A DNA stretch of 64,000 nt from Desulfatibacillum alkenivorans DSM 16219 (lineage in GTDB: Bacteria; Desulfobacterota; Desulfobacteria; Desulfobacterales; Desulfatibacillaceae), in assembly GCF_900142135.1 (NCBI RefSeq), contig NZ_FQZU01000013.1, positions 1 to 64,000 on the forward strand. The letters run 5' to 3'. Both the position numbers and the translations under genes were made by a program. The notes under the pieces were generated by a model. That model had not been told where the DNA came from. It was given only the letters and a program-made list of their open reading frames with translations, and searched no databases. How positions within the stretch are numbered: position 1 is the first letter of the stretch; each line of letters starts with the position of its first letter. Of the stretch, positions 1-64,000 are shown piece by piece.

Positions 1-135
1 CAGCTTGGCCAGGATGGAGTCCGCCGTGCCCAGGTACTTTTGCCACTTGAGCTTGACCTTGCCGTCCACCCGGTGCGTTTCCCGGAGGTACCAGTAGGTT
101 CTACCTTTAATGATTTTCTTGTATAAATGCGCCAT
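1..135 (-). CDS. IS1634-family transposase, N-terminal part (cut by window edge)
   Basis: The minus strand from an ATG at 135 is open to the window edge and gives 45 residues beginning MAHLYKKIIKGRTYWYLRET, then a basic VDGKVKLKWQKYLG segment. This matches the N-terminus of IS1634-type (IS4-superfamily, DDE) transposases, which begin with an 'xGRxYYYLxExxRVxGKVxxKxxxYLG' pattern. Only the start is visible, so whether the element is intact cannot be told. The upstream 110 bases are AT-rich and hold repeated AGGTTCTACA words that may belong to the element end. Confidence 0.6.
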   Translation of the reverse strand, partial: MAHLYKKIIKGRTYWYLRETHRVDGKVKLKWQKYLGTADSILAKL

Positions 136-152
136 ATTGCATTGTGACAAAT

Positions 153-243
153 TAGGTTCTACATGTCAAGGCAAAAAGAAAGTATTCGTTAGAAAAATAA
201 CCGGTTGAATCAATGTATTGAAAGATTGGGGATAGGTTCTACA
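153..243. repeat. Repeated TAGGTTCTACA words upstream of the transposase
   Basis: The 11-mer TAGGTTCTACA occurs at 153-163 and 233-243, and its first ten bases again at 95-104 inside the transposase N-terminus. Two copies in the same orientation, 80 bases apart and just upstream of the transposase start, could be transposase-binding sites or part of the IS terminal inverted repeat. The other end of the element is outside the window, so this cannot be confirmed. Confidence 0.35.
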
Positions 244-542
244 AGGGGGAGGGTTCAACGGATTGATTTTATTAAAAATAGCAGTTCATATTCCATTTAG
301 CTCTGAAAGTCCTGTTTAATTGGAATTGGCGTAGGCTTAAAAAGATGGAGAATTGAAAGGAAAGCAGGAAATTTTTTTTCTTGGAAGGATTTATTTAGGG
401 AATCAGAATCAAGTCAAACAACTGGGGTTCCGATATTATTTTGGTTTTTGTTTGGAATGGTTTTATTAGCATTTTCTGTTTTTTTGTGGGTTCTGGGGGA
501 CGTCCCTTAAGATTCTTGGGGACGAAGATTCTTGTGATTCAT
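244..542. other. AT-rich intergenic stretch with a GGGACGTCCC palindrome
   Basis: No coding sequence is supported here. The stretch is AT-rich with homopolymer tracts. A perfect 10-bp palindrome GGGACGTCCC followed by TTAA lies at 497-506 and recurs at 544-553. This resembles small REP-type palindromes dispersed in genomes of this group. Confidence 0.4.
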
Positions 543-898
543 GGGGACGTCCCTTAATAAGTGACTAACTCTATATCTTTTTGAAATCATATATTATTTT
601 TCATTACATAGGGGCCATATTTTAGCAAAAACGGAGGTGAGGCGGGTGGAACTGCCGTTGGTTTGTAAGCATTGCCAACTGGGACAAGTTGCAGGTTATC
701 CACGATCTTTTCGGTTGAACAACATGTCGCTATGCGACCCTGGCAGGGTACTGCTCTGCCTGGGCTGACCAAGTACCCAAAGTCAAAGACCCTGGATTCC
801 CGACAGGGGCGCTCGGGAATGACGGGCAAAAAGCATGGACAGGCACGGGGGCCTGTCGCTACAAAAGCCGGGGCGTTCGGGAATGACGCAACGTTCTT
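543..898. repeat. Tandem repeat unit 1 (~356 bp)
   Basis: First of two direct copies with a period of 356 bases. Both start with GGGGACGTC, pass through ACTAACT...GAAATCA...TTATTTTT, and share a long block around 650-890 that includes CATTGCCAAC, GTTATCCACGAT, GTTGAACAACATGTCGCT and GACCCTGGATTCCCGACAGG. The unit ends in CGGGAATGACGGGCAAAAAGC-type text typical of dispersed intergenic repeats. Reading frames inside it differ between copies and carry no recognisable domain. Confidence 0.75.
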
Positions 899-1258
899 GG
901 GGACGTCTTTGATTATTCCACTAACTTTGAATCTTATTGAAATCACGTGTTATTTTTGATCAAGTTGACATGGACGGCGGACGAATTTGGTATAACCAAG
1001 GCGGCGAGACGGTGGAAATGCCGTTGGTTTGTAAGCATTGCCAACCAACTGGGACAAGTTGCGGGTTATCCACGATTTTTTCGGTTGAACAACATGTCGC
1101 TGTGCGACCCTGGCAGGATACTGCTCTGCCAGGGCTGACCAAGTACCCAAAGTCAAAGACCCTGGATTCCCGACAGGGGCGCTCGGGAAAGACGGCCAAA
1201 AAGCATGGACAGGCACGGGGGCCTGTCGCTACAATAGCGTGGACGCCCTGGAATGACG
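899..1258. repeat. Tandem repeat unit 2 (~356 bp)
   Basis: Second copy of the unit. It diverges in its first 110 bases and is nearly identical over about 1018-1258, with small differences such as a 4-base CCAA insertion and AT/GC substitutions. The pattern of indels not kept in threes argues against coding function. Confidence 0.75.
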
Positions 1259-1377
1259 GGTTTGGGAGCCTCCCAGATACGGCGCGGGGACCGCGCGACG
1301 ACGGCGGGAAAACTGCACTACGGCGGGCGAGGAGACCTCGCCACTACATTGCGCGGGGACCGCGCAACTATTTCCCA

Positions 1378-1530
1378 GAATGCCAAAGTCAAAGACCCTG
1401 GATTCCCGACAGGGACGCTCGGGAATGACGGGCAAAAAGCATGGACAGGCACGGGGGCCTGTCGCTACAAAAGCCGGGGCGTTCGGGAAAGACAACGAGG
1501 GCGCAGCAAGCAACGCCCCTACGAATGTAA
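1378..1530. repeat. Partial third copy of the repeat
   Basis: Bases 1380-1490 repeat the right half of the unit (CCAAAGTCAAAGACCCTGG through GCCTGTCGCTACAAAAGCC). It is followed by GGGCGCAGCAAGCAACGCCCCTAC, another sequence type common as dispersed intergenic repeats. The left half (CATTGCCAAC, ATGTCGCT) is missing. Confidence 0.65.
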
Positions 1531-1595
1531 GTGCAATTGTTGGGTTTGGCGGGGCTCAACTTGAGTTACGATTTTGAAAGACGCCCTGCGCGAAG

Positions 1596-1652
1596 CGCCT
1601 TTTAAAGGTTTTTTGCGGAGCTTTTTTTCAAAAAAGCGACCCGCCGGAGGCA
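1596..1652. repeat. Dispersed repeat with GTTTTTTGCGGAGCTTTTTT core
   Basis: The sequence GCGCC..TTTTAAAG followed by GTTTTTTGCGGAGCTTTTTT and then a GCCGGAGGC-type end recurs at 47764-47843 in the same orientation. Both copies sit in gene-poor spacer beside other repeats. No coding function is visible. Confidence 0.55.
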
Positions 1653-1698
1653 CGCTTTTCTGATTTTCGGCAATTTGCCGCCGGAGGCCGGTCTTTTA

Positions 1699-1732
1699 CC
1701 GGGCCTTTTCCCTAAATCGGGGAAAGGCCCGG
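1699..1732. terminator. Strong palindrome, likely transcription terminator
   Basis: CCGGGCCTTTTCCC is followed by TAAAT and then the near-perfect complement GGGGAAAGGCCCGG. The plus-strand 3' side is T-rich. It lies 18 bases beyond the stop codon of the minus-strand thymidylate synthase gene, where a terminator is expected, although the classic T-run is on the plus-strand side only. Confidence 0.5.
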
Positions 1733-1749
1733 TTTGGTTTTGGCTTGGT

Positions 1750-2541
1750 TTAGTCTCTCAGGCAGCGGAGCTTGGCCAGGTCTTCGGCGTAGCCGTACAG
1801 GTGGAGGCCTTTGCTTTCCACGACCATTTCCCCGTCTTTGACTCCGATCTCCGTTGCCATGTACTCCTTGAGGTTCTGGATTCCCGCCAGGTTGGCCGGG
1901 AGGCCTCCCCACAAGTCCCAGGATCTGAAGTACACGAAAAAGTGCAGGGTTCCGTCCTGGATGCGGGTGTCAATGGAGCGCAGGCAGGGAGGGTCGAGCA
2001 GGGTCAGGTCCGAGGGGTGGGCCACCTGCAGGACCATCTGGTTGTTTCTGTGCCCGAAATTCTTGTAGGTTTGGATAATCCATTCGATTTGGTTCAGGTA
2101 AAGCCGGCCGTCTTTTTCGTAGACCACTTTGCCGTCAGGCTCCCGGAAGTCGATGATCTCCTTGTTTTGGGCCTGCCACCAGTCCAGTTTGTCGCCTGTG
2201 ATGGGCGCGCCGGTCAGGCGTTCCCCGTAGGTGTAGGATTCCCCTTCCTCTTTATGGGGGGTCATGAGGTATTCTATGTAAGAGCGCTCGTAGCCTTCCC
2301 CGCCGTAGATGTAATCATGCTCCACGGGGTTGGGGATGCCGCAGGCCGGCGGGATGTCCGGCAGCAGGGGCTGGGTTCCGGGAAATTTTACATGTCCGGT
2401 GAAATAATCGTACTCCAGCCGGGTTTGTCCGGCGTAGGAGCCCCGGTCAATGACAAAACGGCTTCCATGGTCCAAAATGTCATGTACGGCTTGAAACCAA
2501 AGATCAGGCAGGTCGCGCGCCTGAATGGAATGAATTTTCAT
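1750..2541 (-). CDS. Thymidylate synthase family protein (archaeal-type)
   Basis: Predicted 263-residue cytosolic enzyme. The C-terminal third is thymidylate-synthase-like: a DPPCLRSID segment at about 183-191 with the nucleophilic Cys near 186, then VYFRSWDLWGGLPANLAG (substrate-binding Arg/Ser and Asn residues) and a conserved LHLYGYAEDL end. Length and style match the short ThyA seen in methanogenic archaea rather than E. coli ThyA, so dUMP methylation is likely but dCMP-type activity cannot be excluded. The ATG at 2541 was chosen over an upstream in-frame start because AAGGACAGG lies just before it. The gene begins 10 bases after the acyl-CoA synthetase stop, so the two are probably cotranscribed. 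Confidence 0.8.
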   Translation of the reverse strand: MKIHSIQARDLPDLWFQAVHDILDHGSRFVIDRGSYAGQTRLEYDYFTGHVKFPGTQPLLPDIPPACGIPNPVEHDYIYGGEGYERSYIEYLMTPHKEEGESYTYGERLTGAPITGDKLDWWQAQNKEIIDFREPDGKVVYEKDGRLYLNQIEWIIQTYKNFGHRNNQMVLQVAHPSDLTLLDPPCLRSIDTRIQDGTLHFFVYFRSWDLWGGLPANLAGIQNLKEYMATEIGVKDGEMVVESKGLHLYGYAEDLAKLRCLRD

Positions 2542-2551
2542 AAACCTGTCC

Positions 2552-4258
<1,707 letters not shown>

Positions 4259-4607
4259 GATGCGTCCTTTCTGCAGCAAGAATTCTGCACGGTGGGTTTA
4301 AGATAAAGAACGTACACACAAATATTTGTCTTGGATCATTCAACGGAAGTGGAGATTGACAGCTTTGGGACTTTGCTTAGTGTAGCAAAAATTCGGCGTT
4401 CTATACAAGCAAATGCGTCTTTTGGGCGATAAATCGCTTTAAGGCCCAATATAATGCACTCCGGTTGGCGCAAAGTTAAAAAACAATGTAAAATTAATAG
4501 GATGGCGCCATGATTGCATTAAGGAATTTAGCCTTGCAACGGTCCGAGAACCGGGCGGCGGAAAAGTCTTTTTACAACCTTTATCACGCAAATGGCGGGG
4601 GCGAGGG
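4259..4607. other. Divergent intergenic region
   Basis: About 350 bases between divergent genes, AT-rich near 4290-4520. A possible plus-strand promoter begins with TTGACA at 4355, but its -10 element is weak, so no promoter is called. No small gene is supported. Confidence 0.4.
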
Positions 4608-6296
4608 ATGGCCTCTGAAGCAGCGCCGGACGGAACCGGCAAAACAGAAAACTTAAATGATTCCAAGCCAATGGGCGGCAATCAGAACCTCAATCCTTCC
4701 CAGGAAGGGAGACCGGTGCGCGGCCGGGAGCATGGCTGGGAAATCGCAATATTCCATGAAGACATGGAAGCCGCCTTGGTGTGCACGGACCCGGAAGCCC
4801 CTGCAATTACCCCCGAAAAGGTTTTGGATCTTTTGGACGCCCGCAACATCGTCTACGGGGTTGCAAGCAGGGAGGAGATTGCCCAGGCCATAGAAAAGGC
4901 AAAAGCCAACGGAGAGCCTGCAGCGGTCGCCCAGGGCGCTCCGGCCGTCCCCGGAACCGCCCGGTACATTGAATACCTTTTTGACATAGATCCCCTCAAG
5001 GTCGGAAAAATCAAAGAAGGGGGGGAGCTGGACTTTAAGGATCGGGGGGAAATACCCCAGGTTCAGAAGGGAGACGTCATCGCCAGGGTTGTGGAGGGCA
5101 CGGAAGGCGTCCCCGGCATGGACGTTTTCGGCCAGCAAATCGAGCCTCCGAAAGTGGAGTCGGCAAAGACCATGGTGCGGGTGGGGAAGGGCGCCTCCAA
5201 GTCAGAGGACGGAAGCGCCGTCATCGCTTCAACGGACGGCAGGCCGGCCGTCACCGGCGACGGGCGCTTGTTCGTGTTCCCGGGCCTTACCATTCCCGGA
5301 GATGTCAGCCTTGAGACGGGCCATGTGCGTTTTGACGGCGCTATAGAGGTCAAGGGCAGCGTTCAGGACGGTTTCGAAGTCCAAGGAGGCAGCCTGACCG
5401 CCAAGGAGATCGGCAAAGCCGTTATCAACGTAAAAGGCGACGTGGTGGTTACGGGCGGTATTTTGGGCGCAAAGATTCAAGCCGGAGGAACCGTCCGGGC
5501 CAAGCACGTATACGGATCCACTATAGAAGCCGTGGGCGACGTGGTGGTGGGAAAGCAGATCCTCGACTCCAGGGTTATCACCACCGGAGCGTGCATCATA
5601 CCTCGCGGCAAAATCCTTTCCTCGGGAGTGTGCGCCAAACAGGGCATCGAGGCCATGCAGGTGGGTTCGGATTCCTCCAAGCCCTGCACGTTGCTTCTGG
5701 GGGTGGACGAAAGACTCACGCGTGAGTTGGATAGAATCAAGGAAGAGATTCAACAGACCAAAAAACAAATGGCGAAAAAAGACGTCTTGCTGGATGAGAT
5801 CAACAAGGCTCAGGAAAAGCTGCAGGAAAACGTGGGCCGTCTGGCTCAGGTGCAGGATAAAGCCATGGTGGCGGCCAGGGATCTGGATAAAAAAATCGAG
5901 GAAGGCGAGGGGGACGTGTCCGCCATGACCATGAGGGCGGCCGCCATCAGGCAGCAATCCGTCCAGGTTGGGGAGGCCCTTGACACCTTGCTGGAAAAGC
6001 AAGAGCTGATTTTTGACGACAAGCGCAATAAAGAAAAGGAAAAACAGGCGCTGGAAGAACGCATCAAAGATCTGGAGCAGGAAATCGAATATCTTATAGC
6101 CAAAGATAAAGAGGAGCCGGGGCTGCCGGAGCTTAAAACCAAAGGAGCGGTGTTTTCCGGCACCCTGCTCAAAGGGGTTCATGCCTCCCTGACCATGCCC
6201 GAGGACATGTCTTTCATCAGAATCAAGGAAAAACGCACCGTGGACGAAAACGACCGCCCCATCTGGATTATGGAGGTCGCCCGTCAAAAAGCGTGA
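4608..6296 (+). CDS. FapA/DUF342 family protein
   Basis: A 562-residue soluble protein. Residues about 45-110 form an N-terminal domain; about 110-340 contain the repeated Gly/Val-rich beta-helix typical of DUF342 (VKGSVQDGFEV, INVKGDVVVTGGILGA, VGDVVVGKQILDS). Residues about 370-500 are strongly charged and heptad-like, a long coiled coil. FapA proteins are linked to flagellar assembly and polar regulation in other bacteria, but no flagellar gene is near, so the role here is open. The ATG at 4608 is used; the upstream G-rich run is a poor ribosome site, and a start near 4671 is possible. Confidence 0.8.
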   Translation: MASEAAPDGTGKTENLNDSKPMGGNQNLNPSQEGRPVRGREHGWEIAIFHEDMEAALVCTDPEAPAITPEKVLDLLDARNIVYGVASREEIAQAIEKAKANGEPAAVAQGAPAVPGTARYIEYLFDIDPLKVGKIKEGGELDFKDRGEIPQVQKGDVIARVVEGTEGVPGMDVFGQQIEPPKVESAKTMVRVGKGASKSEDGSAVIASTDGRPAVTGDGRLFVFPGLTIPGDVSLETGHVRFDGAIEVKGSVQDGFEVQGGSLTAKEIGKAVINVKGDVVVTGGILGAKIQAGGTVRAKHVYGSTIEAVGDVVVGKQILDSRVITTGACIIPRGKILSSGVCAKQGIEAMQVGSDSSKPCTLLLGVDERLTRELDRIKEEIQQTKKQMAKKDVLLDEINKAQEKLQENVGRLAQVQDKAMVAARDLDKKIEEGEGDVSAMTMRAAAIRQQSVQVGEALDTLLEKQELIFDDKRNKEKEKQALEERIKDLEQEIEYLIAKDKEEPGLPELKTKGAVFSGTLLKGVHASLTMPEDMSFIRIKEKRTVDENDRPIWIMEVARQKA

Positions 6297-6414
6297 GGGT
6301 TCTCCCTTGCCCGCCAAGTTTCCAAAAGCCAACATTTGACGAACAAGCATCATATGGGGTATTTCCTGATAAGAAGTACAATGTTTCAAAACCAACCCGT
6401 TGGAGAAAACCGTT

Positions 6415-6795
6415 ATGGCCGGAGTTTTTGAAATATACGTTAAAACCCATTTTAGCGCGGCGCATGCACTAACCGGCTACGACGGAGACTGCTCCCGGAT
6501 TCACGGCCACAATTGGATGGTCGAAGTTTCCATCCAATGCCGTAAGCTGGACAACGTGGGAATAGGGATTGATTTCAAGGACGTCAAGGACGCGGTGGAG
6601 GAAATCACCCAAGGCCTGGATCATTGCATGCTGAACGACCATCCCGCATTTCAAAGCGTGAATCCCACTTCCGAAAACGTGGCCATGTTCCTTTATAAGG
6701 AACTGGGATCTCATCTCAACAACAAGTACACCAAGGTCAGCCGGGTGAAGGTTTTCGAAGCCCCCGGCGCAGGCGCAGCCTACTGGGAGGAGTAA
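6415..6795 (+). CDS. queD: 6-carboxytetrahydropterin synthase
   Basis: A 126-residue member of the PTPS/QueD family that converts 7,8-dihydroneopterin triphosphate to 6-carboxytetrahydropterin, step two of the queuosine pathway. Zinc ligands His17, His30 and His32 (FSAAH and IHGHNW) and the catalytic Cys26 are present, followed by the usual LDH and E-A-P-G end. The ATG at 6415 has GGAG nine bases upstream; a TTG at 6400 is the alternative. Its stop abuts the queE start directly, so the pair is translationally coupled. Confidence 0.93.
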   Translation: MAGVFEIYVKTHFSAAHALTGYDGDCSRIHGHNWMVEVSIQCRKLDNVGIGIDFKDVKDAVEEITQGLDHCMLNDHPAFQSVNPTSENVAMFLYKELGSHLNNKYTKVSRVKVFEAPGAGAAYWEE

Positions 6796-7443
6796 ATGGC
6801 GCTGGATGTTTGCGAGATTTTTTACGGGATTCAGGGGGAGTCCACGTATCAGGGAATGCCTTGCGTTTTTATCCGCCTGAGCGGATGCAATTTAAGGTGC
6901 CGCTGGTGCGATACGGGTTACGCCTATGACGCGGGCCTGACCATGAGCATCTCGGAAATCATGGACAAGGCCGGCCAGTTTGGGTGCCCCATTGTGGAAG
7001 TAACCGGAGGGGAGCCCCTGTTGCAAAAGGAGACTCCCGCCCTGGTGGACGCCTTTTTGAACATAGGCCTTCTGGTGCTTTTGGAAACCAACGGCAGCCA
7101 GGACATTGCCAAGGTGGATTCCAGGTGCATCCGCATCGTGGATGTTAAATGTCCCTCCAGCGGCATGGAGGAGTATAACGATTACAGCAACCTCTCCCGC
7201 ATGACCGAAAAGGACGAGCTTAAATTCGTCATTGCAAACCGGGAGGATTACGACTTTGCGCGCAAGCGGGTTCGCCTGTTGGATTTTGACGGATGCCGGA
7301 TGAACGCCATCCATTTTTCCCCGGTCTTCGGCGAACTGGACCCCAAGACCCTGGCCGAATGGATTCTTCAGGACCGCCTGGAAGTAAGGCTGCATTTGCA
7401 AATGCATAAATTCATCTGGGGCAAGGACGCCCGCGGCGTGTGA
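6796..7443 (+). CDS. queE: 7-carboxy-7-deazaguanine synthase (radical SAM)
   Basis: A 215-residue radical-SAM enzyme that rearranges 6-carboxytetrahydropterin into 7-carboxy-7-deazaguanine. The 4Fe-4S cluster motif CNLRCRWC is at residues 31-38, preceded by the IQGES(T)YQG substrate loop and followed by VTGGEPLLQ, the SAM-binding GGE motif. The insertion after the third Cys is short, as expected for QueE. The start codon follows the queD stop with no gap, and GGAGGAG serves as ribosome site. Confidence 0.93.
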   Translation: MALDVCEIFYGIQGESTYQGMPCVFIRLSGCNLRCRWCDTGYAYDAGLTMSISEIMDKAGQFGCPIVEVTGGEPLLQKETPALVDAFLNIGLLVLLETNGSQDIAKVDSRCIRIVDVKCPSSGMEEYNDYSNLSRMTEKDELKFVIANREDYDFARKRVRLLDFDGCRMNAIHFSPVFGELDPKTLAEWILQDRLEVRLHLQMHKFIWGKDARGV

Positions 7444-7649
7444 CAACTAATTTACTGAGGCTGCTCCGCCCTCCGTCATCCCCGTGGAGGGAGGCGGCGG
7501 GATGATTGCAACAGTGTCGCAATCCGCATGACGCTCTCCCGGAAGCGGGGACCCAGCGTCGTTATGAAATCGCGGCCGAGCCCGGCTCCTGAGATAAGTA
7601 TCGTGTCCCCTCGAAATCAATAAGGAAGCGAAAGAACTCCATATCTCCC
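7444..7649. repeat. Spacer with dispersed-repeat-like text
   Basis: Between queE and queC lies about 200 bases containing CCGTCATCCCCGTGGAGGGA, GCGGGGACCCAGCGTCGTTAT and similar words that look like dispersed intergenic repeats rather than coding sequence. No hairpin with a T-run was seen, so read-through from queDE into queC is possible. Confidence 0.4.
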
Positions 7650-8354
7650 ATGACTGAAAAGCAAACAAAAAAAGCTGTAGTGCTGCTAAGCGGCGGCCTG
7701 GACTCCGCCACGGCTATGGCCATGGCGAAAGACATGGGCTTTCAGGTCTACGCCCTCAGCTTCTCTTATGGCCAGCGCCACACCACCGAATTGGAGTCCG
7801 CCAAAAGGGTCGCTAAAACCCAGGGCGCCGTCCGGCATCAAATTGCAAACATAGACCTGACCTGCTTTGGAAGCTCGGCCCTCACCGCCGACCTCGACGT
7901 TCCCAAAGGCCGGGCGACGGAAGACATGCAAAAGGAAATCCCCGTCACCTACGTGCCCGCCCGGAACACCATATTCCTTTCCTTCGCCCTGGCCTGGGCC
8001 GAAGTTTTGGAAACCCCGCATATTTTCATAGGCGTGAACGCCGTGGATTACAGCGGATACCCCGACTGCCGCCCGGAATACATCCGGGCCTTTGCGACCA
8101 TGGCCAACCTGGCCACCAAGGCGGGCGTGGAAGGCCGCACAAAAATCGAGATTCACACGCCCTTGATCGATCTCACCAAGGCGCAAATCATCCAAAAAGG
8201 AACTGCCTTGGGCGTGGACTACGGCCTGACCCATAGCTGCTACGACCCCTCGCCCGAAGGCCTGGCCTGCGGCCAGTGCGACTCCTGCCTGCTTCGTAAA
8301 AAAGGCTTTGAAGAGGCCGGAGTTCCCGACCCCACTAAGTATTTTGGCGGGTGA
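7650..8354 (+). CDS. queC: 7-cyano-7-deazaguanine synthase (preQ0 synthase)
   Basis: A 234-residue ATP-dependent enzyme converting 7-carboxy-7-deazaguanine and ammonia to preQ0. The PP-loop SGGLDSAT is at residues 14-21. The zinc site is in the C-terminal 40 residues, with Cys in HSCYDPS and ACGQCDSC, and YVPARNT is the usual internal motif. It completes a queDEC set; queF and tgt are not in the window, so the end product (preQ0, preQ1 or queuosine) is not fixed by this cluster. Confidence 0.93.
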
Positions 8355-8413
8355 ACCTGCGCAACATTGCGGCGTCTTTTTTATTATCTTAGCTGCGGAT
8401 AGGGGCTGAACCG

Positions 8414-8575
8414 TCACAGAGCGCTGATTTCTTCGGCGACGCTGTTAACGTTCGCCTCGATATTTTCAATAATAACCACATGGGCGCCGTTTTTTGCAAA
8501 GTCCAGGCAAGCAGCCTTGCCGATTCCCGTGCCTCCCCCGGTGATGATCGCTATTTTATCCCTTAATTTCTGCAT
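8414..8575 (-). pseudogene. Truncated short-chain dehydrogenase (N-terminal fragment)
   Basis: A good ribosome site (GGAGGGG) and ATG at 8575 begin a 53-residue product with a classical SDR start: KLRDKIAIITGGGTGIGKA, the NAD(P)-binding TGxxxGIG motif, and the next strand VVIIE. Translation stops at 8414 before the catalytic Ser/Tyr/Lys region, and no continuation is found in other frames downstream. An SDR is normally about 250 residues, so this is a deletion remnant. Confidence 0.75.
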
Positions 8576-8716
8576 GATAAGCCCCTCCTGATGATTAAGA
8601 GTTGAAGGATAAACAATCCCTTTTGGTGTCAGGCCGCCTTTTTTAATGAGCGGCCCAACGCCTTGCAATTATTGGATCCTGGACTCCGGAATTACAGGAA
8701 TGCCTGCAATCCTTTT

Positions 8717-9994
8717 TTAATTCAAAGGGTTTTCCATGCTGTACAAGCCATGGGATTCCTGGTCGAAACGTGGCAGATAGATCCTGTCCCGGCCGGGAAC
8801 GACAACTGAGACGTCATTCATGAGGCTCCCGTCGTGCATGGTGGCGTACAGCGCTTGCGAGCAGTCCGGCGAAAAGGCGATAATGCCCGTTTCCTTGCCC
8901 GCCGGAATCATGGACGGCGGAATCCTTAGGAATAAAGGTTTGATCCAGGGATTCGCATGGATAAAGTTCACCAACGGGGACCGCCTTTTCAACAAGCCCG
9001 CCCAGACTCTGCCCTGGGCGTCCCGGTCCAATCCGTCCGGCATGCCGGGAAGGTCCTTCCAAAGCACCCTATCCTTGCCTGCTTTGGCGCCTTCCAGATG
9101 CAGCCGCAATATCCTGAACTTGATGGTCTCGGTTATGAGGACGGAGCTTTCCCGATCGCCGTTTTCATACTCCAGCAACACGCCGTCCAGAAATGAGTAT
9201 CCCCGGCCCACCAAGCCTATACTGCCGTCCTCCAGATCCAGCCGCCACAGCATGCCGTTTTTTCCCAATGAGATGGCTTCGGCAACGGCGCCGCCTCCCA
9301 TGGAGGCGCCTTCATAGGCGAAAGGCTCGCTGAAGTAGATGCGCTTACCGTCCCTGCTTACGTCCAGGTCGTTGCAGAACATGAGAGCCCGGCTGTTTTG
9401 CTCGGTCATTTTATCTATTTTTAATGCCTTGAAGTTCTCGCCCGTGTATACCGCCCCGGTGTTTTCGCCGGGGATAGTGCAGGTCTCAGGGATAACAGGA
9501 GCTCTGGTAAGCAAAGGGGCAACCTGTTTGGTGGAAATGGACAGTTTGTAAATCCCGACTTGCTCGCCTTCAGGATAGGTCGCTCCGTGCAGATAGGATG
9601 CGCAAAACACGATCGTATCCGGATCGCCGGGCATTTGCCGGGCGCCCGCCGCCATCAGGGGCGGGTCCACAAAGGGCTCTGCAGTATTTGCGGCAAAATC
9701 CACCTTCCAGATTTTGCCGTCCATGCAGGTCACGAAAGCGCGGCCAAGGTCTTCCTGAAGAACGATCTCGTCGTGTCCGGGCAAGTCCATCATTTCCGCC
9801 AACAGCTCGCCCAAAGGATCGCCCTCAGCCTGCACGTCTGTGACTTCCTGGGGAACCTCCCCCATTTCAATGGGCGGATGGATGCGGATATACGGCGGAG
9901 GCGCCGTCGCCGACCAGAGGATAACGCCCGCCGCAAACAAGGCGATCAGCGTAATGCTGATGGCCTTTCCTCTTTTATTGGCAAAAAACCCCAT
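8717..9994 (-). CDS. Strictosidine-synthase-like / SMP-30-type beta-propeller, membrane anchored
   Basis: A 425-residue protein with one N-terminal membrane segment (ISITLIALFAAGVILW at about 10-25), followed by an extracytoplasmic six-bladed propeller of the strictosidine-synthase-like/APMAP type. Family signatures seen are FCNDLDVSRDGKRIYFSE, LITETIKFRILRLHLEG and LPGMPDGLDRDAQGRVWAGL. Members act as lactonases or esterases or bind small molecules; the substrate is unknown. The ATG at 9994 follows GGAGGG. It lies 32 bases downstream of the ThDP enzyme and is probably last in that operon. Confidence 0.75.
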   Translation of the reverse strand: MGFFANKRGKAISITLIALFAAGVILWSATAPPPYIRIHPPIEMGEVPQEVTDVQAEGDPLGELLAEMMDLPGHDEIVLQEDLGRAFVTCMDGKIWKVDFAANTAEPFVDPPLMAAGARQMPGDPDTIVFCASYLHGATYPEGEQVGIYKLSISTKQVAPLLTRAPVIPETCTIPGENTGAVYTGENFKALKIDKMTEQNSRALMFCNDLDVSRDGKRIYFSEPFAYEGASMGGGAVAEAISLGKNGMLWRLDLEDGSIGLVGRGYSFLDGVLLEYENGDRESSVLITETIKFRILRLHLEGAKAGKDRVLWKDLPGMPDGLDRDAQGRVWAGLLKRRSPLVNFIHANPWIKPLFLRIPPSMIPAGKETGIIAFSPDCSQALYATMHDGSLMNDVSVVVPGRDRIYLPRFDQESHGLYSMENPLN

Positions 9995-10026
9995 GCTTCC
10001 CTCCATTTGCAATTATGGTTCGGCTT

Positions 10027-11694
10027 TTAAAAGTCCGACAAGGTCTGGTAAAAGACCACCGTGGCCGGGCTCACCGCCGTGCAGTCCGTCATAACATTCA
10101 CGCAGGCGGGCTTGCCGGACTCAATGGCCCGCTTCAAGGCCGGGATGATGTCCTCGTCCTTTTCCACAAATTCGCCGTATCCGCCCAAGGCCTCCACCAT
10201 TTTTTCGTAATGGCGGGTTCCCAGCTCCGAGCAAGTGCAGCGCTCCGGGCCGATGCTCATCTCCTGGGCGTGCTTGATCATTCCCCAGGCGCAGTCGTTG
10301 TTCACCACGCAGACAATGGGGATGTTCAGGCGCACGGCCGTGTCAAACTCCATGCCGTTGAACCCAAAGGAGCCGTCTCCGTTCAACAGGATCACCGGCT
10401 TGTTCGGATGCGCGATTTTTGCGGCCAGAGCGAAGGGAACGCCCGTGCCGATGCATCCCAGCAAAGAGCTTGCAGGCGCCAAGACTCCGGCCTTATGGAT
10501 GGACGAAAAACCGGCGCTGCCATAATAGCTGGTGTCTCCGCCGTCCACCACGTAATAGGCGTCCTCGCCCATCACCTTATGGATTTGGGCGACCAACCGG
10601 TTGGGATGGATGGGATGGGAGGGGGTTTCGCGCTGCTCCCGCTCCGTAACCAGAAAAGCGCCGTAAGCGGCGCGAAGATCCTTTTCCCACTGGCTTCTAT
10701 CCTTGCCTGCGGCCATGGGCGTTAAAAGGTCCAAAATTTGTCCGGCGTCGCCCGTCAACCCAACGTCGGAGGTCCGGTTTCGATCAATCTCCGTGGGGTC
10801 TATGTCGATCCTGACCACCTTGGCGTCTGGAAAGGTCTGCCCCGACTCCATGACCCAGTTCAAACGCAACCCGACGATGATAACCAGATCCACCTGGGGC
10901 AGGGCGGCCATGACCGCCGTAAAGCCTCCGTCATTGATGGAACGGGGATGGCTGTCCGGCAGGGCGCCTCTGCCGTTGTTCAAAAGGGCGAAGGGGATTC
11001 CGGTCTTTTCCGCAAAGGCGGCGACTTGCTGGCCGCATTCGCTGAAGCCCACGCCGCTGCCGCCAATCAACAAGGGCCTTTTCGCCTGATCGATCAATTT
11101 GGCGGCGGCTTCCAGGTCCTCCTTTACGGGCGTCACGGAGGTTTTTAAGGTCCGCCGCTTGGGGATGTCCACCGATTCCAAATCCACGGCAATGGACAGG
11201 ATGTCCGGGGGCAATTCCAGAAAGACGGGGCCGGGCCTTCCCTCCACGGCTTGGCGGAACGCAATGGAAAGGTATTCGGGAATGCGTTTGATGTCGCGGC
11301 ACGTGGCGCTCCATTTGACCACGGACTTGACCATGTCGATCTGGTTCATCTCCTGCAAAGCGCCCTTGAGATCGTCCCTTAAAGGGTGCCGGCCGCACAA
11401 GACGACCATGGGGGCGTTGTCCAAAAACGCATTGGCAATGCCGGTCAGGGCGTTGGTAAAGCCGGGGCCCGCCGTCACCAGGCAAACGCCGGGCTTGCCC
11501 GTATACAGGCTCCAGGCGTGGGCCATCATGGACGCCGCCTGCTCGTGGCGAACGTCCACGCTTCGCAAGCCGAACTCGTTCAAGCCGTCCAGGATGTTTT
11601 CGATATGCGCGCCCGAAAGGGTGAAAACCGCCTCGACGCCCTCAATTTCCTTTAAATACTTAGCGACCAGATGACCGCCGGTAATTTGCGACAT
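10027..11694 (-). CDS. ThDP-dependent acetolactate synthase / 2-hydroxyacyl lyase family enzyme
   Basis: A 555-residue cytosolic enzyme with the three-domain ThDP fold. The activating Glu is in VRHEQAASMMAHAW near residue 50, and the ThDP/Mg motif is GDGSFGFNGMEFDTAVR ending in VVNND near 430-460. The closest groups are acetolactate synthase catalytic chains, but residues that would separate them from 2-hydroxyacyl-CoA lyase or sulfoacetaldehyde acetyltransferase cannot be judged here, and no regulatory subunit (ilvN) is adjacent. AGGAGG precedes the ATG. It sits in a TetR-controlled operon with an SCP2-like protein and a beta-propeller, which favours a catabolic or lipid-related role over valine synthesis. 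Confidence 0.8.
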   Translation of the reverse strand: MSQITGGHLVAKYLKEIEGVEAVFTLSGAHIENILDGLNEFGLRSVDVRHEQAASMMAHAWSLYTGKPGVCLVTAGPGFTNALTGIANAFLDNAPMVVLCGRHPLRDDLKGALQEMNQIDMVKSVVKWSATCRDIKRIPEYLSIAFRQAVEGRPGPVFLELPPDILSIAVDLESVDIPKRRTLKTSVTPVKEDLEAAAKLIDQAKRPLLIGGSGVGFSECGQQVAAFAEKTGIPFALLNNGRGALPDSHPRSINDGGFTAVMAALPQVDLVIIVGLRLNWVMESGQTFPDAKVVRIDIDPTEIDRNRTSDVGLTGDAGQILDLLTPMAAGKDRSQWEKDLRAAYGAFLVTEREQRETPSHPIHPNRLVAQIHKVMGEDAYYVVDGGDTSYYGSAGFSSIHKAGVLAPASSLLGCIGTGVPFALAAKIAHPNKPVILLNGDGSFGFNGMEFDTAVRLNIPIVCVVNNDCAWGMIKHAQEMSIGPERCTCSELGTRHYEKMVEALGGYGEFVEKDEDIIPALKRAIESGKPACVNVMTDCTAVSPATVVFYQTLSDF

Positions 11695-11724
11695 GAAATC
11701 CTCCTATGAATATTTGTTCCGAGT

Positions 11725-12081
11725 TTACATGAGTTGATCGATGGCTTCCTGAAACCACATGGCGTATACGCTCATTCCCAGCACCTTCAGGTCCCCACGC
11801 GCCGCGGCGTTGAACACGGCGTCTTTTTTCCTGCTGGTCATCACGGAAAACCCAGCGGCTGCATCCTTCCAGACCAGCGCCGCGTCATAATCCGCCTGAT
11901 CGCCGGGAAGCGAAGAAACGCGTCCCCTGTCAAAAATAAAAAGCCGCGCAGGATCCCCGGCGGCGGTCTTGATCAGAATTTTCACTCTGGCCTTGCGGAT
12001 GAAATGCCTGAACCCCTTGTGCGTCTTTGAGGCCACCCGCAACGCTGCATAAAGGGCGTACAAAAGAAGGGAAAATTTCAT
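11725..12081 (-). CDS. Small SCP2-like hypothetical protein
   Basis: A 118-residue protein starting MKFSLLLYALYAALRVA, a short hydrophobic helix, followed by a domain with VKILIKTAAGDPARLFIFDRG and YDAALVWKDAAAGFSVM. The pattern of a ligand-pocket sheet followed by 'ALxxGxLKVxGM' resembles sterol-carrier-protein-2-like domains, so lipid or hydrophobic-ligand binding is a guess. The ATG at 12081 has GGAG upstream; a longer in-frame start at 12123 is less likely. It is first in the minus-strand operon and is driven by the operator-bearing promoter at 12181-12232. Confidence 0.6.
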   Translation of the reverse strand: MKFSLLLYALYAALRVASKTHKGFRHFIRKARVKILIKTAAGDPARLFIFDRGRVSSLPGDQADYDAALVWKDAAAGFSVMTSRKKDAVFNAAARGDLKVLGMSVYAMWFQEAIDQLM

Positions 12082-12180
12082 ACTTGTCTCCGTAACTAAG
12101 GCCGCCCTGGCGGATAGGTACAAGGCTTCGGGGTATCAGGGCGTCCGTTTATTGGTGGAGGCGCACACGCGCCGAAAAAC

Positions 12181-12224
12181 ATGAACTAAAGTTCATTTAT
12201 TCAAGAATACGAACTTTAGTTCAT
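12181..12224. promoter_or_regulatory. Pair of TetR-type operator palindromes
   Basis: ATGAACTAAAGTTCAT (12181-12196; arms ATGAAC/GTTCAT) and its reverse-oriented copy with core GAACTTTAGTTC (12211-12222) have centres 28 bases apart. They lie between the SCP2-like gene (-) and tetR (+). The second copy is inside the minus-strand promoter spacer. The product of the tetR at 12355 is the obvious candidate ligand. Confidence 0.75.
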
Positions 12225-12232
12225 ATTGTCAA
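12204..12232 (-). promoter_or_regulatory. Sigma70-type promoter of the SCP2-like/ThDP operon
   Basis: On the minus strand a perfect -35 TTGACA (12232-12227) is separated by 17 bases from the -10 TATTCT (12209-12204). One operator palindrome fills the spacer and a second lies just downstream over the expected start site, a classic repressible layout. Confidence 0.7.
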
Positions 12233-12300
12233 TAAATATTATTTACATGAATTATAGCTGGTTAACCCAATAATGCTTATAGGGGGATGGATTTATGGGA

Positions 12301-12329
12301 TTGACACTAGGTTGTGAGTTGGCTACATT
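12301..12329 (+). promoter_or_regulatory. Sigma70-type promoter of tetR
   Basis: TTGACA at 12301-12306, 17-base spacer, TACATT at 12324-12329, placing the transcription start near 12336 and the ATG at 12355. It is about 80 bases from the nearest operator, so autorepression would be weaker than repression of the divergent operon. Confidence 0.6.
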
Positions 12330-12354
12330 GCGGCCATGCAAAGAAAGGGACGAT

Positions 12355-12960
12355 ATGGGCAAGGTTAGACAGCCTCAACAGGATAGAAGCATCAAAACGC
12401 GGGCCGCCATCATGGACGCGGCGTTCGCCTTGTTTGCGGAAAAAGGCATCCACGGGACCAATTCCAAGGAGATCGTGAAAAAGGCCGGGGTTTCCATCGG
12501 CAGTTTTTACGCCTATTTTAAAAACAAGAAGACCCTGCTTTTGGAGATGCTGGAGGACTATCTGGACAGGCACTACACCGCCATTTGGGAAGAGGTGAGC
12601 GCAGCGCCCCCTGCGCAATGGGGCGAGGACGAAGTGCGAAGCCTGGTCCGCCACGTGTTCAAGGCTTACGACATATCCCCGGAATTTCACCGCCAGACCC
12701 ACGCCTTGCGCTACTCCGATCCCGACATCAACGAGGTGTATGAAAGGGACCGGGAGAGGCAGGTGGCCCAGTTGGAGTCCCTCATCATTGCTTTCAAGGA
12801 TGTGCTGAACATAAAGGACGCCCGGGCTTCCGCGCTGATAATCCATAATTCCGTGGAAAACGCGGCTCACACCGCCAAGTTCATCGGCCATCGCATAGAG
12901 GAGGAACGCCTTATAAACGCCCTCACAAACATGATCTACGAGTTTATCAAACCCCGGTAA
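12355..12960 (+). CDS. TetR-family transcriptional regulator
   Basis: A 201-residue regulator. Residues about 12-58 form the TetR DNA-binding domain (RAAIMDAAFALFAEKGIHGTN, then IVKKAGVSIGSFYAYFKNKKTLL), followed by an all-helical ligand domain with no recognisable specificity. The ATG at 12355 was chosen because MGKVRQPQQDRS is a usual start; an upstream in-frame start at 12295 would overlap the promoter. It is divergent from the SCP2-like/ThDP operon, and the two palindromes in between are its probable targets. Confidence 0.88.
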   Translation: MGKVRQPQQDRSIKTRAAIMDAAFALFAEKGIHGTNSKEIVKKAGVSIGSFYAYFKNKKTLLLEMLEDYLDRHYTAIWEEVSAAPPAQWGEDEVRSLVRHVFKAYDISPEFHRQTHALRYSDPDINEVYERDRERQVAQLESLIIAFKDVLNIKDARASALIIHNSVENAAHTAKFIGHRIEEERLINALTNMIYEFIKPR

Positions 12961-12998
12961 AAGTAAGCCATTCGATAAATGGGCAGGAAGGCGCCGGC

Positions 12999-13022
12999 GG
13001 CCGCTTTGATTGTATAGCGGCC
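12999..13022 (+). terminator. Hairpin after tetR
   Basis: GGCCGCT (12999-13005) and AGCGGCC (13016-13022) form a perfect 7-bp stem with a 10-base loop, followed by AAATTTTC. It is 38 bases after the tetR stop. The T-tract is short, so termination strength is uncertain. Confidence 0.45.
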
Positions 13023-13030
13023 AAATTTTC

Positions 13031-13059
13031 TTGACAAAATAAATTGGACGGTGTTCAAT
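13031..13059 (+). promoter_or_regulatory. Promoter and operator of the second tetR operon
   Basis: TTGACA (13031-13036), 17-base spacer and TTCAAT (13054-13059) form a sigma70-like promoter. Overlapping its -10 end is the imperfect palindrome ATTGGAC-GGT-GTTCAAT (13043-13059; six of seven arm bases match), a likely operator for the TetR encoded immediately downstream. Confidence 0.6.
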
Positions 13060-13089
13060 AAACGCCAGTCAACAATTAAGGAGACTCCC

Positions 13090-13752
13090 ATGCCCAAAAA
13101 AGCCATGACCCCCGAGGAAATCCAGGCCATGAAAAATCGCATCCTGGACCACGCCCTGGAACTGTTGGGACAAAAAGGATTCGACGGACTGACCATGCGG
13201 GGCGTGGCCCGCAGCATGGGGGTGTCCAGCGGCACGCTTTACGTCTACTACGAAAACAGGGACGAACTGTACCTTGCGGTTTTGACCAAAGGCTTTGAGC
13301 GGCTGCACGAAAATTGCCGGGCGGCCCTGGAAGGGGTTGCAGCGCCCATGGACCGTTTAAAGGCCCTGGCGACGGCTTATCTGGATTTCGGCATGCAGGA
13401 TTCCCACTTTTACAACCTTATGTTCACCTGGCATGTGCCCAAGTTTCAGGACTACTTCGGCACGCCCATGGAAGCGGCCGCCAGCCGCGAGCTGGAGGTC
13501 TCCCAGGAGTTTTATAACTTCGCGCTTCAGCCTATCCGCGAAATCATGGAAGTAGCCGGGGTTCCGGCCTCGGAAAGCCGGGCAAGGTCCCACATGGTCC
13601 TGTTCTGGAGCCTGCTCCACGGGTACATCGCGGGATTGAACAACACGCTTTTAAGCTACATGCACGAAGATCCCCTCTCGCTTCGCGAGACCGTTCTTCA
13701 GAATCTTTTCAGGCATATAGAGAGGGAAATGGCGGAGTCTTCCACAAAGTAG
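13090..13752 (+). CDS. TetR-family transcriptional regulator
   Basis: A 220-residue TetR-family repressor whose HTH lies at about 15-62 (ILDHALELLGQKGFDGLTMRG, then ARSMGVSSGTLYVYYENRDEL). The C-terminal part is a TetR_C-type helical ligand domain. The ATG at 13090 follows AAGGAGA; an upstream in-frame start at 13051 lies inside the promoter. It is the first gene of a plus-strand operon with an NAD-dependent epimerase-like enzyme, an ADC-like protein and an SDR, and an operator-like palindrome overlaps its own promoter. Confidence 0.88.
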   Translation: MPKKAMTPEEIQAMKNRILDHALELLGQKGFDGLTMRGVARSMGVSSGTLYVYYENRDELYLAVLTKGFERLHENCRAALEGVAAPMDRLKALATAYLDFGMQDSHFYNLMFTWHVPKFQDYFGTPMEAAASRELEVSQEFYNFALQPIREIMEVAGVPASESRARSHMVLFWSLLHGYIAGLNNTLLSYMHEDPLSLRETVLQNLFRHIEREMAESSTK

Positions 13753-13787
13753 CGAAGGCTTTCGCATGACGCCAAGGGGGGCGAATC

Positions 13788-14762
13788 ATGAAAGCACTGG
13801 TGACCGGCGCCACGGGATTTATGGGCGCCAAATTATGCAAGGCTTTGGCCGGACAAGGCGACGAAATCCGCGCGCTGATTTTTCCCGGAGAGGACTATTC
13901 CCACATAGCCCAGTGGATTTCCGAAATCCGCACAGGAGACATCACCGACATATCCACCTTGCGCGGCGCGGCCGACGGCGTGGACGTGGTGTATCATCTG
14001 GCCGCCCGGGTGGTGGATTACGGAACCCGGGAAGACTTTTTCGGCCCCATTCTGGACGGAACCCGGAACATGCTGGAGGTCAGCGCGGACAAGGCCGGGC
14101 GGTTCGTCTACATAAGCTCCATCTGCGCCTGCGGAACAGGCAAGCACCTGAAAGGGCGCAAGGAATCCGATCCCTGCCAAAAGACGGGCGTTTTTTACGG
14201 GGACGCTAAAATGGAGGCCGAAGTCCTGGTCAAAGGCTTTGAATCCCGCTTTTCCGGCGGCGCGGTGATCGTCCGGCCCTCTAACGTCATCGGCCCCAGA
14301 AGTGTGTGGGTCGCCGAGGTCGGGTCCATCATTCAGGGCGGCGGCTTCGCCTATTTCGACCGCGGCCGCCACGGCGCGGGCCTGCTTTTCATAGACAATC
14401 TGGTGGACGGAATCCTTTTATGCGGGTCCGAAAAAAAGGCCGCCGGGCAAACCTATTTTTTCTGCGACGATTACAATCTGCTCTGGAGGCGCTATCTGGA
14501 CGACCTTGCCGCCATGGTCGGCGGAAAAATCCGCATGAACATTCCCTTTGGGCTGGCGTGGCTTCTGGGAAGCATCTTTGAAAAAATCGCCCTGGCGACC
14601 AAAACCAGGCCGTTCATCACGCGCCATGCCGTGGGTCTTATGGGCCGGGATTGCGAGGTTGATACTTCCAAGGCCAAAGCAGAACTGGGATGGAAGACAA
14701 GGGCGTCCTACGCCGACGCCACGCAAGAAATACATACATGGGTGAAGGAGAACATGCAATGA
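13788..14762 (+). CDS. NAD-dependent epimerase / 3-beta-HSD-like extended SDR
   Basis: A 324-residue extended SDR. The dinucleotide motif TGATGFMGAKL starts at residue 7, the VYHLAA segment is at 68-73, and the catalytic Y137xxxK141 is in YGDAK. It resembles the 3-beta-hydroxysteroid dehydrogenase / sterol-4-carboxylate decarboxylase or nucleoside-sugar epimerase branches; the lipid-type neighbours favour a hydroxyacyl or steroid-like substrate, but this is inference. AAGGGGG precedes the ATG, and the stop overlaps the next start as ATGA. Confidence 0.82.
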   Translation: MKALVTGATGFMGAKLCKALAGQGDEIRALIFPGEDYSHIAQWISEIRTGDITDISTLRGAADGVDVVYHLAARVVDYGTREDFFGPILDGTRNMLEVSADKAGRFVYISSICACGTGKHLKGRKESDPCQKTGVFYGDAKMEAEVLVKGFESRFSGGAVIVRPSNVIGPRSVWVAEVGSIIQGGGFAYFDRGRHGAGLLFIDNLVDGILLCGSEKKAAGQTYFFCDDYNLLWRRYLDDLAAMVGGKIRMNIPFGLAWLLGSIFEKIALATKTRPFITRHAVGLMGRDCEVDTSKAKAELGWKTRASYADATQEIHTWVKENMQ

Positions 14763-15646
14763 GCAAACAAGCGCCGCCAAGAAGCTACGACGATTTCCGC
14801 AAAGACCCTTTTTTCAATGTTCCCAACAGGATGACCAAAACCTCGGTGAGCCCGGTGGTGCTTCCCATGCTCTTCAATACCACCCGGGTCAGGCACTTGA
14901 ACTACTTCATCGACCCCGAAAGGGTGGATCCGCTGCTTAAAGGAACCGGCCTCATCCCCTGCCGCTTTTTCAACGGAAAGTGCCTGCTCAGCTTCATTTT
15001 CTATAATTATCAGGACGTCACCATCGGGGCATACGACGAGGTTACCATCACGGTGCTGGTGCGGCCGGAAATGCTGCCCGACCCTAAAATCTACCTCCCC
15101 AGCATCTTCAAGAAAAAAGGGATCAACTGGAACGGCATCGGTGCATACGTCATCGAAATGCCCGTGACCATTCCACAGGCCCGCGCCGCAGGCCGCGAAT
15201 TGTGGGGCTTTCCCAAGTTTCAGACCAAAATCCCCTTCAAGCTGCAGGGAAACCGCTTTGAGTTCGGCGTGAAAGACCCGGAAACCGACGAGTGGATCGT
15301 GGAGGTCAAAGGCTCCCATACCGCGGGCATTCGCATGACAGGCACGGACCTGGTGACCTTTTCCAACTTCCGCGGAAAAATCTGGAAGACCATCATCGAC
15401 ACCAACGTAAAGTACAAAAACTGCTTTGTTAAAGACCTGGAAGTCCGGGTGGGAAAAAGCAGCCACGGCATGACGGAAAACATCAAGGCTTTGGGACTGG
15501 AAACCGCCAAGCCCTTTATTATGTGGACCTCCGACAACTTGCGGTCCCGGCTGAATCACGGAGAAGCCATCGCCGACTTTCCCACGCCGCTCTTGTCTTA
15601 TCAACCCGAAGGGGGCGACGGAGAAGCTGAGGGAGTGACCTTATGA
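14759..15646 (+). CDS. Acetoacetate-decarboxylase-like protein
   Basis: A 295-residue member of the acetoacetate decarboxylase (ADC) superfamily. The hallmark GRELWGFPKF lies at residues 145-154, with Lys153 aligning to the Schiff-base lysine; the second Lys of the canonical PKK is Phe here. That substitution, and the longer N-terminus compared with classical ADC (about 245 residues), suggest a different beta-keto acid, aldolase-dehydratase activity or a non-decarboxylating role. It overlaps both flanking genes through ATGA. Confidence 0.78.
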   Translation: MSKQAPPRSYDDFRKDPFFNVPNRMTKTSVSPVVLPMLFNTTRVRHLNYFIDPERVDPLLKGTGLIPCRFFNGKCLLSFIFYNYQDVTIGAYDEVTITVLVRPEMLPDPKIYLPSIFKKKGINWNGIGAYVIEMPVTIPQARAAGRELWGFPKFQTKIPFKLQGNRFEFGVKDPETDEWIVEVKGSHTAGIRMTGTDLVTFSNFRGKIWKTIIDTNVKYKNCFVKDLEVRVGKSSHGMTENIKALGLETAKPFIMWTSDNLRSRLNHGEAIADFPTPLLSYQPEGGDGEAEGVTL

Positions 15647-16422
15647 GCATGAAATCCCTGGAGGGAAAAACCATTCTGATAACCGGCGCCGCGGGCGGCC
15701 TGGGTTCGGAATTCGCACGCCAGCTTTTAGCCCTGGGCGCCCATATTCTCCTGACGGATCGGGATAAGGACGGGTTGAACGCCCTGATTGAACCCGCTTA
15801 TCCGGGCAAAGGGAAGATCCTTGGCGCCATAGTCTCCGACATCTCGGACGCTGCAGGCTGCCTGGATCTTTACAATGAGGTGTATCGGCGCGCTCCGTCC
15901 CTGGACATGCTCATCAACAACGCAGGCATGATCAATTACGGCAATTTTTGGGACATCCCGGACGCCCCCTGGGAGACGCTCATATCCGTAAACCTCCTGG
16001 CGCCCATGCGCTTGAGCCACTTGTTCGCCGCCGACATGGTGAAGAATGGCCAAGGGCATATCGCCTTTGTGTGCTCCTTGTCCGGCATTGCGGCCACAGC
16101 CATGTCAGCGCCTTATTCCGCCTCCAAATTCGGAATCCGGGGTTTCGCCATGGCCCTGGCGCGGGAGCTCAAGGACAAAGGGGTGAAAACAAGCATCATC
16201 TACCCCTCCTGGGTGAACACCAGGCTGCTGCAATCGCCGGAATACGGCTCGGAAAAAACCCAAAGCCTCAACTCCATTTTAGCCGAAGACCCGGCCAAGG
16301 TGGTGCAAGGCGCCATCAAGGGCATCCGGAAAAACAAGGTCCATGTCTGCCCCGGCCTTTTCGCCAAGCTGGTCTGGCAGGCGGCCAAGCTCATGTGCAT
16401 CACCACCAGGCAGGCGCATTGA
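15643..16422 (+). CDS. Short-chain dehydrogenase/reductase
   Basis: A complete 259-residue classical SDR: cofactor motif TGAAGGLG at 14-21, acidic Asp39 after the second strand (NAD preference), NNAG at 92-95, catalytic Ser145 or Ser147, and YSASK at 158-162. It is last in the tetR operon and overlaps the ADC-like gene by ATGA. Its final 73 bases are duplicated 790 bases downstream (17140-17212), and the transcription terminator follows that second copy, so the true original 3' end is probably the distal copy. Confidence 0.88.
   Translation: MSMKSLEGKTILITGAAGGLGSEFARQLLALGAHILLTDRDKDGLNALIEPAYPGKGKILGAIVSDISDAAGCLDLYNEVYRRAPSLDMLINNAGMINYGNFWDIPDAPWETLISVNLLAPMRLSHLFAADMVKNGQGHIAFVCSLSGIAATAMSAPYSASKFGIRGFAMALARELKDKGVKTSIIYPSWVNTRLLQSPEYGSEKTQSLNSILAEDPAKVVQGAIKGIRKNKVHVCPGLFAKLVWQAAKLMCITTRQAH
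16350..16422 (+). repeat. Direct repeat copy 1: 3' end of the SDR gene
   Basis: The last 73 bases of the SDR coding sequence, from CCCCGGCCTTTTCGCC to the TGA. It is repeated at 17140-17212 with two substitutions (one Cys-to-Ser, one silent). The interval between the copies holds an AT-richer two-gene module. Confidence 0.9.
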
Positions 16423-16483
16423 AATAGATATAATGGAGATCAGTATTAAAGGTATGTCAGTCTGGAACAGGAATTAAAGAGTA

Positions 16484-16942
16484 TCACAATCCAGAAGATG
16501 TAATGCCTTTCAGAGCCTCAACATCGGCTAAATCCTTCATTCTACCGGAGGCTTTTTTATTACGAATCAAGTCGTCTATTGATAAAACGTTCACAATAAC
16601 TCCGCTTAAGTCAACAGCGTGAGACTGTTTGTAGGCTGTCTCAAAGGCAAGGCCGGATGCTTGCGTCATGATGTCTATTCGCCTGGGAGCGACTCCAATT
16701 TGGAAAACGGTGTCTTCTGAGAGCAGGTCCTGGATAGTGAGCTTGTCCAAAGGTGCACCGAAATGGATCAACGCCCTCATGACTGCTTCAGCGTTTTCTT
16801 GTGTAGGCATGACCCAAATGTCAATATCCATAGTGGCTCGAGGATATCCGTGGACCGCCATGGCATAGGCTCCGACGAGAAGGAACTTAACCCTTTCGGC
16901 GGATAAGGCGAGTAACATGTCTTTGTAGTCGTTGTTCAGCAT
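16484..16942 (-). CDS. Nucleotidyltransferase-fold protein (MNT/AbiEii-like)
   Basis: A 152-residue protein with the minimal nucleotidyltransferase signature: LLVGAYAMAVHG at 21-32 (the GG/GA-S motif region) and DID at 39-41, with a third acidic residue in RRIDIMT. Such proteins are adenylyl or nucleotidyl transferases, often toxins or antitoxins in two-gene modules. The start overlaps the upstream small gene by 56 bases; a start at Met9 would shorten that overlap. The module is inserted between two copies of the SDR 3' end. Confidence 0.72.
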   Translation of the reverse strand: MLNNDYKDMLLALSAERVKFLLVGAYAMAVHGYPRATMDIDIWVMPTQENAEAVMRALIHFGAPLDKLTIQDLLSEDTVFQIGVAPRRIDIMTQASGLAFETAYKQSHAVDLSGVIVNVLSIDDLIRNKKASGRMKDLADVEALKGITSSGL

Positions 16943-17078
16943 CGAAATTTGCGCTCAAAGAGACCAGTTCACAGGTCAGGGGCCAAACCATGGCAAGGCG
17001 CTCCTCAGGAGTTCCGGGAACGTAGTCGTCATTGTGAATTTCGGCCATTCGCCGAAGGGTTGTTCGTTTTCTATCCAT
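16887..17078 (-). CDS. Small partner protein of the nucleotidyltransferase
   Basis: A 63-residue protein containing MAEIHNDDYVPGTPEERLAM and WPLTCELVSL, ending in QRHVTRLIRRKG. Short proteins with this 'GTPEERLxMVWPLT' core recur next to nucleotidyltransferase genes, so a partner or antitoxin role is plausible but unproven. Its 3' end overlaps the nucleotidyltransferase start, which implies translational coupling. Either the first Met or Met12 could be the start. Confidence 0.6.
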   Translation of the reverse strand: MDRKRTTLRRMAEIHNDDYVPGTPEERLAMVWPLTCELVSLSANFDAEQRLQRHVTRLIRRKG

Positions 17079-17084
17079 ATTAAA

Positions 17085-17114
17085 ATTATACCATTATAAT
17101 TAGTTAATTGGCAA
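17085..17114 (-). promoter_or_regulatory. Promoter of the nucleotidyltransferase module
   Basis: On the minus strand TTGCCA (17114-17109) and a perfect TATAAT (17090-17085) are separated by 18 bases, just upstream of the small gene. It lies inside the inserted segment, so the module carries its own promoter. Confidence 0.6.
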
Positions 17115-17139
17115 CAGCCTTGTGCGGCGCTTGAGGTTT

Positions 17140-17212
17140 CCCCGGCCTTTTCGCCAAGCTGGTCTGGCAGGCGGCCAAGCTCATGTCCATCACAACCAGG
17201 CAGGCGCATTGA
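17140..17212 (+). repeat. Direct repeat copy 2: orphan SDR 3' end
   Basis: A 73-base copy of the SDR tail, still ending in TGA and still followed by the operon's terminator hairpin. It is detached from any start codon. The layout (repeat, foreign-looking module, repeat) is that of an insertion that duplicated or supplied its target end. Confidence 0.9.
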
Positions 17213-17238
17213 CGCCGATGCTGCGGGATATTGTTTGC

Positions 17239-17270
17239 GAAGCCCTCCCCCATGCAAGCGGGAGGGCTTC
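17239..17270. terminator. Terminator hairpin after the duplicated SDR end
   Basis: GAAGCCCTCCC (17239-17249) pairs perfectly with GGGAGGGCTTC (17260-17270) over a 10-base loop. There is no strong T-run on either side. It lies between the converging plus-strand SDR operon and the minus-strand unknown gene, so it may serve both. Confidence 0.6.
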
Positions 17271-17282
17271 ATAATCATCGGC

Positions 17283-18245
17283 CTAAAAATCCAGATGAAA
17301 AAACCTGGCGTCCTTGCCTTTTAAGATGGCCTTAACCCGGCGGTTTTTTGAATGTTCCAGCAATCGAGGATATTCCCTGGTTTTTGTAAAGCAAAATTTT
17401 TCGGGCAGCGTGGTGTACACCGACCTGGGCGGCTTCCGGCCGCTTTGCCTCTTGATTTTGCAGCCGGTCTCAAAGGAATGATAGAAAATCCGGTTGATGC
17501 CGATTTCCTCCTTTAAAAACCAGACCGCGGCGGAAAGCATGGCTTCATCCCAGATTTTCATATGAGGCTTCAAAACCTGCTCGACGTATTTTAACAGCCC
17601 CTTGGGTGTATAGCCCCAGTCTTCAAAAAACTCCTGATCGGAGATTTCGTTGCTTACGGCCTCTTCAGCAAATAATGCAGCGAAGGTTTTCTCCCACAAG
17701 GCGTTTTTGATCCAGTCGCATTGAACCTCCTCTATCAAGGCTTCATCCGTGTCAAAATCCAGGTCTATCCTGGCCCAGGCCAGGGTTTTAAATCCCTCTT
17801 CCGCGTTGGGATGCTCTTTGAACACAAAGATATTTTCTTCACTTGGATGGAAAGTTTTCCGGAACGGCGTGTTGTGCTTGCCTGAAAAATTCAACTGCAA
17901 TACAAGATTGGCCCCCGGCCGGGATGTCTGGTAATACGGCCGGCTCCATTTGGCGTCCCCAACCCATTTTCCCAAAGTCAGCAGATAGCACTCGGGCATG
18001 GCGGGCCAGAGCGAATCCAGGGCGCCTTTGGTCAGTATGCCGGAGCCTGCGCCTTTAAGAGCGTTTTTTACCATGGGCTTATTCAACAGCTTGCCCAGGC
18101 GGCTTTTTTTGATTTCCTGAACCCGCTTGCCGTCCCCCACATAGTAGGAAAGCATCATCAAGGCGTACCGGTCCCTGAAGTAATAAAACGGCGTTTTTCC
18201 CTTGGGAAGGCAGTCTATGATTTCGTTCACTGTTTCTTCTTTCAT
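17283..18245 (-). CDS. Conserved-looking hypothetical protein, 320 aa
   Basis: Family not recognised. The 320-residue product has no signal peptide or clear membrane segment. It is rich in aromatic residues, with a basic C-terminus (KRQSGRKPPRSVYTTLPEKF, then SKNRRVKAILKGKDARFF). The C-terminal half includes the acidic stretch IDLDFDTDEALIEEVQCDW. GAGGAG lies upstream of the ATG at 18245. Codon use matches the neighbours, so it is probably a real chromosomal gene. No function is proposed. Confidence 0.6.
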   Translation of the reverse strand: MKEETVNEIIDCLPKGKTPFYYFRDRYALMMLSYYVGDGKRVQEIKKSRLGKLLNKPMVKNALKGAGSGILTKGALDSLWPAMPECYLLTLGKWVGDAKWSRPYYQTSRPGANLVLQLNFSGKHNTPFRKTFHPSEENIFVFKEHPNAEEGFKTLAWARIDLDFDTDEALIEEVQCDWIKNALWEKTFAALFAEEAVSNEISDQEFFEDWGYTPKGLLKYVEQVLKPHMKIWDEAMLSAAVWFLKEEIGINRIFYHSFETGCKIKRQSGRKPPRSVYTTLPEKFCFTKTREYPRLLEHSKNRRVKAILKGKDARFFHLDF

Positions 18246-18411
18246 GGAATTTTTTTTCTCCTCACAGGGAAGGGAGAAAACGCGGAAAAGGCCGGCATCC
18301 CGGCGCTTAGGCGAAAATCCGCCCAGGCCGGTCTTTTCCGCGCAACCGTTGCGTCCTCTATTTGCGCTTTCGCAAAAAGGGGTTGGGCGCGGCTGTTTTC
18401 AACCCTTTTCC

Positions 18412-18652
18412 CTAAAAGTAGTGGTCCCTCAGCGATCCATCGTACCGCTTGGTTTTCATGCAGCAGTTCTTGAATCGTCTGGCGGATCCGCAGGGGCAGG
18501 GGTCGTTCCTGCCGAGTTTTTCTTCAAGCTCTTTGTCCCCGTGAACGATGCGCAGACCGCGTTTTACCCTTGTCTCGGAAGGGTATCCCTTGCGGCGCTT
18601 GTTCGTAGGTTCAAAACCTTGCCTGCTCGTTGAGTGGATGTTTTCTGGACAT
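18412..18652 (-). pseudogene. SEC-C motif small protein, frameshifted
   Basis: A strong ribosome site (AAAGGAGGT) and ATG at 18652 begin [11 protein letters not shown], but the frame ends in TGA after 13 codons. Shifting by one base at the run near 18613-18620 restores [20 protein letters not shown], then [20 protein letters not shown] and [13 protein letters not shown] to the TAG at 18412. [10 protein letters not shown]...CC is the zinc-binding SEC-C motif. The total length is 241 bases, one more than a multiple of three. It is either a recent frameshift or a sequencing indel in a homopolymer. Confidence 0.75.
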
Positions 18653-19014
18653 GATGCACCTCCTTTGGGCTAGGGCGGCGCACGGCGGAAACCGGGCGCA
18701 AATCGCCTGTTAGACTCAGCATGACGCCTGTCGCATTGGCAGGATTCAAATGAGCCGGGCCCTCCGGCCGGTGTCGTTGTTTAGGGAACCGGACGGAGGT
18801 TGATTATCCAGCGGGATGGAATGGGATAAAACACGGGCAACCTCCTTTCCGTCCTTTGAGAGGAGCGGGGCGATAAGATTTCGGCTTGTTTGCCTTTCAG
18901 GAGCCGTCCTCTAACATGGCCCTTTCGCCATTGCAACAAATTAATCAAGAAAAAATGGCAAAATTATGCAAATGGCCCGACGCATCCCCTAAGAAAGGCC
19001 GTAAAAAGCGGCAA
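18653..19014. other. Intergenic region
   Basis: About 360 bases with no supported gene. A 25-codon frame beginning MAKLCKWPDASP near 18955 was seen but has no ribosome site of note and no recognisable domain. The rest is GC-rich spacer. Confidence 0.35.
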
Positions 19015-19015
19015 A

Positions 19016-19046
19016 AAAGGGGCCGCCTCTAAAGGCTGGCCCCTTT
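19016..19046. terminator. Terminator downstream of the BCCT transporter
   Basis: AAAGGGGCC (19016-19024) and GGCCCCTTT (19038-19046) form a perfect 9-bp stem. On the minus strand it lies about 70 bases after the transporter stop, and the flanking A-run upstream becomes a U-run in that transcript. Confidence 0.6.
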
Positions 19047-19116
19047 ATGCTTGCTCTGGCGGCCGCTCGGCAAAGAATATTTTCTCATGCAGAGCCGGAC
19101 GGATTTCTTAGGACTC

Positions 19117-20880
19117 TTAGATCGGGATTTCGATCTTGTGGGTTTCCGGCTTCATCTTACCGATGATCGTGGCGTGATAGTGCTCCTCTTTCAGCCCCCG
19201 GTACAAGCTGTAGCACATGACCAGCAAAACAATGGTGAAAGGCAGCCCCGTTGCAATGGAAGCGCTCTGAAGCGCGACCAGGCCGCCCCCCATGAGCAGC
19301 ACCGCGGCGCAAACCCCTTCCATGACGCCCCAGAAAATACGTTGAGGGACCGGAGAGTCGAGCTTTCCGCCGGACGTGAGGTGATCGACCACCAGAGACC
19401 CGGAATCCGACGACGTGACAAAGAAGATCACCACCAAAAGAATTCCAATGAATGAAGTGACTTGAGTAAAAGGGAAACTTTCCAGCATGACGAAAAGCGC
19501 GGTGGAAACATCCTTGTTAACCGCGGAGGCGATATCAGCGACTTCCGTTAGCTGCAGCCAAAGGGCCGAGCCTCCGAAGGTGGACATCCATAAAAAAGAC
19601 AGCACCGTGGGAAACAGCATGACCCCGACGATGAACTCCCGGATGGTGCGGCCCTTGCTGACCCGAGCGATAAACATCCCTACAAAGGGCGACCAGGATA
19701 TCCACCATCCCCAATAAAAAATGGTCCATGGATTTTGCCAGTTGCTGCCTTCCGCCCCCAGATAGGCTTCCACCCAAAAGCTCAAACGGGGCAGATTCTG
19801 GATGTAAAACCCGATATTCTGGGTAAAGGCCTTAAGGATGTATACGGTGGGCCCCACCAGCAGCAAAAACACCATAAAAACGGCTGCTGTAACCATATTG
19901 GCCGAGCTCAAAAACTTGACGCCCTTGTCCAGGCCCGTGATGATCGAAAGTACGGCGAAAAAAGTGATCACCGCAATGAGCGTTACGGCGAATCCCGTTG
20001 TGGTGGGAAATCCGAACAGGTAATGGAGCCCGGAGGCGACCTGCTTGACCCCCAGGCCCAGCGACGTGGCCAGGCCGAAGAGGGTGGCCAGCACTGACAG
20101 GACGTCGATTAGATTGCCCCAGAATCCGTATATCTTTTCCCCCAAAATAGGATAAAAGATGGAACGAATGGTCAGGGGCAGGCCCCGGTTGTATGCAAAA
20201 AACGCCAAAGACAGGCCGACCAGGGCGTATATGCCCCAGGGGTGAATCCCCCAATGGAAGTAAGTCTGCCCTAAAGCGACCTGCGCGGCCTGGGCGGTTT
20301 TGGGCGCCGCCTTGAACATGGGGGAGGGATCCATGTAATGAAAAATAGGTTCGGCGACGCTCCAGAACATCAGGCCGATCCCCATGCCGGCGCTGATGAG
20401 CATGGCGTACCAACTGAAGGTGCTGAATTCCGGCAGGGCGTCAGGCCCGCCGATGCGTATGTTGCCGAAACGGCTGGCGGCGATCAGGGCCATGACGATG
20501 ACAAAAAAATTAGCGGACAGAATATAGAGCCAGCCGAAGCTGTTTCCGATGCCATCAAGCAATCTTTGGAAAAAAACGGCGCTCTGCTCCCCGAATACCA
20601 GGGTCAACACGATGAAAATCAACAGCAGCACGCCCGCTCCCATGGAAACCTGGGGGTGCAGGTCAAACCCGAAGCCTGTCCAGTTGTTTTCTCCCGGCCG
20701 GTGTCCGGAAGACTCATCGTAATAGCTGGACGTGGGAATGATCTGTAGGCCTAAAAAAGTCCTGCGTTGATGAATGGCCTTTTTCTTCTCCCGCTCCCAA
20801 TGGGAACGGGCCATTTCAATGGCCTTTTGTTCGTAGGAAAGCTCTATGGGATCTTCCATAGACTCCGTGTGCGTGTCCAT
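19117..20880 (-). CDS. BCCT-family betaine/carnitine/choline transporter
   Basis: A 587-residue inner-membrane transporter with about 12 hydrophobic segments. The family signature WTIFYWGWWISWSPFVGMF, followed by ARVSKGRTIREF, lies in the middle, with the preceding Gly-rich GMGIGLMFWSVAEP helix 3 motif. Transport of glycine betaine or another quaternary amine, coupled to Na+ or H+, is expected for osmoprotection or as a methyl-group source. The charged N-terminal tail of about 60 residues is longer than usual and may be regulatory. AAAAGGA precedes the ATG. Confidence 0.9.
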   Translation of the reverse strand: MDTHTESMEDPIELSYEQKAIEMARSHWEREKKKAIHQRRTFLGLQIIPTSSYYDESSGHRPGENNWTGFGFDLHPQVSMGAGVLLLIFIVLTLVFGEQSAVFFQRLLDGIGNSFGWLYILSANFFVIVMALIAASRFGNIRIGGPDALPEFSTFSWYAMLISAGMGIGLMFWSVAEPIFHYMDPSPMFKAAPKTAQAAQVALGQTYFHWGIHPWGIYALVGLSLAFFAYNRGLPLTIRSIFYPILGEKIYGFWGNLIDVLSVLATLFGLATSLGLGVKQVASGLHYLFGFPTTTGFAVTLIAVITFFAVLSIITGLDKGVKFLSSANMVTAAVFMVFLLLVGPTVYILKAFTQNIGFYIQNLPRLSFWVEAYLGAEGSNWQNPWTIFYWGWWISWSPFVGMFIARVSKGRTIREFIVGVMLFPTVLSFLWMSTFGGSALWLQLTEVADIASAVNKDVSTALFVMLESFPFTQVTSFIGILLVVIFFVTSSDSGSLVVDHLTSGGKLDSPVPQRIFWGVMEGVCAAVLLMGGGLVALQSASIATGLPFTIVLLVMCYSLYRGLKEEHYHATIIGKMKPETHKIEIPI

Positions 20881-21760
20881 AACAAATCCTTTTCGGCTTT
20901 AGGGCACGGACGCCATGGCGCGTATTGACGAGTGGGTCCTTTGATTCCTCTCCCTGTGGACGCCGCCTCAACAGTTCATGCAAACAGAAGAACTGAATTG
21001 GGCGGTTCATTTGAATAAACCGTGGGGAGCATGGCATCCGACGCCCGGATTGCTGTATCGTGTACGCGCGATTATTCATTATATGGTATACGATATGAGC
21101 CAGGAACGCAATCCCGACGGGTTTTCATAACGCTTTGAAATAATATAATCTTCCGTTATTATGCAACATTTTGATCCTAAAAAAGTAGCCTTTTTTTTTT
21201 GAAGGGAACGGTTTTGCTCGCTATAGGCCAATACCTTCTTGAGTGCGCCCCGGCGGTCGGGTCCATGGTGCTTTTGCAGCCTGCCCGGCCGCGTCAATAA
21301 GATGTTCCAATGTATTGTTGAAATGGGCCAAAGCCCTGAAAATGCGGGATTTCAACCTCCCGATAGGGGCGTCGCCTTATAATGGCAGATAGGCGGGAAG
21401 AGCTTCACATGGACAACAAGCGGAAGGATTGGCATTGATTTGCCAATCCCCTGAAAAAAAGTGAAAATTTCGCTAAACGAAAAAGGGGCCATGGGCGGGA
21501 GTCGAACTTCGCGCGAACGCATGGTCATCGGGCTTTAAAAAATGAGGAATATAGACGAGTTTCTGAGCTTCAACGAAAGAGGTGCGCCGCCCAATGCTTG
21601 CGAAGTGACCAAAAACGGGTTTTCATTATATTGTTTTGCTTATTGGAATATGATAGCTCATAAAATCCCAACCAGTTTAGCAGTGTTGCGGAGAAGCCAG
21701 GAATCTCAAACGCGGCCTAATCTTACTGAATCTGGGATAAAAAAGGGGGATGGTTGATTT
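20881..21760. other. Long intergenic region, mostly featureless
   Basis: About 880 bases without a supported gene. It holds an AT-rich zone near 21060-21190 with a T10 run, and a minus-strand stretch at 21484-21516 reading GTTCGACTCCCGCC that resembles the T-loop of a tRNA or tmRNA 3' end but lacks a pairing stem. The 71-codon frame at 21542-21757 has no domain and no convincing ribosome site. Confidence 0.4.
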
Positions 21761-23053
21761 ATGGATCTGGACTGGGCGACATTTCAAAAAATCCTGTACG
21801 CGCTGGGAATAGGCATTTTAATTGGACTGGAACGGAGCCTGGCGCCTTCGTCCAGGGACTGCGAAAAGCCAACGGAGGAAGAAGGCCTGCCCAACACCCT
21901 CCTGGGCGTGCGCACCTTTTCCATCCTCTCTCTGGGCGGGTTCGCCGCAGCCCTTCTGGGCAATGAATACTCCTTTGCCGCGCCGGTCATCCTGGCCGGT
22001 CTCATCCTTTTCCTGGCCTTGAAATACGTCCTGGACCGGGATCCGGACCCGGGCATCACCACGGAAATCGCCGGAGTGGTCTGCGCGGCCCTTGGGGCGC
22101 TATGCTATCATCAAGCCCACTCGGCCGTGGCGCTGGCCCTGATAATCACCATCCTCCTGGCTCTGAAAGGCAACATGCCCAAGCTGCTGGGGAAGCTCAA
22201 GCGCATCGAATTCACGGATACGCTCAAGTTCCTGGTCATCATCCTCATCCTTCTCCCCCTCATTCCCAACCGCACCATCGGGCCTTATGATGTTTTTAAT
22301 CCTTACAAGGTGACATTTCTGGTGATCCTGATCTCGGGCATCAGCTTTGTGGGGTATTTCTGCACCAAGTTTCTCGGGGCCCAGCGGGGATTGGGAATAA
22401 CGGGGCTGTTCGGAGGGCTCACCTCTTCCACGGCGGTGACGGCCTCCATGGCGGCCCAGGCCAAGGGCGCCCCGGCTTTAAGGAAAGCCTGCGCCATGGC
22501 CACGGTCATTGCCAATGCCACCATGTTCGCACGAGTCTTAATGGTGGTCTTCATCCTGGATCGCGCCCTGACCCGGGAACTGGTCTGGTCCATTGGCGCC
22601 ATGATGACCGGGGCCTTTTTCGCCTCCATCATCCTGTGGCGCGGCGCCCGTGACCAGGGGGCCGCAGGCAAACACACTGAGGCTGATGACCTGGCCCTTT
22701 CCAACCCCTTTTCCATCGGGCCGGCTCTCAAGTTCGCCCTGGTTTTCGTGGGAATCCTCTTTGCGGCCAAGATCGCCCAGAACGCCCTGGGTGACCAGGG
22801 CCTGTACCTGGCCTCCCTGGTGAGCGGCCTGGCGGACGTGGACCCCATTACCCTTTCCATCGTGGAGCAGACGAAAAGCCTCGCCCTCGACCGTCACGTG
22901 GGAGCCATCGGCATAACCATTGCCGTGGTCTCCAACAGCGTAGTCAAGAGCGGCATCGCCGTTTACTCCGGGGGCTGGAAATTCGGCTCCCTGGTGGGCG
23001 GCGTCCTTCTTTCGGTCACCCTTCTCGGCCTGCTGGTCCTTTTGGTTCTTTAG
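21761..23053 (+). CDS. MgtC/SapB-family and DUF4010 membrane protein
   Basis: A 430-residue polytopic protein with about 12-13 membrane segments. The N-terminal 150 residues match MgtC/SapB (ALGIGILIGLERS, the conserved GxxxGxER core, and LGVRTFSILSLGGFAAAL). The C-terminal half matches DUF4010 (GITGLFGGLTSSTAVTASMA, SGLADVDPITLSI). The substrate is not established for this two-domain type; MgtC proteins affect magnesium and membrane-potential homeostasis. GGGGGA lies upstream of the ATG. Confidence 0.82.
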   Translation: MDLDWATFQKILYALGIGILIGLERSLAPSSRDCEKPTEEEGLPNTLLGVRTFSILSLGGFAAALLGNEYSFAAPVILAGLILFLALKYVLDRDPDPGITTEIAGVVCAALGALCYHQAHSAVALALIITILLALKGNMPKLLGKLKRIEFTDTLKFLVIILILLPLIPNRTIGPYDVFNPYKVTFLVILISGISFVGYFCTKFLGAQRGLGITGLFGGLTSSTAVTASMAAQAKGAPALRKACAMATVIANATMFARVLMVVFILDRALTRELVWSIGAMMTGAFFASIILWRGARDQGAAGKHTEADDLALSNPFSIGPALKFALVFVGILFAAKIAQNALGDQGLYLASLVSGLADVDPITLSIVEQTKSLALDRHVGAIGITIAVVSNSVVKSGIAVYSGGWKFGSLVGGVLLSVTLLGLLVLLVL

Positions 23054-23390
23054 GACCGTAAATCCGATTCGCTGCTTAGCCTTTAATGCTTCTATGCGAT
23101 GCTATCTATCTGTTTTCACGGCGTTATTATCGGCATCCCATGCCTATATTTGTTGCTATTGTATTGTTAACAACGGGATTTGCGGATCATATTTATTCCT
23201 TTTTTTCAAAATCAGGATGAAACAAAAGAAAAAATATTTTTCTGTTATTTTTGAAGGCAGAGTGCCGGTTTGACGATTTGGCCAGTTACACAGTTTGTTT
23301 GACAGAGCCGAAAATGGCCCCACTTTGTTAGTACACGGCTGATGTACAACGATTGGGGACCGCTTCTGTCCAGTAAAGGATAAATAAACA
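23054..23390. other. Intergenic region upstream of the EamA gene
   Basis: About 335 bases, AT-rich in 23150-23240. No gene, hairpin or clear promoter was identified. Confidence 0.4.
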
Positions 23391-24284
23391 TTGAACAGAA
23401 TAAAAACATTTTCACTGCTTGCACTTATAACCATTTCCGAAGCAACCATCGGGGTGTTCGTAAAGCTCACCGATGGCATGATCCCCATTCAAACATTGAA
23501 CTTCTACGCCTTGGCATGTGCCGCCCTGTTTCTTCTCGTGGGCATGTCGTTACTGAACAGGAAGCCACTGGATTTCCCTTCTGACAACATCAAAGACACC
23601 GTCATTATCGGGATTCTCATCGCTGGTCAGAGCGGGTTGTTCAACTATGCAATGACCCTGGTACCCATTGCCAACGCTGTCATATTCTGGAGCGTGGCCC
23701 CTTTCTTCACCTTTATTTTTTCATGGCTGTTTCTCAAGGAGAAGGTGAAGAAAAACTACATTATAATATTTACAATTGCCCTCACCGGCATCTTCATCGC
23801 AAAGCCCCTAAAGGAGGGGTACATGTTCGGCAACCTTGTGGCCTTAAGCGTAGGCGCCATTTACGGCGCCATGGTCACTTATATGCGCCACGAGGGAAAA
23901 ACCGAGACTGATAACGACATCGCCTGGTCGCTGCTGGTTGCCGCCCTTATTTTCGCCCCCTCCATTGCCTGGGTGGGACCAGGCCAAGTTGGAGCTTGTA
24001 TCCATTACGCGGCACTGGGTGTTGACCTGCCGGTAGTACTATGGGCACTCTGCCTTGGTATCATTTCCATGGGCTTTGCCTATTTTGGCATCTCCATCGT
24101 GCTGCGCACGCTGAGCGCCAACGTATACTCGCTGGTGGACATAATCACCTCACCGGTGATTGCGTCCACACTTGGTTTTCTCATATTCAACGAGGTACCT
24201 TCCTCCAACATGATCTATGGCGGGCTGATGCTGCTGGGTGCGGGTTTTTGGCTCAGCATGGAGATGTCCCGCGCTGATTCCTAA
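23391..24284 (+). CDS. EamA/DMT-family transporter
   Basis: A 297-residue membrane protein with ten predicted segments in two EamA repeats. The first repeat contains TLVPIANAVIFWSVAPFFTF and FLKEKVKKNYI; the second contains VLRTLSANVYSLVDIITSPV and GFLIFNEV. The TTG at 23391 is the likely start, with AAAGGA 10 bases upstream. Drug/metabolite transporters of this type export amino acids or other small metabolites; specificity is not predictable. Codon use is slightly less GC-biased than upstream genes. Confidence 0.8.
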   Translation: MNRIKTFSLLALITISEATIGVFVKLTDGMIPIQTLNFYALACAALFLLVGMSLLNRKPLDFPSDNIKDTVIIGILIAGQSGLFNYAMTLVPIANAVIFWSVAPFFTFIFSWLFLKEKVKKNYIIIFTIALTGIFIAKPLKEGYMFGNLVALSVGAIYGAMVTYMRHEGKTETDNDIAWSLLVAALIFAPSIAWVGPGQVGACIHYAALGVDLPVVLWALCLGIISMGFAYFGISIVLRTLSANVYSLVDIITSPVIASTLGFLIFNEVPSSNMIYGGLMLLGAGFWLSMEMSRADS

Positions 24285-24769
24285 AAAAAAATAAGCAAAC
24301 ACCTTTTAAACCTGAATTATGCGGCAATCATCTTTTAAAATCCCCTCGTAGACCAGTTCTCCCGCCTTCAAACACGCCTACACCCCATTTTCCCCAAGTA
24401 CCCGCCAAAAGGCCATTTCCACAGATTGGGAGCCTCTGCGTGGGCCGCGCCGCCCGGTTTGGATTGTCTGAAATAGGGCCATGAGCATAACAAGTGCGAA
24501 CCTGATCCACCACGGATAAACCGTTGATGGGCGCCCGACAATGTAGTATTTACAGCCCCTTTACGATTGTGATATTTTTATAAAATCACTCATTCAATTC
24601 CTCCTTCTGATCACTAGCAGAGGAACCAGTTCGATCATCAGGGGGGTATTTCAACTTCTGTAAATCACTCACCTAACAGCATAGCAAAGCTGGGACTCAC
24701 CAGCGGAAATGGCGGATTAAGAGTTGTATTCAATTTTTGCATTGGTGAAATCCAGGAAGGCGCCAAACC
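24285..24769. other. Intergenic region before the selenoprotein genes
   Basis: About 485 bases without a gene that can be supported in any frame, including with UGA read as selenocysteine. Lower GC from 24540 to 24740 is compatible with a promoter, but no clear -35/-10 pair was seen. Confidence 0.35.
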
Positions 24770-25330
24770 ATGAATACATTCACGAAGAACAACCAAGAGC
24801 TGAATATTCAGGGCATAAGCGTGCGAAACCCTGAGGGTGCAGAGGTTGAACTTGCTTCGCTTTGGACGGACCGGCGCATACTGATTGATTTTTTGCGTCA
24901 TTTCGGATGAGTTTTTGCAAAGCAGCAGGTTGCTGCCCTCATGGAAATAAAAGACAGATTGGACGCCGCTAAAACCACCCTTGTTGTCATCGGGAGCGGA
25001 AGCCCGGAGCAGGCAAAGGGGTTTGCCAGCAAGGCAAACTTTCGGGGAGAGATCTATGTGGACCAAAAGCTTGTTTCATACAAGGCATTCGGACTTAATC
25101 GAGGCGTGGGGCGTTCACTCGGCCTGAACTCGATTATAAAGGGTTTCTCTGCCATAAAAAGGGGATTCCGACAAAGCGCCGCAGCTGGGGATCCCTGGCA
25201 ACAAGGAGGTACTTTTGTGCTTGGGCCTGGCGATCAAATACTATTTGAGTACAGGAACGAAAATGCTGGAGATCACGCTGACCTGGAGAAAGTGATTAAA
25301 GCATGTTTGACTCCTTTCAAGGGGGTATAA
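24770..25330 (+). CDS. Selenocysteine-containing peroxiredoxin-like protein (AhpC/TSA-type)
   Basis: Read through a UGA at 24908-24910, this gives 186 residues. The sequence around it is FLRHFG-U47-VFAKQQVAAL. PRXL2/AhpC-TSA_2 proteins have FLRHFGCxFCxxQ here, so Sec replaces the first Cys and Ala replaces the second (a UxxA site). Homology-like sequence continues on both sides (N-terminal domain with LASLWTDRRILIDFL; C-terminal GGTFVLGPGDQILFEYRNE). AGGAAGG precedes the ATG at 24770. A SECIS hairpin follows the UGA. Expected role: thiol- or selenol-dependent reduction of peroxides or related oxidants in the cytosol. Standard calling would start at Met58 and lose the active site. Confidence 0.85.
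24911..24936 (+). promoter_or_regulatory. Bacterial SECIS element (peroxiredoxin-like gene)
   Basis: Directly after the UGA at 24908, eleven bases lead to GCAGC (24922-24926), loop AGGTT (24927-24931) and GCTGC (24932-24936). The loop begins 17 nucleotides from the UGA, as in E. coli fdhF, and carries the AGGU motif bound by SelB. Confidence 0.8.
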
Positions 25331-25465
25331 AAGTGCAGGCAATGCCTGCCAGAAAAAAGATGGTTACGCTGGAATCAATTTGCAGATTGCAAGAGTAATC
25401 TTGCAAAGACAACTCCCAAGGGTCCTTGAAAAACAAAGCGGGTGTTCTTGATAGGAGGTTGGAAT
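25331..25465. other. Short spacer between the two selenoprotein genes
   Basis: About 135 bases separate the genes. No terminator is evident, so cotranscription is possible. The 3' end carries a perfect AGGAGG ribosome site at 25453-25458. Confidence 0.5.
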
Positions 25466-25990
25466 ATGGAAAAATTGGGTGAAAAAAAGTACTGGAGTCC
25501 TTATCTTGCCGGCGCCTGCGCCGGGCTTGTTTTGGTGCTCTCGGTTTGGTTTACCGGTAAATATTTTGGGGCATCGACGTCTTTTGTGAGATCCGTAGGT
25601 TTGCTCGAAAACGCAATCAGCCCCGAGAGAGTGAGCCAAATGGATTACTTTATTAAAACCACCCCCAAGATCGAGTGGCAGTGGATGTTTGTTTTCGGTA
25701 TATTTATTGGTTCCCTGTTAGCTTCCCGTTTGTCCGGAACTTTTAAGATGCAGGCGGTTCCTGAAATGTGGCGGAACCGCTTTGGTCCCCGCATTTCCAC
25801 GAGAGCAATTGTTGCATTCCTCGGCGGCTTAGTAGCTATGTTCGGCGCACGACTGGCTGGCGGCTGACCGTCCGGCCACGGACTGAGCGGTCTGGCTCAG
25901 CTTGCTGTCAGCGGATTCGTTGCGTTGATGTGCTTTTTCGCCGGGGGGATAGTGAGTTCCAACATCTTGTACCGTGGAGGCAAAAAATGA
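25466..25990 (+). CDS. Selenocysteine-containing YeeE/YedE-family transporter, first half
   Basis: Read through UGA at 25865-25867, the product is 174 residues with about four membrane segments. The site reads GARLAGG-U134-PSGHGLSGLAQLAVSG, where YeeE/YedE proteins have the conserved AGGCTSGHGLSG; Sec replaces the Cys. The frame then continues with a good membrane helix (GFVALMCFFAGGIV) to a TGA at 25988 that overlaps the next start as ATGA. In TsuA-type YeeE proteins such Cys residues bind thiosulfate during uptake; sulfur- or selenium-compound import is therefore likely. AGGAGG precedes the ATG. Confidence 0.87.
25868..25900 (+). promoter_or_regulatory. Bacterial SECIS element (YeeE/YedE gene)
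   Basis: After the UGA, CTGAGC (25883-25888) and GCTCAG (25895-25900) form a perfect 6-bp stem with the loop GGTCTG (25889-25894). The GGUC loop starts 21 nucleotides after the UGA, within the functional range, and closely matches the E. coli loop AGGUCU. Confidence 0.85.
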
Positions 25991-26517
25991 CGACTCAGCT
26001 AATCTATGGTTTGGTTACGGGAATTTTGTTCGGCTTTTTTCTGCAAAGGGGGCAAGTGCTGCGATACGATAAGCAGATTGGAGCCTTGCGACTGATGGAC
26101 ATGACCATTTTCAAGTTCATGCTGACGGCGATCCTTGTCGGCAGTGTTGGAATATACCTGCTCAAAGATCTGGGTTTAGTCAAGTTGTCCATCAAGTCAA
26201 CGATCCTGGGAGGAACGATTATCGGGGGCCTGATTTTTGGTTTAGGATGGGGTCTTCTGGGATACTGCCCTGGCACATCCATGGGCGCTGTCGGTGAAGG
26301 CCGTTGGGATGGCATTTGGGGCCTCTTGGGAATGCTGGCAGGCGCCGCGATTTATGCCGAAGCCTATCCTCTGATGAAGCGAACCGTCCTGACCTGGGGG
26401 GACCTTGGCAAAATCACCGTGCCTGGAATATTGGGGATAAGTCACTGGATCGTTATCCCGTTATTCATGCTTGCCGTTGTGGGACTTTTTTTCTGGTTCG
26501 AAAAGAAAAAACTTTAA
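25987..26517 (+). CDS. YeeE/YedE-family transporter, second half
   Basis: A 176-residue membrane protein with four to five segments, the partner half of the preceding Sec-containing protein. It carries GGLIFGLGWGLLGYCPGTSMGAVGEG, the conserved GYCPGT motif with Cys retained. In many bacteria the two halves are fused in a single protein; here they are split and overlap by ATGA. Together they probably form the sulfur-compound channel. Confidence 0.85.
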   Translation: MTTQLIYGLVTGILFGFFLQRGQVLRYDKQIGALRLMDMTIFKFMLTAILVGSVGIYLLKDLGLVKLSIKSTILGGTIIGGLIFGLGWGLLGYCPGTSMGAVGEGRWDGIWGLLGMLAGAAIYAEAYPLMKRTVLTWGDLGKITVPGILGISHWIVIPLFMLAVVGLFFWFEKKKL

Positions 26518-26757
26518 GAACCGATTCCCATGAAAAGCAGCGCCAGTTTTTCCCGGACAGGGATTCTCGTTTCCTCTTCCAGTTTTGGTCATGGAAAATA
26601 GCGGCCCTTTGGCCGGGAATGAAAATCAAACTATTGAAACTGGGCGAAAGGTTGCAGCTTGAAAATGAAAACGGAAATCTCATCGTAACAGTCGGTCATG
26701 ATCCCGCTCCTTTTGTGGGTTTCAATTTTCGACTGTTTTTCTAAGGAAGGCGCGAAG
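26518..26757. other. Intergenic remnant region
   Basis: Contains a 40-codon frame starting MKIKLLKLGERLQLENENGN near 26621 with no known domain and no good ribosome site. It is not called as a gene. It lies between the transporter and an IS256 remnant, so it may be insertion debris. Confidence 0.35.
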
Positions 26758-27132
26758 CTATGAGGTCACAAAAGTCTTGTTGACTGTGACAAAAAAACAA
26801 AGATCGACATGCCTTGAGACTTTGAAAATGGACACTTTCTCCAAAGACGTAGATTCCATTTGGAGGGCAAAATTGCCGTTGCGATCTCGGGGGGTGTTCA
26901 ACTCAAAAGCTCCGGCGGAGCTTTTCATAATCTTCTTGCTGTAGCCGTTGCGGCGGTTGGGATCCGTCTCCTCGGCAAGATGGGCTTCAATCTCGTCCTT
27001 CAGGGCAGCTTCCGTAAGCTCCTTGATCAATGGCGTGAAAATGCCGCCTTTACCTGTCAGCGGTTTGCCGGCCTGAAGTTGCTTCAATGCCTTTTCAAAA
27101 TCAAATGCAGGGTCTTTTTTACTCAATGTCAA
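26758..27132 (-). pseudogene. IS256-family transposase remnant (N-terminal part)
   Basis: A 124-codon frame from a TTG start. Residues about 25-95 match the N-terminus of IS256/Mutator transposases: FTPLIKELTEAALKDEIEAH, EETDPNRRNGYSKK and ELNTPRDRNGNF. After that the sequence diverges and the whole DDE catalytic core (about 300 residues) is missing, so it is a truncated remnant. Confidence 0.75.
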
Positions 27133-27310
27133 TCTCCTTTATCGTGTGAAAAAACCCATTGGGGTACTCATTCCCGGTCCCCAGCAGGGGGCAAATGCCT
27201 GTGGAGGCCTGATTCTCTACCATGGCCAGCATAAGGCGTTTAAGAATGGGAGAGATCATCATCCAGGGAAGGAGATTAGAGAAGGCGTGAAGGCGCATGA
27301 AATAAAAAAA

Positions 27311-27338
27311 GGGGCCGGCCAAAAAAGGCCAGCCCCTT
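27311..27338 (-). terminator. Terminator of tRNA-Leu
   Basis: GGGGCCGGCC (27311-27320), six-base loop and GGCCAGCCCC (27327-27336) form a 10-bp stem. On the minus strand it is followed by a T-run (plus-strand A-run 27304-27310). It lies 10 bases past the tRNA 3' end. Confidence 0.8.
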
Positions 27339-27347
27339 GGGATTTTC

Positions 27348-27434
27348 TGGTACCGGAGGTCGGATTTGAACCGACACGGGCTTGCGCCCACTGGATTTTG
27401 AGTCCAGCGCGTCTACCAATTTCACCACTCCGGC
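27348..27434 (-). tRNA. tRNA-Leu (anticodon CAA)
   Basis: An 87-nt minus-strand tRNA. The 5' end GCCGGAG pairs with CTCCGGT at the 3' end (one G-U pair), and CCA is encoded. The anticodon arm CTGGA-CTCAAAA-TCCAG gives anticodon CAA, decoding UUG. A long variable arm (GGGCGCAAGCCC) and the T-loop GGTTCAAATCC fit class II tRNA-Leu. The D-arm region holds GAAATTGGTAGAC. Confidence 0.93.
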
Positions 27435-27719
27435 AAAATGATAAGTCGGGACATTAAAAAATAATCATCAACTTTGTCAACCAAATTATGAGGGCGCGGT
27501 TAAAAAGACCCCAGACGAGCGCTATTTCGGCGGTTTCAGGCGCGCCAAAGCCGCCCTTATTTCGCCTCTGGCACTTTTTGCGCCGCCAAATATTCCGGCG
27601 GCCGCCCCGGTCCGGCAATTATGCTTGACACAGGCCCTGGCAAAGAATAACTTCCCCATTTAAGAGGATTTGTTAACCCCCTTTGCAACCCACCAAGGTC
27701 AGGCAGGAGCCCAAAAAAG

Positions 27720-28163
27720 ATGTTTGGCATAGGCATGCAGGAGTTGGTTGTCATTCTTTTGGTGGCCTTGATTTTCATCGGCCCTAAAAAGCTGCCGGAA
27801 ATCGCCCAGGCCCTTGGCAAGGGCTTTGCCGAGTTCCGGAAAGCCACCCAGGATATCAAGGACTCCCTGGACATTGACAACGACGTCTCCCAAGTAAAAA
27901 GCGCTTTTCAGGACATGCAGAACGAGGTGAAAGGCGCGGTTTCCGACGCCAAGCAGGCTCCGAAAATTTGGGAGGACCCTCCCTCGGCCAAGCAGGCCCC
28001 GGAGCCCGAGCCGGACGCGATCCAGGACTCCAAATCCCCGGAAGACCCGTACAGCAAAGCCCAGGCCCAGGCGGAAGCTCAAACTGAAGCGGAAGCTGAA
28101 ACGGAAGCTGTCGACGACCGGGACAAGAAACCCCAAGCCGCTGAGGACGCCCCGGAGTCATGA
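27720..28163 (+). CDS. tatB: Sec-independent translocase subunit TatB
   Basis: A 147-residue protein starting MFGIGMQELVVILLVALIFIGPKKLPEIAQALGKGFAEF (shown in part): one N-terminal membrane helix, hinge GPKKLPE, then an amphipathic helix. The Glu at position 8 and the long acidic, Ala/Gln/Glu-repeat tail (residues about 75-147) favour TatB over TatA. GGAG lies upstream. It overlaps tatC by ATGA, so the pair is an operon for export of folded, usually cofactor-containing proteins. Confidence 0.87.
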   Translation: MFGIGMQELVVILLVALIFIGPKKLPEIAQALGKGFAEFRKATQDIKDSLDIDNDVSQVKSAFQDMQNEVKGAVSDAKQAPKIWEDPPSAKQAPEPEPDAIQDSKSPEDPYSKAQAQAEAQTEAEAETEAVDDRDKKPQAAEDAPES

Positions 28164-28927
28164 CCGAAGAAAACATGACCGAAGAAAAACAGATGCCCCT
28201 GACCGAGCACCTGGAAGAGCTCCGGACCCGCCTGATCATCTGCGTGGTTGCGGTTCTTGTCGGCTTTTTCGCCAGCTATGGATTCAAGGAAGAGCTTTTC
28301 GCCCTGGTGGCAAGGCCCCTGAACATCGCCATGGGTGAAGGCGGCAAGCTCATATTCACCAGCCTGACCGAGCCTTTTATCGCCTATTTGAAAATATCCT
28401 TTTTCGGCGGAATCATTTTGGCTTTGCCCGTGATTCTTTACGAAATTTGGGCCTTTGTGGCGCCCGGCCTTTATTCCAAGGAAAAAAAGGTGCTTTTCCC
28501 CCTGGTTTTTCTGGGATGCCTTTTTTTCGCCGGAGGGGCGAGCTTCGGCTACTTCATTGTTTTTCCCATGGGCTTTAAGGTCCTGTTGGCTTTTGGGGGC
28601 GATGTGGCGGACGCCCTGCCTTCCATGAAGGAATACCTTGGCCTGGCGACCAAGCTGCTGATTGCCTTTGGCGTGGTGTTTGAATTGCCTTTGTTTATCG
28701 TCACCTTTTCGCGCATGGGAATGGTCACGCCCCAGATGCTGAGAAAAGGGCGGAAATACGCCTTGGTCATTTTTGTCATCTGCGGAGCCCTACTGACGCC
28801 GCCGGATCCTTTCAGCCAGTTGATGATGGCCACTCCCTTAGTCGTTCTGTATGAAATAAGCATAATTGGCGCGGTCATTTTCGGAAAAAAACCCGAGCCT
28901 GAAACGGATGCTGATGATATTGATTGA
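28160..28927 (+). CDS. tatC: Sec-independent translocase subunit TatC
   Basis: A 255-residue six-helix membrane protein. Signatures are PLTEHLEELRTRLI at the cytoplasmic N-terminus, where the twin-arginine signal docks, SLTEPFIAYLKISFFGG, and FGVVFELPLFI. It works with TatB to recognise twin-arginine substrates. The start follows the tatB stop with an ATGA overlap; Met6 is an alternative start. Confidence 0.92.
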   Translation: MTEENMTEEKQMPLTEHLEELRTRLIICVVAVLVGFFASYGFKEELFALVARPLNIAMGEGGKLIFTSLTEPFIAYLKISFFGGIILALPVILYEIWAFVAPGLYSKEKKVLFPLVFLGCLFFAGGASFGYFIVFPMGFKVLLAFGGDVADALPSMKEYLGLATKLLIAFGVVFELPLFIVTFSRMGMVTPQMLRKGRKYALVIFVICGALLTPPDPFSQLMMATPLVVLYEISIIGAVIFGKKPEPETDADDID

Positions 28928-28950
28928 CACCTTTCAGGCTGTTTGTTAGT

Positions 28951-28964
28951 TTGATTTACATCAA
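28951..28964. promoter_or_regulatory. FNR/CRP-family binding site upstream of cytochrome c3
   Basis: TTGATTTACATCAA is a perfect match to the FNR half-site consensus TTGAT-N4-ATCAA. It lies 91 bases upstream of the cytochrome start and 23 bases after the tatC stop. Position relative to a promoter suggests activation of the cytochrome by an anaerobic CRP/FNR-family regulator. Confidence 0.6.
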
Positions 28965-29054
28965 AGCAAGGCCCTGGCGGCGTTACGCCATCCGGGCTGG
29001 TAAAGTTCAAGGCTCTTATAACCGTACCGGAACGGAAAGGGGGTTTAACAACCA

Positions 29055-29534
29055 ATGAAGACTGGAAAATTCTTTAAAATTTTGACGCTGGCCTCTGTCG
29101 CCACGCTGTTTCTGGCTGCAGGACTCATTGCAAGCACGTGCCCTGATATCATCCCCATGGAAGATCCCGCTTACGACAGCCACAAAAAGGGCATCGTACA
29201 GTTTACCCACGGCAAGCACTACAAAGACCACGCCATTGCATGCGGTGAATGCCATCATGACGCCGAGGGCAAACCCCTTGCGGGCCTGAAGGAAGGCGAC
29301 GCAGTCCAGAAATGCATTGAGTGCCACAAGATCGCCGGCGAAATGCCCAGGGAAGTGAAGCAGGAAATCAAAGGTCTGTCCAGGGAAGAAAAGCAGAAAA
29401 AGGAACTGGAATACCATGCTGAGGCCCTCCACATGAATTGCCGGGACTGCCACAAGGCATACAACAAGGAAAAAGGCTTCAGGGGCAAGGACGGAGCTCC
29501 CACGAGCTGCACCGCCTGCCATCCCAAGGACTGA
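29055..29534 (+). CDS. Cytochrome c3 family protein, tetraheme
   Basis: A 159-residue periplasmic cytochrome. A Sec signal (KTGKFFKILTLASVATLFLA) is followed by four CxxCH heme sites at 63-67, 87-91, 129-133 and 152-156. FTHGKHY and additional His residues provide distal ligands, giving the bis-His class III type. It is larger than Desulfovibrio cytochrome c3 (about 107 residues mature) because of a charged 35-residue insert between hemes 2 and 3. It should carry electrons between periplasmic hydrogenases or formate dehydrogenases and membrane complexes. A strong terminator follows. Confidence 0.9.
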   Translation: MKTGKFFKILTLASVATLFLAAGLIASTCPDIIPMEDPAYDSHKKGIVQFTHGKHYKDHAIACGECHHDAEGKPLAGLKEGDAVQKCIECHKIAGEMPREVKQEIKGLSREEKQKKELEYHAEALHMNCRDCHKAYNKEKGFRGKDGAPTSCTACHPKD

Positions 29535-29563
29535 TTTCCTGGTCAAAACATCGCTTTTTCAAA

Positions 29564-29597
29564 GAGGCTGCGCTTATCCGGCGCAGCCTCTTTTTTT
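29564..29597 (+). terminator. Rho-independent terminator after cytochrome c3
   Basis: GAGGCTGCGC (29564-29573) and GCGCAGCCTC (29581-29590) form a perfect 10-bp stem with a 7-base loop, followed by seven T residues. Confidence 0.92.
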
Positions 29598-29727
29598 GCG
29601 CCGCTGTAAGCCGCATTTGCCTTGGCTTCTCTTTCTCCCCATAAAATCAAGCCTCCGTTTATCCGCACTTGACTTGACTCGTCAGGAGAGGCATTCTTGC
29701 GCTTTGAGTTTTTTCAGCGAGCGGATT

Positions 29728-32700
29728 ATGGAATATTGGATTGACGTAGGCGGCACATTTACCGATTGCCTGGCCTGGGACGGAAAGACCCTGTCCCAGT
29801 GCAAGGTGCTATCCAGCGGCGGAATCAAGGGGGAGGGGACGTCCCGCCCCGATGCTGGAACCGTATTCGACCGCGCTCGCAAAAAGCAGCCCGACGATTT
29901 TTTTACCGGGTACGAGATATCCATTCTTTCATCCGATGGAGCGGTTTGGTGCAAGGGGGCGGTTCTGGGCTTTTCCCAGGGCGTTTTCAACGTGGACCCG
30001 CCTTTGCCGAAAGATCTTCCAAAGTCCTTTTCCTATGAATTGACCGCCCATGAACCCGCGCCCATTTTAGGCATTCGAATGCTGGCGGGACTGGGCCTGA
30101 AAGACGCCATAGGCCAATCTTCCATCCGCTTGGGAACCACCCGCGGAACCAACGCTCTTCTTGAGCGTAAAGGCGGCCCCGCAGCGTTGGCGGTCACGGA
30201 GGGCTTCGGGGATTTGCTTTCCATCGGCGCCCAGGCCAGGCCGGAGCTTTTCTCCCTGGATATTGAAAAGCCGGAGCCTTTGTTTGCAGAGGTCGTTGAA
30301 ATCCCGGAGCGAATAAACGCCTGGGGCGAAATTCTTAAGCCTTTGGACGCTGAAAGCGTCAGACCCTTGTTAAAGGACCTTATAGATCAGGGCGTCGACA
30401 GCCTGGCCGTCTGCCTGCTCAACTCCTACGCCAATCCCTGCCATGAGCAGGAGCTGGAGCGCCTGGCCCGGAGCCTGGGTTTTGATAACATATCGGTTTC
30501 CAGCGCGCTCACTCCCACCATCAAAGCCTTGGACCGGGGCGACACCGCCATGGTGGACGCCTATCTGGCGCCGGTGCTCAGTGAATACATCAGCCTGATT
30601 CGCAGCATAGCGCCCGATGCGGAGATTAAGATCATGACTTCCGCGGGCGGGCTTGTGGAGGCTGAGCGTTTTCAGGCCAAGGATAGCGTACTGAGCGGCC
30701 CGGCCGGCGGCGTCGTGGGGTTCGCCGATATAGCGCGCAGCTACGGCAGGAGCAAGGCCATTGGCTTTGACATGGGCGGCACCTCTACGGACGTCAGCCG
30801 TTTTGACGGAGAGTACGAAACCCAGTTTTCAGCCCAAAAAGCCGGCGTGCGCATTGTGGCGCCCATGATGGCCATTGAAACCGTCGCCGCCGGAGGCGGG
30901 TCCATTTGCCAATTTGACGGCGTCACCCTGTCTGTCGGCCCGGGTAGCGCGGGCTCCCACCCCGGGCCGGCTTGCTACGGCAGGGGCGGCCCTCTGACTG
31001 TAACGGACGTCAACTATTTTTGCGGCAAGGTCAGCTCGGATCATTTTCCGTTTCCCCTGCATCTGGCGCCGGTGGAAAAATTGCTCAGGGAAATGGCCGC
31101 TCTGGCGCCTCAGCCCATGACTCCCCATGAACTGGCCCTGGGTTTCTTGCAAGTGGCCAATCGAAAAATGGCGGACGCCGTCAAACGCATCAGTGCAGCC
31201 AAAGGCTACGATCCCAGGGATTACCTTTTGGTGGCTTTCGGCGGCGCAGGCCCTCAGCATGCGTGCTCCGTAGCGCGGGAATTGGGCGTGCGTGAGATTT
31301 GCGCGCCGGGCCTGGCGGGCGTGCTCAGCGCCTGGGGCATCGGCGCCGCGGACGTTCGTTCTTTTCGCGAAGAAAGTTTTCTGCGCCCTCTGGATTCCCA
31401 TTCCTGGAACCCCGAAGGTCCATTAGTTCAGCGCTTTCAGGCCATGGAAAAGGCCCTTGTGGAGGAGACGGCGGCCCAGGGAATTTTTCCGGAAAACATA
31501 AAAACTCCCGTGCGGATCATGGACCTTCGATATAAAGGGGAGGAAACCGCCATTTCCATCCGCTGCCCTAAAGACGGAGACTGGACAGGCGCTTTTGAAA
31601 GCCGCCATCAGCAGTTGTACGGGCACGTCCACCAGGGCCGGGAGATTGAAATCGCGGCCATTCGGGCTGAGTGCGTGGGCTCAACCCCCAGGCCGGAAAA
31701 GAAGAAGGCCGCCGAGATTCCGCGGCTCGCGGTTTCCAACACTACCAAATGGGTCTGGTTCGACGGCCTGGAGATGCAAACCTTCGTATACGACGAGTCC
31801 ATGCTCAGGCCAGGAGACCGGGTTTTCGGCCCGGCCATGATAACCCAGGGCCTATCCACGGTCATCATAGATCCCGGCTTTGAAGCGGTTTTTACCGGAT
31901 TGGGCGACATAATCATCCGCGATTTGGAGGAGGGCGCCAAGTCCGGCATGACCGAATCCCGCCGCGACCCGGTAACGCTTTCCCTGTTTAACCATCATTT
32001 TCAGCATATTGCCTCCCAAATGGGAGTCATACTCAGGCGCACCGCCCTGTCCGTCAATGTCAAGGAACGTCTGGATTTCAGTTGCGCCATTTTGGATTCT
32101 TCTGGAAATCTTGTGGTTAACGCGCCCCATATCCCGGTGCATTTGGGCGCCATGAGCCGGACCGTGCAGTCCCTTCTGGGCTCCGTTAAGGATATTCGGC
32201 CGGGAGACGTTTATCTGACCAATCATCCGGCTTTGGGCGGCTCCCATCTTCCGGACTTGACGGTCATGACTCCGGTGTTTGACGACGAGGGGCGGGAGTT
32301 GCGCTTTTTTACAGCGTCCAGGGCCCATCATGCGGAAATAGGCGGCGTGCAGCCGGGATCCTGCTATCCGTTCGCCGAAAACCTGGCCCAGGAAGGGGTG
32401 ATTTTCTCCCATCTGAGAATTTGCCGGGAAGGCCGTTTTCTGGAAACAGAGCTCATGCAAACCCTGACTCAAGGGCCTTACCCCTCCCGCAATCCCCGTG
32501 AAAATATCGCAGACATCCGGGCTGCGATAGCAGCCAACCAGACAGGCGCCCGGGAGCTTATCGCCATGACGGCCAAGCACTCCTGGAAGGTGGTTAAAGC
32601 GTATATGGGATACATCCGGGACGCAGCCGAGGAAAAAACCCGCGCCGCCTTAAGGGCTTTGCCCGACGGCATGCATGTTTTCCGCGACGCCTTGGACGAC

Positions 32701-33513
32701 GGCGCGCAAACGGCCGTGGCTGTAACCATAGAGGGGGACGCCGCCCTGATTGATTTTTCCGGGACGGGGCCGGTCAACGCCAACAGCCTGAACGCTTCCG
32801 AAGCCGTTGTCACGGCCTGCGTTCTTTACTGTTTGCGCTGCCTGATTCAGGAGGACATCCCCCTGAATTCCGGGGTGTTGGCGCCGGTGAAGATCATCAA
32901 CCCAACTTCCATGCTGAACCCTCCCGGACAGGACGATCCCACCAGGTTTCCAGGCGTTGTGGGCGGCAACGTGGAGCTTTCCCAAAAGGTTGTGGACATC
33001 CTGCTCGGCGCCCTGGGCGTTGCAGCGGCCAGCCAGGGAACCATGAACAATTTTATTTTCGGCAACGAAAACCTGAGCTACTACGAAACCATCTGCGGAG
33101 GCGCCGGCGCCGGCCCGGGCTTTGACGGCGCCCACGCCGTGCACACCCACATGACCAACACCCGCATTACCGACGTGGAGATATTGGAGCGCCGGTATCC
33201 TGTCCTGGTCCGGCAATTTTGCATCAGGCGCGGCTCGGGAGGGGAAGGAGAATTCACCGGGGGCTGCGGAGCGATCCGGGCCATTGAGTTTCTTGAGCCC
33301 ATGGAAATATCCCTGCTGACCCAGCGCAGAACCTCCGCCCCTTTTGGGCTAATGGGCGGACTGCCCGGCGCTCCGGGGCAAAACCTGATTATAAGAAAGG
33401 GCGCAATCAAGCCGGAAGCTCTTCCCTCTCTGGCTCAAACCAAGGCCGATCCAGGCGACGTCCTGATTATCAAGACCCCGGGCGGCGGCGGCTTTGGAAG
33501 GCCCAAAAAATAG
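29728..33513 (+). CDS. Hydantoinase/5-oxoprolinase, fused HyuA-HyuB
   Basis: A 1261-residue cytosolic enzyme. Residues 1 to about 735 are the HyuA/ATPase part (GGTFTD at 8-13, RLGTTRGTNALLERKG, DMGGTSTDVSRFDGEYE, LVAFGGAGPQHA). Residues from about 740 are HyuB (PVTLSLFNHHFQHIASQMG, LSVNVKERLDFSCAI, APHIPVHLGAMS). The fusion and length match ATP-dependent 5-oxoprolinase or N-methylhydantoinase; acetone-carboxylase-type subunits are more distant relatives. The exact substrate is not decidable. The ATG at 29728 begins at the canonical EYWIDVGGTF; ribosome site weak. Confidence 0.85.
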   Translation: MEYWIDVGGTFTDCLAWDGKTLSQCKVLSSGGIKGEGTSRPDAGTVFDRARKKQPDDFFTGYEISILSSDGAVWCKGAVLGFSQGVFNVDPPLPKDLPKSFSYELTAHEPAPILGIRMLAGLGLKDAIGQSSIRLGTTRGTNALLERKGGPAALAVTEGFGDLLSIGAQARPELFSLDIEKPEPLFAEVVEIPERINAWGEILKPLDAESVRPLLKDLIDQGVDSLAVCLLNSYANPCHEQELERLARSLGFDNISVSSALTPTIKALDRGDTAMVDAYLAPVLSEYISLIRSIAPDAEIKIMTSAGGLVEAERFQAKDSVLSGPAGGVVGFADIARSYGRSKAIGFDMGGTSTDVSRFDGEYETQFSAQKAGVRIVAPMMAIETVAAGGGSICQFDGVTLSVGPGSAGSHPGPACYGRGGPLTVTDVNYFCGKVSSDHFPFPLHLAPVEKLLREMAALAPQPMTPHELALGFLQVANRKMADAVKRISAAKGYDPRDYLLVAFGGAGPQHACSVARELGVREICAPGLAGVLSAWGIGAADVRSFREESFLRPLDSHSWNPEGPLVQRFQAMEKALVEETAAQGIFPENIKTPVRIMDLRYKGEETAISIRCPKDGDWTGAFESRHQQLYGHVHQGREIEIAAIRAECVGSTPRPEKKKAAEIPRLAVSNTTKWVWFDGLEMQTFVYDESMLRPGDRVFGPAMITQGLSTVIIDPGFEAVFTGLGDIIIRDLEEGAKSGMTESRRDPVTLSLFNHHFQHIASQMGVILRRTALSVNVKERLDFSCAILDSSGNLVVNAPHIPVHLGAMSRTVQSLLGSVKDIRPGDVYLTNHPALGGSHLPDLTVMTPVFDDEGRELRFFTASRAHHAEIGGVQPGSCYPFAENLAQEGVIFSHLRICREGRFLETELMQTLTQGPYPSRNPRENIADIRAAIAANQTGARELIAMTAKHSWKVVKAYMGYIRDAAEEKTRAALRALPDGMHVFRDALDDGAQTAVAVTIEGDAALIDFSGTGPVNANSLNASEAVVTACVLYCLRCLIQEDIPLNSGVLAPVKIINPTSMLNPPGQDDPTRFPGVVGGNVELSQKVVDILLGALGVAAASQGTMNNFIFGNENLSYYETICGGAGAGPGFDGAHAVHTHMTNTRITDVEILERRYPVLVRQFCIRRGSGGEGEFTGGCGAIRAIEFLEPMEISLLTQRRTSAPFGLMGGLPGAPGQNLIIRKGAIKPEALPSLAQTKADPGDVLIIKTPGGGGFGRPKK

Positions 33514-33649
33514 TCATAAAATTCCGGTTTCATTGCACCTTCTTTTTTTCCGCCAAACATGCTATCGTTCAAGTCCTGACAGGGAGTTGCGGAGGACGCC
33601 CCTGTTGCCCTGCATTTTTTGAACTTATTCAAAAAGCCTGAAGACAGCC

Positions 33650-34744
33650 GTGAGACATTACAGACCCAAGCTGTTTGTCCTAAGCGCATTCATGCTCGGA
33701 TTGCTGCTCCTAACCGGAGCAGCCGAGGCGCTGGTGCGCGCCACCCATGCGGATCAGTGCCAATATTCCAGTTTTCCAGGGGCCGAGGCCTTCTTGCCGG
33801 ATCCTGATCTGGGCTGGGTCCTGAAGCCGGGATTTGACGCCTTTATTTCGTATGATCAGCATCGAGTCTCGATCAATTCCATGGGCCTGCGCAGTCCGGA
33901 GGTTTCGGCTAAGCAGCCCGGAGAGTTCCGCGTTTTGTGCCTGGGGGAAAGCACCACCTTTGGCGCGGGGCTTGCCAACGGCCGGGATTATCCTTCGATC
34001 CTGGAAAAGCTCTTGAGCGATAAAGACGGGGCCGGCCGTTATACGGTTATCAACGCAGGCGTTCCCGCCTGGTCGTCCTACCAAAGCAGGGAGTTCCTTC
34101 GTACACGGGGAGCGGAGCTTAGCCCGGATTTGGTTGTGGTGTATCATGAGGTCAACGACTATCTGCCCGTCCTGGTGCGAAAAACCTATTTCAACCAGTT
34201 CGGAGAAATGGATTCCGACGAACAGCTTTACGGAAGCCGGTCTTTCCGCGCCTTGTCCGTCTTGGCCAAAAGGTCGGCCCTGGTTCGTTTCGCTTTAAAA
34301 ACCAAACTCCTATTGCATATGCGGACCGGGCAATATGGCCCGGCCGTCAATGATTTGCATCAAATAGGCATGCCTGGCATGACGCCCAATCTTTTGTTAA
34401 GCGGAGATTTTTCCCGGCCTGAAAACGCCGAAGGAAATGCGCCGCATCCCCGTAGGGTGACGGATCAAGAGCGAGTGAATAATTTTTATAAAATTAACGG
34501 ATTATGTAAAAAAATGGGGGCGGGCCTGCTTATAATCCATCCTTGCTACGCTTATACGCGAAGGCACGAATGCCCGGCGGTCCAGTTTTGCCGGGAGGAG
34601 GGCGTTCCAATGCTGGAGGCCTACGACGTGTTGGGGGGCAGGCTGGATCTTTTTCAGGACTTCATGCACCCCAATGCAGAGGGCCACAAGGCCCTGGCGT
34701 CAGCCTTGCTGGAGTTTATCAAGCAGAACAAGTTGCCGGAATAG
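33650..34744 (+). CDS. SGNH/GDSL-family hydrolase
   Basis: A 364-residue protein with an N-terminal signal or anchor (LFVLSAFMLGLLLLTGAAEA), so it is exported or membrane-tethered. The nucleophile block is LCLGESTTFG (Ser101); block II/III residues lie in INAGVPAWSSYQ and YHEVNDY; the catalytic Asp-x-x-His pair is DFMHPN (Asp337, His340). Such enzymes remove acyl groups from polysaccharides or lipids. GTG at 33650 is taken as start. It is convergent, one base apart, with the zinc-ribbon gene. Confidence 0.8.
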   Translation: MRHYRPKLFVLSAFMLGLLLLTGAAEALVRATHADQCQYSSFPGAEAFLPDPDLGWVLKPGFDAFISYDQHRVSINSMGLRSPEVSAKQPGEFRVLCLGESTTFGAGLANGRDYPSILEKLLSDKDGAGRYTVINAGVPAWSSYQSREFLRTRGAELSPDLVVVYHEVNDYLPVLVRKTYFNQFGEMDSDEQLYGSRSFRALSVLAKRSALVRFALKTKLLLHMRTGQYGPAVNDLHQIGMPGMTPNLLLSGDFSRPENAEGNAPHPRRVTDQERVNNFYKINGLCKKMGAGLLIIHPCYAYTRRHECPAVQFCREEGVPMLEAYDVLGGRLDLFQDFMHPNAEGHKALASALLEFIKQNKLPE

Positions 34745-34745
34745 T

Positions 34746-35996
34746 CTACATTTCCCTGCCGTAATGCAAAGCCCTTGAATTCACGGAAAAATTCATTTGC
34801 CTGTGTACAAACTCAGCGCCCTGGCGGGCGAAGGGGACGTATACCAGGCTGCCCTTTTGCGGCGTGACCGAAATTTCCGGCAGCATCATCACCATGGTTT
34901 GCCTGGGTTTGACAAAAGAGGCGATGCAAATTTTCAGGCTTTGAGCCGCTTCGCTCAAAGGCAGGTTGACCGGGTGGGTTTCCCCTTGGGGTAATTTATC
35001 TTCCAATTCTCCGGGAAAGGGAGTGGAGGTGATGTGCCTGGCCAGACGGACGAACAACTGGGGATTGACCTTAAAAGCAGGAATCCAAAAGAAAAACTCC
35101 TGATTCTCCATCTCCTCGGTAATGGCTTTGGGAAGGTTGGCCGCCCGGACCATGTCCGCAACGGAAGCGAGGTCCAATCCTTCCACTTTGGCTTTAATCC
35201 GCCAGAATGGCAGGTATTTTCCATTTTTCTCCAACTCGCCGATGGTTTGGACCGTCACCCTTTTAAAGCCTTCGTCCTTGGGCCGCCAGGCCTTTTCGCA
35301 ATTCTGGCACAAAAACACGCAGCTGTCGGTTTCGCCGGCTACGTCCCAGCCGCAATGGGGGCACATGGCGGAAAGAAAATTTGGAGACCATTTATGATTG
35401 GACAACAGGTTGGGGTCCAGCATTTGGGCGTCCTCAGGCAGCCGCCCCACGGGTTTTTTCAGGACAGCGTCAAAAAGCTGGCCGCCTTTGACAAAAAAGG
35501 GCGCGTAAATGATGCTGGTGTTATCGCCGATATACGCCTTTTCAAAAGATTCTTCCTTATAGGCGTCCACCTGGGCGAGGCGCAGGTTGACTTCAATGGC
35601 TTTCAGCGCGTCCTTGAAGGGGATGTTAGGCGCCACATACGAGCCCGGGACCTCCCTGGTTGCGAATCGCAGATGCAAAAGCTGGGGCCGAAGCCCCAGC
35701 GTCATGGGGGCGTAATCCAAGGAAGCCGCCTGGGTGGAAGAGTCCAGGAGCTTGTTGTTGATTTTATCCACGGCCGCGGAAAACAGGGTTCCCTTAAACC
35801 GCCAGTAAGGAACGTAAACCACCTCATCCGCCTGCTCGCCCAGGTCCATGCAATATCTGAACGGCCCCCGCGACGTAATGTGCAGGCGCACCTTGCAAAA
35901 CGGGCACGCCAGCACCCGGTCGGTTTCTTCTAACGTTACAGGCCCGCCGCATTGGGGGCAGGGATGATCAATCCGCCAGTCCAAGTTTCTCTCCAC
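34746..35996 (-). CDS. Zinc-ribbon protein of unknown function
   Basis: A 416-residue cytosolic protein. It has one CxxC...CxxC ribbon at the N-terminus (CPQCGG and CPFCK) and another in the middle (CPHCG and CQNCEKAW). Repeated segments VVYVPYWRFKG, KYLPFWRIKA and FFFWIPAFKV suggest an internally repeated domain. The GTG start at 35996 overlaps the 3' end of the SPFH gene by 29 bases, indicating coupled translation and a shared complex. No enzymatic motif is visible. Confidence 0.7.
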   Translation of the reverse strand: MERNLDWRIDHPCPQCGGPVTLEETDRVLACPFCKVRLHITSRGPFRYCMDLGEQADEVVYVPYWRFKGTLFSAAVDKINNKLLDSSTQAASLDYAPMTLGLRPQLLHLRFATREVPGSYVAPNIPFKDALKAIEVNLRLAQVDAYKEESFEKAYIGDNTSIIYAPFFVKGGQLFDAVLKKPVGRLPEDAQMLDPNLLSNHKWSPNFLSAMCPHCGWDVAGETDSCVFLCQNCEKAWRPKDEGFKRVTVQTIGELEKNGKYLPFWRIKAKVEGLDLASVADMVRAANLPKAITEEMENQEFFFWIPAFKVNPQLFVRLARHITSTPFPGELEDKLPQGETHPVNLPLSEAAQSLKICIASFVKPRQTMVMMLPEISVTPQKGSLVYVPFARQGAEFVHRQMNFSVNSRALHYGREM

Positions 35997-37119
35997 AACT
36001 GTTGCAGAATTTGGAATTACCCAGGTTCTCCGCCCCGCACGCCTGGCAGAAAACAGCCTGATCCTTGCCGTTTACGGGCGTTCCGCAGCGGCTGCAGAAC
36101 TTGGCCGTGGGCGGCAGATTTTTGTGGCATTTCATGCATTGGGTGAAAACAAGCTGCTGATGCCCGCACTGGGGGCAAAATCTTGCGTCTTTGGGAATCT
36201 GCTGGCCGCAGTCCGGGCACGGCTGGCTTTCGGCCGCCGGCGCAGGCCCGCCCTGTTGAGGCTGCTGAGCGCCCTGCTGCAAAAGGTTGGCGAACATTCC
36301 GGGCATCATCACGCCCATGCCCATGCCAAGCCCCGAAGAAGCCTCCCCGGAGGATTCCGACGCCTTTTCCATGGCCATGGCCGCTTTCATGGCCATGAGC
36401 TTGTTCATGTCGTCAAACAGGCCCAGGCGGCTTTTGTCGTCAATGGCCTGCTGCACGTCCGGCGGCGGCGTGATGGCGCGAATATAAAGATGGGTCAGGG
36501 CCAAGCCAAAATGGGAGAGGTCGTCAACCAGTTTTTGCTGCAGGCTGTCCGCCAGTTCTTCGTAGCGGCCGGGCAGGTTGAACAGGGAGTCCAGGTTTTC
36601 GCCCAAATGGTCGTTAAACCGCGAGACAATGACCCGGTTCAAATAATCCTCGATTTCCTCGGTGGTGTACATGCCCTGGGTGCCCACCAGCCTGTTGATA
36701 AACAGCACCGGCTGCACCACCTGCACGTTGAATATGCCGAATGCGCGCAAGCGCACCAAACCAAGCTGGGAGTCCTTGAAAGCGACAGGATCGCGGGTGC
36801 CCCACTTGAGATCCGTGAAAGTCTTCATGTTGACCATGTAGACTTCCGCTCTCAACGGGCTTTGCATGCCCCAAGGGGCGCTCAGCACCTTGGTCAGCAC
36901 GGGAATGTTATGGGTCTTTAACGTGTGGCGGCCCGGGCCTATGGCGTCGTAAGCTTTGCCCTGGTAGAAAAACACCGCGGCTTGGCTGTCCCGAACCGTC
37001 AGTTGAGCGCCGAATTTGATTTCACCGGAGCCTTCCCGCGGAATGCGCTGAACCATCTGCTTTCCGGTTTCGTCGAACCATTCGATTACTTCCAGAAAGA
37101 TCACATTGTTTTCTCCCAT
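35968..37119 (-). CDS. SPFH-domain protein with double zinc ribbon
   Basis: A 383-residue protein. Residues about 10-240 are an SPFH/band-7-like domain of the YdjI/virion-core type (SQAAVFFYQGKAYDAIGPGRH, EVYMVNMKTFTDLKWGTRDP). An Ala/Met/Gly/Gln-rich linker follows at about 245-295. The C-terminal 90 residues carry repeated CPDCG, CPQCG, CMKCH, CSRCG, CQACG and CNSCG pairs, three zinc ribbons. No membrane segment. Such proteins form membrane-associated oligomeric scaffolds, possibly in envelope stress. AGGAGG precedes the ATG. Confidence 0.8.
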   Translation of the reverse strand: MGENNVIFLEVIEWFDETGKQMVQRIPREGSGEIKFGAQLTVRDSQAAVFFYQGKAYDAIGPGRHTLKTHNIPVLTKVLSAPWGMQSPLRAEVYMVNMKTFTDLKWGTRDPVAFKDSQLGLVRLRAFGIFNVQVVQPVLFINRLVGTQGMYTTEEIEDYLNRVIVSRFNDHLGENLDSLFNLPGRYEELADSLQQKLVDDLSHFGLALTHLYIRAITPPPDVQQAIDDKSRLGLFDDMNKLMAMKAAMAMEKASESSGEASSGLGMGMGVMMPGMFANLLQQGAQQPQQGGPAPAAESQPCPDCGQQIPKDARFCPQCGHQQLVFTQCMKCHKNLPPTAKFCSRCGTPVNGKDQAVFCQACGAENLGNSKFCNSCGEKLGLAD

Positions 37120-37243
37120 GGAACCGCCTCCTATAAAAACATTGGTAGGACTGCGCGCCCATCAGGCCGCGCCTAAAAAACCGACTATATTCTATATTTG
37201 CTGTCAAGACGCCCGGAAAAGAACCTCCCCTGATCCCGGCCGC

Positions 37244-37795
37244 CTATTGGGACGTCGTCATTTCCGTAATTTGCTGCATCTTAGGATGGCTCAACAATTT
37301 CATGAACTTGGGATTGGCCATCAAAGTATTTATATCCCCGGAGGAAACCGCGTTCATGATTTCAGGGTCCGCCAGGATTTCCATGATTTCCGGGTCCGAT
37401 GATAATGACATGATTTCGTTCATGATGTTCGGGTTGCTCATCATTTGCCGCTGTAAGGCTTGGCTTTGCTTCACAACCTGGGCGTTGCCTCCGGAGCTCG
37501 AAGCTCCATAAGTCGAACTGGCAGACCCTGTGTAAGAAGAGGTCTGACCGCCGCTCGCAGCTCCGCTTGAAGACTGATTTTGCGAACTGATGGATGTGAT
37601 TTTGGACTCATGGACCCGGATGACTCCGAGGGTTTTGGAGCGGATGCTGTAAACCCTTCCGGAATGAGCGATGATCTCGCCTCGCAGCACGGTTCCATCC
37701 GTAAGTTGAAATTCCGAAACCATTCCCGCATAGGCGAACCCGGCGCAGAGCGCCAGGATCAAAAATACTCCGGCAACCATTCCTAATCGTTTCAT
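37244..37795 (-). CDS. Exported protein with STI1-like repeats
   Basis: A 183-residue protein with a signal peptide (RLGMVAGVFLILALCAGFAYA). Residues about 25-65 form a small beta domain (DGTVLRGEIIAHSGRVYSI), 70-105 a Ser/Gly-rich linker, and the C-terminal 75 residues contain NPNIMNEIMSLSSDPEIMEI, LADPEIMNAV and NPKFMKLLSHPKMQQI. These DP/NP repeats resemble the STI1 domain found in HSP70-binding proteins and Tic40. It precedes the SPFH/zinc-ribbon pair on the same strand. An envelope chaperone adaptor is a guess. Confidence 0.65.
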   Translation of the reverse strand: MKRLGMVAGVFLILALCAGFAYAGMVSEFQLTDGTVLRGEIIAHSGRVYSIRSKTLGVIRVHESKITSISSQNQSSSGAASGGQTSSYTGSASSTYGASSSGGNAQVVKQSQALQRQMMSNPNIMNEIMSLSSDPEIMEILADPEIMNAVSSGDINTLMANPKFMKLLSHPKMQQITEMTTSQ

Positions 37796-38072
37796 GGCAT
37801 TCCCCTATGTTTGCGGCATTTCGGGATTAGCCCCGCCGCCGCTTCAAAGCTCCTAATTTTATCAGCCAGGCGCCCCCATAAGCAAGGGAATATTTGAAAA
37901 ACACCCTGTAGTGTGACATGTTTCACATTGCTGCGTGAGTCCCCAAAGGCTTCGCCAATCTCCTTGACAAGCCTATATAAACAGACAATGATTGCGCCTG
38001 AGGGTGGTATAGCCGCGTCCATCCAGATCAAATCCGTTAAATCATTCCTGTTGTAAAAGCCCGGAGGCCTTT
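37796..38072. other. Divergent intergenic region
   Basis: About 275 bases between the STI1-like gene (-) and the membrane protein gene (+). No confident promoter; a ribosome site CCGGAGG ends the region at 38061-38067. Confidence 0.4.
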
Positions 38073-39770
38073 ATGCTTCCAGCCAATTCCTGGGTCCGCG
38101 TTTTAGGCTTTTGGACTCTCATAGGCCTGACGGCTTGGTTCGCCCATTTTTCCCTTTCAGGGGATTTTCTGCTTTATGAAGACGACTACGCCAAGGTTGT
38201 GGACGCCATGGCCAGGAACTTTGACGAGTCCGTATACAATTTCTACTGCCACTGCCGGGATTGGCCCCAGGGCCGGCCCCTGGGCTTTGCGCTGATAGCC
38301 CCTTTCAGCTACATCGGGGTGAAGTTGGGCGGTCTGCCGGGCGTGTACATAACCGGCTATTTAATGCTGCTGGCCAATGCCGCGCTCTTTTTTCTGCTGG
38401 TGCGGAAATTCGCCGGACAAAACGCGGCCGTGTTGGGAACCCTGGCCTTTTGCCTGTTTCCGGCGGTTACGGTCAAGGCCTGGGCCACCCATTTTATGGG
38501 AAACGAGCCTGCACTATTTTTTATGCTGGCCGCCTTTCTGCTTTACCTGAGCCCGCATCGCCGGTGGTCTTACCTTTTGATTTTTCTGGCGGCGATCACC
38601 TACGAATCCACGTTGCTTCCCTTTGCCGCCGCCCCTTTGCTGGATCAAAAATCCGAAGAAAGGCTTGCCAGGCGTCTGCTCCGCCACGGGGCGGCCCTGG
38701 CCGTTTTATTGGCCGTATATTGCATCATCCGCATGAATTTGGGCGAGCCCCGCATGACCCGGCAATTGGCCTCCATGGGCCTGGGGCAAATAAGTTTTAA
38801 AGCCCTGACCGCCATGGTCATAGGGCCCTGGACGATCCTCAAGTCCTTTAGTATCCTTCCTTTGCTAAATTCCGGCGCTTTCTCCATGTCCGGCATCATC
38901 AGCATGGCCCTCATCTTTTTATGCAGCCTGGTTGTTTTAGTCTGGTGGACGGAGCGGGAAGACCGGCCTTTCGCAATCCCATGGAATAAAATCGTTCCGG
39001 CCTTTGTTTTGCTGGCGTTATCCTATCCCATGGCCTTTTTCCCGCCCCATTGGCCGCCGGTCGCTTTGGCGGGCACAGCGTCCAGGGTGCATTTCGCCGC
39101 CGCGTTTGGCGGATCCATGGCCGCAGGAATCATCCTGGCTTATTTGTTTGAGTTGGCGGCTCATAAGGCAAAAACCGCCGTCTTCGTTGTCTTCGCTTCC
39201 TGCTGCTTCGCCCTGTTAGGGGGATTTCACTTGTCCGTGCAACAGGATTACGCCAAAAGCGCCCGGCTTCAGAAAGAATTTTGGACTCAGGTTCTTGCTT
39301 TGTGCCCGGACATGGGGGAAAATGCCGTGATTTTTGCGGAACAGCCATTGTGGGACCATCCGGGGCTTATGAGCGTCCATTCCTGGGCGACCCGGCTTGT
39401 TTTGGAAAAACTGATCCGCTTCCCCAAGGAATGGGAAAACCCTCCGCAGCTTTATTGCATGGATCAGTGGGTGAAGGACCATGTGTTCCAGGAGCCGGAT
39501 AAAATCGTTTGGCGGGAGATCATATACGGCGAGGTGTTCAGGCCACACACCCTGGAACCGGAAAACGTGATTGTTCTGGGCCGGGATGAGTCCGGCGATA
39601 TGGTTCGGCGTTTCGGCGTTTACAGGCTCGGGCCGGATAACCAAGTCCTCCTTGATCTTAAGCCGAAAGGGCCGCCCTCTTTGAACATGCATTCCAGGGG
39701 TCCGGCCTGGGAATATGTCATTGGCGAAAGACCTAATTCTAAACTAATGGAGCAAAGCAATGATGAATAA
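38073..39770 (+). CDS. Polytopic membrane protein, GT-C glycosyltransferase-like
   Basis: A 565-residue protein with about ten membrane segments in residues 10-385 and a soluble C-terminal part of about 180 residues. The first extracytoplasmic loop has FLLYEDDYAKV, an acidic pair in the position used by GT-C enzymes that take polyprenyl-phosphate sugars. No specific family assignment is possible. CCGGAGG lies 5 bases before the ATG. Its 3' end overlaps the following phosphatase gene by 11 bases. Confidence 0.6.
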   Translation: MLPANSWVRVLGFWTLIGLTAWFAHFSLSGDFLLYEDDYAKVVDAMARNFDESVYNFYCHCRDWPQGRPLGFALIAPFSYIGVKLGGLPGVYITGYLMLLANAALFFLLVRKFAGQNAAVLGTLAFCLFPAVTVKAWATHFMGNEPALFFMLAAFLLYLSPHRRWSYLLIFLAAITYESTLLPFAAAPLLDQKSEERLARRLLRHGAALAVLLAVYCIIRMNLGEPRMTRQLASMGLGQISFKALTAMVIGPWTILKSFSILPLLNSGAFSMSGIISMALIFLCSLVVLVWWTEREDRPFAIPWNKIVPAFVLLALSYPMAFFPPHWPPVALAGTASRVHFAAAFGGSMAAGIILAYLFELAAHKAKTAVFVVFASCCFALLGGFHLSVQQDYAKSARLQKEFWTQVLALCPDMGENAVIFAEQPLWDHPGLMSVHSWATRLVLEKLIRFPKEWENPPQLYCMDQWVKDHVFQEPDKIVWREIIYGEVFRPHTLEPENVIVLGRDESGDMVRRFGVYRLGPDNQVLLDLKPKGPPSLNMHSRGPAWEYVIGERPNSKLMEQSNDE

Positions 39771-40344
39771 AAGACTTTCCAACGGAGTTTTTTGTTTGTT
39801 TCACTGCGCCGTGCTTTTTCTGCTTTTGGCTGCGTCCTGCCGGGCTGATGACGCCTGCCTGGACGCCGCCCAGCGCAAGGAGTTGCCGGGAACGTCCAAT
39901 ATGTACCAGGTAAGCGATTCCCTGTATCGCGGCGCCCAGCCCAAGGCTGAAGGCTTCAAGAGCCTGGAAGCCCTTGAGATTAAAACCGTGGTCAACCTGC
40001 GCATCACACAAGGGGACGAAAGGTACGCCGGGGATGCAAGTATGAATCTGGTGGGCATTCCCATGTTTCCCTGGGAGCCTGATGAGGAGGATGTCATCCG
40101 GTTTCTGAAGCTGACGCAAGACCCGGCAACGGCTCCTGTGTTTCTTCATTGCCGCCACGGATCGGACCGGACCGGCGCCCTGACAGCCTGCTATCGGGTT
40201 GTCGTCTGCGGCTGGCCCCTGGAGCAGGCCGTGGAGGAAATGAAAAACGGCGGCTTTGGATATCATCCCATTTGGTGGACCTTGCCCAGGGACCTGGAAG
40301 ATTTGGACTTTGACCGCATCCGGCGGGAGGTTTTCGCCCAATAG
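39760..40344 (+). CDS. Exported dual-specificity/tyrosine phosphatase-like protein
   Basis: A 194-residue protein with an N-terminal signal (FCLFHCAVLFLLLAASCRA). The catalytic CX5R loop is VFLHCRHGSDRTG, preceded by the general-acid region IPMFPWEPDEED. SLYRGAQPKAEG and TVVNLR are typical of DSP-type or PTEN-like periplasmic phosphatases. The Cys in AASC could also act as a lipobox-like site. Met1 and Met2 are adjacent starts. Substrate (phosphoprotein, lipid or inositol phosphate) unknown. Confidence 0.75.
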   Translation: MMNKRLSNGVFCLFHCAVLFLLLAASCRADDACLDAAQRKELPGTSNMYQVSDSLYRGAQPKAEGFKSLEALEIKTVVNLRITQGDERYAGDASMNLVGIPMFPWEPDEEDVIRFLKLTQDPATAPVFLHCRHGSDRTGALTACYRVVVCGWPLEQAVEEMKNGGFGYHPIWWTLPRDLEDLDFDRIRREVFAQ

Positions 40345-40363
40345 CGCTATTTTTGGAGGGGGA

Positions 40364-41512
40364 ATGAGTACGAAGACGATTTTTCAGCGATTGATCAAGG
40401 GGCAGGCTCCGCCAGTAGGCGGCATTCCGGAGCCGCTGCAGGACGTCCTGGCCTCTGTTGCCAGCCTTCGCGGCAAGTTTTCCCGCTTAAGCAGCCTGGA
40501 ACGCGTCCTGGCGGCCGTCCGGCATAAGGAGCCGGACCGGATTCCCGTGGCGCCCCTGGTAAACGCGGCGGCCCGGAGAATTTTGGGCGTTTCCTTTCCC
40601 GATTATTCCCTGAAGGCGGAAAGCGCTGCGGAAGTGTTTACGGCTTCCGTGGATTTTGTGGGCGCCGACTTTATTGTGCTGCTTCTGGACTTGTCCGTGG
40701 AAGCCGCCGACTTCGGCCAGGAGATGGTCTATCCCCTGGATTCCACAGCCCGGCCCAATTACGATAATCCCCTGATCAAAGACGTGGACGGCTACGCTAA
40801 AATCCGGCCCGTCCCCTTTGAAAAATCCGCCCGCATGAAGGAGCAGGTAAGGCTGTGCCAAATCATGGCCGAACGCGTGGGGCTTGGGACCATGGCGGGC
40901 GGCTTTGTGTTTGGGCCTTTGGGCGTCCTCTCCATGATGCGCGGCGCGGAAGCCCTGTTCAAGGATTGCCTTAATCATCCAAAAAAGGTCATGGCCGCCT
41001 GCGAGGCCGTAACTGAAACCCTGGTGGAATTCGCCCAGGCGCAATGCGATGCCGGCATGCCCGCCGTGGCCATAGACACCCTTTACGCCTCGTGGAACGC
41101 CTTGCCGAAAAAAGTGTGGGAGGAAATCGAAGGCCCCTTTGCAGGTCAAATCGCCCAGGCCATAAGGGATAAGGGAGGCTTGGTGGGCGTCCATAATTGC
41201 GGGCACGCGCCTTACTTTGACGTGCAAACAAAGGCCATGGGCGCGTCGATCATGAGCTTCGCCCACTTGCCGGACGATTGCGCCACTCCCCGGGAGATGA
41301 AGGAAAAATACGGGGACCAGTTGACTCTGATCGGCTATGTCCCAACGCCCTTGCTGGTCCACGGAACGCCGCAGCAGATCATGGACGAATGCCGGCGGCA
41401 GATAGACGTCCTGGGCAAGGACGGCGGCTTTATTTTGGCGCCCGGCTGCGAGTATCCGCCCAACATTCCGCTGGACAGCGCATTTGCCATGATCAAGGCC
41501 GTGGAAAAATAG
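40364..41512 (+). CDS. Uroporphyrinogen-decarboxylase-family methyltransferase (MtaA/CmuA-like)
   Basis: A 382-residue TIM-barrel protein of the UroD superfamily. It has the zinc-site residues of methylcobamide:CoM methyltransferases: VGVHNCGHAPYF with His and Cys, and LAPGCEYPPNIPL with a further Cys. HKEPDRIPV is the common N-terminal motif. Real UroD enzymes lack this zinc set. The next two genes encode a corrinoid protein and a MetH-activation-like protein, so methyl transfer to or from a corrinoid is the likely role. GGAGGGG precedes the ATG at 40364. Confidence 0.82.
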   Translation: MSTKTIFQRLIKGQAPPVGGIPEPLQDVLASVASLRGKFSRLSSLERVLAAVRHKEPDRIPVAPLVNAAARRILGVSFPDYSLKAESAAEVFTASVDFVGADFIVLLLDLSVEAADFGQEMVYPLDSTARPNYDNPLIKDVDGYAKIRPVPFEKSARMKEQVRLCQIMAERVGLGTMAGGFVFGPLGVLSMMRGAEALFKDCLNHPKKVMAACEAVTETLVEFAQAQCDAGMPAVAIDTLYASWNALPKKVWEEIEGPFAGQIAQAIRDKGGLVGVHNCGHAPYFDVQTKAMGASIMSFAHLPDDCATPREMKEKYGDQLTLIGYVPTPLLVHGTPQQIMDECRRQIDVLGKDGGFILAPGCEYPPNIPLDSAFAMIKAVEK

Positions 41513-41528
41513 GCCCAAAGGGGGGAGC

Positions 41529-42242
41529 ATGAATACCACAAATGAAAATATATATACTGACCTGCAGCAAGCCGTATTTGAAGCGGACATGGACCTGCTT
41601 GCAACGGCCTTTGAGAACAACCCGGACCCGCGCCAGGCCCTTGAGGCCTTGACCAAAGGCCTGGACGCGGTCAGGAAAAAGCTGGGCGACTACCGCTCCT
41701 CCGTGGCGGAGTTCCTGCTGTGCGTGGATGTAATGCGCGCCGGTCTTCGGCAGATCAGGGACAATCGGCCCCAAGACGGAGACATGCCCGTGGTCGTCAT
41801 AGGGGTGGTCCGGGGGGACGTCCACGACCTGGGCAAGAACATAGTAGCCGGAGTGTTGGAAGCCTATGGATATCGGGTGGTGGACCTGGGCAGGGACGTG
41901 GCCCCCCTGGAGTTTGTGGAGGCCGTGGAAAAGCAGGGCGCTTCCGTGTTGGCTCTTTCAGCCATGATGTCCACGCCGTTGGCGGACATGTCCCGCACCA
42001 TTGAAATCTGTAAAAATCGCCTGCCTCATGTTAAGGTGTTGGTGGGCGGCGCAGCCCTGGACCAGGACGCGGCCCAAAGCATGGGCGCTGACGGCTACGC
42101 CGAGTCCGCCGTTGGGGTTCCCGTCAGCTTAAAGAACGTCATGAATGCCGGAAAAACCAGGGCCTCCCGCGTTTTTGTGGATTACGACAAGAAGCTCCGG
42201 GTGGAAGAGGTGGAAGCCGCCTCACTCCCGGAACAAGAATAG
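41529..42242 (+). CDS. Corrinoid (B12-binding) methyltransferase protein
   Basis: A 237-residue MtbC/MttC-type protein: a helical cap (residues about 10-85) followed by the cobalamin-binding Rossmann-like domain. The signature is DVHDLGKNI, with the His99 lower axial ligand in D97xH99xxG102; then the SAMMSTPLADM and VLVGGAALDQD loops. It shuttles a methyl group on cobalt between its methyltransferases. It lies 16 bases after the UroD-like gene. Confidence 0.9.
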   Translation: MNTTNENIYTDLQQAVFEADMDLLATAFENNPDPRQALEALTKGLDAVRKKLGDYRSSVAEFLLCVDVMRAGLRQIRDNRPQDGDMPVVVIGVVRGDVHDLGKNIVAGVLEAYGYRVVDLGRDVAPLEFVEAVEKQGASVLALSAMMSTPLADMSRTIEICKNRLPHVKVLVGGAALDQDAAQSMGADGYAESAVGVPVSLKNVMNAGKTRASRVFVDYDKKLRVEEVEAASLPEQE

Positions 42243-42263
42243 AACTCATAAAAGAGATTAAGA

Positions 42264-42941
42264 ATGCCCTTATTTCAACCGCCCTTGCCCAAGCCCGAAG
42301 CCGTCCTGGACGAGTATTTCCAGCAGTTGGGATACCCGAAAATCGAGGACGTTCCCTCTCAGATCAAAGCCATCGCCGTCCCGACCTTGGAAAAAGTCAT
42401 CAGCCTGGGCCAGCCCTTGGCCATGTACGAGGTTACGGAGATTCAAGAGGTCGGCGAGGCCGCCATTATCTGCCAGGGCATGGAGATTTCCAGCAGGTTG
42501 TGGGCGGAATTGATGGGAAAAACGCCTGAGCCTCGTAAGGCCGCCGTATTCGCCGTGACTCTGGGCAAGAAGTTGGAGGAGGAAAGCGCCCGGATTCAGG
42601 AAAAAGCCATGGCCATGGGATTTTTCATGCATGCGGCCGGAGCCGTGGTCGCCGAAAAAGCGGCGGACGCGGTGCAATTTGTGATCGGAAGGGATCCGGC
42701 CTTTGAAGGCCTGGTTATGTCCAGAAGGTTTTCGCCGGGATATTGCGACTGGCCCACGGAAGGGCAAAAGGAATTGTTCGAGTTTTTAAAGCCGGAAAAA
42801 ATCGGCATAACCGCCTCGGAGGGGTGGGCCATGACGCCGTCCAAGTCCGTCACGGGCGCCATCGCCTTCGCGCCTGAACTGCCGAGCCTCAGCCCGTGCA
42901 AGTCCTGCCCCAGCAAGGATTGCGACCACCGGAGGAAATAA
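42264..42941 (+). CDS. MetH-activation-domain-like corrinoid reactivation protein
   Basis: A 225-residue protein resembling the C-terminal activation domain of cobalamin-dependent methionine synthase: RFSPGYCDWPTEGQKELFEF, then KIGITASEGWAMTPSKSVTG. It ends in a CKSCPSKDC cysteine cluster absent from MetH, which may hold an Fe-S cluster or metal. In a corrinoid operon this suggests binding or reactivation of inactive cob(II)alamin. It is 21 bases after the corrinoid protein gene. Confidence 0.75.
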   Translation: MPLFQPPLPKPEAVLDEYFQQLGYPKIEDVPSQIKAIAVPTLEKVISLGQPLAMYEVTEIQEVGEAAIICQGMEISSRLWAELMGKTPEPRKAAVFAVTLGKKLEEESARIQEKAMAMGFFMHAAGAVVAEKAADAVQFVIGRDPAFEGLVMSRRFSPGYCDWPTEGQKELFEFLKPEKIGITASEGWAMTPSKSVTGAIAFAPELPSLSPCKSCPSKDCDHRRK

Positions 42942-42965
42942 ATCCTCCGGCGGGACTAACTCCAT

Positions 42966-43751
42966 CTATTGGCGTTTTTTCTCGGCCTGCTCCAGCTCGT
43001 GGGTGCGGTCCTTGGAAAAATCCATGTCTTTCAGCCCGGATTCATCCTTGGGGTTGATCAGCACGAACCGGTTGCACAAGTCGATTTCCACGGCGCCTTT
43101 TTCAAAGGTCAGGTCCAGGATGTGTCCGCCCTGCTGTTTGTCGTCGGATAAAAAGTGCAGGTGGTATCCGGGCACGCCGATGCCTTTGGCGTAGGGAGGC
43201 GTGCGGAATCCCACCACCGTGCCCTTGACGTTTTTCATATGGAATTGGGACTGGTTTTTGGTGACTTCCACCAGAGGCGGGTAGGGCTTGGTCTGTTCGG
43301 GCACGCTCCGGGTGAGCATCATGGAAAAGGTTCCCGTGGCTTTGAGGGCCAAAAAGATGTTCTGGTTGGGCGCGGCCAGGTCCGTGACGTGCATGAGGCC
43401 TTTCAGGTCGGTTCCGGGAACGATGTTCACAGCCTTGTCCGGCAGAAATTCCGTAACGCAGGCGAAAGGCGTTGTTTCCTCGGGGCCGGGCGTCACAACG
43501 CTGCCGTCGTACTTCACCTGGTAGATTTGCCGGTCCAGGACCACCATTTCGCCGTCCAGGCCGTCAAAGGTGCCAATGCCCATGTCGCCGTGTTCAAGGA
43601 TTTTGCTGCATTTCTCCTGGCCGTCGTAGGCGCCCGCCAATATCGCGTCAATGAACGAATATTGGGTGATCGTATCCTGCTGGGTTGTCGCGCACCCCGC
43701 AAGAAGAATGAAGATGCAAAAAATCGCCGGAACCCGGAAAACCTGCTTCAT
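42966..43751 (-). CDS. Alpha-acetolactate decarboxylase, lipoprotein form
   Basis: A 261-residue protein with a type II signal peptide; the lipobox LAGC has Cys20. The mature part is BudA/AldC-like: YDGQEKCSKILEHGDMGIGT, FDGLDGEMVVLDRQIYQVK, and the zinc motif GYHLHFLSD with a later GGH. The usual reaction is decarboxylation of acetolactate to acetoin; secretion and lipidation make an envelope or non-metabolic role possible. Its ATG shares one base with the STAS stop (TAATG), and it is third in the glgP operon. Confidence 0.82.
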   Translation of the reverse strand: MKQVFRVPAIFCIFILLAGCATTQQDTITQYSFIDAILAGAYDGQEKCSKILEHGDMGIGTFDGLDGEMVVLDRQIYQVKYDGSVVTPGPEETTPFACVTEFLPDKAVNIVPGTDLKGLMHVTDLAAPNQNIFLALKATGTFSMMLTRSVPEQTKPYPPLVEVTKNQSQFHMKNVKGTVVGFRTPPYAKGIGVPGYHLHFLSDDKQQGGHILDLTFEKGAVEIDLCNRFVLINPKDESGLKDMDFSKDRTHELEQAEKKRQ

Positions 43752-44116
43752 TACACCGCTCCTTCCGTCGCAGGCCCTTTTGCAACCAACGCATCAAGGG
43801 CCACGTTTTTGTTGGGATAAATGTTAAAGACCCTGTCCAGCCGCGTGAGGCTGAAAACCTGGCCCACCTGCTCCTGAATCCCGCAAAAGGCCAGGGCGCC
43901 CGAGCCGGAGAGCTTTTTCACCATGGCGACCATGACTCCCAGGCCGCTGGAATCCAGAAATTTGACGTGCGAAAGATCCAGGATGATCTTTTTGTGCCCC
44001 TCGTCAATGGCTTCCACCAAGGCCGCTTTGAATTCATCCTGAATGGAAGCGTCGATGTTCTTCTCCATGGGGGTCAGGATCATGACGTCCTGTTCTTGCT
44101 TGGAATGTATTCTCAT
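43751..44116 (-). CDS. STAS-domain anti-sigma factor antagonist
   Basis: A 121-residue single STAS domain. KKIILDLSHVKFLDSSGLGVMV contains the phosphorylatable Ser pair at 56-57 after Asp55. It is expected to bind an anti-sigma kinase in a partner-switching system; no kinase or phosphatase gene is adjacent. The ATG at 44116 follows AGAGGAG; a longer frame upstream is unlikely. It sits 13 bases after glgP and overlaps the acetolactate decarboxylase gene. Confidence 0.88.
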   Translation of the reverse strand: MRIHSKQEQDVMILTPMEKNIDASIQDEFKAALVEAIDEGHKKIILDLSHVKFLDSSGLGVMVAMVKKLSGSGALAFCGIQEQVGQVFSLTRLDRVFNIYPNKNVALDALVAKGPATEGAV

Positions 44117-44129
44117 ATCCGCTCCTCTT

Positions 44130-46667
44130 TCACCAAGCCCTTGCCGTGGCAATGGATGAAGGATCGCTGGGAGTGTATTTTAACTTGCCGGACTTCTCCG
44201 CCTCGGTGGGGGGAATGGGAACCAGGTCCCAGATTTCGTCGGCGTATTGCCGGATGGTCCTGTCCGAGGAAAAATGGCCCACGCGAGCCACGTTCAGGAT
44301 CGCTTTTTTCGCCCAGAGGGTTTTATCCACATATTCCTTGGTGGACAGTTCCCTGGTTTTTACATAGGATTCCAGGTCCGCCAGGTGGAAAAACATTTCG
44401 TTGTCCGCCAGCAGATAATCCTTCAGCCAGGCAAACAGCCCGGACTCCCGGGGGCAGAACCGGTCGCTGGCCAAGGAGTCCACCACCCGTTTGATCATGG
44501 GATGCTTGTCATACATGGCCTTGGGTTTGTAACTGCCCGCACGCTTCATTTTCTCGATTTCATACGCTGTCAGCCCGCAAATGTAAATGTTTTCCCGGCC
44601 GACTTTTTGGGAGATTTCGATGTTGGCGCCGTCCATGGTGCCGATGGTCAAGGCGCCGTTCAGGGCGAACTTCATGTTGCCCGTGCCCGAGGCTTCGAAT
44701 CCCGCCGTGGAAATTTGCTGGCTGATGTCCGCCGCCGGGATGATTTGCTCCGCCAGAGTAACCCGGAAATTGGGCGCAAAGGCCACTTTCAGAAAGTCGC
44801 GGGCCTTGGGATCGTCCTCTATGGTGTTGCCCACGTTGTGGATCAGCTTGATCAATTGCTTGGCGGCCCAGTATCCGGGGGCGGCCTTGCCTGCAAAGAT
44901 GAAGGTCTTGGGGTTGGCAGGCTCCACGCCGTCCTCAGTCAGGGCCAAGTACTCCCAGATAATCCCCAATACATTCATAAGTTGCCGTTTATATTCGTGA
45001 ATGCGCTTGACTTGAACGTCAAACAAAGAGGCCGGATCCACCTCCACCACCGTGGTGTTGAAGATGACGTCCTTCAGGCGCTCCTTGTTGCCGTGCTTGA
45101 CTTGCAGGAACTTCTCGCAAAAAACTGGATCTTCGGCGAATGGCTCCAGCTCCCGAAGCCTTTCCAGATCCGTGACAAATCCAGGGCCGATGGCGTCCTC
45201 AATCAAATCATGCAGATTGGGGTTGGCCACGCACAGCCAGCGGCGCGGCGTAATCCCGTTGGTTTTGTTGTTAAAGCGTTCAGGCCACATTTCAAAGAAA
45301 TTGGGCGCCAGGGATTTTTTAATCAGGTCCGTGTGCAGCGCGGAAACCCCGTTGACGGAGTGAGCGCCCACAATAGCCAAATTGGCCATGCGCACCTGCC
45401 TGGGAGGGCCTTCCTCCACAATGGACATGTTGCGCATCCGGTCCACGTCGCCGGGCCACAAGGTGACCACCCTGTCCAGAAACTGCTGGTTGATGTCGTA
45501 TATAAACTGGAGATGCCGGGGCAACAGCCTGGCCAGGAGCGATTCCGGCCATTTTTCCAGGGCTTCGGGCAGAAGCGTGTGGTTGGTGTAGGCGATGGTC
45601 CGGTTGGTGATGTCCCAGGCCCGCTCCCAGGGGACCCATTTTTGGTCCACCAGAATCCGCATCAACTCGGCCACGGCCAGGGCGGGGTGGGTGTCGTTCA
45701 ACTGGATCGCCACTTTTTCCGGGAACTTGTTATAATCGCTGTAATCCTTTTCGTAGGTGCGGACAATGTCGTTCAACGAGCAGGCCACCAGGAAGTATTC
45801 CTGGATCAGGCGCAATTCGCGCCCCGCCTCATAGGAATCCTTGGGATACAGGATTTTAGAGATTTTTTCCGATTCGATTTTCTGCTCCACGGCCCGCAAG
45901 TAGTCGCCTTCATTAAAGATCTTGATGTCGAACTCCGTGGAAGGCCGGGCGGCGAACAGTCTAAGGCGGTTCACCGTCAACCCGCCGTATCCGGCGATGG
46001 GGATGTCGTAAGGCACGCCCGTAACCAGGTTCCAGCCCAGCCACAAAGGATTGTGGCGGCCCCATTTGTCCTTGGTCTCCTCGATCCTGCCGTACATGGG
46101 CACGATGCATGCGGCGTCGGCGCGCTCCACCTGCAGGGCCGGCGCTTCAGAAATCCAGGAGTCGGGCTTTTCCCGCTGATACCCGTTGCTGATATCCTGC
46201 TCAAACAGGCCGTAATCGTAATGAAGCCCATACCCGAATCCCGGCATGTCCAGGCTGGCCATGGAATCCAGAAAGCAGGCGGCCAGACGGCCCAAGCCGC
46301 CGTTGCCCAAGGCTGCGTCCCGCTCCTGGTCGCAGATGGTTTCCACGTCCGTGCCCAAAAGCTCCAGGGCTTCGGCGACCTGATCGTAAATCTTCATGGC
46401 CCGCAGGTTGTTGGCCAGGGATCTTCCTATGAGAAACTCCATGGAAAGATAATACAGCCGTTTTGCGCCGGAATCCTCGTACCTTTGGTTGGTCTTGAGC
46501 ATTTTTTCCAGCAGGCGGTCCCTGACCGAATAGGATAGGGCCAGGTAGATGTCCCGCTTTGAAGCCTGGGTCGGCACAACTCCCAGGGAATAAGCCAAAT
46601 GCCTTGTGATGCTCCGGTACAGAGCATCCATGGTATATCCAAGCCTGACGTACAGTTCGCCTTCCAT
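44130..46667 (-). CDS. glgP: Glycogen phosphorylase
   Basis: An 845-residue GT35 enzyme of normal length that releases glucose-1-phosphate from glycogen or maltodextrin. Features in order: YLSMEFLIGRSLANNL, AALGNGGLGRLAACFLDSMA, the KRIHEYKRQL segment, and the PLP site EASGTGNMKFALNGALTIGT containing the Schiff-base Lys. GAGGTGA precedes the ATG. It is the first gene of a tight three-gene operon with a STAS protein and an acetolactate decarboxylase lipoprotein. Confidence 0.95.
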   Translation of the reverse strand: MEGELYVRLGYTMDALYRSITRHLAYSLGVVPTQASKRDIYLALSYSVRDRLLEKMLKTNQRYEDSGAKRLYYLSMEFLIGRSLANNLRAMKIYDQVAEALELLGTDVETICDQERDAALGNGGLGRLAACFLDSMASLDMPGFGYGLHYDYGLFEQDISNGYQREKPDSWISEAPALQVERADAACIVPMYGRIEETKDKWGRHNPLWLGWNLVTGVPYDIPIAGYGGLTVNRLRLFAARPSTEFDIKIFNEGDYLRAVEQKIESEKISKILYPKDSYEAGRELRLIQEYFLVACSLNDIVRTYEKDYSDYNKFPEKVAIQLNDTHPALAVAELMRILVDQKWVPWERAWDITNRTIAYTNHTLLPEALEKWPESLLARLLPRHLQFIYDINQQFLDRVVTLWPGDVDRMRNMSIVEEGPPRQVRMANLAIVGAHSVNGVSALHTDLIKKSLAPNFFEMWPERFNNKTNGITPRRWLCVANPNLHDLIEDAIGPGFVTDLERLRELEPFAEDPVFCEKFLQVKHGNKERLKDVIFNTTVVEVDPASLFDVQVKRIHEYKRQLMNVLGIIWEYLALTEDGVEPANPKTFIFAGKAAPGYWAAKQLIKLIHNVGNTIEDDPKARDFLKVAFAPNFRVTLAEQIIPAADISQQISTAGFEASGTGNMKFALNGALTIGTMDGANIEISQKVGRENIYICGLTAYEIEKMKRAGSYKPKAMYDKHPMIKRVVDSLASDRFCPRESGLFAWLKDYLLADNEMFFHLADLESYVKTRELSTKEYVDKTLWAKKAILNVARVGHFSSDRTIRQYADEIWDLVPIPPTEAEKSGKLKYTPSDPSSIATARAW

Positions 46668-47028
46668 AATTCACCTCATCGGCCGCGGCCGGCCTCATGG
46701 AACAGGTTAAGCAAAAACAGTTCCAACATGCCATATTATAATAGAAGGCAGGCTCATTGTAAGCATTATATTTTGGTTAGGCTTTTGAGAGGAAAGATAT
46801 TTTTTCGAAAAAGAGGGCCGCCGGAGGGCGCATAGCGACAAATAGTTAGTGGCTTATTCAGAATACCCCCCAATATTTTGGGATGAAAATACCAAATACG
46901 GGAGCACTATCTTCGCCGCTCCACAGTAACCTGGGCTTTTCAAGATTAGACTGGCCCAGGAAACTCGTTTTCCTGGGCGCCTAAGCGCAAAAGGCGCGAC
47001 CCAAGGTGATAATCAAGGTTTGGCCCGG

Positions 47029-47056
47029 CGGGCGGGCGGACGGACGGACGGACGGA
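47029..47056. repeat. Tetranucleotide repeat (CGGG)2(CGGA)5
   Basis: Two CGGG followed by five CGGA units. Simple-sequence repeats of this kind may slip during replication; no gene lies across it, so phase variation is not indicated. Confidence 0.7.
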
Positions 47057-47140
47057 TTTTTATGGAGCCTGCATTTTTCGGCGACACTGGTTCAGGAAGA
47101 ACATTGGTTTCCACAAACGCTTCCTCAAGCGGGCAGCCCC

Positions 47141-47186
47141 GGCAGAGCAGTATCCTGCCGGGGTCGCATAGCGACATATAGTTCAA
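47141..47186 (-). repeat. Inverted copy of the 714-760 repeat segment
   Basis: GGCAGAGCAGTATCCTGCCG and GGTCGCATAGCGACAT read in reverse complement as the TCGCTATGCGACC...GGCAGG...CTGCTCTGCC block at 714-760. It shows the tandem unit is part of a dispersed family. Confidence 0.65.
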
Positions 47187-47301
47187 TCTTATACGCAATG
47201 GCAGCCCCGTTAACATGTACGAATCAGCTGCAAGCCAGGCCCCTGCGTCCCAATGATCATGCTCTTATTTAAAAAGTTAAGGATGTCCCCTAAAATGCCG
47301 C

Positions 47302-47712
47302 TTAGATTTTTTCCGGAAGTTCCTTAAATTTGGGAATTTCAGCTAACTCCTTGTCCCAGTTCGCTTTATTCCTGCAATAGATATGCCCTTGAGGCCTAAT
47401 GTCCACGTCACTGTCGAGACTCCCGGCCGGGACGACCAGCAATGCTCCGTCCATCTGGATGTTGGGCAGAGCCGACCCGCAGACAGTGCAGAAACTCTTT
47501 ATGTGTCCTTCTGATTTGAAATCAAAGGTCTGCACATCATCCTTCCCTGACACCCAGGTCAGCCTGGCTGTGGAAGAAAAAAGATTCGCCGCATGAGCGG
47601 AACCGGTGTCTTTGCGGCAACGCTCGCAATGGCAAAGAAAAAAGCTCTCAAATTCTCCGTCCACTTCAAACCGTATTTTCCCGCAAAGGCAAGATCCCTT
47701 GTATATCATCAT
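47302..47712 (-). CDS. GFA-family (CENP-V) zinc-binding protein
   Basis: A 136-residue protein of the glutathione-dependent formaldehyde-activating (GFA/CENP-V) family. Zinc ligands are in CLCGKIRF, CHCERCRKDTG and FCTVCGSALP. Most members lack a proven reaction. Adjacent Met codons at 47712 and 47709; AAAGGA favours the second. The product of the longer frame is not supported because that upstream region belongs to a repeat. Confidence 0.85.
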   Translation of the reverse strand: MMIYKGSCLCGKIRFEVDGEFESFFLCHCERCRKDTGSAHAANLFSSTARLTWVSGKDDVQTFDFKSEGHIKSFCTVCGSALPNIQMDGALLVVPAGSLDSDVDIRPQGHIYCRNKANWDKELAEIPKFKELPEKI

Positions 47713-47763
47713 AGTTCCTTTGTTGCTTATCCATACAAATACAGCGATCTGTTCGCCCCGCAC

Positions 47764-47843
47764 AAAGCGCCATTCAAAAGTTTTTTGCGGAGCTTTTTTA
47801 GCCGCTCTGCGGCGCACAGAAAAAAAGTTCGCCGCCAGAGGCG
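47764..47843. repeat. Second copy of the GTTTTTTGCGGAGC repeat
   Basis: Shares AAAGTTTTTTGCGGAGCTTTT and the flanking GCGCC...CCGCC words with 1596-1652. It sits between converging transcription units, where such elements could act in termination or be inert repeats. Confidence 0.55.
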
Positions 47844-47862
47844 TTTCTGGGCAGATCTGGCT

Positions 47863-49332
47863 TTATCCAAGCATGGCCTGGCGCCTTTCGGTGTAGCGGG
47901 AGATCGCCGCCACGGCTTGCAGCGCGTCCTTGACCTGGTCGAAAATGGGTATGCCCGCCTCAGTCAGGCCGTACCGCGCTTCCCGGATGATTCCCTCCAC
48001 TTCCATGGATTCCCGTTCCTGCCGGTTGTTGGGCAGGGCCAGGACAATGGGCTTTCCGGCCTTTTCGTGGGCTTTGCGATATTCCGAGATGAAATCCTGC
48101 AAGGGGATGATTTCCGTCACGTCCTTGGCGTTCATAATCCCCACGTTGGCCTTGTACATATACAAAAGCTGGATGATCAGGTGCAGGTCGATGGCTTCGT
48201 CCTGGGAGGCCAGCATAACGGTCTCCTTGATAATCCGAGGCGGCGTGAACGGATTGGCGATGTCCACGGGATTGTTGGCGCTGGAGCCCGGCTTGGGCAG
48301 GATAGCGTGAATCTGCTCCCGCAAATCCTCCCGCAACAGGGGCGTGGCCAATCCGGCCAGCTCCGCCATGTCGGCCCCGTGCACGCCCAGGGCGCCGCCG
48401 CCGCCCACGATGGTCATTCCCTTATAGGCTTTTCTGGGCAAAAAGGTGAACGCCAGGGCCGCGTCAGCCATATCCTTCAAGGTTTCCGCAACGACCACAT
48501 TGCATTGGTTAAGCGCCGCCTTCCAGATTTTATCGCTGCCGCCCATGGAGGCCGTGTGGCTGGCCACAGCCCGGCCGCCCGACTCGGAAAGTCCGCCTTT
48601 CAGGATGATGACCGGCTTTTCCAGGGCGGTTTGCCGCAAAACCCTAAAAAATTCCCGGCCGTCCTCCACGCCTTCCACGTACATGCATATGACTTGCGTG
48701 TCAGGATCATGGCGCAAATATTCCAGCATTTCAGTTTCCCGCAGGTCGCATCCGTTGCCGAAGCTCACCACCTTGGAAAAATTGAACCCCCGCCACCTTG
48801 CCATGCTCACAAAGTCAATGGAAAGCCCGCCGCTTTGGGAAAGCAGGGCCACAGGTCCGGTCTTCCGGGGAAAGTCCCCGCCCGGCGCCATGGTCAGGCC
48901 GGATTTAGGGCAATAGATGCCAAAGCAATTGGGCCCCAGAACCCGGATGCCCTTGGCGGCGATTTCCCTGATTTGACGATCCAGCTCCTCCCCCTGCTCG
49001 TTGGCCAGCTCGCTAAAGCCCGAGGAAATAATCTCGGCGCCCGCCGCGCCTTTTTTCCGGCATTCCTCAAGAGCCGCAGGCACGGCAGGGGCCGGCACCG
49101 CGATGATGGCGAAATCTATATCCTCCGGGATCGCTTCCACCGAGGGATGCATTTCCAGCCCGAAAACCTCCCCCCCTTTGGGATTTACGGGATACAAACG
49201 CCCTTCGTACCCCACGGACATGATGGAGTGCAAAATCCCTCGGCCAAAGCCGAAGCCCTGGGCGGAAACGCCCAGCACGGCAATGCTTTGGGGGTTGAAC
49301 ATACGGTTTATTTGCTCAAAATTGCGGACCAT
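47863..49332 (-). CDS. ADP-forming acyl-CoA synthetase, alpha subunit
   Basis: A 489-residue protein with the CoA-binding Rossmann domain (FNPQSIAVLGVSAQGFGFG), a succinyl-CoA-ligase-like region (LLSQSGGLSIDF) and a flavodoxin-like segment. The phosphorylatable His259 is in RAVASHTASMGGSD. It needs the ATP-grasp beta subunit encoded at 50015. The pair makes ATP from an acyl-CoA, or the reverse. The start at 49332 has AGGAGG 8 bases upstream. It is divergent from the tetR at 49481 with the operator between. Confidence 0.87.
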   Translation of the reverse strand: MVRNFEQINRMFNPQSIAVLGVSAQGFGFGRGILHSIMSVGYEGRLYPVNPKGGEVFGLEMHPSVEAIPEDIDFAIIAVPAPAVPAALEECRKKGAAGAEIISSGFSELANEQGEELDRQIREIAAKGIRVLGPNCFGIYCPKSGLTMAPGGDFPRKTGPVALLSQSGGLSIDFVSMARWRGFNFSKVVSFGNGCDLRETEMLEYLRHDPDTQVICMYVEGVEDGREFFRVLRQTALEKPVIILKGGLSESGGRAVASHTASMGGSDKIWKAALNQCNVVVAETLKDMADAALAFTFLPRKAYKGMTIVGGGGALGVHGADMAELAGLATPLLREDLREQIHAILPKPGSSANNPVDIANPFTPPRIIKETVMLASQDEAIDLHLIIQLLYMYKANVGIMNAKDVTEIIPLQDFISEYRKAHEKAGKPIVLALPNNRQERESMEVEGIIREARYGLTEAGIPIFDQVKDALQAVAAISRYTERRQAMLG

Positions 49333-49374
49333 TTTTTCCATCCTCCTGCAAAAAAATCCCGGACATAAAAAAAC

Positions 49375-49403
49375 TTGACGGCCTGTTTGGTTGGAGCTAT
49401 AAA
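49375..49403 (+). promoter_or_regulatory. Promoter of tetR and the ACD beta gene
   Basis: TTGACG (49375-49380), 17-base spacer, TATAAA (49398-49403): a good sigma70-type promoter on the plus strand. The operator begins three bases after the -10. Confidence 0.7.
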
Positions 49404-49405
49404 CA

Positions 49406-49437
49406 TACTGTAAGGTATGTTTACGTACCTTACAGTA
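49406..49437. promoter_or_regulatory. TetR operator with 12-bp perfect arms
   Basis: TACTGTAAGGTA (49406-49417) and TACCTTACAGTA (49426-49437) are perfect inverted repeats 8 bases apart. Each arm is also part of a smaller palindrome (ACATAC...GTATGT). The element covers the predicted transcription start and lies between divergent genes. Confidence 0.82.
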
Positions 49438-49480
49438 TGGTAAGCCCACCCCGGATGTCAAGAAAAAAGGAGAAGACTCC

Positions 49481-49999
49481 ATGGCCGTGGAAAAAAGAGC
49501 TCCCAGATATGTCTGGCTGGACGAAGGCCTGAAAGTCCTGGAGCAGGAAGGGCCGGGCGCCCTGTCCATTGAAAATTTGAGCTCCCGCACCGGAAAAACC
49601 AAGGGCTCCTTTTACCACCACTTTAAAAATCGGGAAGTCTACATAGAAGCGCTGCTGGAGTATTACGGGGAGATCACCTCCATGCAATTGGACGACGGCG
49701 ACGCGTTGGAGCACCTGAAAAAGCTCACGGACCATGTGTTTCAAATCCCTGGCGGGCTGGAGCTGGCCGTCCGTGCCTGGGCCTTGTACGATCCGGTCGT
49801 GCGGGAGTTCCAGGATCGCATGGACCATATGCGCCTTGAGCACCTGAAAAAAGTGCATCGCAAGAACTTTGACGATGAAACCCTTGCGGAGCTCAAGGCT
49901 ATTAAAGATTATTCCATTTATATCGGCTTGCAGCAGCTCAGGGGCCACTACAAAGGGGAGAATTTTAAAGAGCTGTTGAAGTGGATGTATGTTTCCTGA
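49481..49999 (+). CDS. TetR-family transcriptional regulator
   Basis: A 172-residue regulator, short for the family. The HTH is at about 12-60 (LKVLEQEGPGALSIENLSSR, TGKTKGSFYHHFKNREVYIEA). The C-terminal domain is unclassified. GGAG precedes the ATG. It likely controls the divergent alpha gene and its own operon with the beta gene, responding to an acyl-CoA or free acid. Confidence 0.87.
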   Translation: MAVEKRAPRYVWLDEGLKVLEQEGPGALSIENLSSRTGKTKGSFYHHFKNREVYIEALLEYYGEITSMQLDDGDALEHLKKLTDHVFQIPGGLELAVRAWALYDPVVREFQDRMDHMRLEHLKKVHRKNFDDETLAELKAIKDYSIYIGLQQLRGHYKGENFKELLKWMYVS

Positions 50000-50014
50000 T
50001 TTGAGGAGGGCGGT

Positions 50015-50692
50015 ATGAAAGAGTTGATCCAAAAGGCTATGGAAAAGAAACAAAAGGCGCTTTCTGAGTATGAATCCAAACTGTTGATTCAAAAGGCGGG
50101 CGTTCCGGTCCCCTCCCAGGGTCTGGCGAAATCCCGAAAGGAAGCCCTGCAAATGGCCGGGGAAATCGGCTATCCTGTGGTCATGAAAGGATGTTCGGAT
50201 CAGGCGACTCACAAGACCGAGATGGGCCTGGTCAAGCTGAACATCGCCAATGAGGAGGAGGCTGACCGCGTTTATGACGAATTGGTCGCGGCGGGCGTTC
50301 CCCTGGACGGGGTATTGGTCATGCCCATGGTCAAAGCGGACCGGGAATTCGCCGTGGGCCTGGGGCGCGACCCTCAATTCGGCCCCTACGTCATGTTCGG
50401 CCTTGGCGGGGTATTGATGGAAGCCCTGGATGATGTGGTTTTCCGCATTGCCCCTTTAACCCGCTTTGACGCCGGCGAGATGATCGAGGAAATCCGTTCG
50501 AAAAAGCTCCTGGGCGAGTTCCGCGGCAAGCCGGCCGTGGACAAGCGGGCCCTTGAGGACATCCTTATAAGCATTGGGCAAATCGGCCTTGATCACGACG
50601 AGGTCGCTGAAATCGACATCAATCCCCTGGTCACCGAAGGGACGAACTTGTTCGCCCTGGACGCCCTGGTTGTCCTGAAGAGCGCGGATTGA
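50015..50692 (+). CDS. ADP-forming acyl-CoA synthetase, beta subunit (ATP-grasp)
   Basis: A 225-residue ATP-grasp domain: SEYESKLLIQKAGVPVPSQG, GYPVVMKGCSDQATHKTEMG, GRDPQFGPYVMFGLGGVLME, and AEIDINPLVTEG, the metal/phosphate site. It pairs with the alpha subunit at 47863. The split arrangement around tetR is unusual compared with neighbouring alpha-beta or fused genes. GGAGG lies upstream. Confidence 0.88.
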   Translation: MKELIQKAMEKKQKALSEYESKLLIQKAGVPVPSQGLAKSRKEALQMAGEIGYPVVMKGCSDQATHKTEMGLVKLNIANEEEADRVYDELVAAGVPLDGVLVMPMVKADREFAVGLGRDPQFGPYVMFGLGGVLMEALDDVVFRIAPLTRFDAGEMIEEIRSKKLLGEFRGKPAVDKRALEDILISIGQIGLDHDEVAEIDINPLVTEGTNLFALDALVVLKSAD

Positions 50693-50763
50693 TAAAACTC
50701 CGCAAAAACGGTCAAGAAAGCTCCCATGCCGTGTGCTAAGCGTTGAGGCCATGGAGGTTGGCA

Positions 50764-51636
50764 ATGTCCGACGCACGAGCATATTATGAAGAGCGCATAA
50801 TCCGGGTGCAGATGTTCATCCAGGATCATCTGGATGATCCCATGACGCTGGAGAAACTGGCCAAAGTGGCGTGCTTCTCTCCGTTCCATTTTCACCGGAT
50901 TTTTACCGCCATGACGGGAGAGCCGCTTAAGGAATATATCCGCCGTCTGCTTCTGGAGCGGGCCGCCCATGAACTGCGGTACTCCAATCAGCCGGTGGTG
51001 CAGGTGGCCTTGAACGCGGGATACCAGACCCACGAAGCCTTTACGCGCGCTTTCAGAAATATGTTCGGCGTTCCCCCCAGACAATACAGGACGGAGCTCC
51101 CCTCCAGGGCTCGCAATAGGGCGGGCTCTCCCCAGGTTTTTAACCTGAGAATCCTCAAGCCTAAAGGAGACGCCATGGACATCCGAATCGAAGAATTTCC
51201 ACCCCTTGATGTTGTTTTCATCCGCCATACCGGCCCGTACGAAGAGTGCGGAATCGCCTGGGAAAAGCTGTGCTCCCACCCGCACGTCGCCAAAGAACTG
51301 GGGCCTGAAACCCAGGCCATAGGCATTTGCTACGATGACCCGGACATCACCGAAGCGGACAAAATACGCATGGATGTTTGTGTCACCGCGCCGCCCTCTC
51401 TCTCGCCGCCGGAAGGCATGGAAAAACAGACCATCAAAGGGGGAGAGTACGCCGTCCTGACCCACCGCGGCCCCTATGAGGGATTGCATGACTGCTACCG
51501 CTGGCTGTTCGGAGAGTGGCTGCCATCCAGCGGCAAAGAGGGCGCCTACGGCCCCTCCCTGGAAGTGTATATCAACAGCCCGGAGGAGGTCGCGCCCCAG
51601 GACCTCATCACCGAAATTCGGGTTCCGCTAAAATAA
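50764..51636 (+). CDS. AraC-family regulator with GyrI-like effector domain
   Basis: A 290-residue protein. Residues about 10-115 are the AraC/XylS DNA-binding domain (DDPMTLEKLAKVACFSPFHF; FTRAFRNMFGVPPRQYR). Residues about 135-290 are a GyrI/SOUL-like ligand-binding domain (VVFIRHTGPYEECG, GGEYAVLTHRGPYEG), as in Rob/SoxS-related regulators that sense small hydrophobic compounds. The ATG at 50764 follows GGAGG. Confidence 0.88.
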   Translation: MSDARAYYEERIIRVQMFIQDHLDDPMTLEKLAKVACFSPFHFHRIFTAMTGEPLKEYIRRLLLERAAHELRYSNQPVVQVALNAGYQTHEAFTRAFRNMFGVPPRQYRTELPSRARNRAGSPQVFNLRILKPKGDAMDIRIEEFPPLDVVFIRHTGPYEECGIAWEKLCSHPHVAKELGPETQAIGICYDDPDITEADKIRMDVCVTAPPSLSPPEGMEKQTIKGGEYAVLTHRGPYEGLHDCYRWLFGEWLPSSGKEGAYGPSLEVYINSPEEVAPQDLITEIRVPLK

Positions 51637-52190
51637 ATGAGGGCGAACATGCTGTCGCTTTGTTTTGTTGGGTTAACCTGCATAACATCATTGCACCATT
51701 TCATTCATAATGCAGGCTCAGCTATACTTATGGATTCATGAAATTTTTAAGCGCAAAACCACCCAACGCTTCATCCTTGCGCGACGTAGGTTGGGTTGAG
51801 CTTGCGAAACCCAACAATATATCAGTATTACAGCTGGTTACCTTTTTAGGGTTGTCATCCCCGCAAAGGCGTTCCGGTTGTTTCCGGATCGCCCGCAAGC
51901 GAGGACCACGTGTCGTGTTTGTGTATGACCAACTAACTGATTCTGCGCTTTTTTGAACTCGTTCCCATGCTGTCAGCCCGTATCGCAGTGGTTTGCGATA
52001 TGGGCTGTCGCGTGGGAATGCATACGGGAATCGCCAATTTCCTCAAACGTCAAACGTGGATTTGACCCCATGCCCTCATACGTGGGAATGCATATTGTAA
52101 GGTGTTGAAAACAAAAATATTACAATCATTTTGATAGCTTGATTATTCCTATGATGCGTTTCCACACAGAATCGTGGGAACGGCTGACGG
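51637..52190. repeat. Spacer of dispersed repeats
   Basis: About 550 bases without a gene. Recognisable pieces are TGTTGGGTT...AACCCAAC (51666; 51789-51815), GTAGGTTGGGTTGAGC, and paired CGTTCCCATGC / CGTGGGAATGCAT segments (51961-51971, 52011-52022, 52082-52093). Such GTTGGGTT and GTGGGAATGCAT motifs are familiar dispersed intergenic repeats in several proteobacterial groups. Confidence 0.55.
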
Positions 52191-52613
52191 CTATTCCGTA
52201 AACCCCTTTTTTGCCATGGCCTCGGCGTTCAGGAACCTGGCCATGCCGGTTTTCATCTTCCTAAAGCCCTGAGTTTCGTAATAGCCCTCCTTGCCGATCG
52301 CAGCATACAAGATCACATGGCAATCGGGAACGTCAGCCAAAATTGCAGACAGGATAATTCTCCCCAGCCCCTTGCCCTGATAATCCGGCGAAACGGCAAA
52401 GTCATAAAAGGCCGCCTGATACGCCCCGTCGGATATGGCCCGGCCCATGCCGGCCAGCTTGCCGTTATCCAGAATAAAGACCACAGAGTAACTGGCCTTG
52501 AAAGCCTTTTGATGAATAGCAGGCGGGTAATGGGTCATGCCCACCTGCTTTAGCAAATCCGAGACCGCCTGCCAGTCTACGTTTTCGCAGTTTCTTTTGA
52601 TTTCATAACCCAT
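52191..52613 (-). CDS. GNAT-family N-acetyltransferase
   Basis: A 140-residue single-domain GNAT. The acetyl-CoA pyrophosphate loop is VSPDYQGKGLGRIIL (Q/RxxGxG/A), preceded by YDFAVSP. Cytosolic. Substrate unpredictable. Translation start at 52613; ribosome site AAAGG. Confidence 0.85.
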   Translation of the reverse strand: MGYEIKRNCENVDWQAVSDLLKQVGMTHYPPAIHQKAFKASYSVVFILDNGKLAGMGRAISDGAYQAAFYDFAVSPDYQGKGLGRIILSAILADVPDCHVILYAAIGKEGYYETQGFRKMKTGMARFLNAEAMAKKGFTE

Positions 52614-52879
52614 GGGGGCGCCTTTCTTTGATTTTCACAACCGTGCTAGCCCGCTTGACAGAACGGAAACTCCCTTTCAAACATATTAATTATACCATTT
52701 TAGAACAGATCAAAACAGAAATTCTAATGGCTTTTTAAGGCGATATTCAGCCTTTGCCGGAAAATCCAAGCGCCAAAATTGCTTATCCACCGCCCTGTAT
52801 GGTTAAATTTCCTTTGCGAGATCAACCATGAACCACCCCGAGGGAAAGCAACCATGCACCTTTTGTAAGGAGGCCTGCT
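52614..52879. other. Divergent intergenic region
   Basis: About 265 bases; AT-rich near 52680-52740. No confident promoter. TAAGGAGG at 52866-52873 is the ribosome site of the following TTG start. Confidence 0.45.
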
Positions 52880-55096
52880 TTGGAAAACCCGCAACACTCC
52901 CAAGACGTCCGCATAGTCCGGGCCACGTCCGCCTTTGACTGCGGCGGGCGCTGTCCGCTGCTGCTTCATGTGAAGGACAACAAGATCATTCGCATCGAGG
53001 GCGACGATCACCCGGACTCGGACCGGCAATTGCGCACCTGTCTTCGCTGTCGCGCATACCGAAAATACGTGCACCACCCGGAACGCCTTATGCATCCGCA
53101 AAAACGCGCGGGCGCCAAAGGGGAGGGCAAGTTCGAACGCATTTCCTGGGACGAGGCCTTGAGCATCCTATCGGACAAGCTCAAGGAGACCAAGGATAAA
53201 TTCGGCCCCGAATCCATTTTGCTCATGACCGGCGGGGGGTATCTGGCCAGCCTGCATAGCGGGTCCATGGCTGCGCCCAGGCTTTTGAACCAGTTCGGCG
53301 GATACACCACCCATTACGGCAACATTTCCTCCGAAGGCGCGGTCTGGGCTTCCTTGGTCCAATACGGCAGCGTGATGGTGGGCCACAGCCGGGAGGACAT
53401 GCTGAATTCCAAGCTCATTATTCTTTGGGGCTGGGATCCGGCGCGCATGATTTCCGGCTCCAACACCATGCATCACTTGCTTAAGGCCAAGGAAAACGGC
53501 GCCAGGGTGATCTCCGTGGAGCCCCGTTACACCGACACCGCCGCCGCCGTGGCCGACAAGTGGATTCCCATTTATCCGGGTACGGACACGGCCATGATGG
53601 CGGCCATGGCTTATGTCATGATCACGGAAGACCTGCATGACCAGGCTTTTCTGGACAAGTACACCATAGGCTTCGACAAGTTCAAGGAATACATCCTGGG
53701 CGACGAGGACGGCCAGGCCAAGACCCCGCAGTGGGCCGAGGCCGTCTGCGGCGTTCCCGCCGAAACCATCGCGGACCTGGCGCGGGAGTACGCCGCAGCC
53801 AAGCCGGCCGCGCTCATGGACTGCCAGGGCCCGGCCCGCAGCGCCATGGGCGAGCAATACTGCCGGTTTGCAGCCACTCTGTCCGCCATGACCGGCAACG
53901 TGGGCAAGCCCGGCGGTTCGGCCTGCGGCGGACTCATGGGCATCCCCATCGGCCATATGTTCCGCATGTCGGCCATTCCGCCCGGGAAGAACCCCGTGGA
54001 AATGACCGGCCCCAAAATCAAGGGCACCCTGGACATCCGGGACCGGGTGATCAAGCGCATCCACATCAACAAGCTGTGGGAGGCCATTCTGGAAGGCAAG
54101 GCCGGGGGATTTCCCGCGGACGTCAAAATGGCCTGGTCCATGTGCAACAATTACCTGAACCAGATCGGCAACGCCAACAAGGGGGACAAGGCCCTCAAAA
54201 AGCTGCCCTTCTTTGCGGTAAATGAAATATTCATGACCGCCCAGGCCCGGTACGCGGACCTGCTTCTGCCCGTCACCACGGCTGCGGAGCGGAGCGACCT
54301 CACCTACGCTTGGCCCTCAGGCCCCTATTACACTTTTGTGAACCGGGCCATCGAGCCTTTGGGCGAGTGCAAGTCCGACCTGGAAATTTGCGAAATGCTG
54401 TCCGACTATCTGGGCGTGAAAGACTATCGCCTGGGCGCAAAGGAAGATGACATCCTCAAGCACATGGTGGACCAAAATCCCGTGACCAGCAAATACGTCA
54501 CGGACTTTGACAAGTTCAAGAACGACGGCATCCACCGGATTGAGTTGAAGGAGCCGTACATCGCCTTTCGCAAGCAGATTGAAGACCCGGAGAACAATCC
54601 CTTTGACACGCCTTCGGGCAAAATCGAAATTTATTCCCAGCGGGTGGCTGACATAAACAGCCCCAAATGTCCGCCTGTGCCCAAATACATTCCCACCTTC
54701 GAGGACCGGAACGATCCCCTGTTTGAAAAATACCCCCTGCAACTATTGACGCCCCATCCCAGAAACCGGGTGCACTCCGAAATGTATAAGGTGGAATGGC
54801 TGAGGGAGGCCGAGCCCCACGTGCTTTGGATTCATCCCAAGGATGCGGAGGCCCGGGGCGTTTCAAACGGCGACGACATCCAGGCTTTTAACGATCGCGG
54901 CCGGGTGGCCCTCAAGGCCTTCGTCACCCAGCGCATCAAGCCGGGCGTGGTCTGCATGTTTGAAGGCGCCTGGTATCAGCCTGACGAAAACGGGATAGAC
55001 CGGGGCGCCTGCGCCAATACCCTGACCAAGGACGACTATTCCGGCGGCGGCGCTGCTGTCATGAACACTTCACTGGTCCAGGTTGCCAAGGCCTAA
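52880..55096 (+). CDS. Molybdopterin oxidoreductase, DMSO-reductase family catalytic subunit
   Basis: A 738-residue protein starting at TTG 52880 with a strong TAAGGAGG. Cluster-site residues Cys21, Cys25 and Cys54 (FDCGGRC, RTCLRC) are present, but the first position of the usual four-Cys set is Ser17. The molybdopterin-binding domains follow (FGGYTTHYGN; YTDTAAAVADKWIPIYPGTD; NVGKPGGSACGG; DIQAFNDRGRV). No twin-arginine signal is seen, so it should act in the cytosol, unlike E. coli DmsA. The substrate could be a sulfoxide, thiosulfate-like or organic compound. It forms an operon with the ferredoxin-like gene. Confidence 0.85.
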   Translation: MENPQHSQDVRIVRATSAFDCGGRCPLLLHVKDNKIIRIEGDDHPDSDRQLRTCLRCRAYRKYVHHPERLMHPQKRAGAKGEGKFERISWDEALSILSDKLKETKDKFGPESILLMTGGGYLASLHSGSMAAPRLLNQFGGYTTHYGNISSEGAVWASLVQYGSVMVGHSREDMLNSKLIILWGWDPARMISGSNTMHHLLKAKENGARVISVEPRYTDTAAAVADKWIPIYPGTDTAMMAAMAYVMITEDLHDQAFLDKYTIGFDKFKEYILGDEDGQAKTPQWAEAVCGVPAETIADLAREYAAAKPAALMDCQGPARSAMGEQYCRFAATLSAMTGNVGKPGGSACGGLMGIPIGHMFRMSAIPPGKNPVEMTGPKIKGTLDIRDRVIKRIHINKLWEAILEGKAGGFPADVKMAWSMCNNYLNQIGNANKGDKALKKLPFFAVNEIFMTAQARYADLLLPVTTAAERSDLTYAWPSGPYYTFVNRAIEPLGECKSDLEICEMLSDYLGVKDYRLGAKEDDILKHMVDQNPVTSKYVTDFDKFKNDGIHRIELKEPYIAFRKQIEDPENNPFDTPSGKIEIYSQRVADINSPKCPPVPKYIPTFEDRNDPLFEKYPLQLLTPHPRNRVHSEMYKVEWLREAEPHVLWIHPKDAEARGVSNGDDIQAFNDRGRVALKAFVTQRIKPGVVCMFEGAWYQPDENGIDRGACANTLTKDDYSGGGAAVMNTSLVQVAKA

Positions 55097-55109
55097 AGGA
55101 GGGGATGCT

Positions 55110-55670
55110 ATGCAAATGGGATTTTATTTCGACCAAACCCGCTGCACAGGCTGCAACGCCTGCCGCGTGGCCTGCAAAGACTGGAACGACGTGCCTGAAG
55201 GCCCGGAAGCCTGGATGCAGGTGAAATACTTGGAGCAGGGCGAAACGCCGGACGTGTTTGTGGCCTACATGATTCAAACCTGCTTCCATTGCGAATCGCC
55301 CATATGCGCCGAGGCCTGCCCGGCCGGCGCCATCACCAAGAGGCCGGAGGACGGGATCGTCCTGGTGGATCGCAACGCTTGCCTGGGCAAGGAGGAATGC
55401 GGCGCCAAGTGCCTGAAGGCCTGCCCGTACGACGCCCCCCAGTTCGGCCCCGAGCCCGGCGCTAAAATGGGCAAGTGCGTCTTTTGCACGGACCGCCTGG
55501 TCCAGGGCAAAATGCCTTCCTGCGTGGAGGCCTGCTACACCAGGGCGCTGGACTTCGGGCCTTTGGACGAGTTGCAAAAAAAATACGGCCAGGCAGTGGA
55601 AGCGCCCAATTTCAAGTATTCGAAGCGAACAAAACCCTCTGTGATTATGAATCCCAAAAACCCGAAATAA
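55110..55670 (+). CDS. DmsB-like 4Fe-4S ferredoxin subunit
   Basis: A 186-residue iron-sulfur subunit with four 4Fe-4S cysteine sets: CTGCNACRVACKDW, CFHCESPICAEACPAGA, CLGKEECGAKCLKACPYDA and CVFCTDRLVQGKMPSCVEAC. This is the HybA/DmsB-type four-cluster pattern. No signal peptide and no DmsC-type anchor gene follows, so the pair is probably soluble or uses another partner. AAAGGAGG precedes the ATG at 55110. Confidence 0.88.
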   Translation: MQMGFYFDQTRCTGCNACRVACKDWNDVPEGPEAWMQVKYLEQGETPDVFVAYMIQTCFHCESPICAEACPAGAITKRPEDGIVLVDRNACLGKEECGAKCLKACPYDAPQFGPEPGAKMGKCVFCTDRLVQGKMPSCVEACYTRALDFGPLDELQKKYGQAVEAPNFKYSKRTKPSVIMNPKNPK

Positions 55671-55690
55671 TCTTCAAATTCCGCCAACAG

Positions 55691-55728
55691 CCGGGTTCTT
55701 GTTCGTCTTTGAATAAGAGCCCGGTTTT
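55691..55728 (+). terminator. Terminator of the molybdopterin oxidoreductase operon
   Basis: CCGGGTTCTT (55691-55700) pairs with AAGAGCCCGG (55715-55724), one G-U pair, followed by TTTT. It lies 21 bases after the ferredoxin gene stop, between converging genes. Confidence 0.75.
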
Positions 55729-55768
55729 GTCCTTATGGTTTATGGAATTACCTTGTTCGAGGATGTCT

Positions 55769-58700
55769 TCAATCACTCCCGTCCAGGGCTTCCCGAACCC
55801 TTGCCGCCAGAATCTTTTTGGTAAAAGGCTTTTTGAGAAACCTGATTTCTTTGTCTAAAACGCCGTGCTGGGCGATTACATTGGCTGTGTACCCGGACAT
55901 GAACAGGGTTTTGATGTTCGGATGCATCATTCGCAAACGCTCTTCCAACTCCCTTCCGTTCATGTTTGGCATGATCACATCGGTTATCACCAGACGAATC
56001 TCCCCGGGCGGGTCCTTGGCAAGTTGGATGGCCTGGCTGGGGGAGTTGGCCGCCAAAATCTTGTACCCCAATTGCTCCAGCATGAGCCTTGCCATATTCA
56101 GGATGGCTGGTTCATCCTCAACCACCAGGATCATTTCGTGTCCCTTGGCGGCCGGAGCTTCCGCGGATTTTTTCGGCGCACGCGCAACAGGCGCCGTATG
56201 CTTCGGCAAATGAATTTTAAAGGTGGCGCCCTGGCCCACTTCGCTTTGAACCGTAATAAAACCCTTGTTTTGCTTTACAATTCCGTAGACCATGGCCAAT
56301 CCCAGCCCGGTTCCCTTGTCCACATCTTTTGTTGAAAAAAAAGGCTCGAACAGCTTCTCCTGGGTTTGAAAATCCATGCCTTTGCCGTCGTCGCTGATAG
56401 CCAGGACCACATAGTCTCCAGGCCGGGCTTCCGAGTCTTTGTCCGGAGAGTCCGTGATGGAGACTTTACTGGTTTCGATGACAATTTTCCCCACGCCGTC
56501 AATGGCGTCACGGGCGTTGACGCATAAGTTGGCCAGGATTTGATCGATCTGAGTGGGGTCCATATTGACGGCCCACAAATTATTGTGCGGCGCCCACACA
56601 AGGTCTATATCTTCGCCGATCAGCCGGCGCAGCATTTTCAACATGCCTTCCACGGTGTGGTTCAGGTCCAGAACTTTGGGGGCGATGGTCTGCTTGCGGG
56701 CGAAAGCCAGCAATTGCCTGGTAATGTCGGCCGAGCGCTGAGCGGCGCTGAAGATTTCGCTTAAGTCGGCGAAAATAGGGTTGGCGGGGTCCATCTCATC
56801 CATAGCCATTTCCGCATGCCCGATAATGACGCTCAACATATTGTTGAAATCGTGGGCTACTCCGCCGGCAAGGCGGCCTACGGATTCCATTTTTTGCGCT
56901 TGCAGAAGCTGGGATTGCAGCTTTTCCCGCTCCGCCTCCGCCGCCTTGGATTCGGTGATGTCCCTGAATTCCACCACCCTGACCTGCTTGCCCTGGTACG
57001 GGATGTTTCGCGCCTCCAGGCGAATGGGAAACTCCTCGCCGTTTTTCCGGACCCCCATGGCTTCGTAGGGCTTTTCATAGCCCGCCAAGATATTTCCCAT
57101 CACCAGGTCCCGGCTTTGCTCGGCGATGAGCAGCAGCCCATCCATGCCGATCAATTCTTCCGCCGAATATCCGGAGATATCGGAAAGCCCCTTGTTGCAG
57201 TCCAGAATCACTCCTTTATCATGGATGGCGATTCCGCCGAAGGAGGCGTTGTGCAGGGCCTTAAAGCGGGCTTCGCTTTCCCGCAGCGATTTTTCAGCCT
57301 CCTTTCTTTCGGTTATGTCGTGGTAATTTCCTAAAATTCCATTGATATCAGGGTCATGAAAAAGGCTCACGCCCGTAAACTCTATCCATCGAAAAGCGCC
57401 GTCCTTGCGGCGATACCGGCATTCAAGAACGCCTGTTTTATCCGGCTCCCTGGCCAGATTCAGAAAAAATTCTTTCGCCTCCTCTATATCTTCAGGATGG
57501 ACGTTGTCCCAGGTGCTTTTTCCCACCACGTCTTCCGGCTTCCAGCCGAAATGTTTTTCTATATTGGCGCTCTTATAACGGTTTACGCCTTCCTGATCGA
57601 TGATGACAATGACGTCCCCGATGTTGGCTACCAGCTTGCTGTGGAGGCTCTGGTGCCGCTTGATGGCTTCCTCGGCTTGTTTGCGTTCCCCAATAAAACG
57701 GGCTTGCTGCAGGTTTTGGAAGGCCATGTCCGACAACGTGTTGGCAAAAGTATACAGCAAGTCGGCAATCCGTTGGAATGCCTCGACCTTCATGGAGGGC
57801 GTTTCCCAAAACGCTTTGGCGCATTCCTCTTCATCCGCGCCGATGGTTCGGGCGTAGGCTCGGATGCCTTCTTCCGTCTGCGTTTCATCGCGCACCTGGC
57901 CTATGAGCCAATTGGCAAGATGCTTTCCTCCAACGGTGATGCTTGCCCCCGCGTCCCATAAACCGCCGCTCAGGCAAGGCCTGACGAACGGCCCGTTTTG
58001 ATGGTGCGCTCCCAGGATGGCATCCGACTTGTAGCAGTTGGCGCGGCCGATTTCCGTAGACCGGATCAGGTCCGAACACAGCCTTGTGAAGTTGCTGGGG
58101 GTGGTGACCGGCTCTCCGGCGGGGGTGGTTATGACTGAGGCCACTTGCATGGCCGCAGAAAACTGGTCCTGAAAGTTTTGCAGGTCCTTGATGCTGAAAA
58201 GGTCCTGGAGTTGAACATCCTCCGGATTCTCCATTGGCCTGGTCAAGGCCAAAAGGCGCTTTTCAAGCGCATCCTGGGTGCGTTTTTGTTCGGTTATGTC
58301 TTGTAAAATGCAATGGGTCTGTTTAAAATCCCCTTTGGCGTCCTTTCCGATTTTGCCGTTAAAGGAAACCAGGATAAACGCCCCGTCCTTTTTCCGCATA
58401 TAAAATTCCACGCCCAGGATTTCGCCAATGGCTTTGAAGCGGGGAAAGTTTTCCTTGAAATGCTCTTTCCAGTCCGGATGCAAAAAGTCGCTGAAAGGTC
58501 TGCCTATAACCTCTTCCCTGGCGTAACCCAGGATTTGCAGCCAAGTCTGGTTGACTTGAATAAAGCAGCCGTTTTCATCCAGAGACTGATACCCTAACGG
58601 CGCGTTTTCAAAAAACATTTGAAAACGCTTTTCGCTGTCTTTCAGGGCCTGTTCCGTCTGTATCTTGTCCGTAATATTGTGGTAGGTTATTACCACCCCG

Positions 58701-59101
58701 TAACCCTTTAAATGAAGCGGGGCTGCGGCCACGTTAAACCAGGCGGCGGCGCCGTCCTGCCCTACAACCCCCATCACCTTGGATACCACGCGGTTTTCCC
58801 TAAGCGCGACCACGGCGGCCCATTCCTCCAACGGCATGGGCGATCCGTCAGGGCGAATTATGTTCCAGTCTTCGGGGTTTATGGACTTGCTTTCATGCTC
58901 CTCCTTTAAGATCCCCAAAAGCTCCTCTGCGACGACGTTGGTTTCCAAAATTCCGCCGTTTTCATCGCTAATTGTAATGCCGAAGGGAAATTGCTGAAAC
59001 AGAGCATGGTATTTTTGGGCGGCGCTTCGGTATTCTCGCAGTTTTTTTTCTAACTCTGCGCTTTTGCGAGCAAAATCCTCATTCAAATGTCCTTGGTGCA
59101 A
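55769..59101 (-). CDS. PAS/PocR hybrid histidine kinase
   Basis: A 1110-residue soluble sensor kinase. Order: short coiled coil, PAS at about 30-150, PAS at 155-275, PocR-type ligand domain at 297-465 (LFSIKDLQNFQDQFSAAMQV; CYKSDAILGAHHQNG), PAS at 480-600, PAS at 610-720, HisKA with His750 (GGVAHDFNNM), HATPase at about 840-970 and a C-terminal receiver at 990-1105 (ITDVIMPNMNGRE; Asp near 1041). PocR domains sense small hydrocarbon-derived compounds. It is convergent with the molybdopterin oxidoreductase operon. The cognate regulator is not in the window. Confidence 0.92.
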   Translation of the reverse strand: MHQGHLNEDFARKSAELEKKLREYRSAAQKYHALFQQFPFGITISDENGGILETNVVAEELLGILKEEHESKSINPEDWNIIRPDGSPMPLEEWAAVVALRENRVVSKVMGVVGQDGAAAWFNVAAAPLHLKGYGVVITYHNITDKIQTEQALKDSEKRFQMFFENAPLGYQSLDENGCFIQVNQTWLQILGYAREEVIGRPFSDFLHPDWKEHFKENFPRFKAIGEILGVEFYMRKKDGAFILVSFNGKIGKDAKGDFKQTHCILQDITEQKRTQDALEKRLLALTRPMENPEDVQLQDLFSIKDLQNFQDQFSAAMQVASVITTPAGEPVTTPSNFTRLCSDLIRSTEIGRANCYKSDAILGAHHQNGPFVRPCLSGGLWDAGASITVGGKHLANWLIGQVRDETQTEEGIRAYARTIGADEEECAKAFWETPSMKVEAFQRIADLLYTFANTLSDMAFQNLQQARFIGERKQAEEAIKRHQSLHSKLVANIGDVIVIIDQEGVNRYKSANIEKHFGWKPEDVVGKSTWDNVHPEDIEEAKEFFLNLAREPDKTGVLECRYRRKDGAFRWIEFTGVSLFHDPDINGILGNYHDITERKEAEKSLRESEARFKALHNASFGGIAIHDKGVILDCNKGLSDISGYSAEELIGMDGLLLIAEQSRDLVMGNILAGYEKPYEAMGVRKNGEEFPIRLEARNIPYQGKQVRVVEFRDITESKAAEAEREKLQSQLLQAQKMESVGRLAGGVAHDFNNMLSVIIGHAEMAMDEMDPANPIFADLSEIFSAAQRSADITRQLLAFARKQTIAPKVLDLNHTVEGMLKMLRRLIGEDIDLVWAPHNNLWAVNMDPTQIDQILANLCVNARDAIDGVGKIVIETSKVSITDSPDKDSEARPGDYVVLAISDDGKGMDFQTQEKLFEPFFSTKDVDKGTGLGLAMVYGIVKQNKGFITVQSEVGQGATFKIHLPKHTAPVARAPKKSAEAPAAKGHEMILVVEDEPAILNMARLMLEQLGYKILAANSPSQAIQLAKDPPGEIRLVITDVIMPNMNGRELEERLRMMHPNIKTLFMSGYTANVIAQHGVLDKEIRFLKKPFTKKILAARVREALDGSD

Positions 59102-59263
59102 AATGCAACCTCCGAAGCCTTGCGGCGTCTGTCAAGCCTCTATGCACTTGCTTGCTATTGATTATTGCGATCCATTTGTACTTCCGAATTGTAGCGGCTT
59201 ATCCTGATATACCTATTTTCGATGCAACAGGTCAAAATATTTGCCTCTTTGAATAGTATCGTT

Positions 59264-60454
59264 TTATGAACAGGCGCCCTTTAGCGCAAAAATGCTGGCA
59301 GAAGCCAGGGGAAGAGCGGGCAGGAGATATTTTTCCCACGCCAGGTAGGAAAAGGGCATGGTCGCATAGAATAAAACCAAAGACAGGTTTATTAGAAAAA
59401 TGACGTCAAATTTTCTTTCCAGAATGCTGCGGCCCGCCTCCCTGAAAAAGCCGAGCACAAGCGGGGCTCCAGCCAGAAAGAACAGGAACATCACCGCGTG
59501 ATAAAACCAACCCGCCGAAGAAACAAGGCAGATCAGGCGATGAAAAAAGCCCGTGAACACAAGGCCGAACTGCAATCCGGAAGGAGACGCCCCGGGCGGA
59601 AAAATCCAATACAGCAAGGAAGCCGCCAGGGAAAAGCCTACAATCCAGGGCTGGTAAATTTCCCTTGCCTTCACAATCAGGAGGGGCAAGACATACACGG
59701 CGGTCAGCGACGCGTATAAGATTGCAAATCGCGGATGAAACCCGGTCATGCCGTCAACCCAAGCGGCCTTGGCCGCGTTTTCAGGGCATAAACCGCCCCA
59801 GACCACGATCATGAGCAGCAGCAGCGGAAAGGTGGAGATTATGGAAGCCAGGGCCATTTTATAGGCCGCCCATTGACGGTTGACGACAAGGCGAAGCAGG
59901 GCGGCGCCCCCCACAGCCAATGGAAAGAAAACAAAAAACTGTCTGCTGATTAACGCCAGCGCCATGCAGAAGCCATAGAGCCAGGGCTTTTCCTCCCTGG
60001 CGGCAATCATGGCGGCGAACAAGAAGGCCAGGGCGGCCATGTCCGTGTATATCAGAACGGTTAAGGCCATGGTGTAAGGGTTGGCCGCAAACAAAAAAGC
60101 CGCCGCCAAGGCGTGCTTTTTGTTTTCAATGACGTTGTACAAAAAATTATGAATCAGGCCTAAGGCCGTAAAGCCCAGGAGGAGCGATAAAAAGCGCAGG
60201 GCGGGCGCCTCAAAGCCGAACAGCCGCCCCCAAAGGCCGTAAAGAACAAAGGGCAGGGGACCGGAAGTTTCATTATAGGAGGCCAGGCTGTGCAGGGAAA
60301 TTTCAGCTCCAAACAGCTTAATGGCCTCCAAAAAATGCACCTCGTCATGAACAGGTATATGGTAGAAACCGGTCAGCTGCTGCATCAGGGCGATGCCGGC
60401 CCCGTACGCCAAAGTCGTGATCAGCAAGAATATGGATAGTGATCTTAAATACAT
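59264..60454 (-). CDS. Polytopic membrane protein, GT39-like
   Basis: A 396-residue protein with about 11 membrane segments. The first loop contains YHIPVHDEVHFLEAIKLFG with an acidic residue pair, and ASYNETSGPLPF follows, in the position of GT-C/GT39 family mannosyl- or arabinosyl-type transferases. No closer assignment is possible. The genes on the other side at 60659 and 62155 are of the same general type. Confidence 0.6.
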   Translation of the reverse strand: MYLRSLSIFLLITTLAYGAGIALMQQLTGFYHIPVHDEVHFLEAIKLFGAEISLHSLASYNETSGPLPFVLYGLWGRLFGFEAPALRFLSLLLGFTALGLIHNFLYNVIENKKHALAAAFLFAANPYTMALTVLIYTDMAALAFLFAAMIAAREEKPWLYGFCMALALISRQFFVFFPLAVGGAALLRLVVNRQWAAYKMALASIISTFPLLLLMIVVWGGLCPENAAKAAWVDGMTGFHPRFAILYASLTAVYVLPLLIVKAREIYQPWIVGFSLAASLLYWIFPPGASPSGLQFGLVFTGFFHRLICLVSSAGWFYHAVMFLFFLAGAPLVLGFFREAGRSILERKFDVIFLINLSLVLFYATMPFSYLAWEKYLLPALPLASASIFALKGACS

Positions 60455-60658
60455 ACAAGGCCTTGGGGCGGCGGGTTCTCAACCCCCTGTTTAAACATTA
60501 AGATGGTTTGACTGTCTGTTCATGAAATTGGGGCAAGGCATTTTTCGCTTTTATTCACTACCACAATCAAGAAACAAAATTCAAACTCCTGCAGCGCGCC
60601 CGTCCAAAATGAAATTGGCGCTTGTTAACCACTATAAATTCTATTAGAATTCCAGCCT
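60455..60658. other. Divergent intergenic region
   Basis: About 200 bases. A possible plus-strand -10 (TATAAATTC near 60632) occurs close to the 60659 start, but no good -35 was found. Confidence 0.4.
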
Positions 60659-62158
60659 ATGGAGACTAACGCCGCCGCTATGCCGCGTCCGGCCGCCTTG
60701 GGGTTGTCCATCCTTTCTGCGGTATTGGTCCTGATAGCGCTTACAGACGCCTTTGCAGAACCGGATTTATGGGGATATCTTAATTTCGGGCGCATGTTTT
60801 TCAACGAGCCCGGATTTCCCTGCCGGGACTTCCTCGCCTATACGCCGACCCATCCGGATTGGGTGTTTCATGAATGGCTTACCGGCGTGGTTTTATACCG
60901 CCTTTGGGAGGCAACCGGGCCGGCTGGGATTCAGGTTTTAAAATATATATTGGGCTGCCTGACGGCGTTCCTGCTGTTTTTGGCGTCCAGGCGCCGGGGG
61001 GCGGCGCTTAAGCATTCCCTGTATTTTTTTTTGGCTGGCGGCGCTTTCTTTTCCTGGGCTTTTCCGGCCTTCCGGGCCTTGTGTTTTACATATTTTTTTT
61101 TCGCCCTCTTTATTTTTGTTTTGGAGACCGCCCGAATTAATGAAAACTTCCGCCGTTTGTGGATTTTGCCCCTCATCATGGCCCTTTGGGCCAACCTGCA
61201 TGGAGGATTTCCGGCTGGGCTTGGGCTAATCGGCCTGTACGCCGCCGGCCGCTTTTGGGAGGGCCGGCGTTATTCGTCTTATCTGAAGGTTTTGGCCGTC
61301 TGCATTTTGGCCACACTAATCAACCCCTACGGCCTGGGCTTATGGACGGCGATTGCTGGACATTTGGCCGAGCCCCAGGCCGGCGTCAGGGAATGGGTTT
61401 CCGTTCCCGGTGCATGGGTTCATTTCGGGCCGTCTTACGACCTGCTAATTTTTTTGGCCTGCGTTGGCTTTGCTCTCGGAATGCTTGTTCTTTACGGTTT
61501 TCAGGACAAGGTGTTTACGCTGATTTTTCTGACGACGGCCTTTCTGGGAATGGTCCATCACAGGCACATGCCGTTTTTAGTTTTGGCTGCAGGCGCCTAC
61601 GGTCCGTTTCTATTTCAGGAGGTCTGCTGCGGCGAAAAGCGAAAAACAAAGGTCAGGACTTGCGCAATCCTTTTTGTCCTGCTGTTCGCCTTGGTCATGG
61701 CGGCCTGCAACATCAAGTACTTCGTTCTAAAAACCCCCATTGTTATAAACGGCGGAAACCCCCTGGCGCTCAACACCCCAGCCCAACCCTACGCTCCTGG
61801 AACGGACGCCTTGTTTTACCCGGTTCATGCGGTGGACTATTTGGAGACGGCCGGGTTTTCGGGGAATATCCTGCCTTACGCCACCTGGGGCGGTTATGTC
61901 AGTTGGCGGCTTTACCCAAGATGCAAGGTGGCCATGGACCTTCGGTTTGAAACCGTCTATCCCAAAAAGGTGCGCGACGAATACTTCCGGTTTTTGCAGG
62001 CTGGCGCGGGCTGGCGCGACTTCCTGGTTCGCCATCCCCATGACATTGTGTTGATATACAGGGGCGGCGCCCTCCACAAATCCATGTCCAGGGAGCCGGG
62101 CTGGCGGGAAATCTATAAGGATGAAAACACCGTGATATTTTCAAAGGAAGGTGGATGA
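60659..62158 (+). CDS. Polytopic membrane protein, paralog 1
   Basis: A 499-residue protein with about nine membrane segments and an extracytoplasmic C-terminal part of about 120 residues. Conserved segments shared with the next gene are AEPDLWGYLNFGRMFF, HEWLTGVVLYRLW, NLHGGFPAGLGLIGLYAAG, TLINPYGLGLW and YATWGGYVSWRLYP. The family is unnamed but has a GT-C/oligosaccharyltransferase-like layout. Stop overlaps the next start (ATGA). Confidence 0.65.
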   Translation: METNAAAMPRPAALGLSILSAVLVLIALTDAFAEPDLWGYLNFGRMFFNEPGFPCRDFLAYTPTHPDWVFHEWLTGVVLYRLWEATGPAGIQVLKYILGCLTAFLLFLASRRRGAALKHSLYFFLAGGAFFSWAFPAFRALCFTYFFFALFIFVLETARINENFRRLWILPLIMALWANLHGGFPAGLGLIGLYAAGRFWEGRRYSSYLKVLAVCILATLINPYGLGLWTAIAGHLAEPQAGVREWVSVPGAWVHFGPSYDLLIFLACVGFALGMLVLYGFQDKVFTLIFLTTAFLGMVHHRHMPFLVLAAGAYGPFLFQEVCCGEKRKTKVRTCAILFVLLFALVMAACNIKYFVLKTPIVINGGNPLALNTPAQPYAPGTDALFYPVHAVDYLETAGFSGNILPYATWGGYVSWRLYPRCKVAMDLRFETVYPKKVRDEYFRFLQAGAGWRDFLVRHPHDIVLIYRGGALHKSMSREPGWREIYKDENTVIFSKEGG

Positions 62159-63669
62159 TAGTGGTCAGGTTCATCGAATCAAAAGCAACTGTTTGGGCCG
62201 CTTTCATTCTGGTCGCGTTCTCCTATGCCATGGGTCTGATCGTCTCTCTTGCCGATCCGGATTTATGGGGTTACATGGCCTTTGGCTACACCTTCTGGAC
62301 GGAGCCGGGCTTTCCGTATACGGACCCTTTTTCCTACATGCCCGTCAACCCTGTATGGATTTACCACGAGTGGCTTACCGGGGTAATCTTTTTCCCTTTG
62401 TACGCAGGTATCGGGGAAGAAGCCCTGCAGGCATTAAGATATATTTTCGCCTTTTTGACGCTTTTTCTGGCCTACGCGGCGGCGAAAAAGCGCGGTGCTA
62501 AAACGTCCTTGGCCTTGCTTGGTCTTTTTTTTCCCGCATTCGCTATTTGCACGGGATTCGGACCGGTGCGCGCCCAGGTGTTCACCTATTTCTTTTTTGC
62601 GCTCACTCTCTATCTGCTGGAGACTTGCCGGCTGAGCCAGCGGTTCAAGCCCCTCTGGCTCTTCCCGCCTGTAATCCTGCTTTGGTGCAATCTCCACGGC
62701 GGTTTTGTAGCCGGATTGGCCATAGTCGGCCTTTATGCAGCAGGGGAGTTCTTATCCCGAAAACCCTGGAAGCCCTATTTGTTCATCCTGGCGCCGTGTC
62801 TGGCCGCCACTTTGATCAATCCTTACGGCTGGACCTACTGGACTTATTTGGTCAAGGCAATTCTAATGCCCAGGCCCGAGATTTATGAGTGGATGTCCAT
62901 CTGGAAAGCCATGTCCATGGGCTTCAAACACCTTGCCATTCCGCTTTTTATGGGGCTTTTTCCTTTAGCTGTGCTCTTCTGTCTAAAGCCTCTTCAAAAG
63001 AACTGGTCCGCCGTGCTGGTTTTGGCCGCCGTGAGCTGGATGGCATTCTCGCACATGAGGCACATCCCGTTCATGGGGATTGCCATGGCGGCGCTTTTGC
63101 CTTCCGGGGCTGATTATTTCATAAAGACCAAGTCCAGGGAAGCCTCCATACTATTGGGCGCGGCCTTGCTTTCCATGGCCTGCCTGGCGGTGTTGAACGC
63201 CAAGGTGGTCTGGGCGCATTTTCATTATCCGCAGGTATTACGAAATCCTTTGTCCATAGAAGCGCTGCCCGAAAGCCAGGTATTGCCCGGGCAGATGGCC
63301 TACCCGGTGGACGGCGTTGCTTTCATCAGGGAAAAAGGCTTGCACGGCAATATTCTGACGGAATTCGACTGGGGGCAGTTTGTCATGTGGTCCTTGCCGG
63401 ATTCCAAAGTGTCCATGGACGGGAGGTACGAAACCGTATACCCTGACAAGGTCTGCCGGGAGTACTTCGCCTTTGCTTACGGAAAGCCGGGCGCGGAGGA
63501 GTATTTAACCAAGTATCCCCACGAAATTGCGCTGCTAAAGGAGCGGTCCGTAACCAGCGCGCAGCTTGCCGCCTCTCCTGACTGGCTTCTCGCATACAAA
63601 GGCGACGGCTGCCTTGTGTTTTTAAAAAATCTTTTTCTTGAGAAAATTACGAAAAAGGCAATCCCATGA
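62155..63669 (+). CDS. Polytopic membrane protein, paralog 2
   Basis: A 504-residue paralog of the preceding protein, with matching ADPDLWGYMAFGYTFW, YHEWLTGVIFFPLY, NLHGGFVAGLAIVGLYAAGE, TLINPYGWTYWTYL and EFDWGQFVMWSLPDSKVSMD. The conserved acidic residue and the HEW motif in the loop after helix 1 may form an active site. It overlaps both neighbours by ATGA. Confidence 0.65.
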   Translation: MIVVRFIESKATVWAAFILVAFSYAMGLIVSLADPDLWGYMAFGYTFWTEPGFPYTDPFSYMPVNPVWIYHEWLTGVIFFPLYAGIGEEALQALRYIFAFLTLFLAYAAAKKRGAKTSLALLGLFFPAFAICTGFGPVRAQVFTYFFFALTLYLLETCRLSQRFKPLWLFPPVILLWCNLHGGFVAGLAIVGLYAAGEFLSRKPWKPYLFILAPCLAATLINPYGWTYWTYLVKAILMPRPEIYEWMSIWKAMSMGFKHLAIPLFMGLFPLAVLFCLKPLQKNWSAVLVLAAVSWMAFSHMRHIPFMGIAMAALLPSGADYFIKTKSREASILLGAALLSMACLAVLNAKVVWAHFHYPQVLRNPLSIEALPESQVLPGQMAYPVDGVAFIREKGLHGNILTEFDWGQFVMWSLPDSKVSMDGRYETVYPDKVCREYFAFAYGKPGAEEYLTKYPHEIALLKERSVTSAQLAASPDWLLAYKGDGCLVFLKNLFLEKITKKAIP

Positions 63670-64000
63670 TAAACGCAACCTGGAAAACGATGACGGCGGA
63701 CGCCGTGGCTCTGCGCCGAACCTTGCACGCCAGTCCGGAGCTAACCTGGCAGGAGCACAACACCGCCCAAATAATTCGCCGGGAGTTGGACCGCGCCGGC
63801 ATCGCCTGGCGCGAATGCGCCGGAACAGGCTCCCTGGCCGTGCTTGCACCAAAGGCGCCCGGCCGTCATATCGCCCTCAGGGCGGATATGGACGCCATGC
63901 CCATCACCGAAGCTACGGATCTGCCCTGGGCCTCGGCCGCGCCGGGCTGCATGCACGCTTGCGGACATGACGGCCATATAGCCGCGCTTACGGCTGCGGG
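63666..64000 (+). CDS. M20-family amidohydrolase, partial
   Basis: The start of a zinc-dependent amidohydrolase, cut by the window edge. LRADMDAMPI at 71-80 (metal ligand Asp) and MHACGHDGH at 96-104 match HipO/indole-3-acetyl-amino-acid or hippurate hydrolase relatives. About 110 of some 390 residues are visible. It overlaps the upstream membrane protein by ATGA. Confidence 0.85.
   Translation, partial: MINATWKTMTADAVALRRTLHASPELTWQEHNTAQIIRRELDRAGIAWRECAGTGSLAVLAPKAPGRHIALRADMDAMPITEATDLPWASAAPGCMHACGHDGHIAALTAA

Follow-up and report, generated by a model that had tools for sequence, protein, structure and literature searches.

A predicted PRXL2-like selenoprotein with a UxxA site in Desulfatibacillum alkenivorans DSM 16219

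The window, the whole stretch of DNA analysed here, comprises the first 64,000 nucleotides of contig NZ_FQZU01000013.1 from the genome of Desulfatibacillum alkenivorans DSM 16219 (assembly GCF_900142135.1). Its forward strand contains a frame at 24770–25330 that begins with an ATG at 24770, carries one internal TGA at 24908–24910 (codon 47) and ends with a stop codon at 25328–25330. A preliminary description of this DNA had placed the TGA at the position of the catalytic Cys of an AhpC/TSA-like frame, and both the coordinates and the site, FLRHFG-U-VFAKQQ, are as it reported. The site thus reads UxxA, and the proposed replacement of the second cysteine by alanine is found at residue 50. Ordinary ORF calling was expected to begin past the active site and does so, listing a 129-aa product that starts at the ATG at 24941, which makes this gene an example of a product cut beyond its catalytic residue. 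Just seven sense codons separate the preceding in-frame stop from the ATG at 24770, leaving no room for an N-terminal signal extension. The features of the locus are as follows:

24754..24760, + strand: likely ribosome binding site AGGAAGG, 9 nt ahead of the ATG, read from the sequence
24770..25330, + strand: predicted selenoprotein gene, an open frame with TGA read as U, encoding a 186-residue AhpC-TSA_2/PRXL2-like (SelL-related) protein with Sec47, Ala50, Trp143 and Cys179
24908..24910, + strand: predicted Sec-encoding TGA, codon 47, from its conservation in the aligned sequences
24917..24919, + strand: Ala codon (residue 50) at the +3 position of the motif, replacing the second Cys of CxxC/UxxC, from the frame and the aligned codons
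24922..24936, + strand: apical SECIS-type hairpin GCAGC-AGGTT-GCTGC, +12 to +26 after the TGA, from pair covariation and codon bias
25196..25210, + strand: WQQGG segment, whose Trp (Trp143) is specific to the UxxA clade
25304..25306, + strand: Cys179 codon, at +132, the sole other Cys and a candidate resolving residue
25466..25990, + strand: next gene, a YeeE/YedE half (PF04143, 90.7 bits) with an in-frame TGA at 25865–25867 (ARLAGGUPSGHGLSG)
25987..26517, + strand: second YeeE/YedE half (PF04143, 58.9 bits), whose start overlaps the end of the gene before it (ATGA)

Of 389 class genomes searched, 94 contained matches. The aligned codon was read in 93 distinct sequences, made up of 89 class matches with E values of 4e-13 or better, the window's own included, and four phylum-wide sequences. 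The relatives among the 89 class matches are 23–57% identical to the window protein. Codon 47 is TGA in 92 of the 93, Cys in none and TAA in one, L122, whose sequence fails to align upstream of the Sec site. Relatives with a stop at this position and neither Cys nor Sec, which the preliminary description named as evidence against a selenoprotein, were looked for, and this lone TAA is the one case found. The alignment of L122 ends just before the Sec site, which may reflect truncation of the gene or an error of assembly. As the window protein itself was the query, close Sec forms are favoured among the relatives found. Ten remoter class matches (E 1e-6 to 6e-4) have no listed stop in seven cases and one in the other three; the seven are presumably Cys forms. 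The remote relatives examined mostly have Cys at the site, as CxxC, with UxxC in two cases. A scan of genome contigs for relatives gave one remote match only, and a search of viral contigs, phages and plasmids found none. Within the organism's own family the gene search matches two of nine genomes, and the second match is a remote CxxC protein; among these nine, the gene itself was found in the window's genome alone.

The frame shows protein-type constraint before as well as after the TGA, with most variation at third codon positions (0.36/0.22/0.63 upstream and 0.29/0.25/0.56 downstream), and invariant residues flank the codon on either side in an alignment of the 32-member clade described below. 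If the TGA were a true stop, the locus would be a decaying gene, left with a peptide of 46 residues and, from the ATG at 24941, a remnant of 129. Ordinary calling does list the shorter frame, and the gene is seldom met within the organism's family, as such decay might predict, but the presence of the same TGA in nearly all of the distinct sequences at this level of divergence contradicts the true-stop reading, as do the invariant residues on both sides and the covarying hairpin, and it is considered extremely improbable.

The hairpin starts at 24922, leaving a spacer of 11 nt to the TGA; its loop begins at +17 and carries GG at +18/+19, so that the geometry agrees with the 11-nt spacing and loop distance of about 17 nt originally described. 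Of the 1889 TGA triplets on both strands of the window, 31 (1.6%) are followed at this distance by a stem of five perfect base pairs whose loop contains GG. Among the 29 TGAs preceded by at least 40 and followed by at least 100 open codons, such a hairpin occurs solely at 24908–24910. Compared with dinucleotide shuffles the fold of the window hairpin is unexceptional (z -0.05), and an Rfam scan around the gene gave no meaningful match.

Pair covariation was analysed in 62 of 90 rows; the other 28, which have a UPFx site, were left out because their hairpin sits further downstream. The pair +12/+26 is G-C in 27 sequences and T-A in 33, and is therefore paired in 60 of the 62, compared with 50% after shuffling; the pair +14/+24 is likewise paired in 60 of 62, compared with 89%. 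Because +12 mostly falls on the third base of an Arg codon, and +24 on that of an Ala codon, these changes leave the protein sequence largely unaltered. In the same 62 sequences the pairs +13/+25, +15/+23 and +16/+22 hardly vary and are uninformative, and the outer (+11/+27) and inner (+17/+21) pairs are no better than shuffles. The tree permits just two to three independent pairs, and the covariation is therefore not a formal significance test. Codon choice points in the same direction: GCT encodes the Ala at +8 in 29 of the 32 clade genes but makes up only 78 of the 590 remaining Ala codons of those genes, and a synonymous-recoding control gave a mean folding z of -1.53 for the 32 clade rows and -1.50 for all 90. 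Taken across relatives, the pair covariation and codon bias support the original reading of the hairpin as a bacterial SECIS element, which the single hairpin, weak alone, would not settle. In many of the UPFx rows the predicted hairpin is displaced downstream by about 8–9 nt relative to the UxxA clade and its sister group, which would fit a SECIS that has moved.

The genome also encodes the insertion machinery, selA, selB, selC and selD, whose presence had been put forward for checking. The selA (604.9 bits), selB (384.7 bits) and selD (363.6 bits) products all score above their cut-offs, and the tRNA-Sec scores 76.1 bits and is identified by ARAGORN as tRNA-SeC with the anticodon tca. The selD gene contains one in-frame TGA (G000:C17:74351-75274), from which SelD is probably itself a selenoprotein. 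Since 363 of the 389 class genomes have selA matches anyway, co-occurrence of selA with the gene is uninformative. Among the 30 class genomes with a clade gene, selA was not found in four (three with zero matches, and one judged from its absence in the list), two of which have selB above the cut-off. The conserved TGA, the SECIS-like hairpin and the complete Sec machinery are all in line with the preliminary proposal of Sec at a UxxA site and make it nearly certain, on sequence grounds, that TGA47 encodes selenocysteine.

The membership proposed for the protein in AhpC-TSA_2 (PF13911) is borne out by a score of 75.1 bits against a gathering cut-off of 27, and PF13911 matches all 32 clade members at E 0.01. 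The NCBIfam model NF040769 (SelL-related redox protein) also matches all 32, at E 0.001, and gives the window protein about 106.6–106.7 bits, under the curated cut-off of 120. Three of the eight phylum members above that cut-off were examined, and two have UxxC and one CxxC; unlike these SelL-related proteins, the window protein has no second redox residue and scores below the cut-off. The match to PF00578 (22.8 bits) is under the cut-off of 26. The site motif of classical peroxiredoxins is PxxxTxxC with the peroxidatic Cys, and this motif is absent from the site of the window protein, FLRHFGUVFA. CxxC is the typical motif of AhpC-TSA_2/PRXL2, though it forms no part of the Pfam cut-off, and the window protein departs from it with UxxA. 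Sec47 occupies the first, thioredoxin-like CxxC position, which, as described in a CDD note, is distinct from the one where true peroxiredoxins carry their peroxidatic Cys; "peroxiredoxin-like" therefore names the sequence family, and the activity is only predicted.

The best solved relative, found with a clade profile at E 4.5e-22, is the prostamide/prostaglandin F synthase of PDB entry 9us9 (also 9usa), in which the first Cys of FGCVVCR aligns with Sec47. This enzyme has Cys instead of Sec and, in 9us9, retains the second Cys, where the window protein has Ala. The protein might instead be a selenol enzyme of a different type with the same fold: either an endoperoxide or quinone reductase, as the annotation of this closest relative would suggest, or a reductive dehalogenase resembling iodothyronine deiodinase. 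Deiodinases use Sec on a thioredoxin fold, and the review PMC13188914 lists a deiodinase-like bacterial family. However, neither the Pfam nor the PDB searches returned deiodinase matches and the neighbouring genes are variable and give no substrate hint, and an enzyme of either kind is judged unlikely.

Relationships were analysed in a tree that combined 90 Sec proteins with six outgroup rows and was built by a quick method with the motif columns omitted and with SH-aLRT values rather than bootstrap. L122, with its TAA and unaligned upstream part, and two fragments shorter than 130 residues were removed beforehand. The window protein belongs to a clade of 32 (SH-aLRT 99), of which 30 members are UxxA, one is UxxS (L153) and one UxxC (L085). 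That Sec is constant among the 90 rows follows from the removal of any row lacking TGA; before filtering, the figure was 92 of 93. On the best tree, the fourth motif position of the 90 rows must have switched between Cys and not Cys seven times or more; for the UxxC label with the outgroup rows counted, the starred branches alone force five. With TGA in 91 of 92 relatives and the neighbouring Cys dropped several times, the family lends itself to asking what a selenol can achieve alone. Seven proteins outside the main clade keep the TGA and have the second Cys replaced by Ala or Ser. No Cys form of the UxxA clade was met in the genomes searched.

Trp143, which precedes Gln-Gln-Gly-Gly, is found in 32 of 32 clade rows and in none of the remaining 58 Sec rows, one being gapped at this column. 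It is present in the UxxC member L085 and absent from the seven outside rows without the second Cys, and it therefore marks descent, with no demonstrated tie to the Cys loss. A link between Trp143 and the loss of the second Cys is unsupported outside the clade.

When the core domain is counted from the ATG nearest to 45 codons upstream of the TGA, 19 of the 32 clade members contain no Cys at all, which makes a cycle with one selenol likely. The lone selenol of the preliminary description thus holds for these 19 core domains; it does not hold strictly for the window protein, which retains Cys179 at the +132 position, as do seven other clade members. This residue, in the C-terminal part, would permit a two-residue cycle: after the initial reaction of Sec47, resolution would come from Cys179 of the same chain or of the partner chain in a dimer. 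A distant Cys acts as the resolving residue in 2-Cys peroxiredoxins, and Cys179 is the only other Cys available in the window protein. It is, however, absent from the other 24 clade members, and among the 88 proteins of 150 residues or more Cys at +132 is unassociated with loss of the motif Cys (9/38 versus 7/50, Fisher p 0.27), so that it was rejected as a replacement for the lost residue. The single-sequence AlphaFold model, computed with three extra residues before Met, has a mean pLDDT of 43 and yields no usable distance between Sec47 and Cys179. Resolution by Cys179 is regarded as rather unlikely.

A one-selenol peroxidase cycle is the best overall explanation for the window protein, with a probability of roughly 0.6. 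UGA47 would be read as selenocysteine by SelB and tRNA-Sec, using the hairpin just downstream. The Sec selenolate would then attack peroxide or a similar oxidant to yield a selenenic acid, which could be reduced back to the selenol by an external thiol (thioredoxin, a small thiol or sulfide, for example); in the window protein and the seven clade members that share its Cys179, this residue might resolve instead. The use of a single selenol is somewhat more likely than not, and the chances for peroxide as the substrate are about even.

In roughly 12 of the 32 clade genes an upstream in-frame start is followed by a hydrophobic stretch, in most cases with a lipobox-like Cys; five of these were flagged by a simple pattern and the remainder by eye. 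The 12 proteins with apparent N-terminal signal peptides include the UxxS form L153, and their sequences suggest that they are exported selenoprotein lipoproteins. A start chosen near the domain misses these signal peptides.

The proposed cycle resembles that of glutathione peroxidases (PF00255), whose motif UxxT has one peroxidatic Sec or Cys in the first position and Thr rather than Cys in the fourth. These enzymes place a Trp and an amide beside the Sec. A profile comparison of the clade with glutathione peroxidases (hhalign) aligned Sec47 with their Cys and Ala50 with their Thr, at a non-significant probability of 0.4% and without reaching the Trp143 region; homology by profile was accordingly rejected. 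Neither the window protein nor the window's genome has a match to PF00255. The presence of Sec in every clade member read, the discarded second Cys, the clade-specific Trp-Gln-Gln, the lack of any Cys form among the genomes searched and the several apparent periplasmic lipoproteins could together mean that a one-selenol peroxidase of the glutathione peroxidase type arose independently on the PRXL2 fold. This is a tentative and somewhat doubtful reading, and the placement of Trp-Gln-Gln beside the active site, which forms part of it, is equally tentative.

A 2026 review (PMC13188914) tabulates 119 prokaryotic selenoprotein families or subfamilies. Its table, in the part available, contains a peroxiredoxin-like (AhpC/TSA) family of type cd02970 with the motif UxxS, for which it credits Zhang and Gladyshev 2007 (Olavius algarvensis Delta 1), and the accessible text of PMC9312934 lists a peroxiredoxin-like selenoprotein as pfam13911, also UxxS. 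The catalogued family belongs, like the clade, to PF13911, and has Sec at the first motif position and no second Cys; the UxxS form L153 falls inside the 32-member clade, whereas the window protein is UxxA. Compared by description, the 2007 family and the UxxA clade are likely the same. The UxxA motif is not found in the available parts of PMC13188914 (its family table included), PMC9312934 and PMC12013277, and is absent among the matches listed by a full-text literature search. As UxxS is already catalogued and a different motif defines a distinct subfamily by the rule given in the available text of PMC13188914, the window protein is best described as a motif variant of a known family, whose one-selenium UxxA form and its spread are undescribed in the portions of the literature examined. 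The same review, in the sections available, notes that the Cys counterparts of selenoproteins are usually far commoner, so that the reason for keeping Sec is hard to state.

The gene that follows at 25466–25990 is a second predicted selenoprotein. Among 30 YeeE/YedE loci, the window's included, the codon corresponding to 25865–25867 is TGA in 24 and Cys in six. Its GUxSG motif is that of a YeeE/YedE thiosulfate transporter selenoprotein already catalogued in the available part of PMC13188914, a family separate from the PRXL2-like protein. No conserved neighbourhood was seen in flanks of up to about 5 kb, YeeE/YedE genes occurring at one other locus only (L121), and the largest group shared among 142 neighbouring ORFs from 26 loci consists of nine signalling proteins. 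A functional link to YeeE/YedE was dropped, as the adjacency is not conserved in the loci compared. A class III cytochrome c is also encoded within the window.
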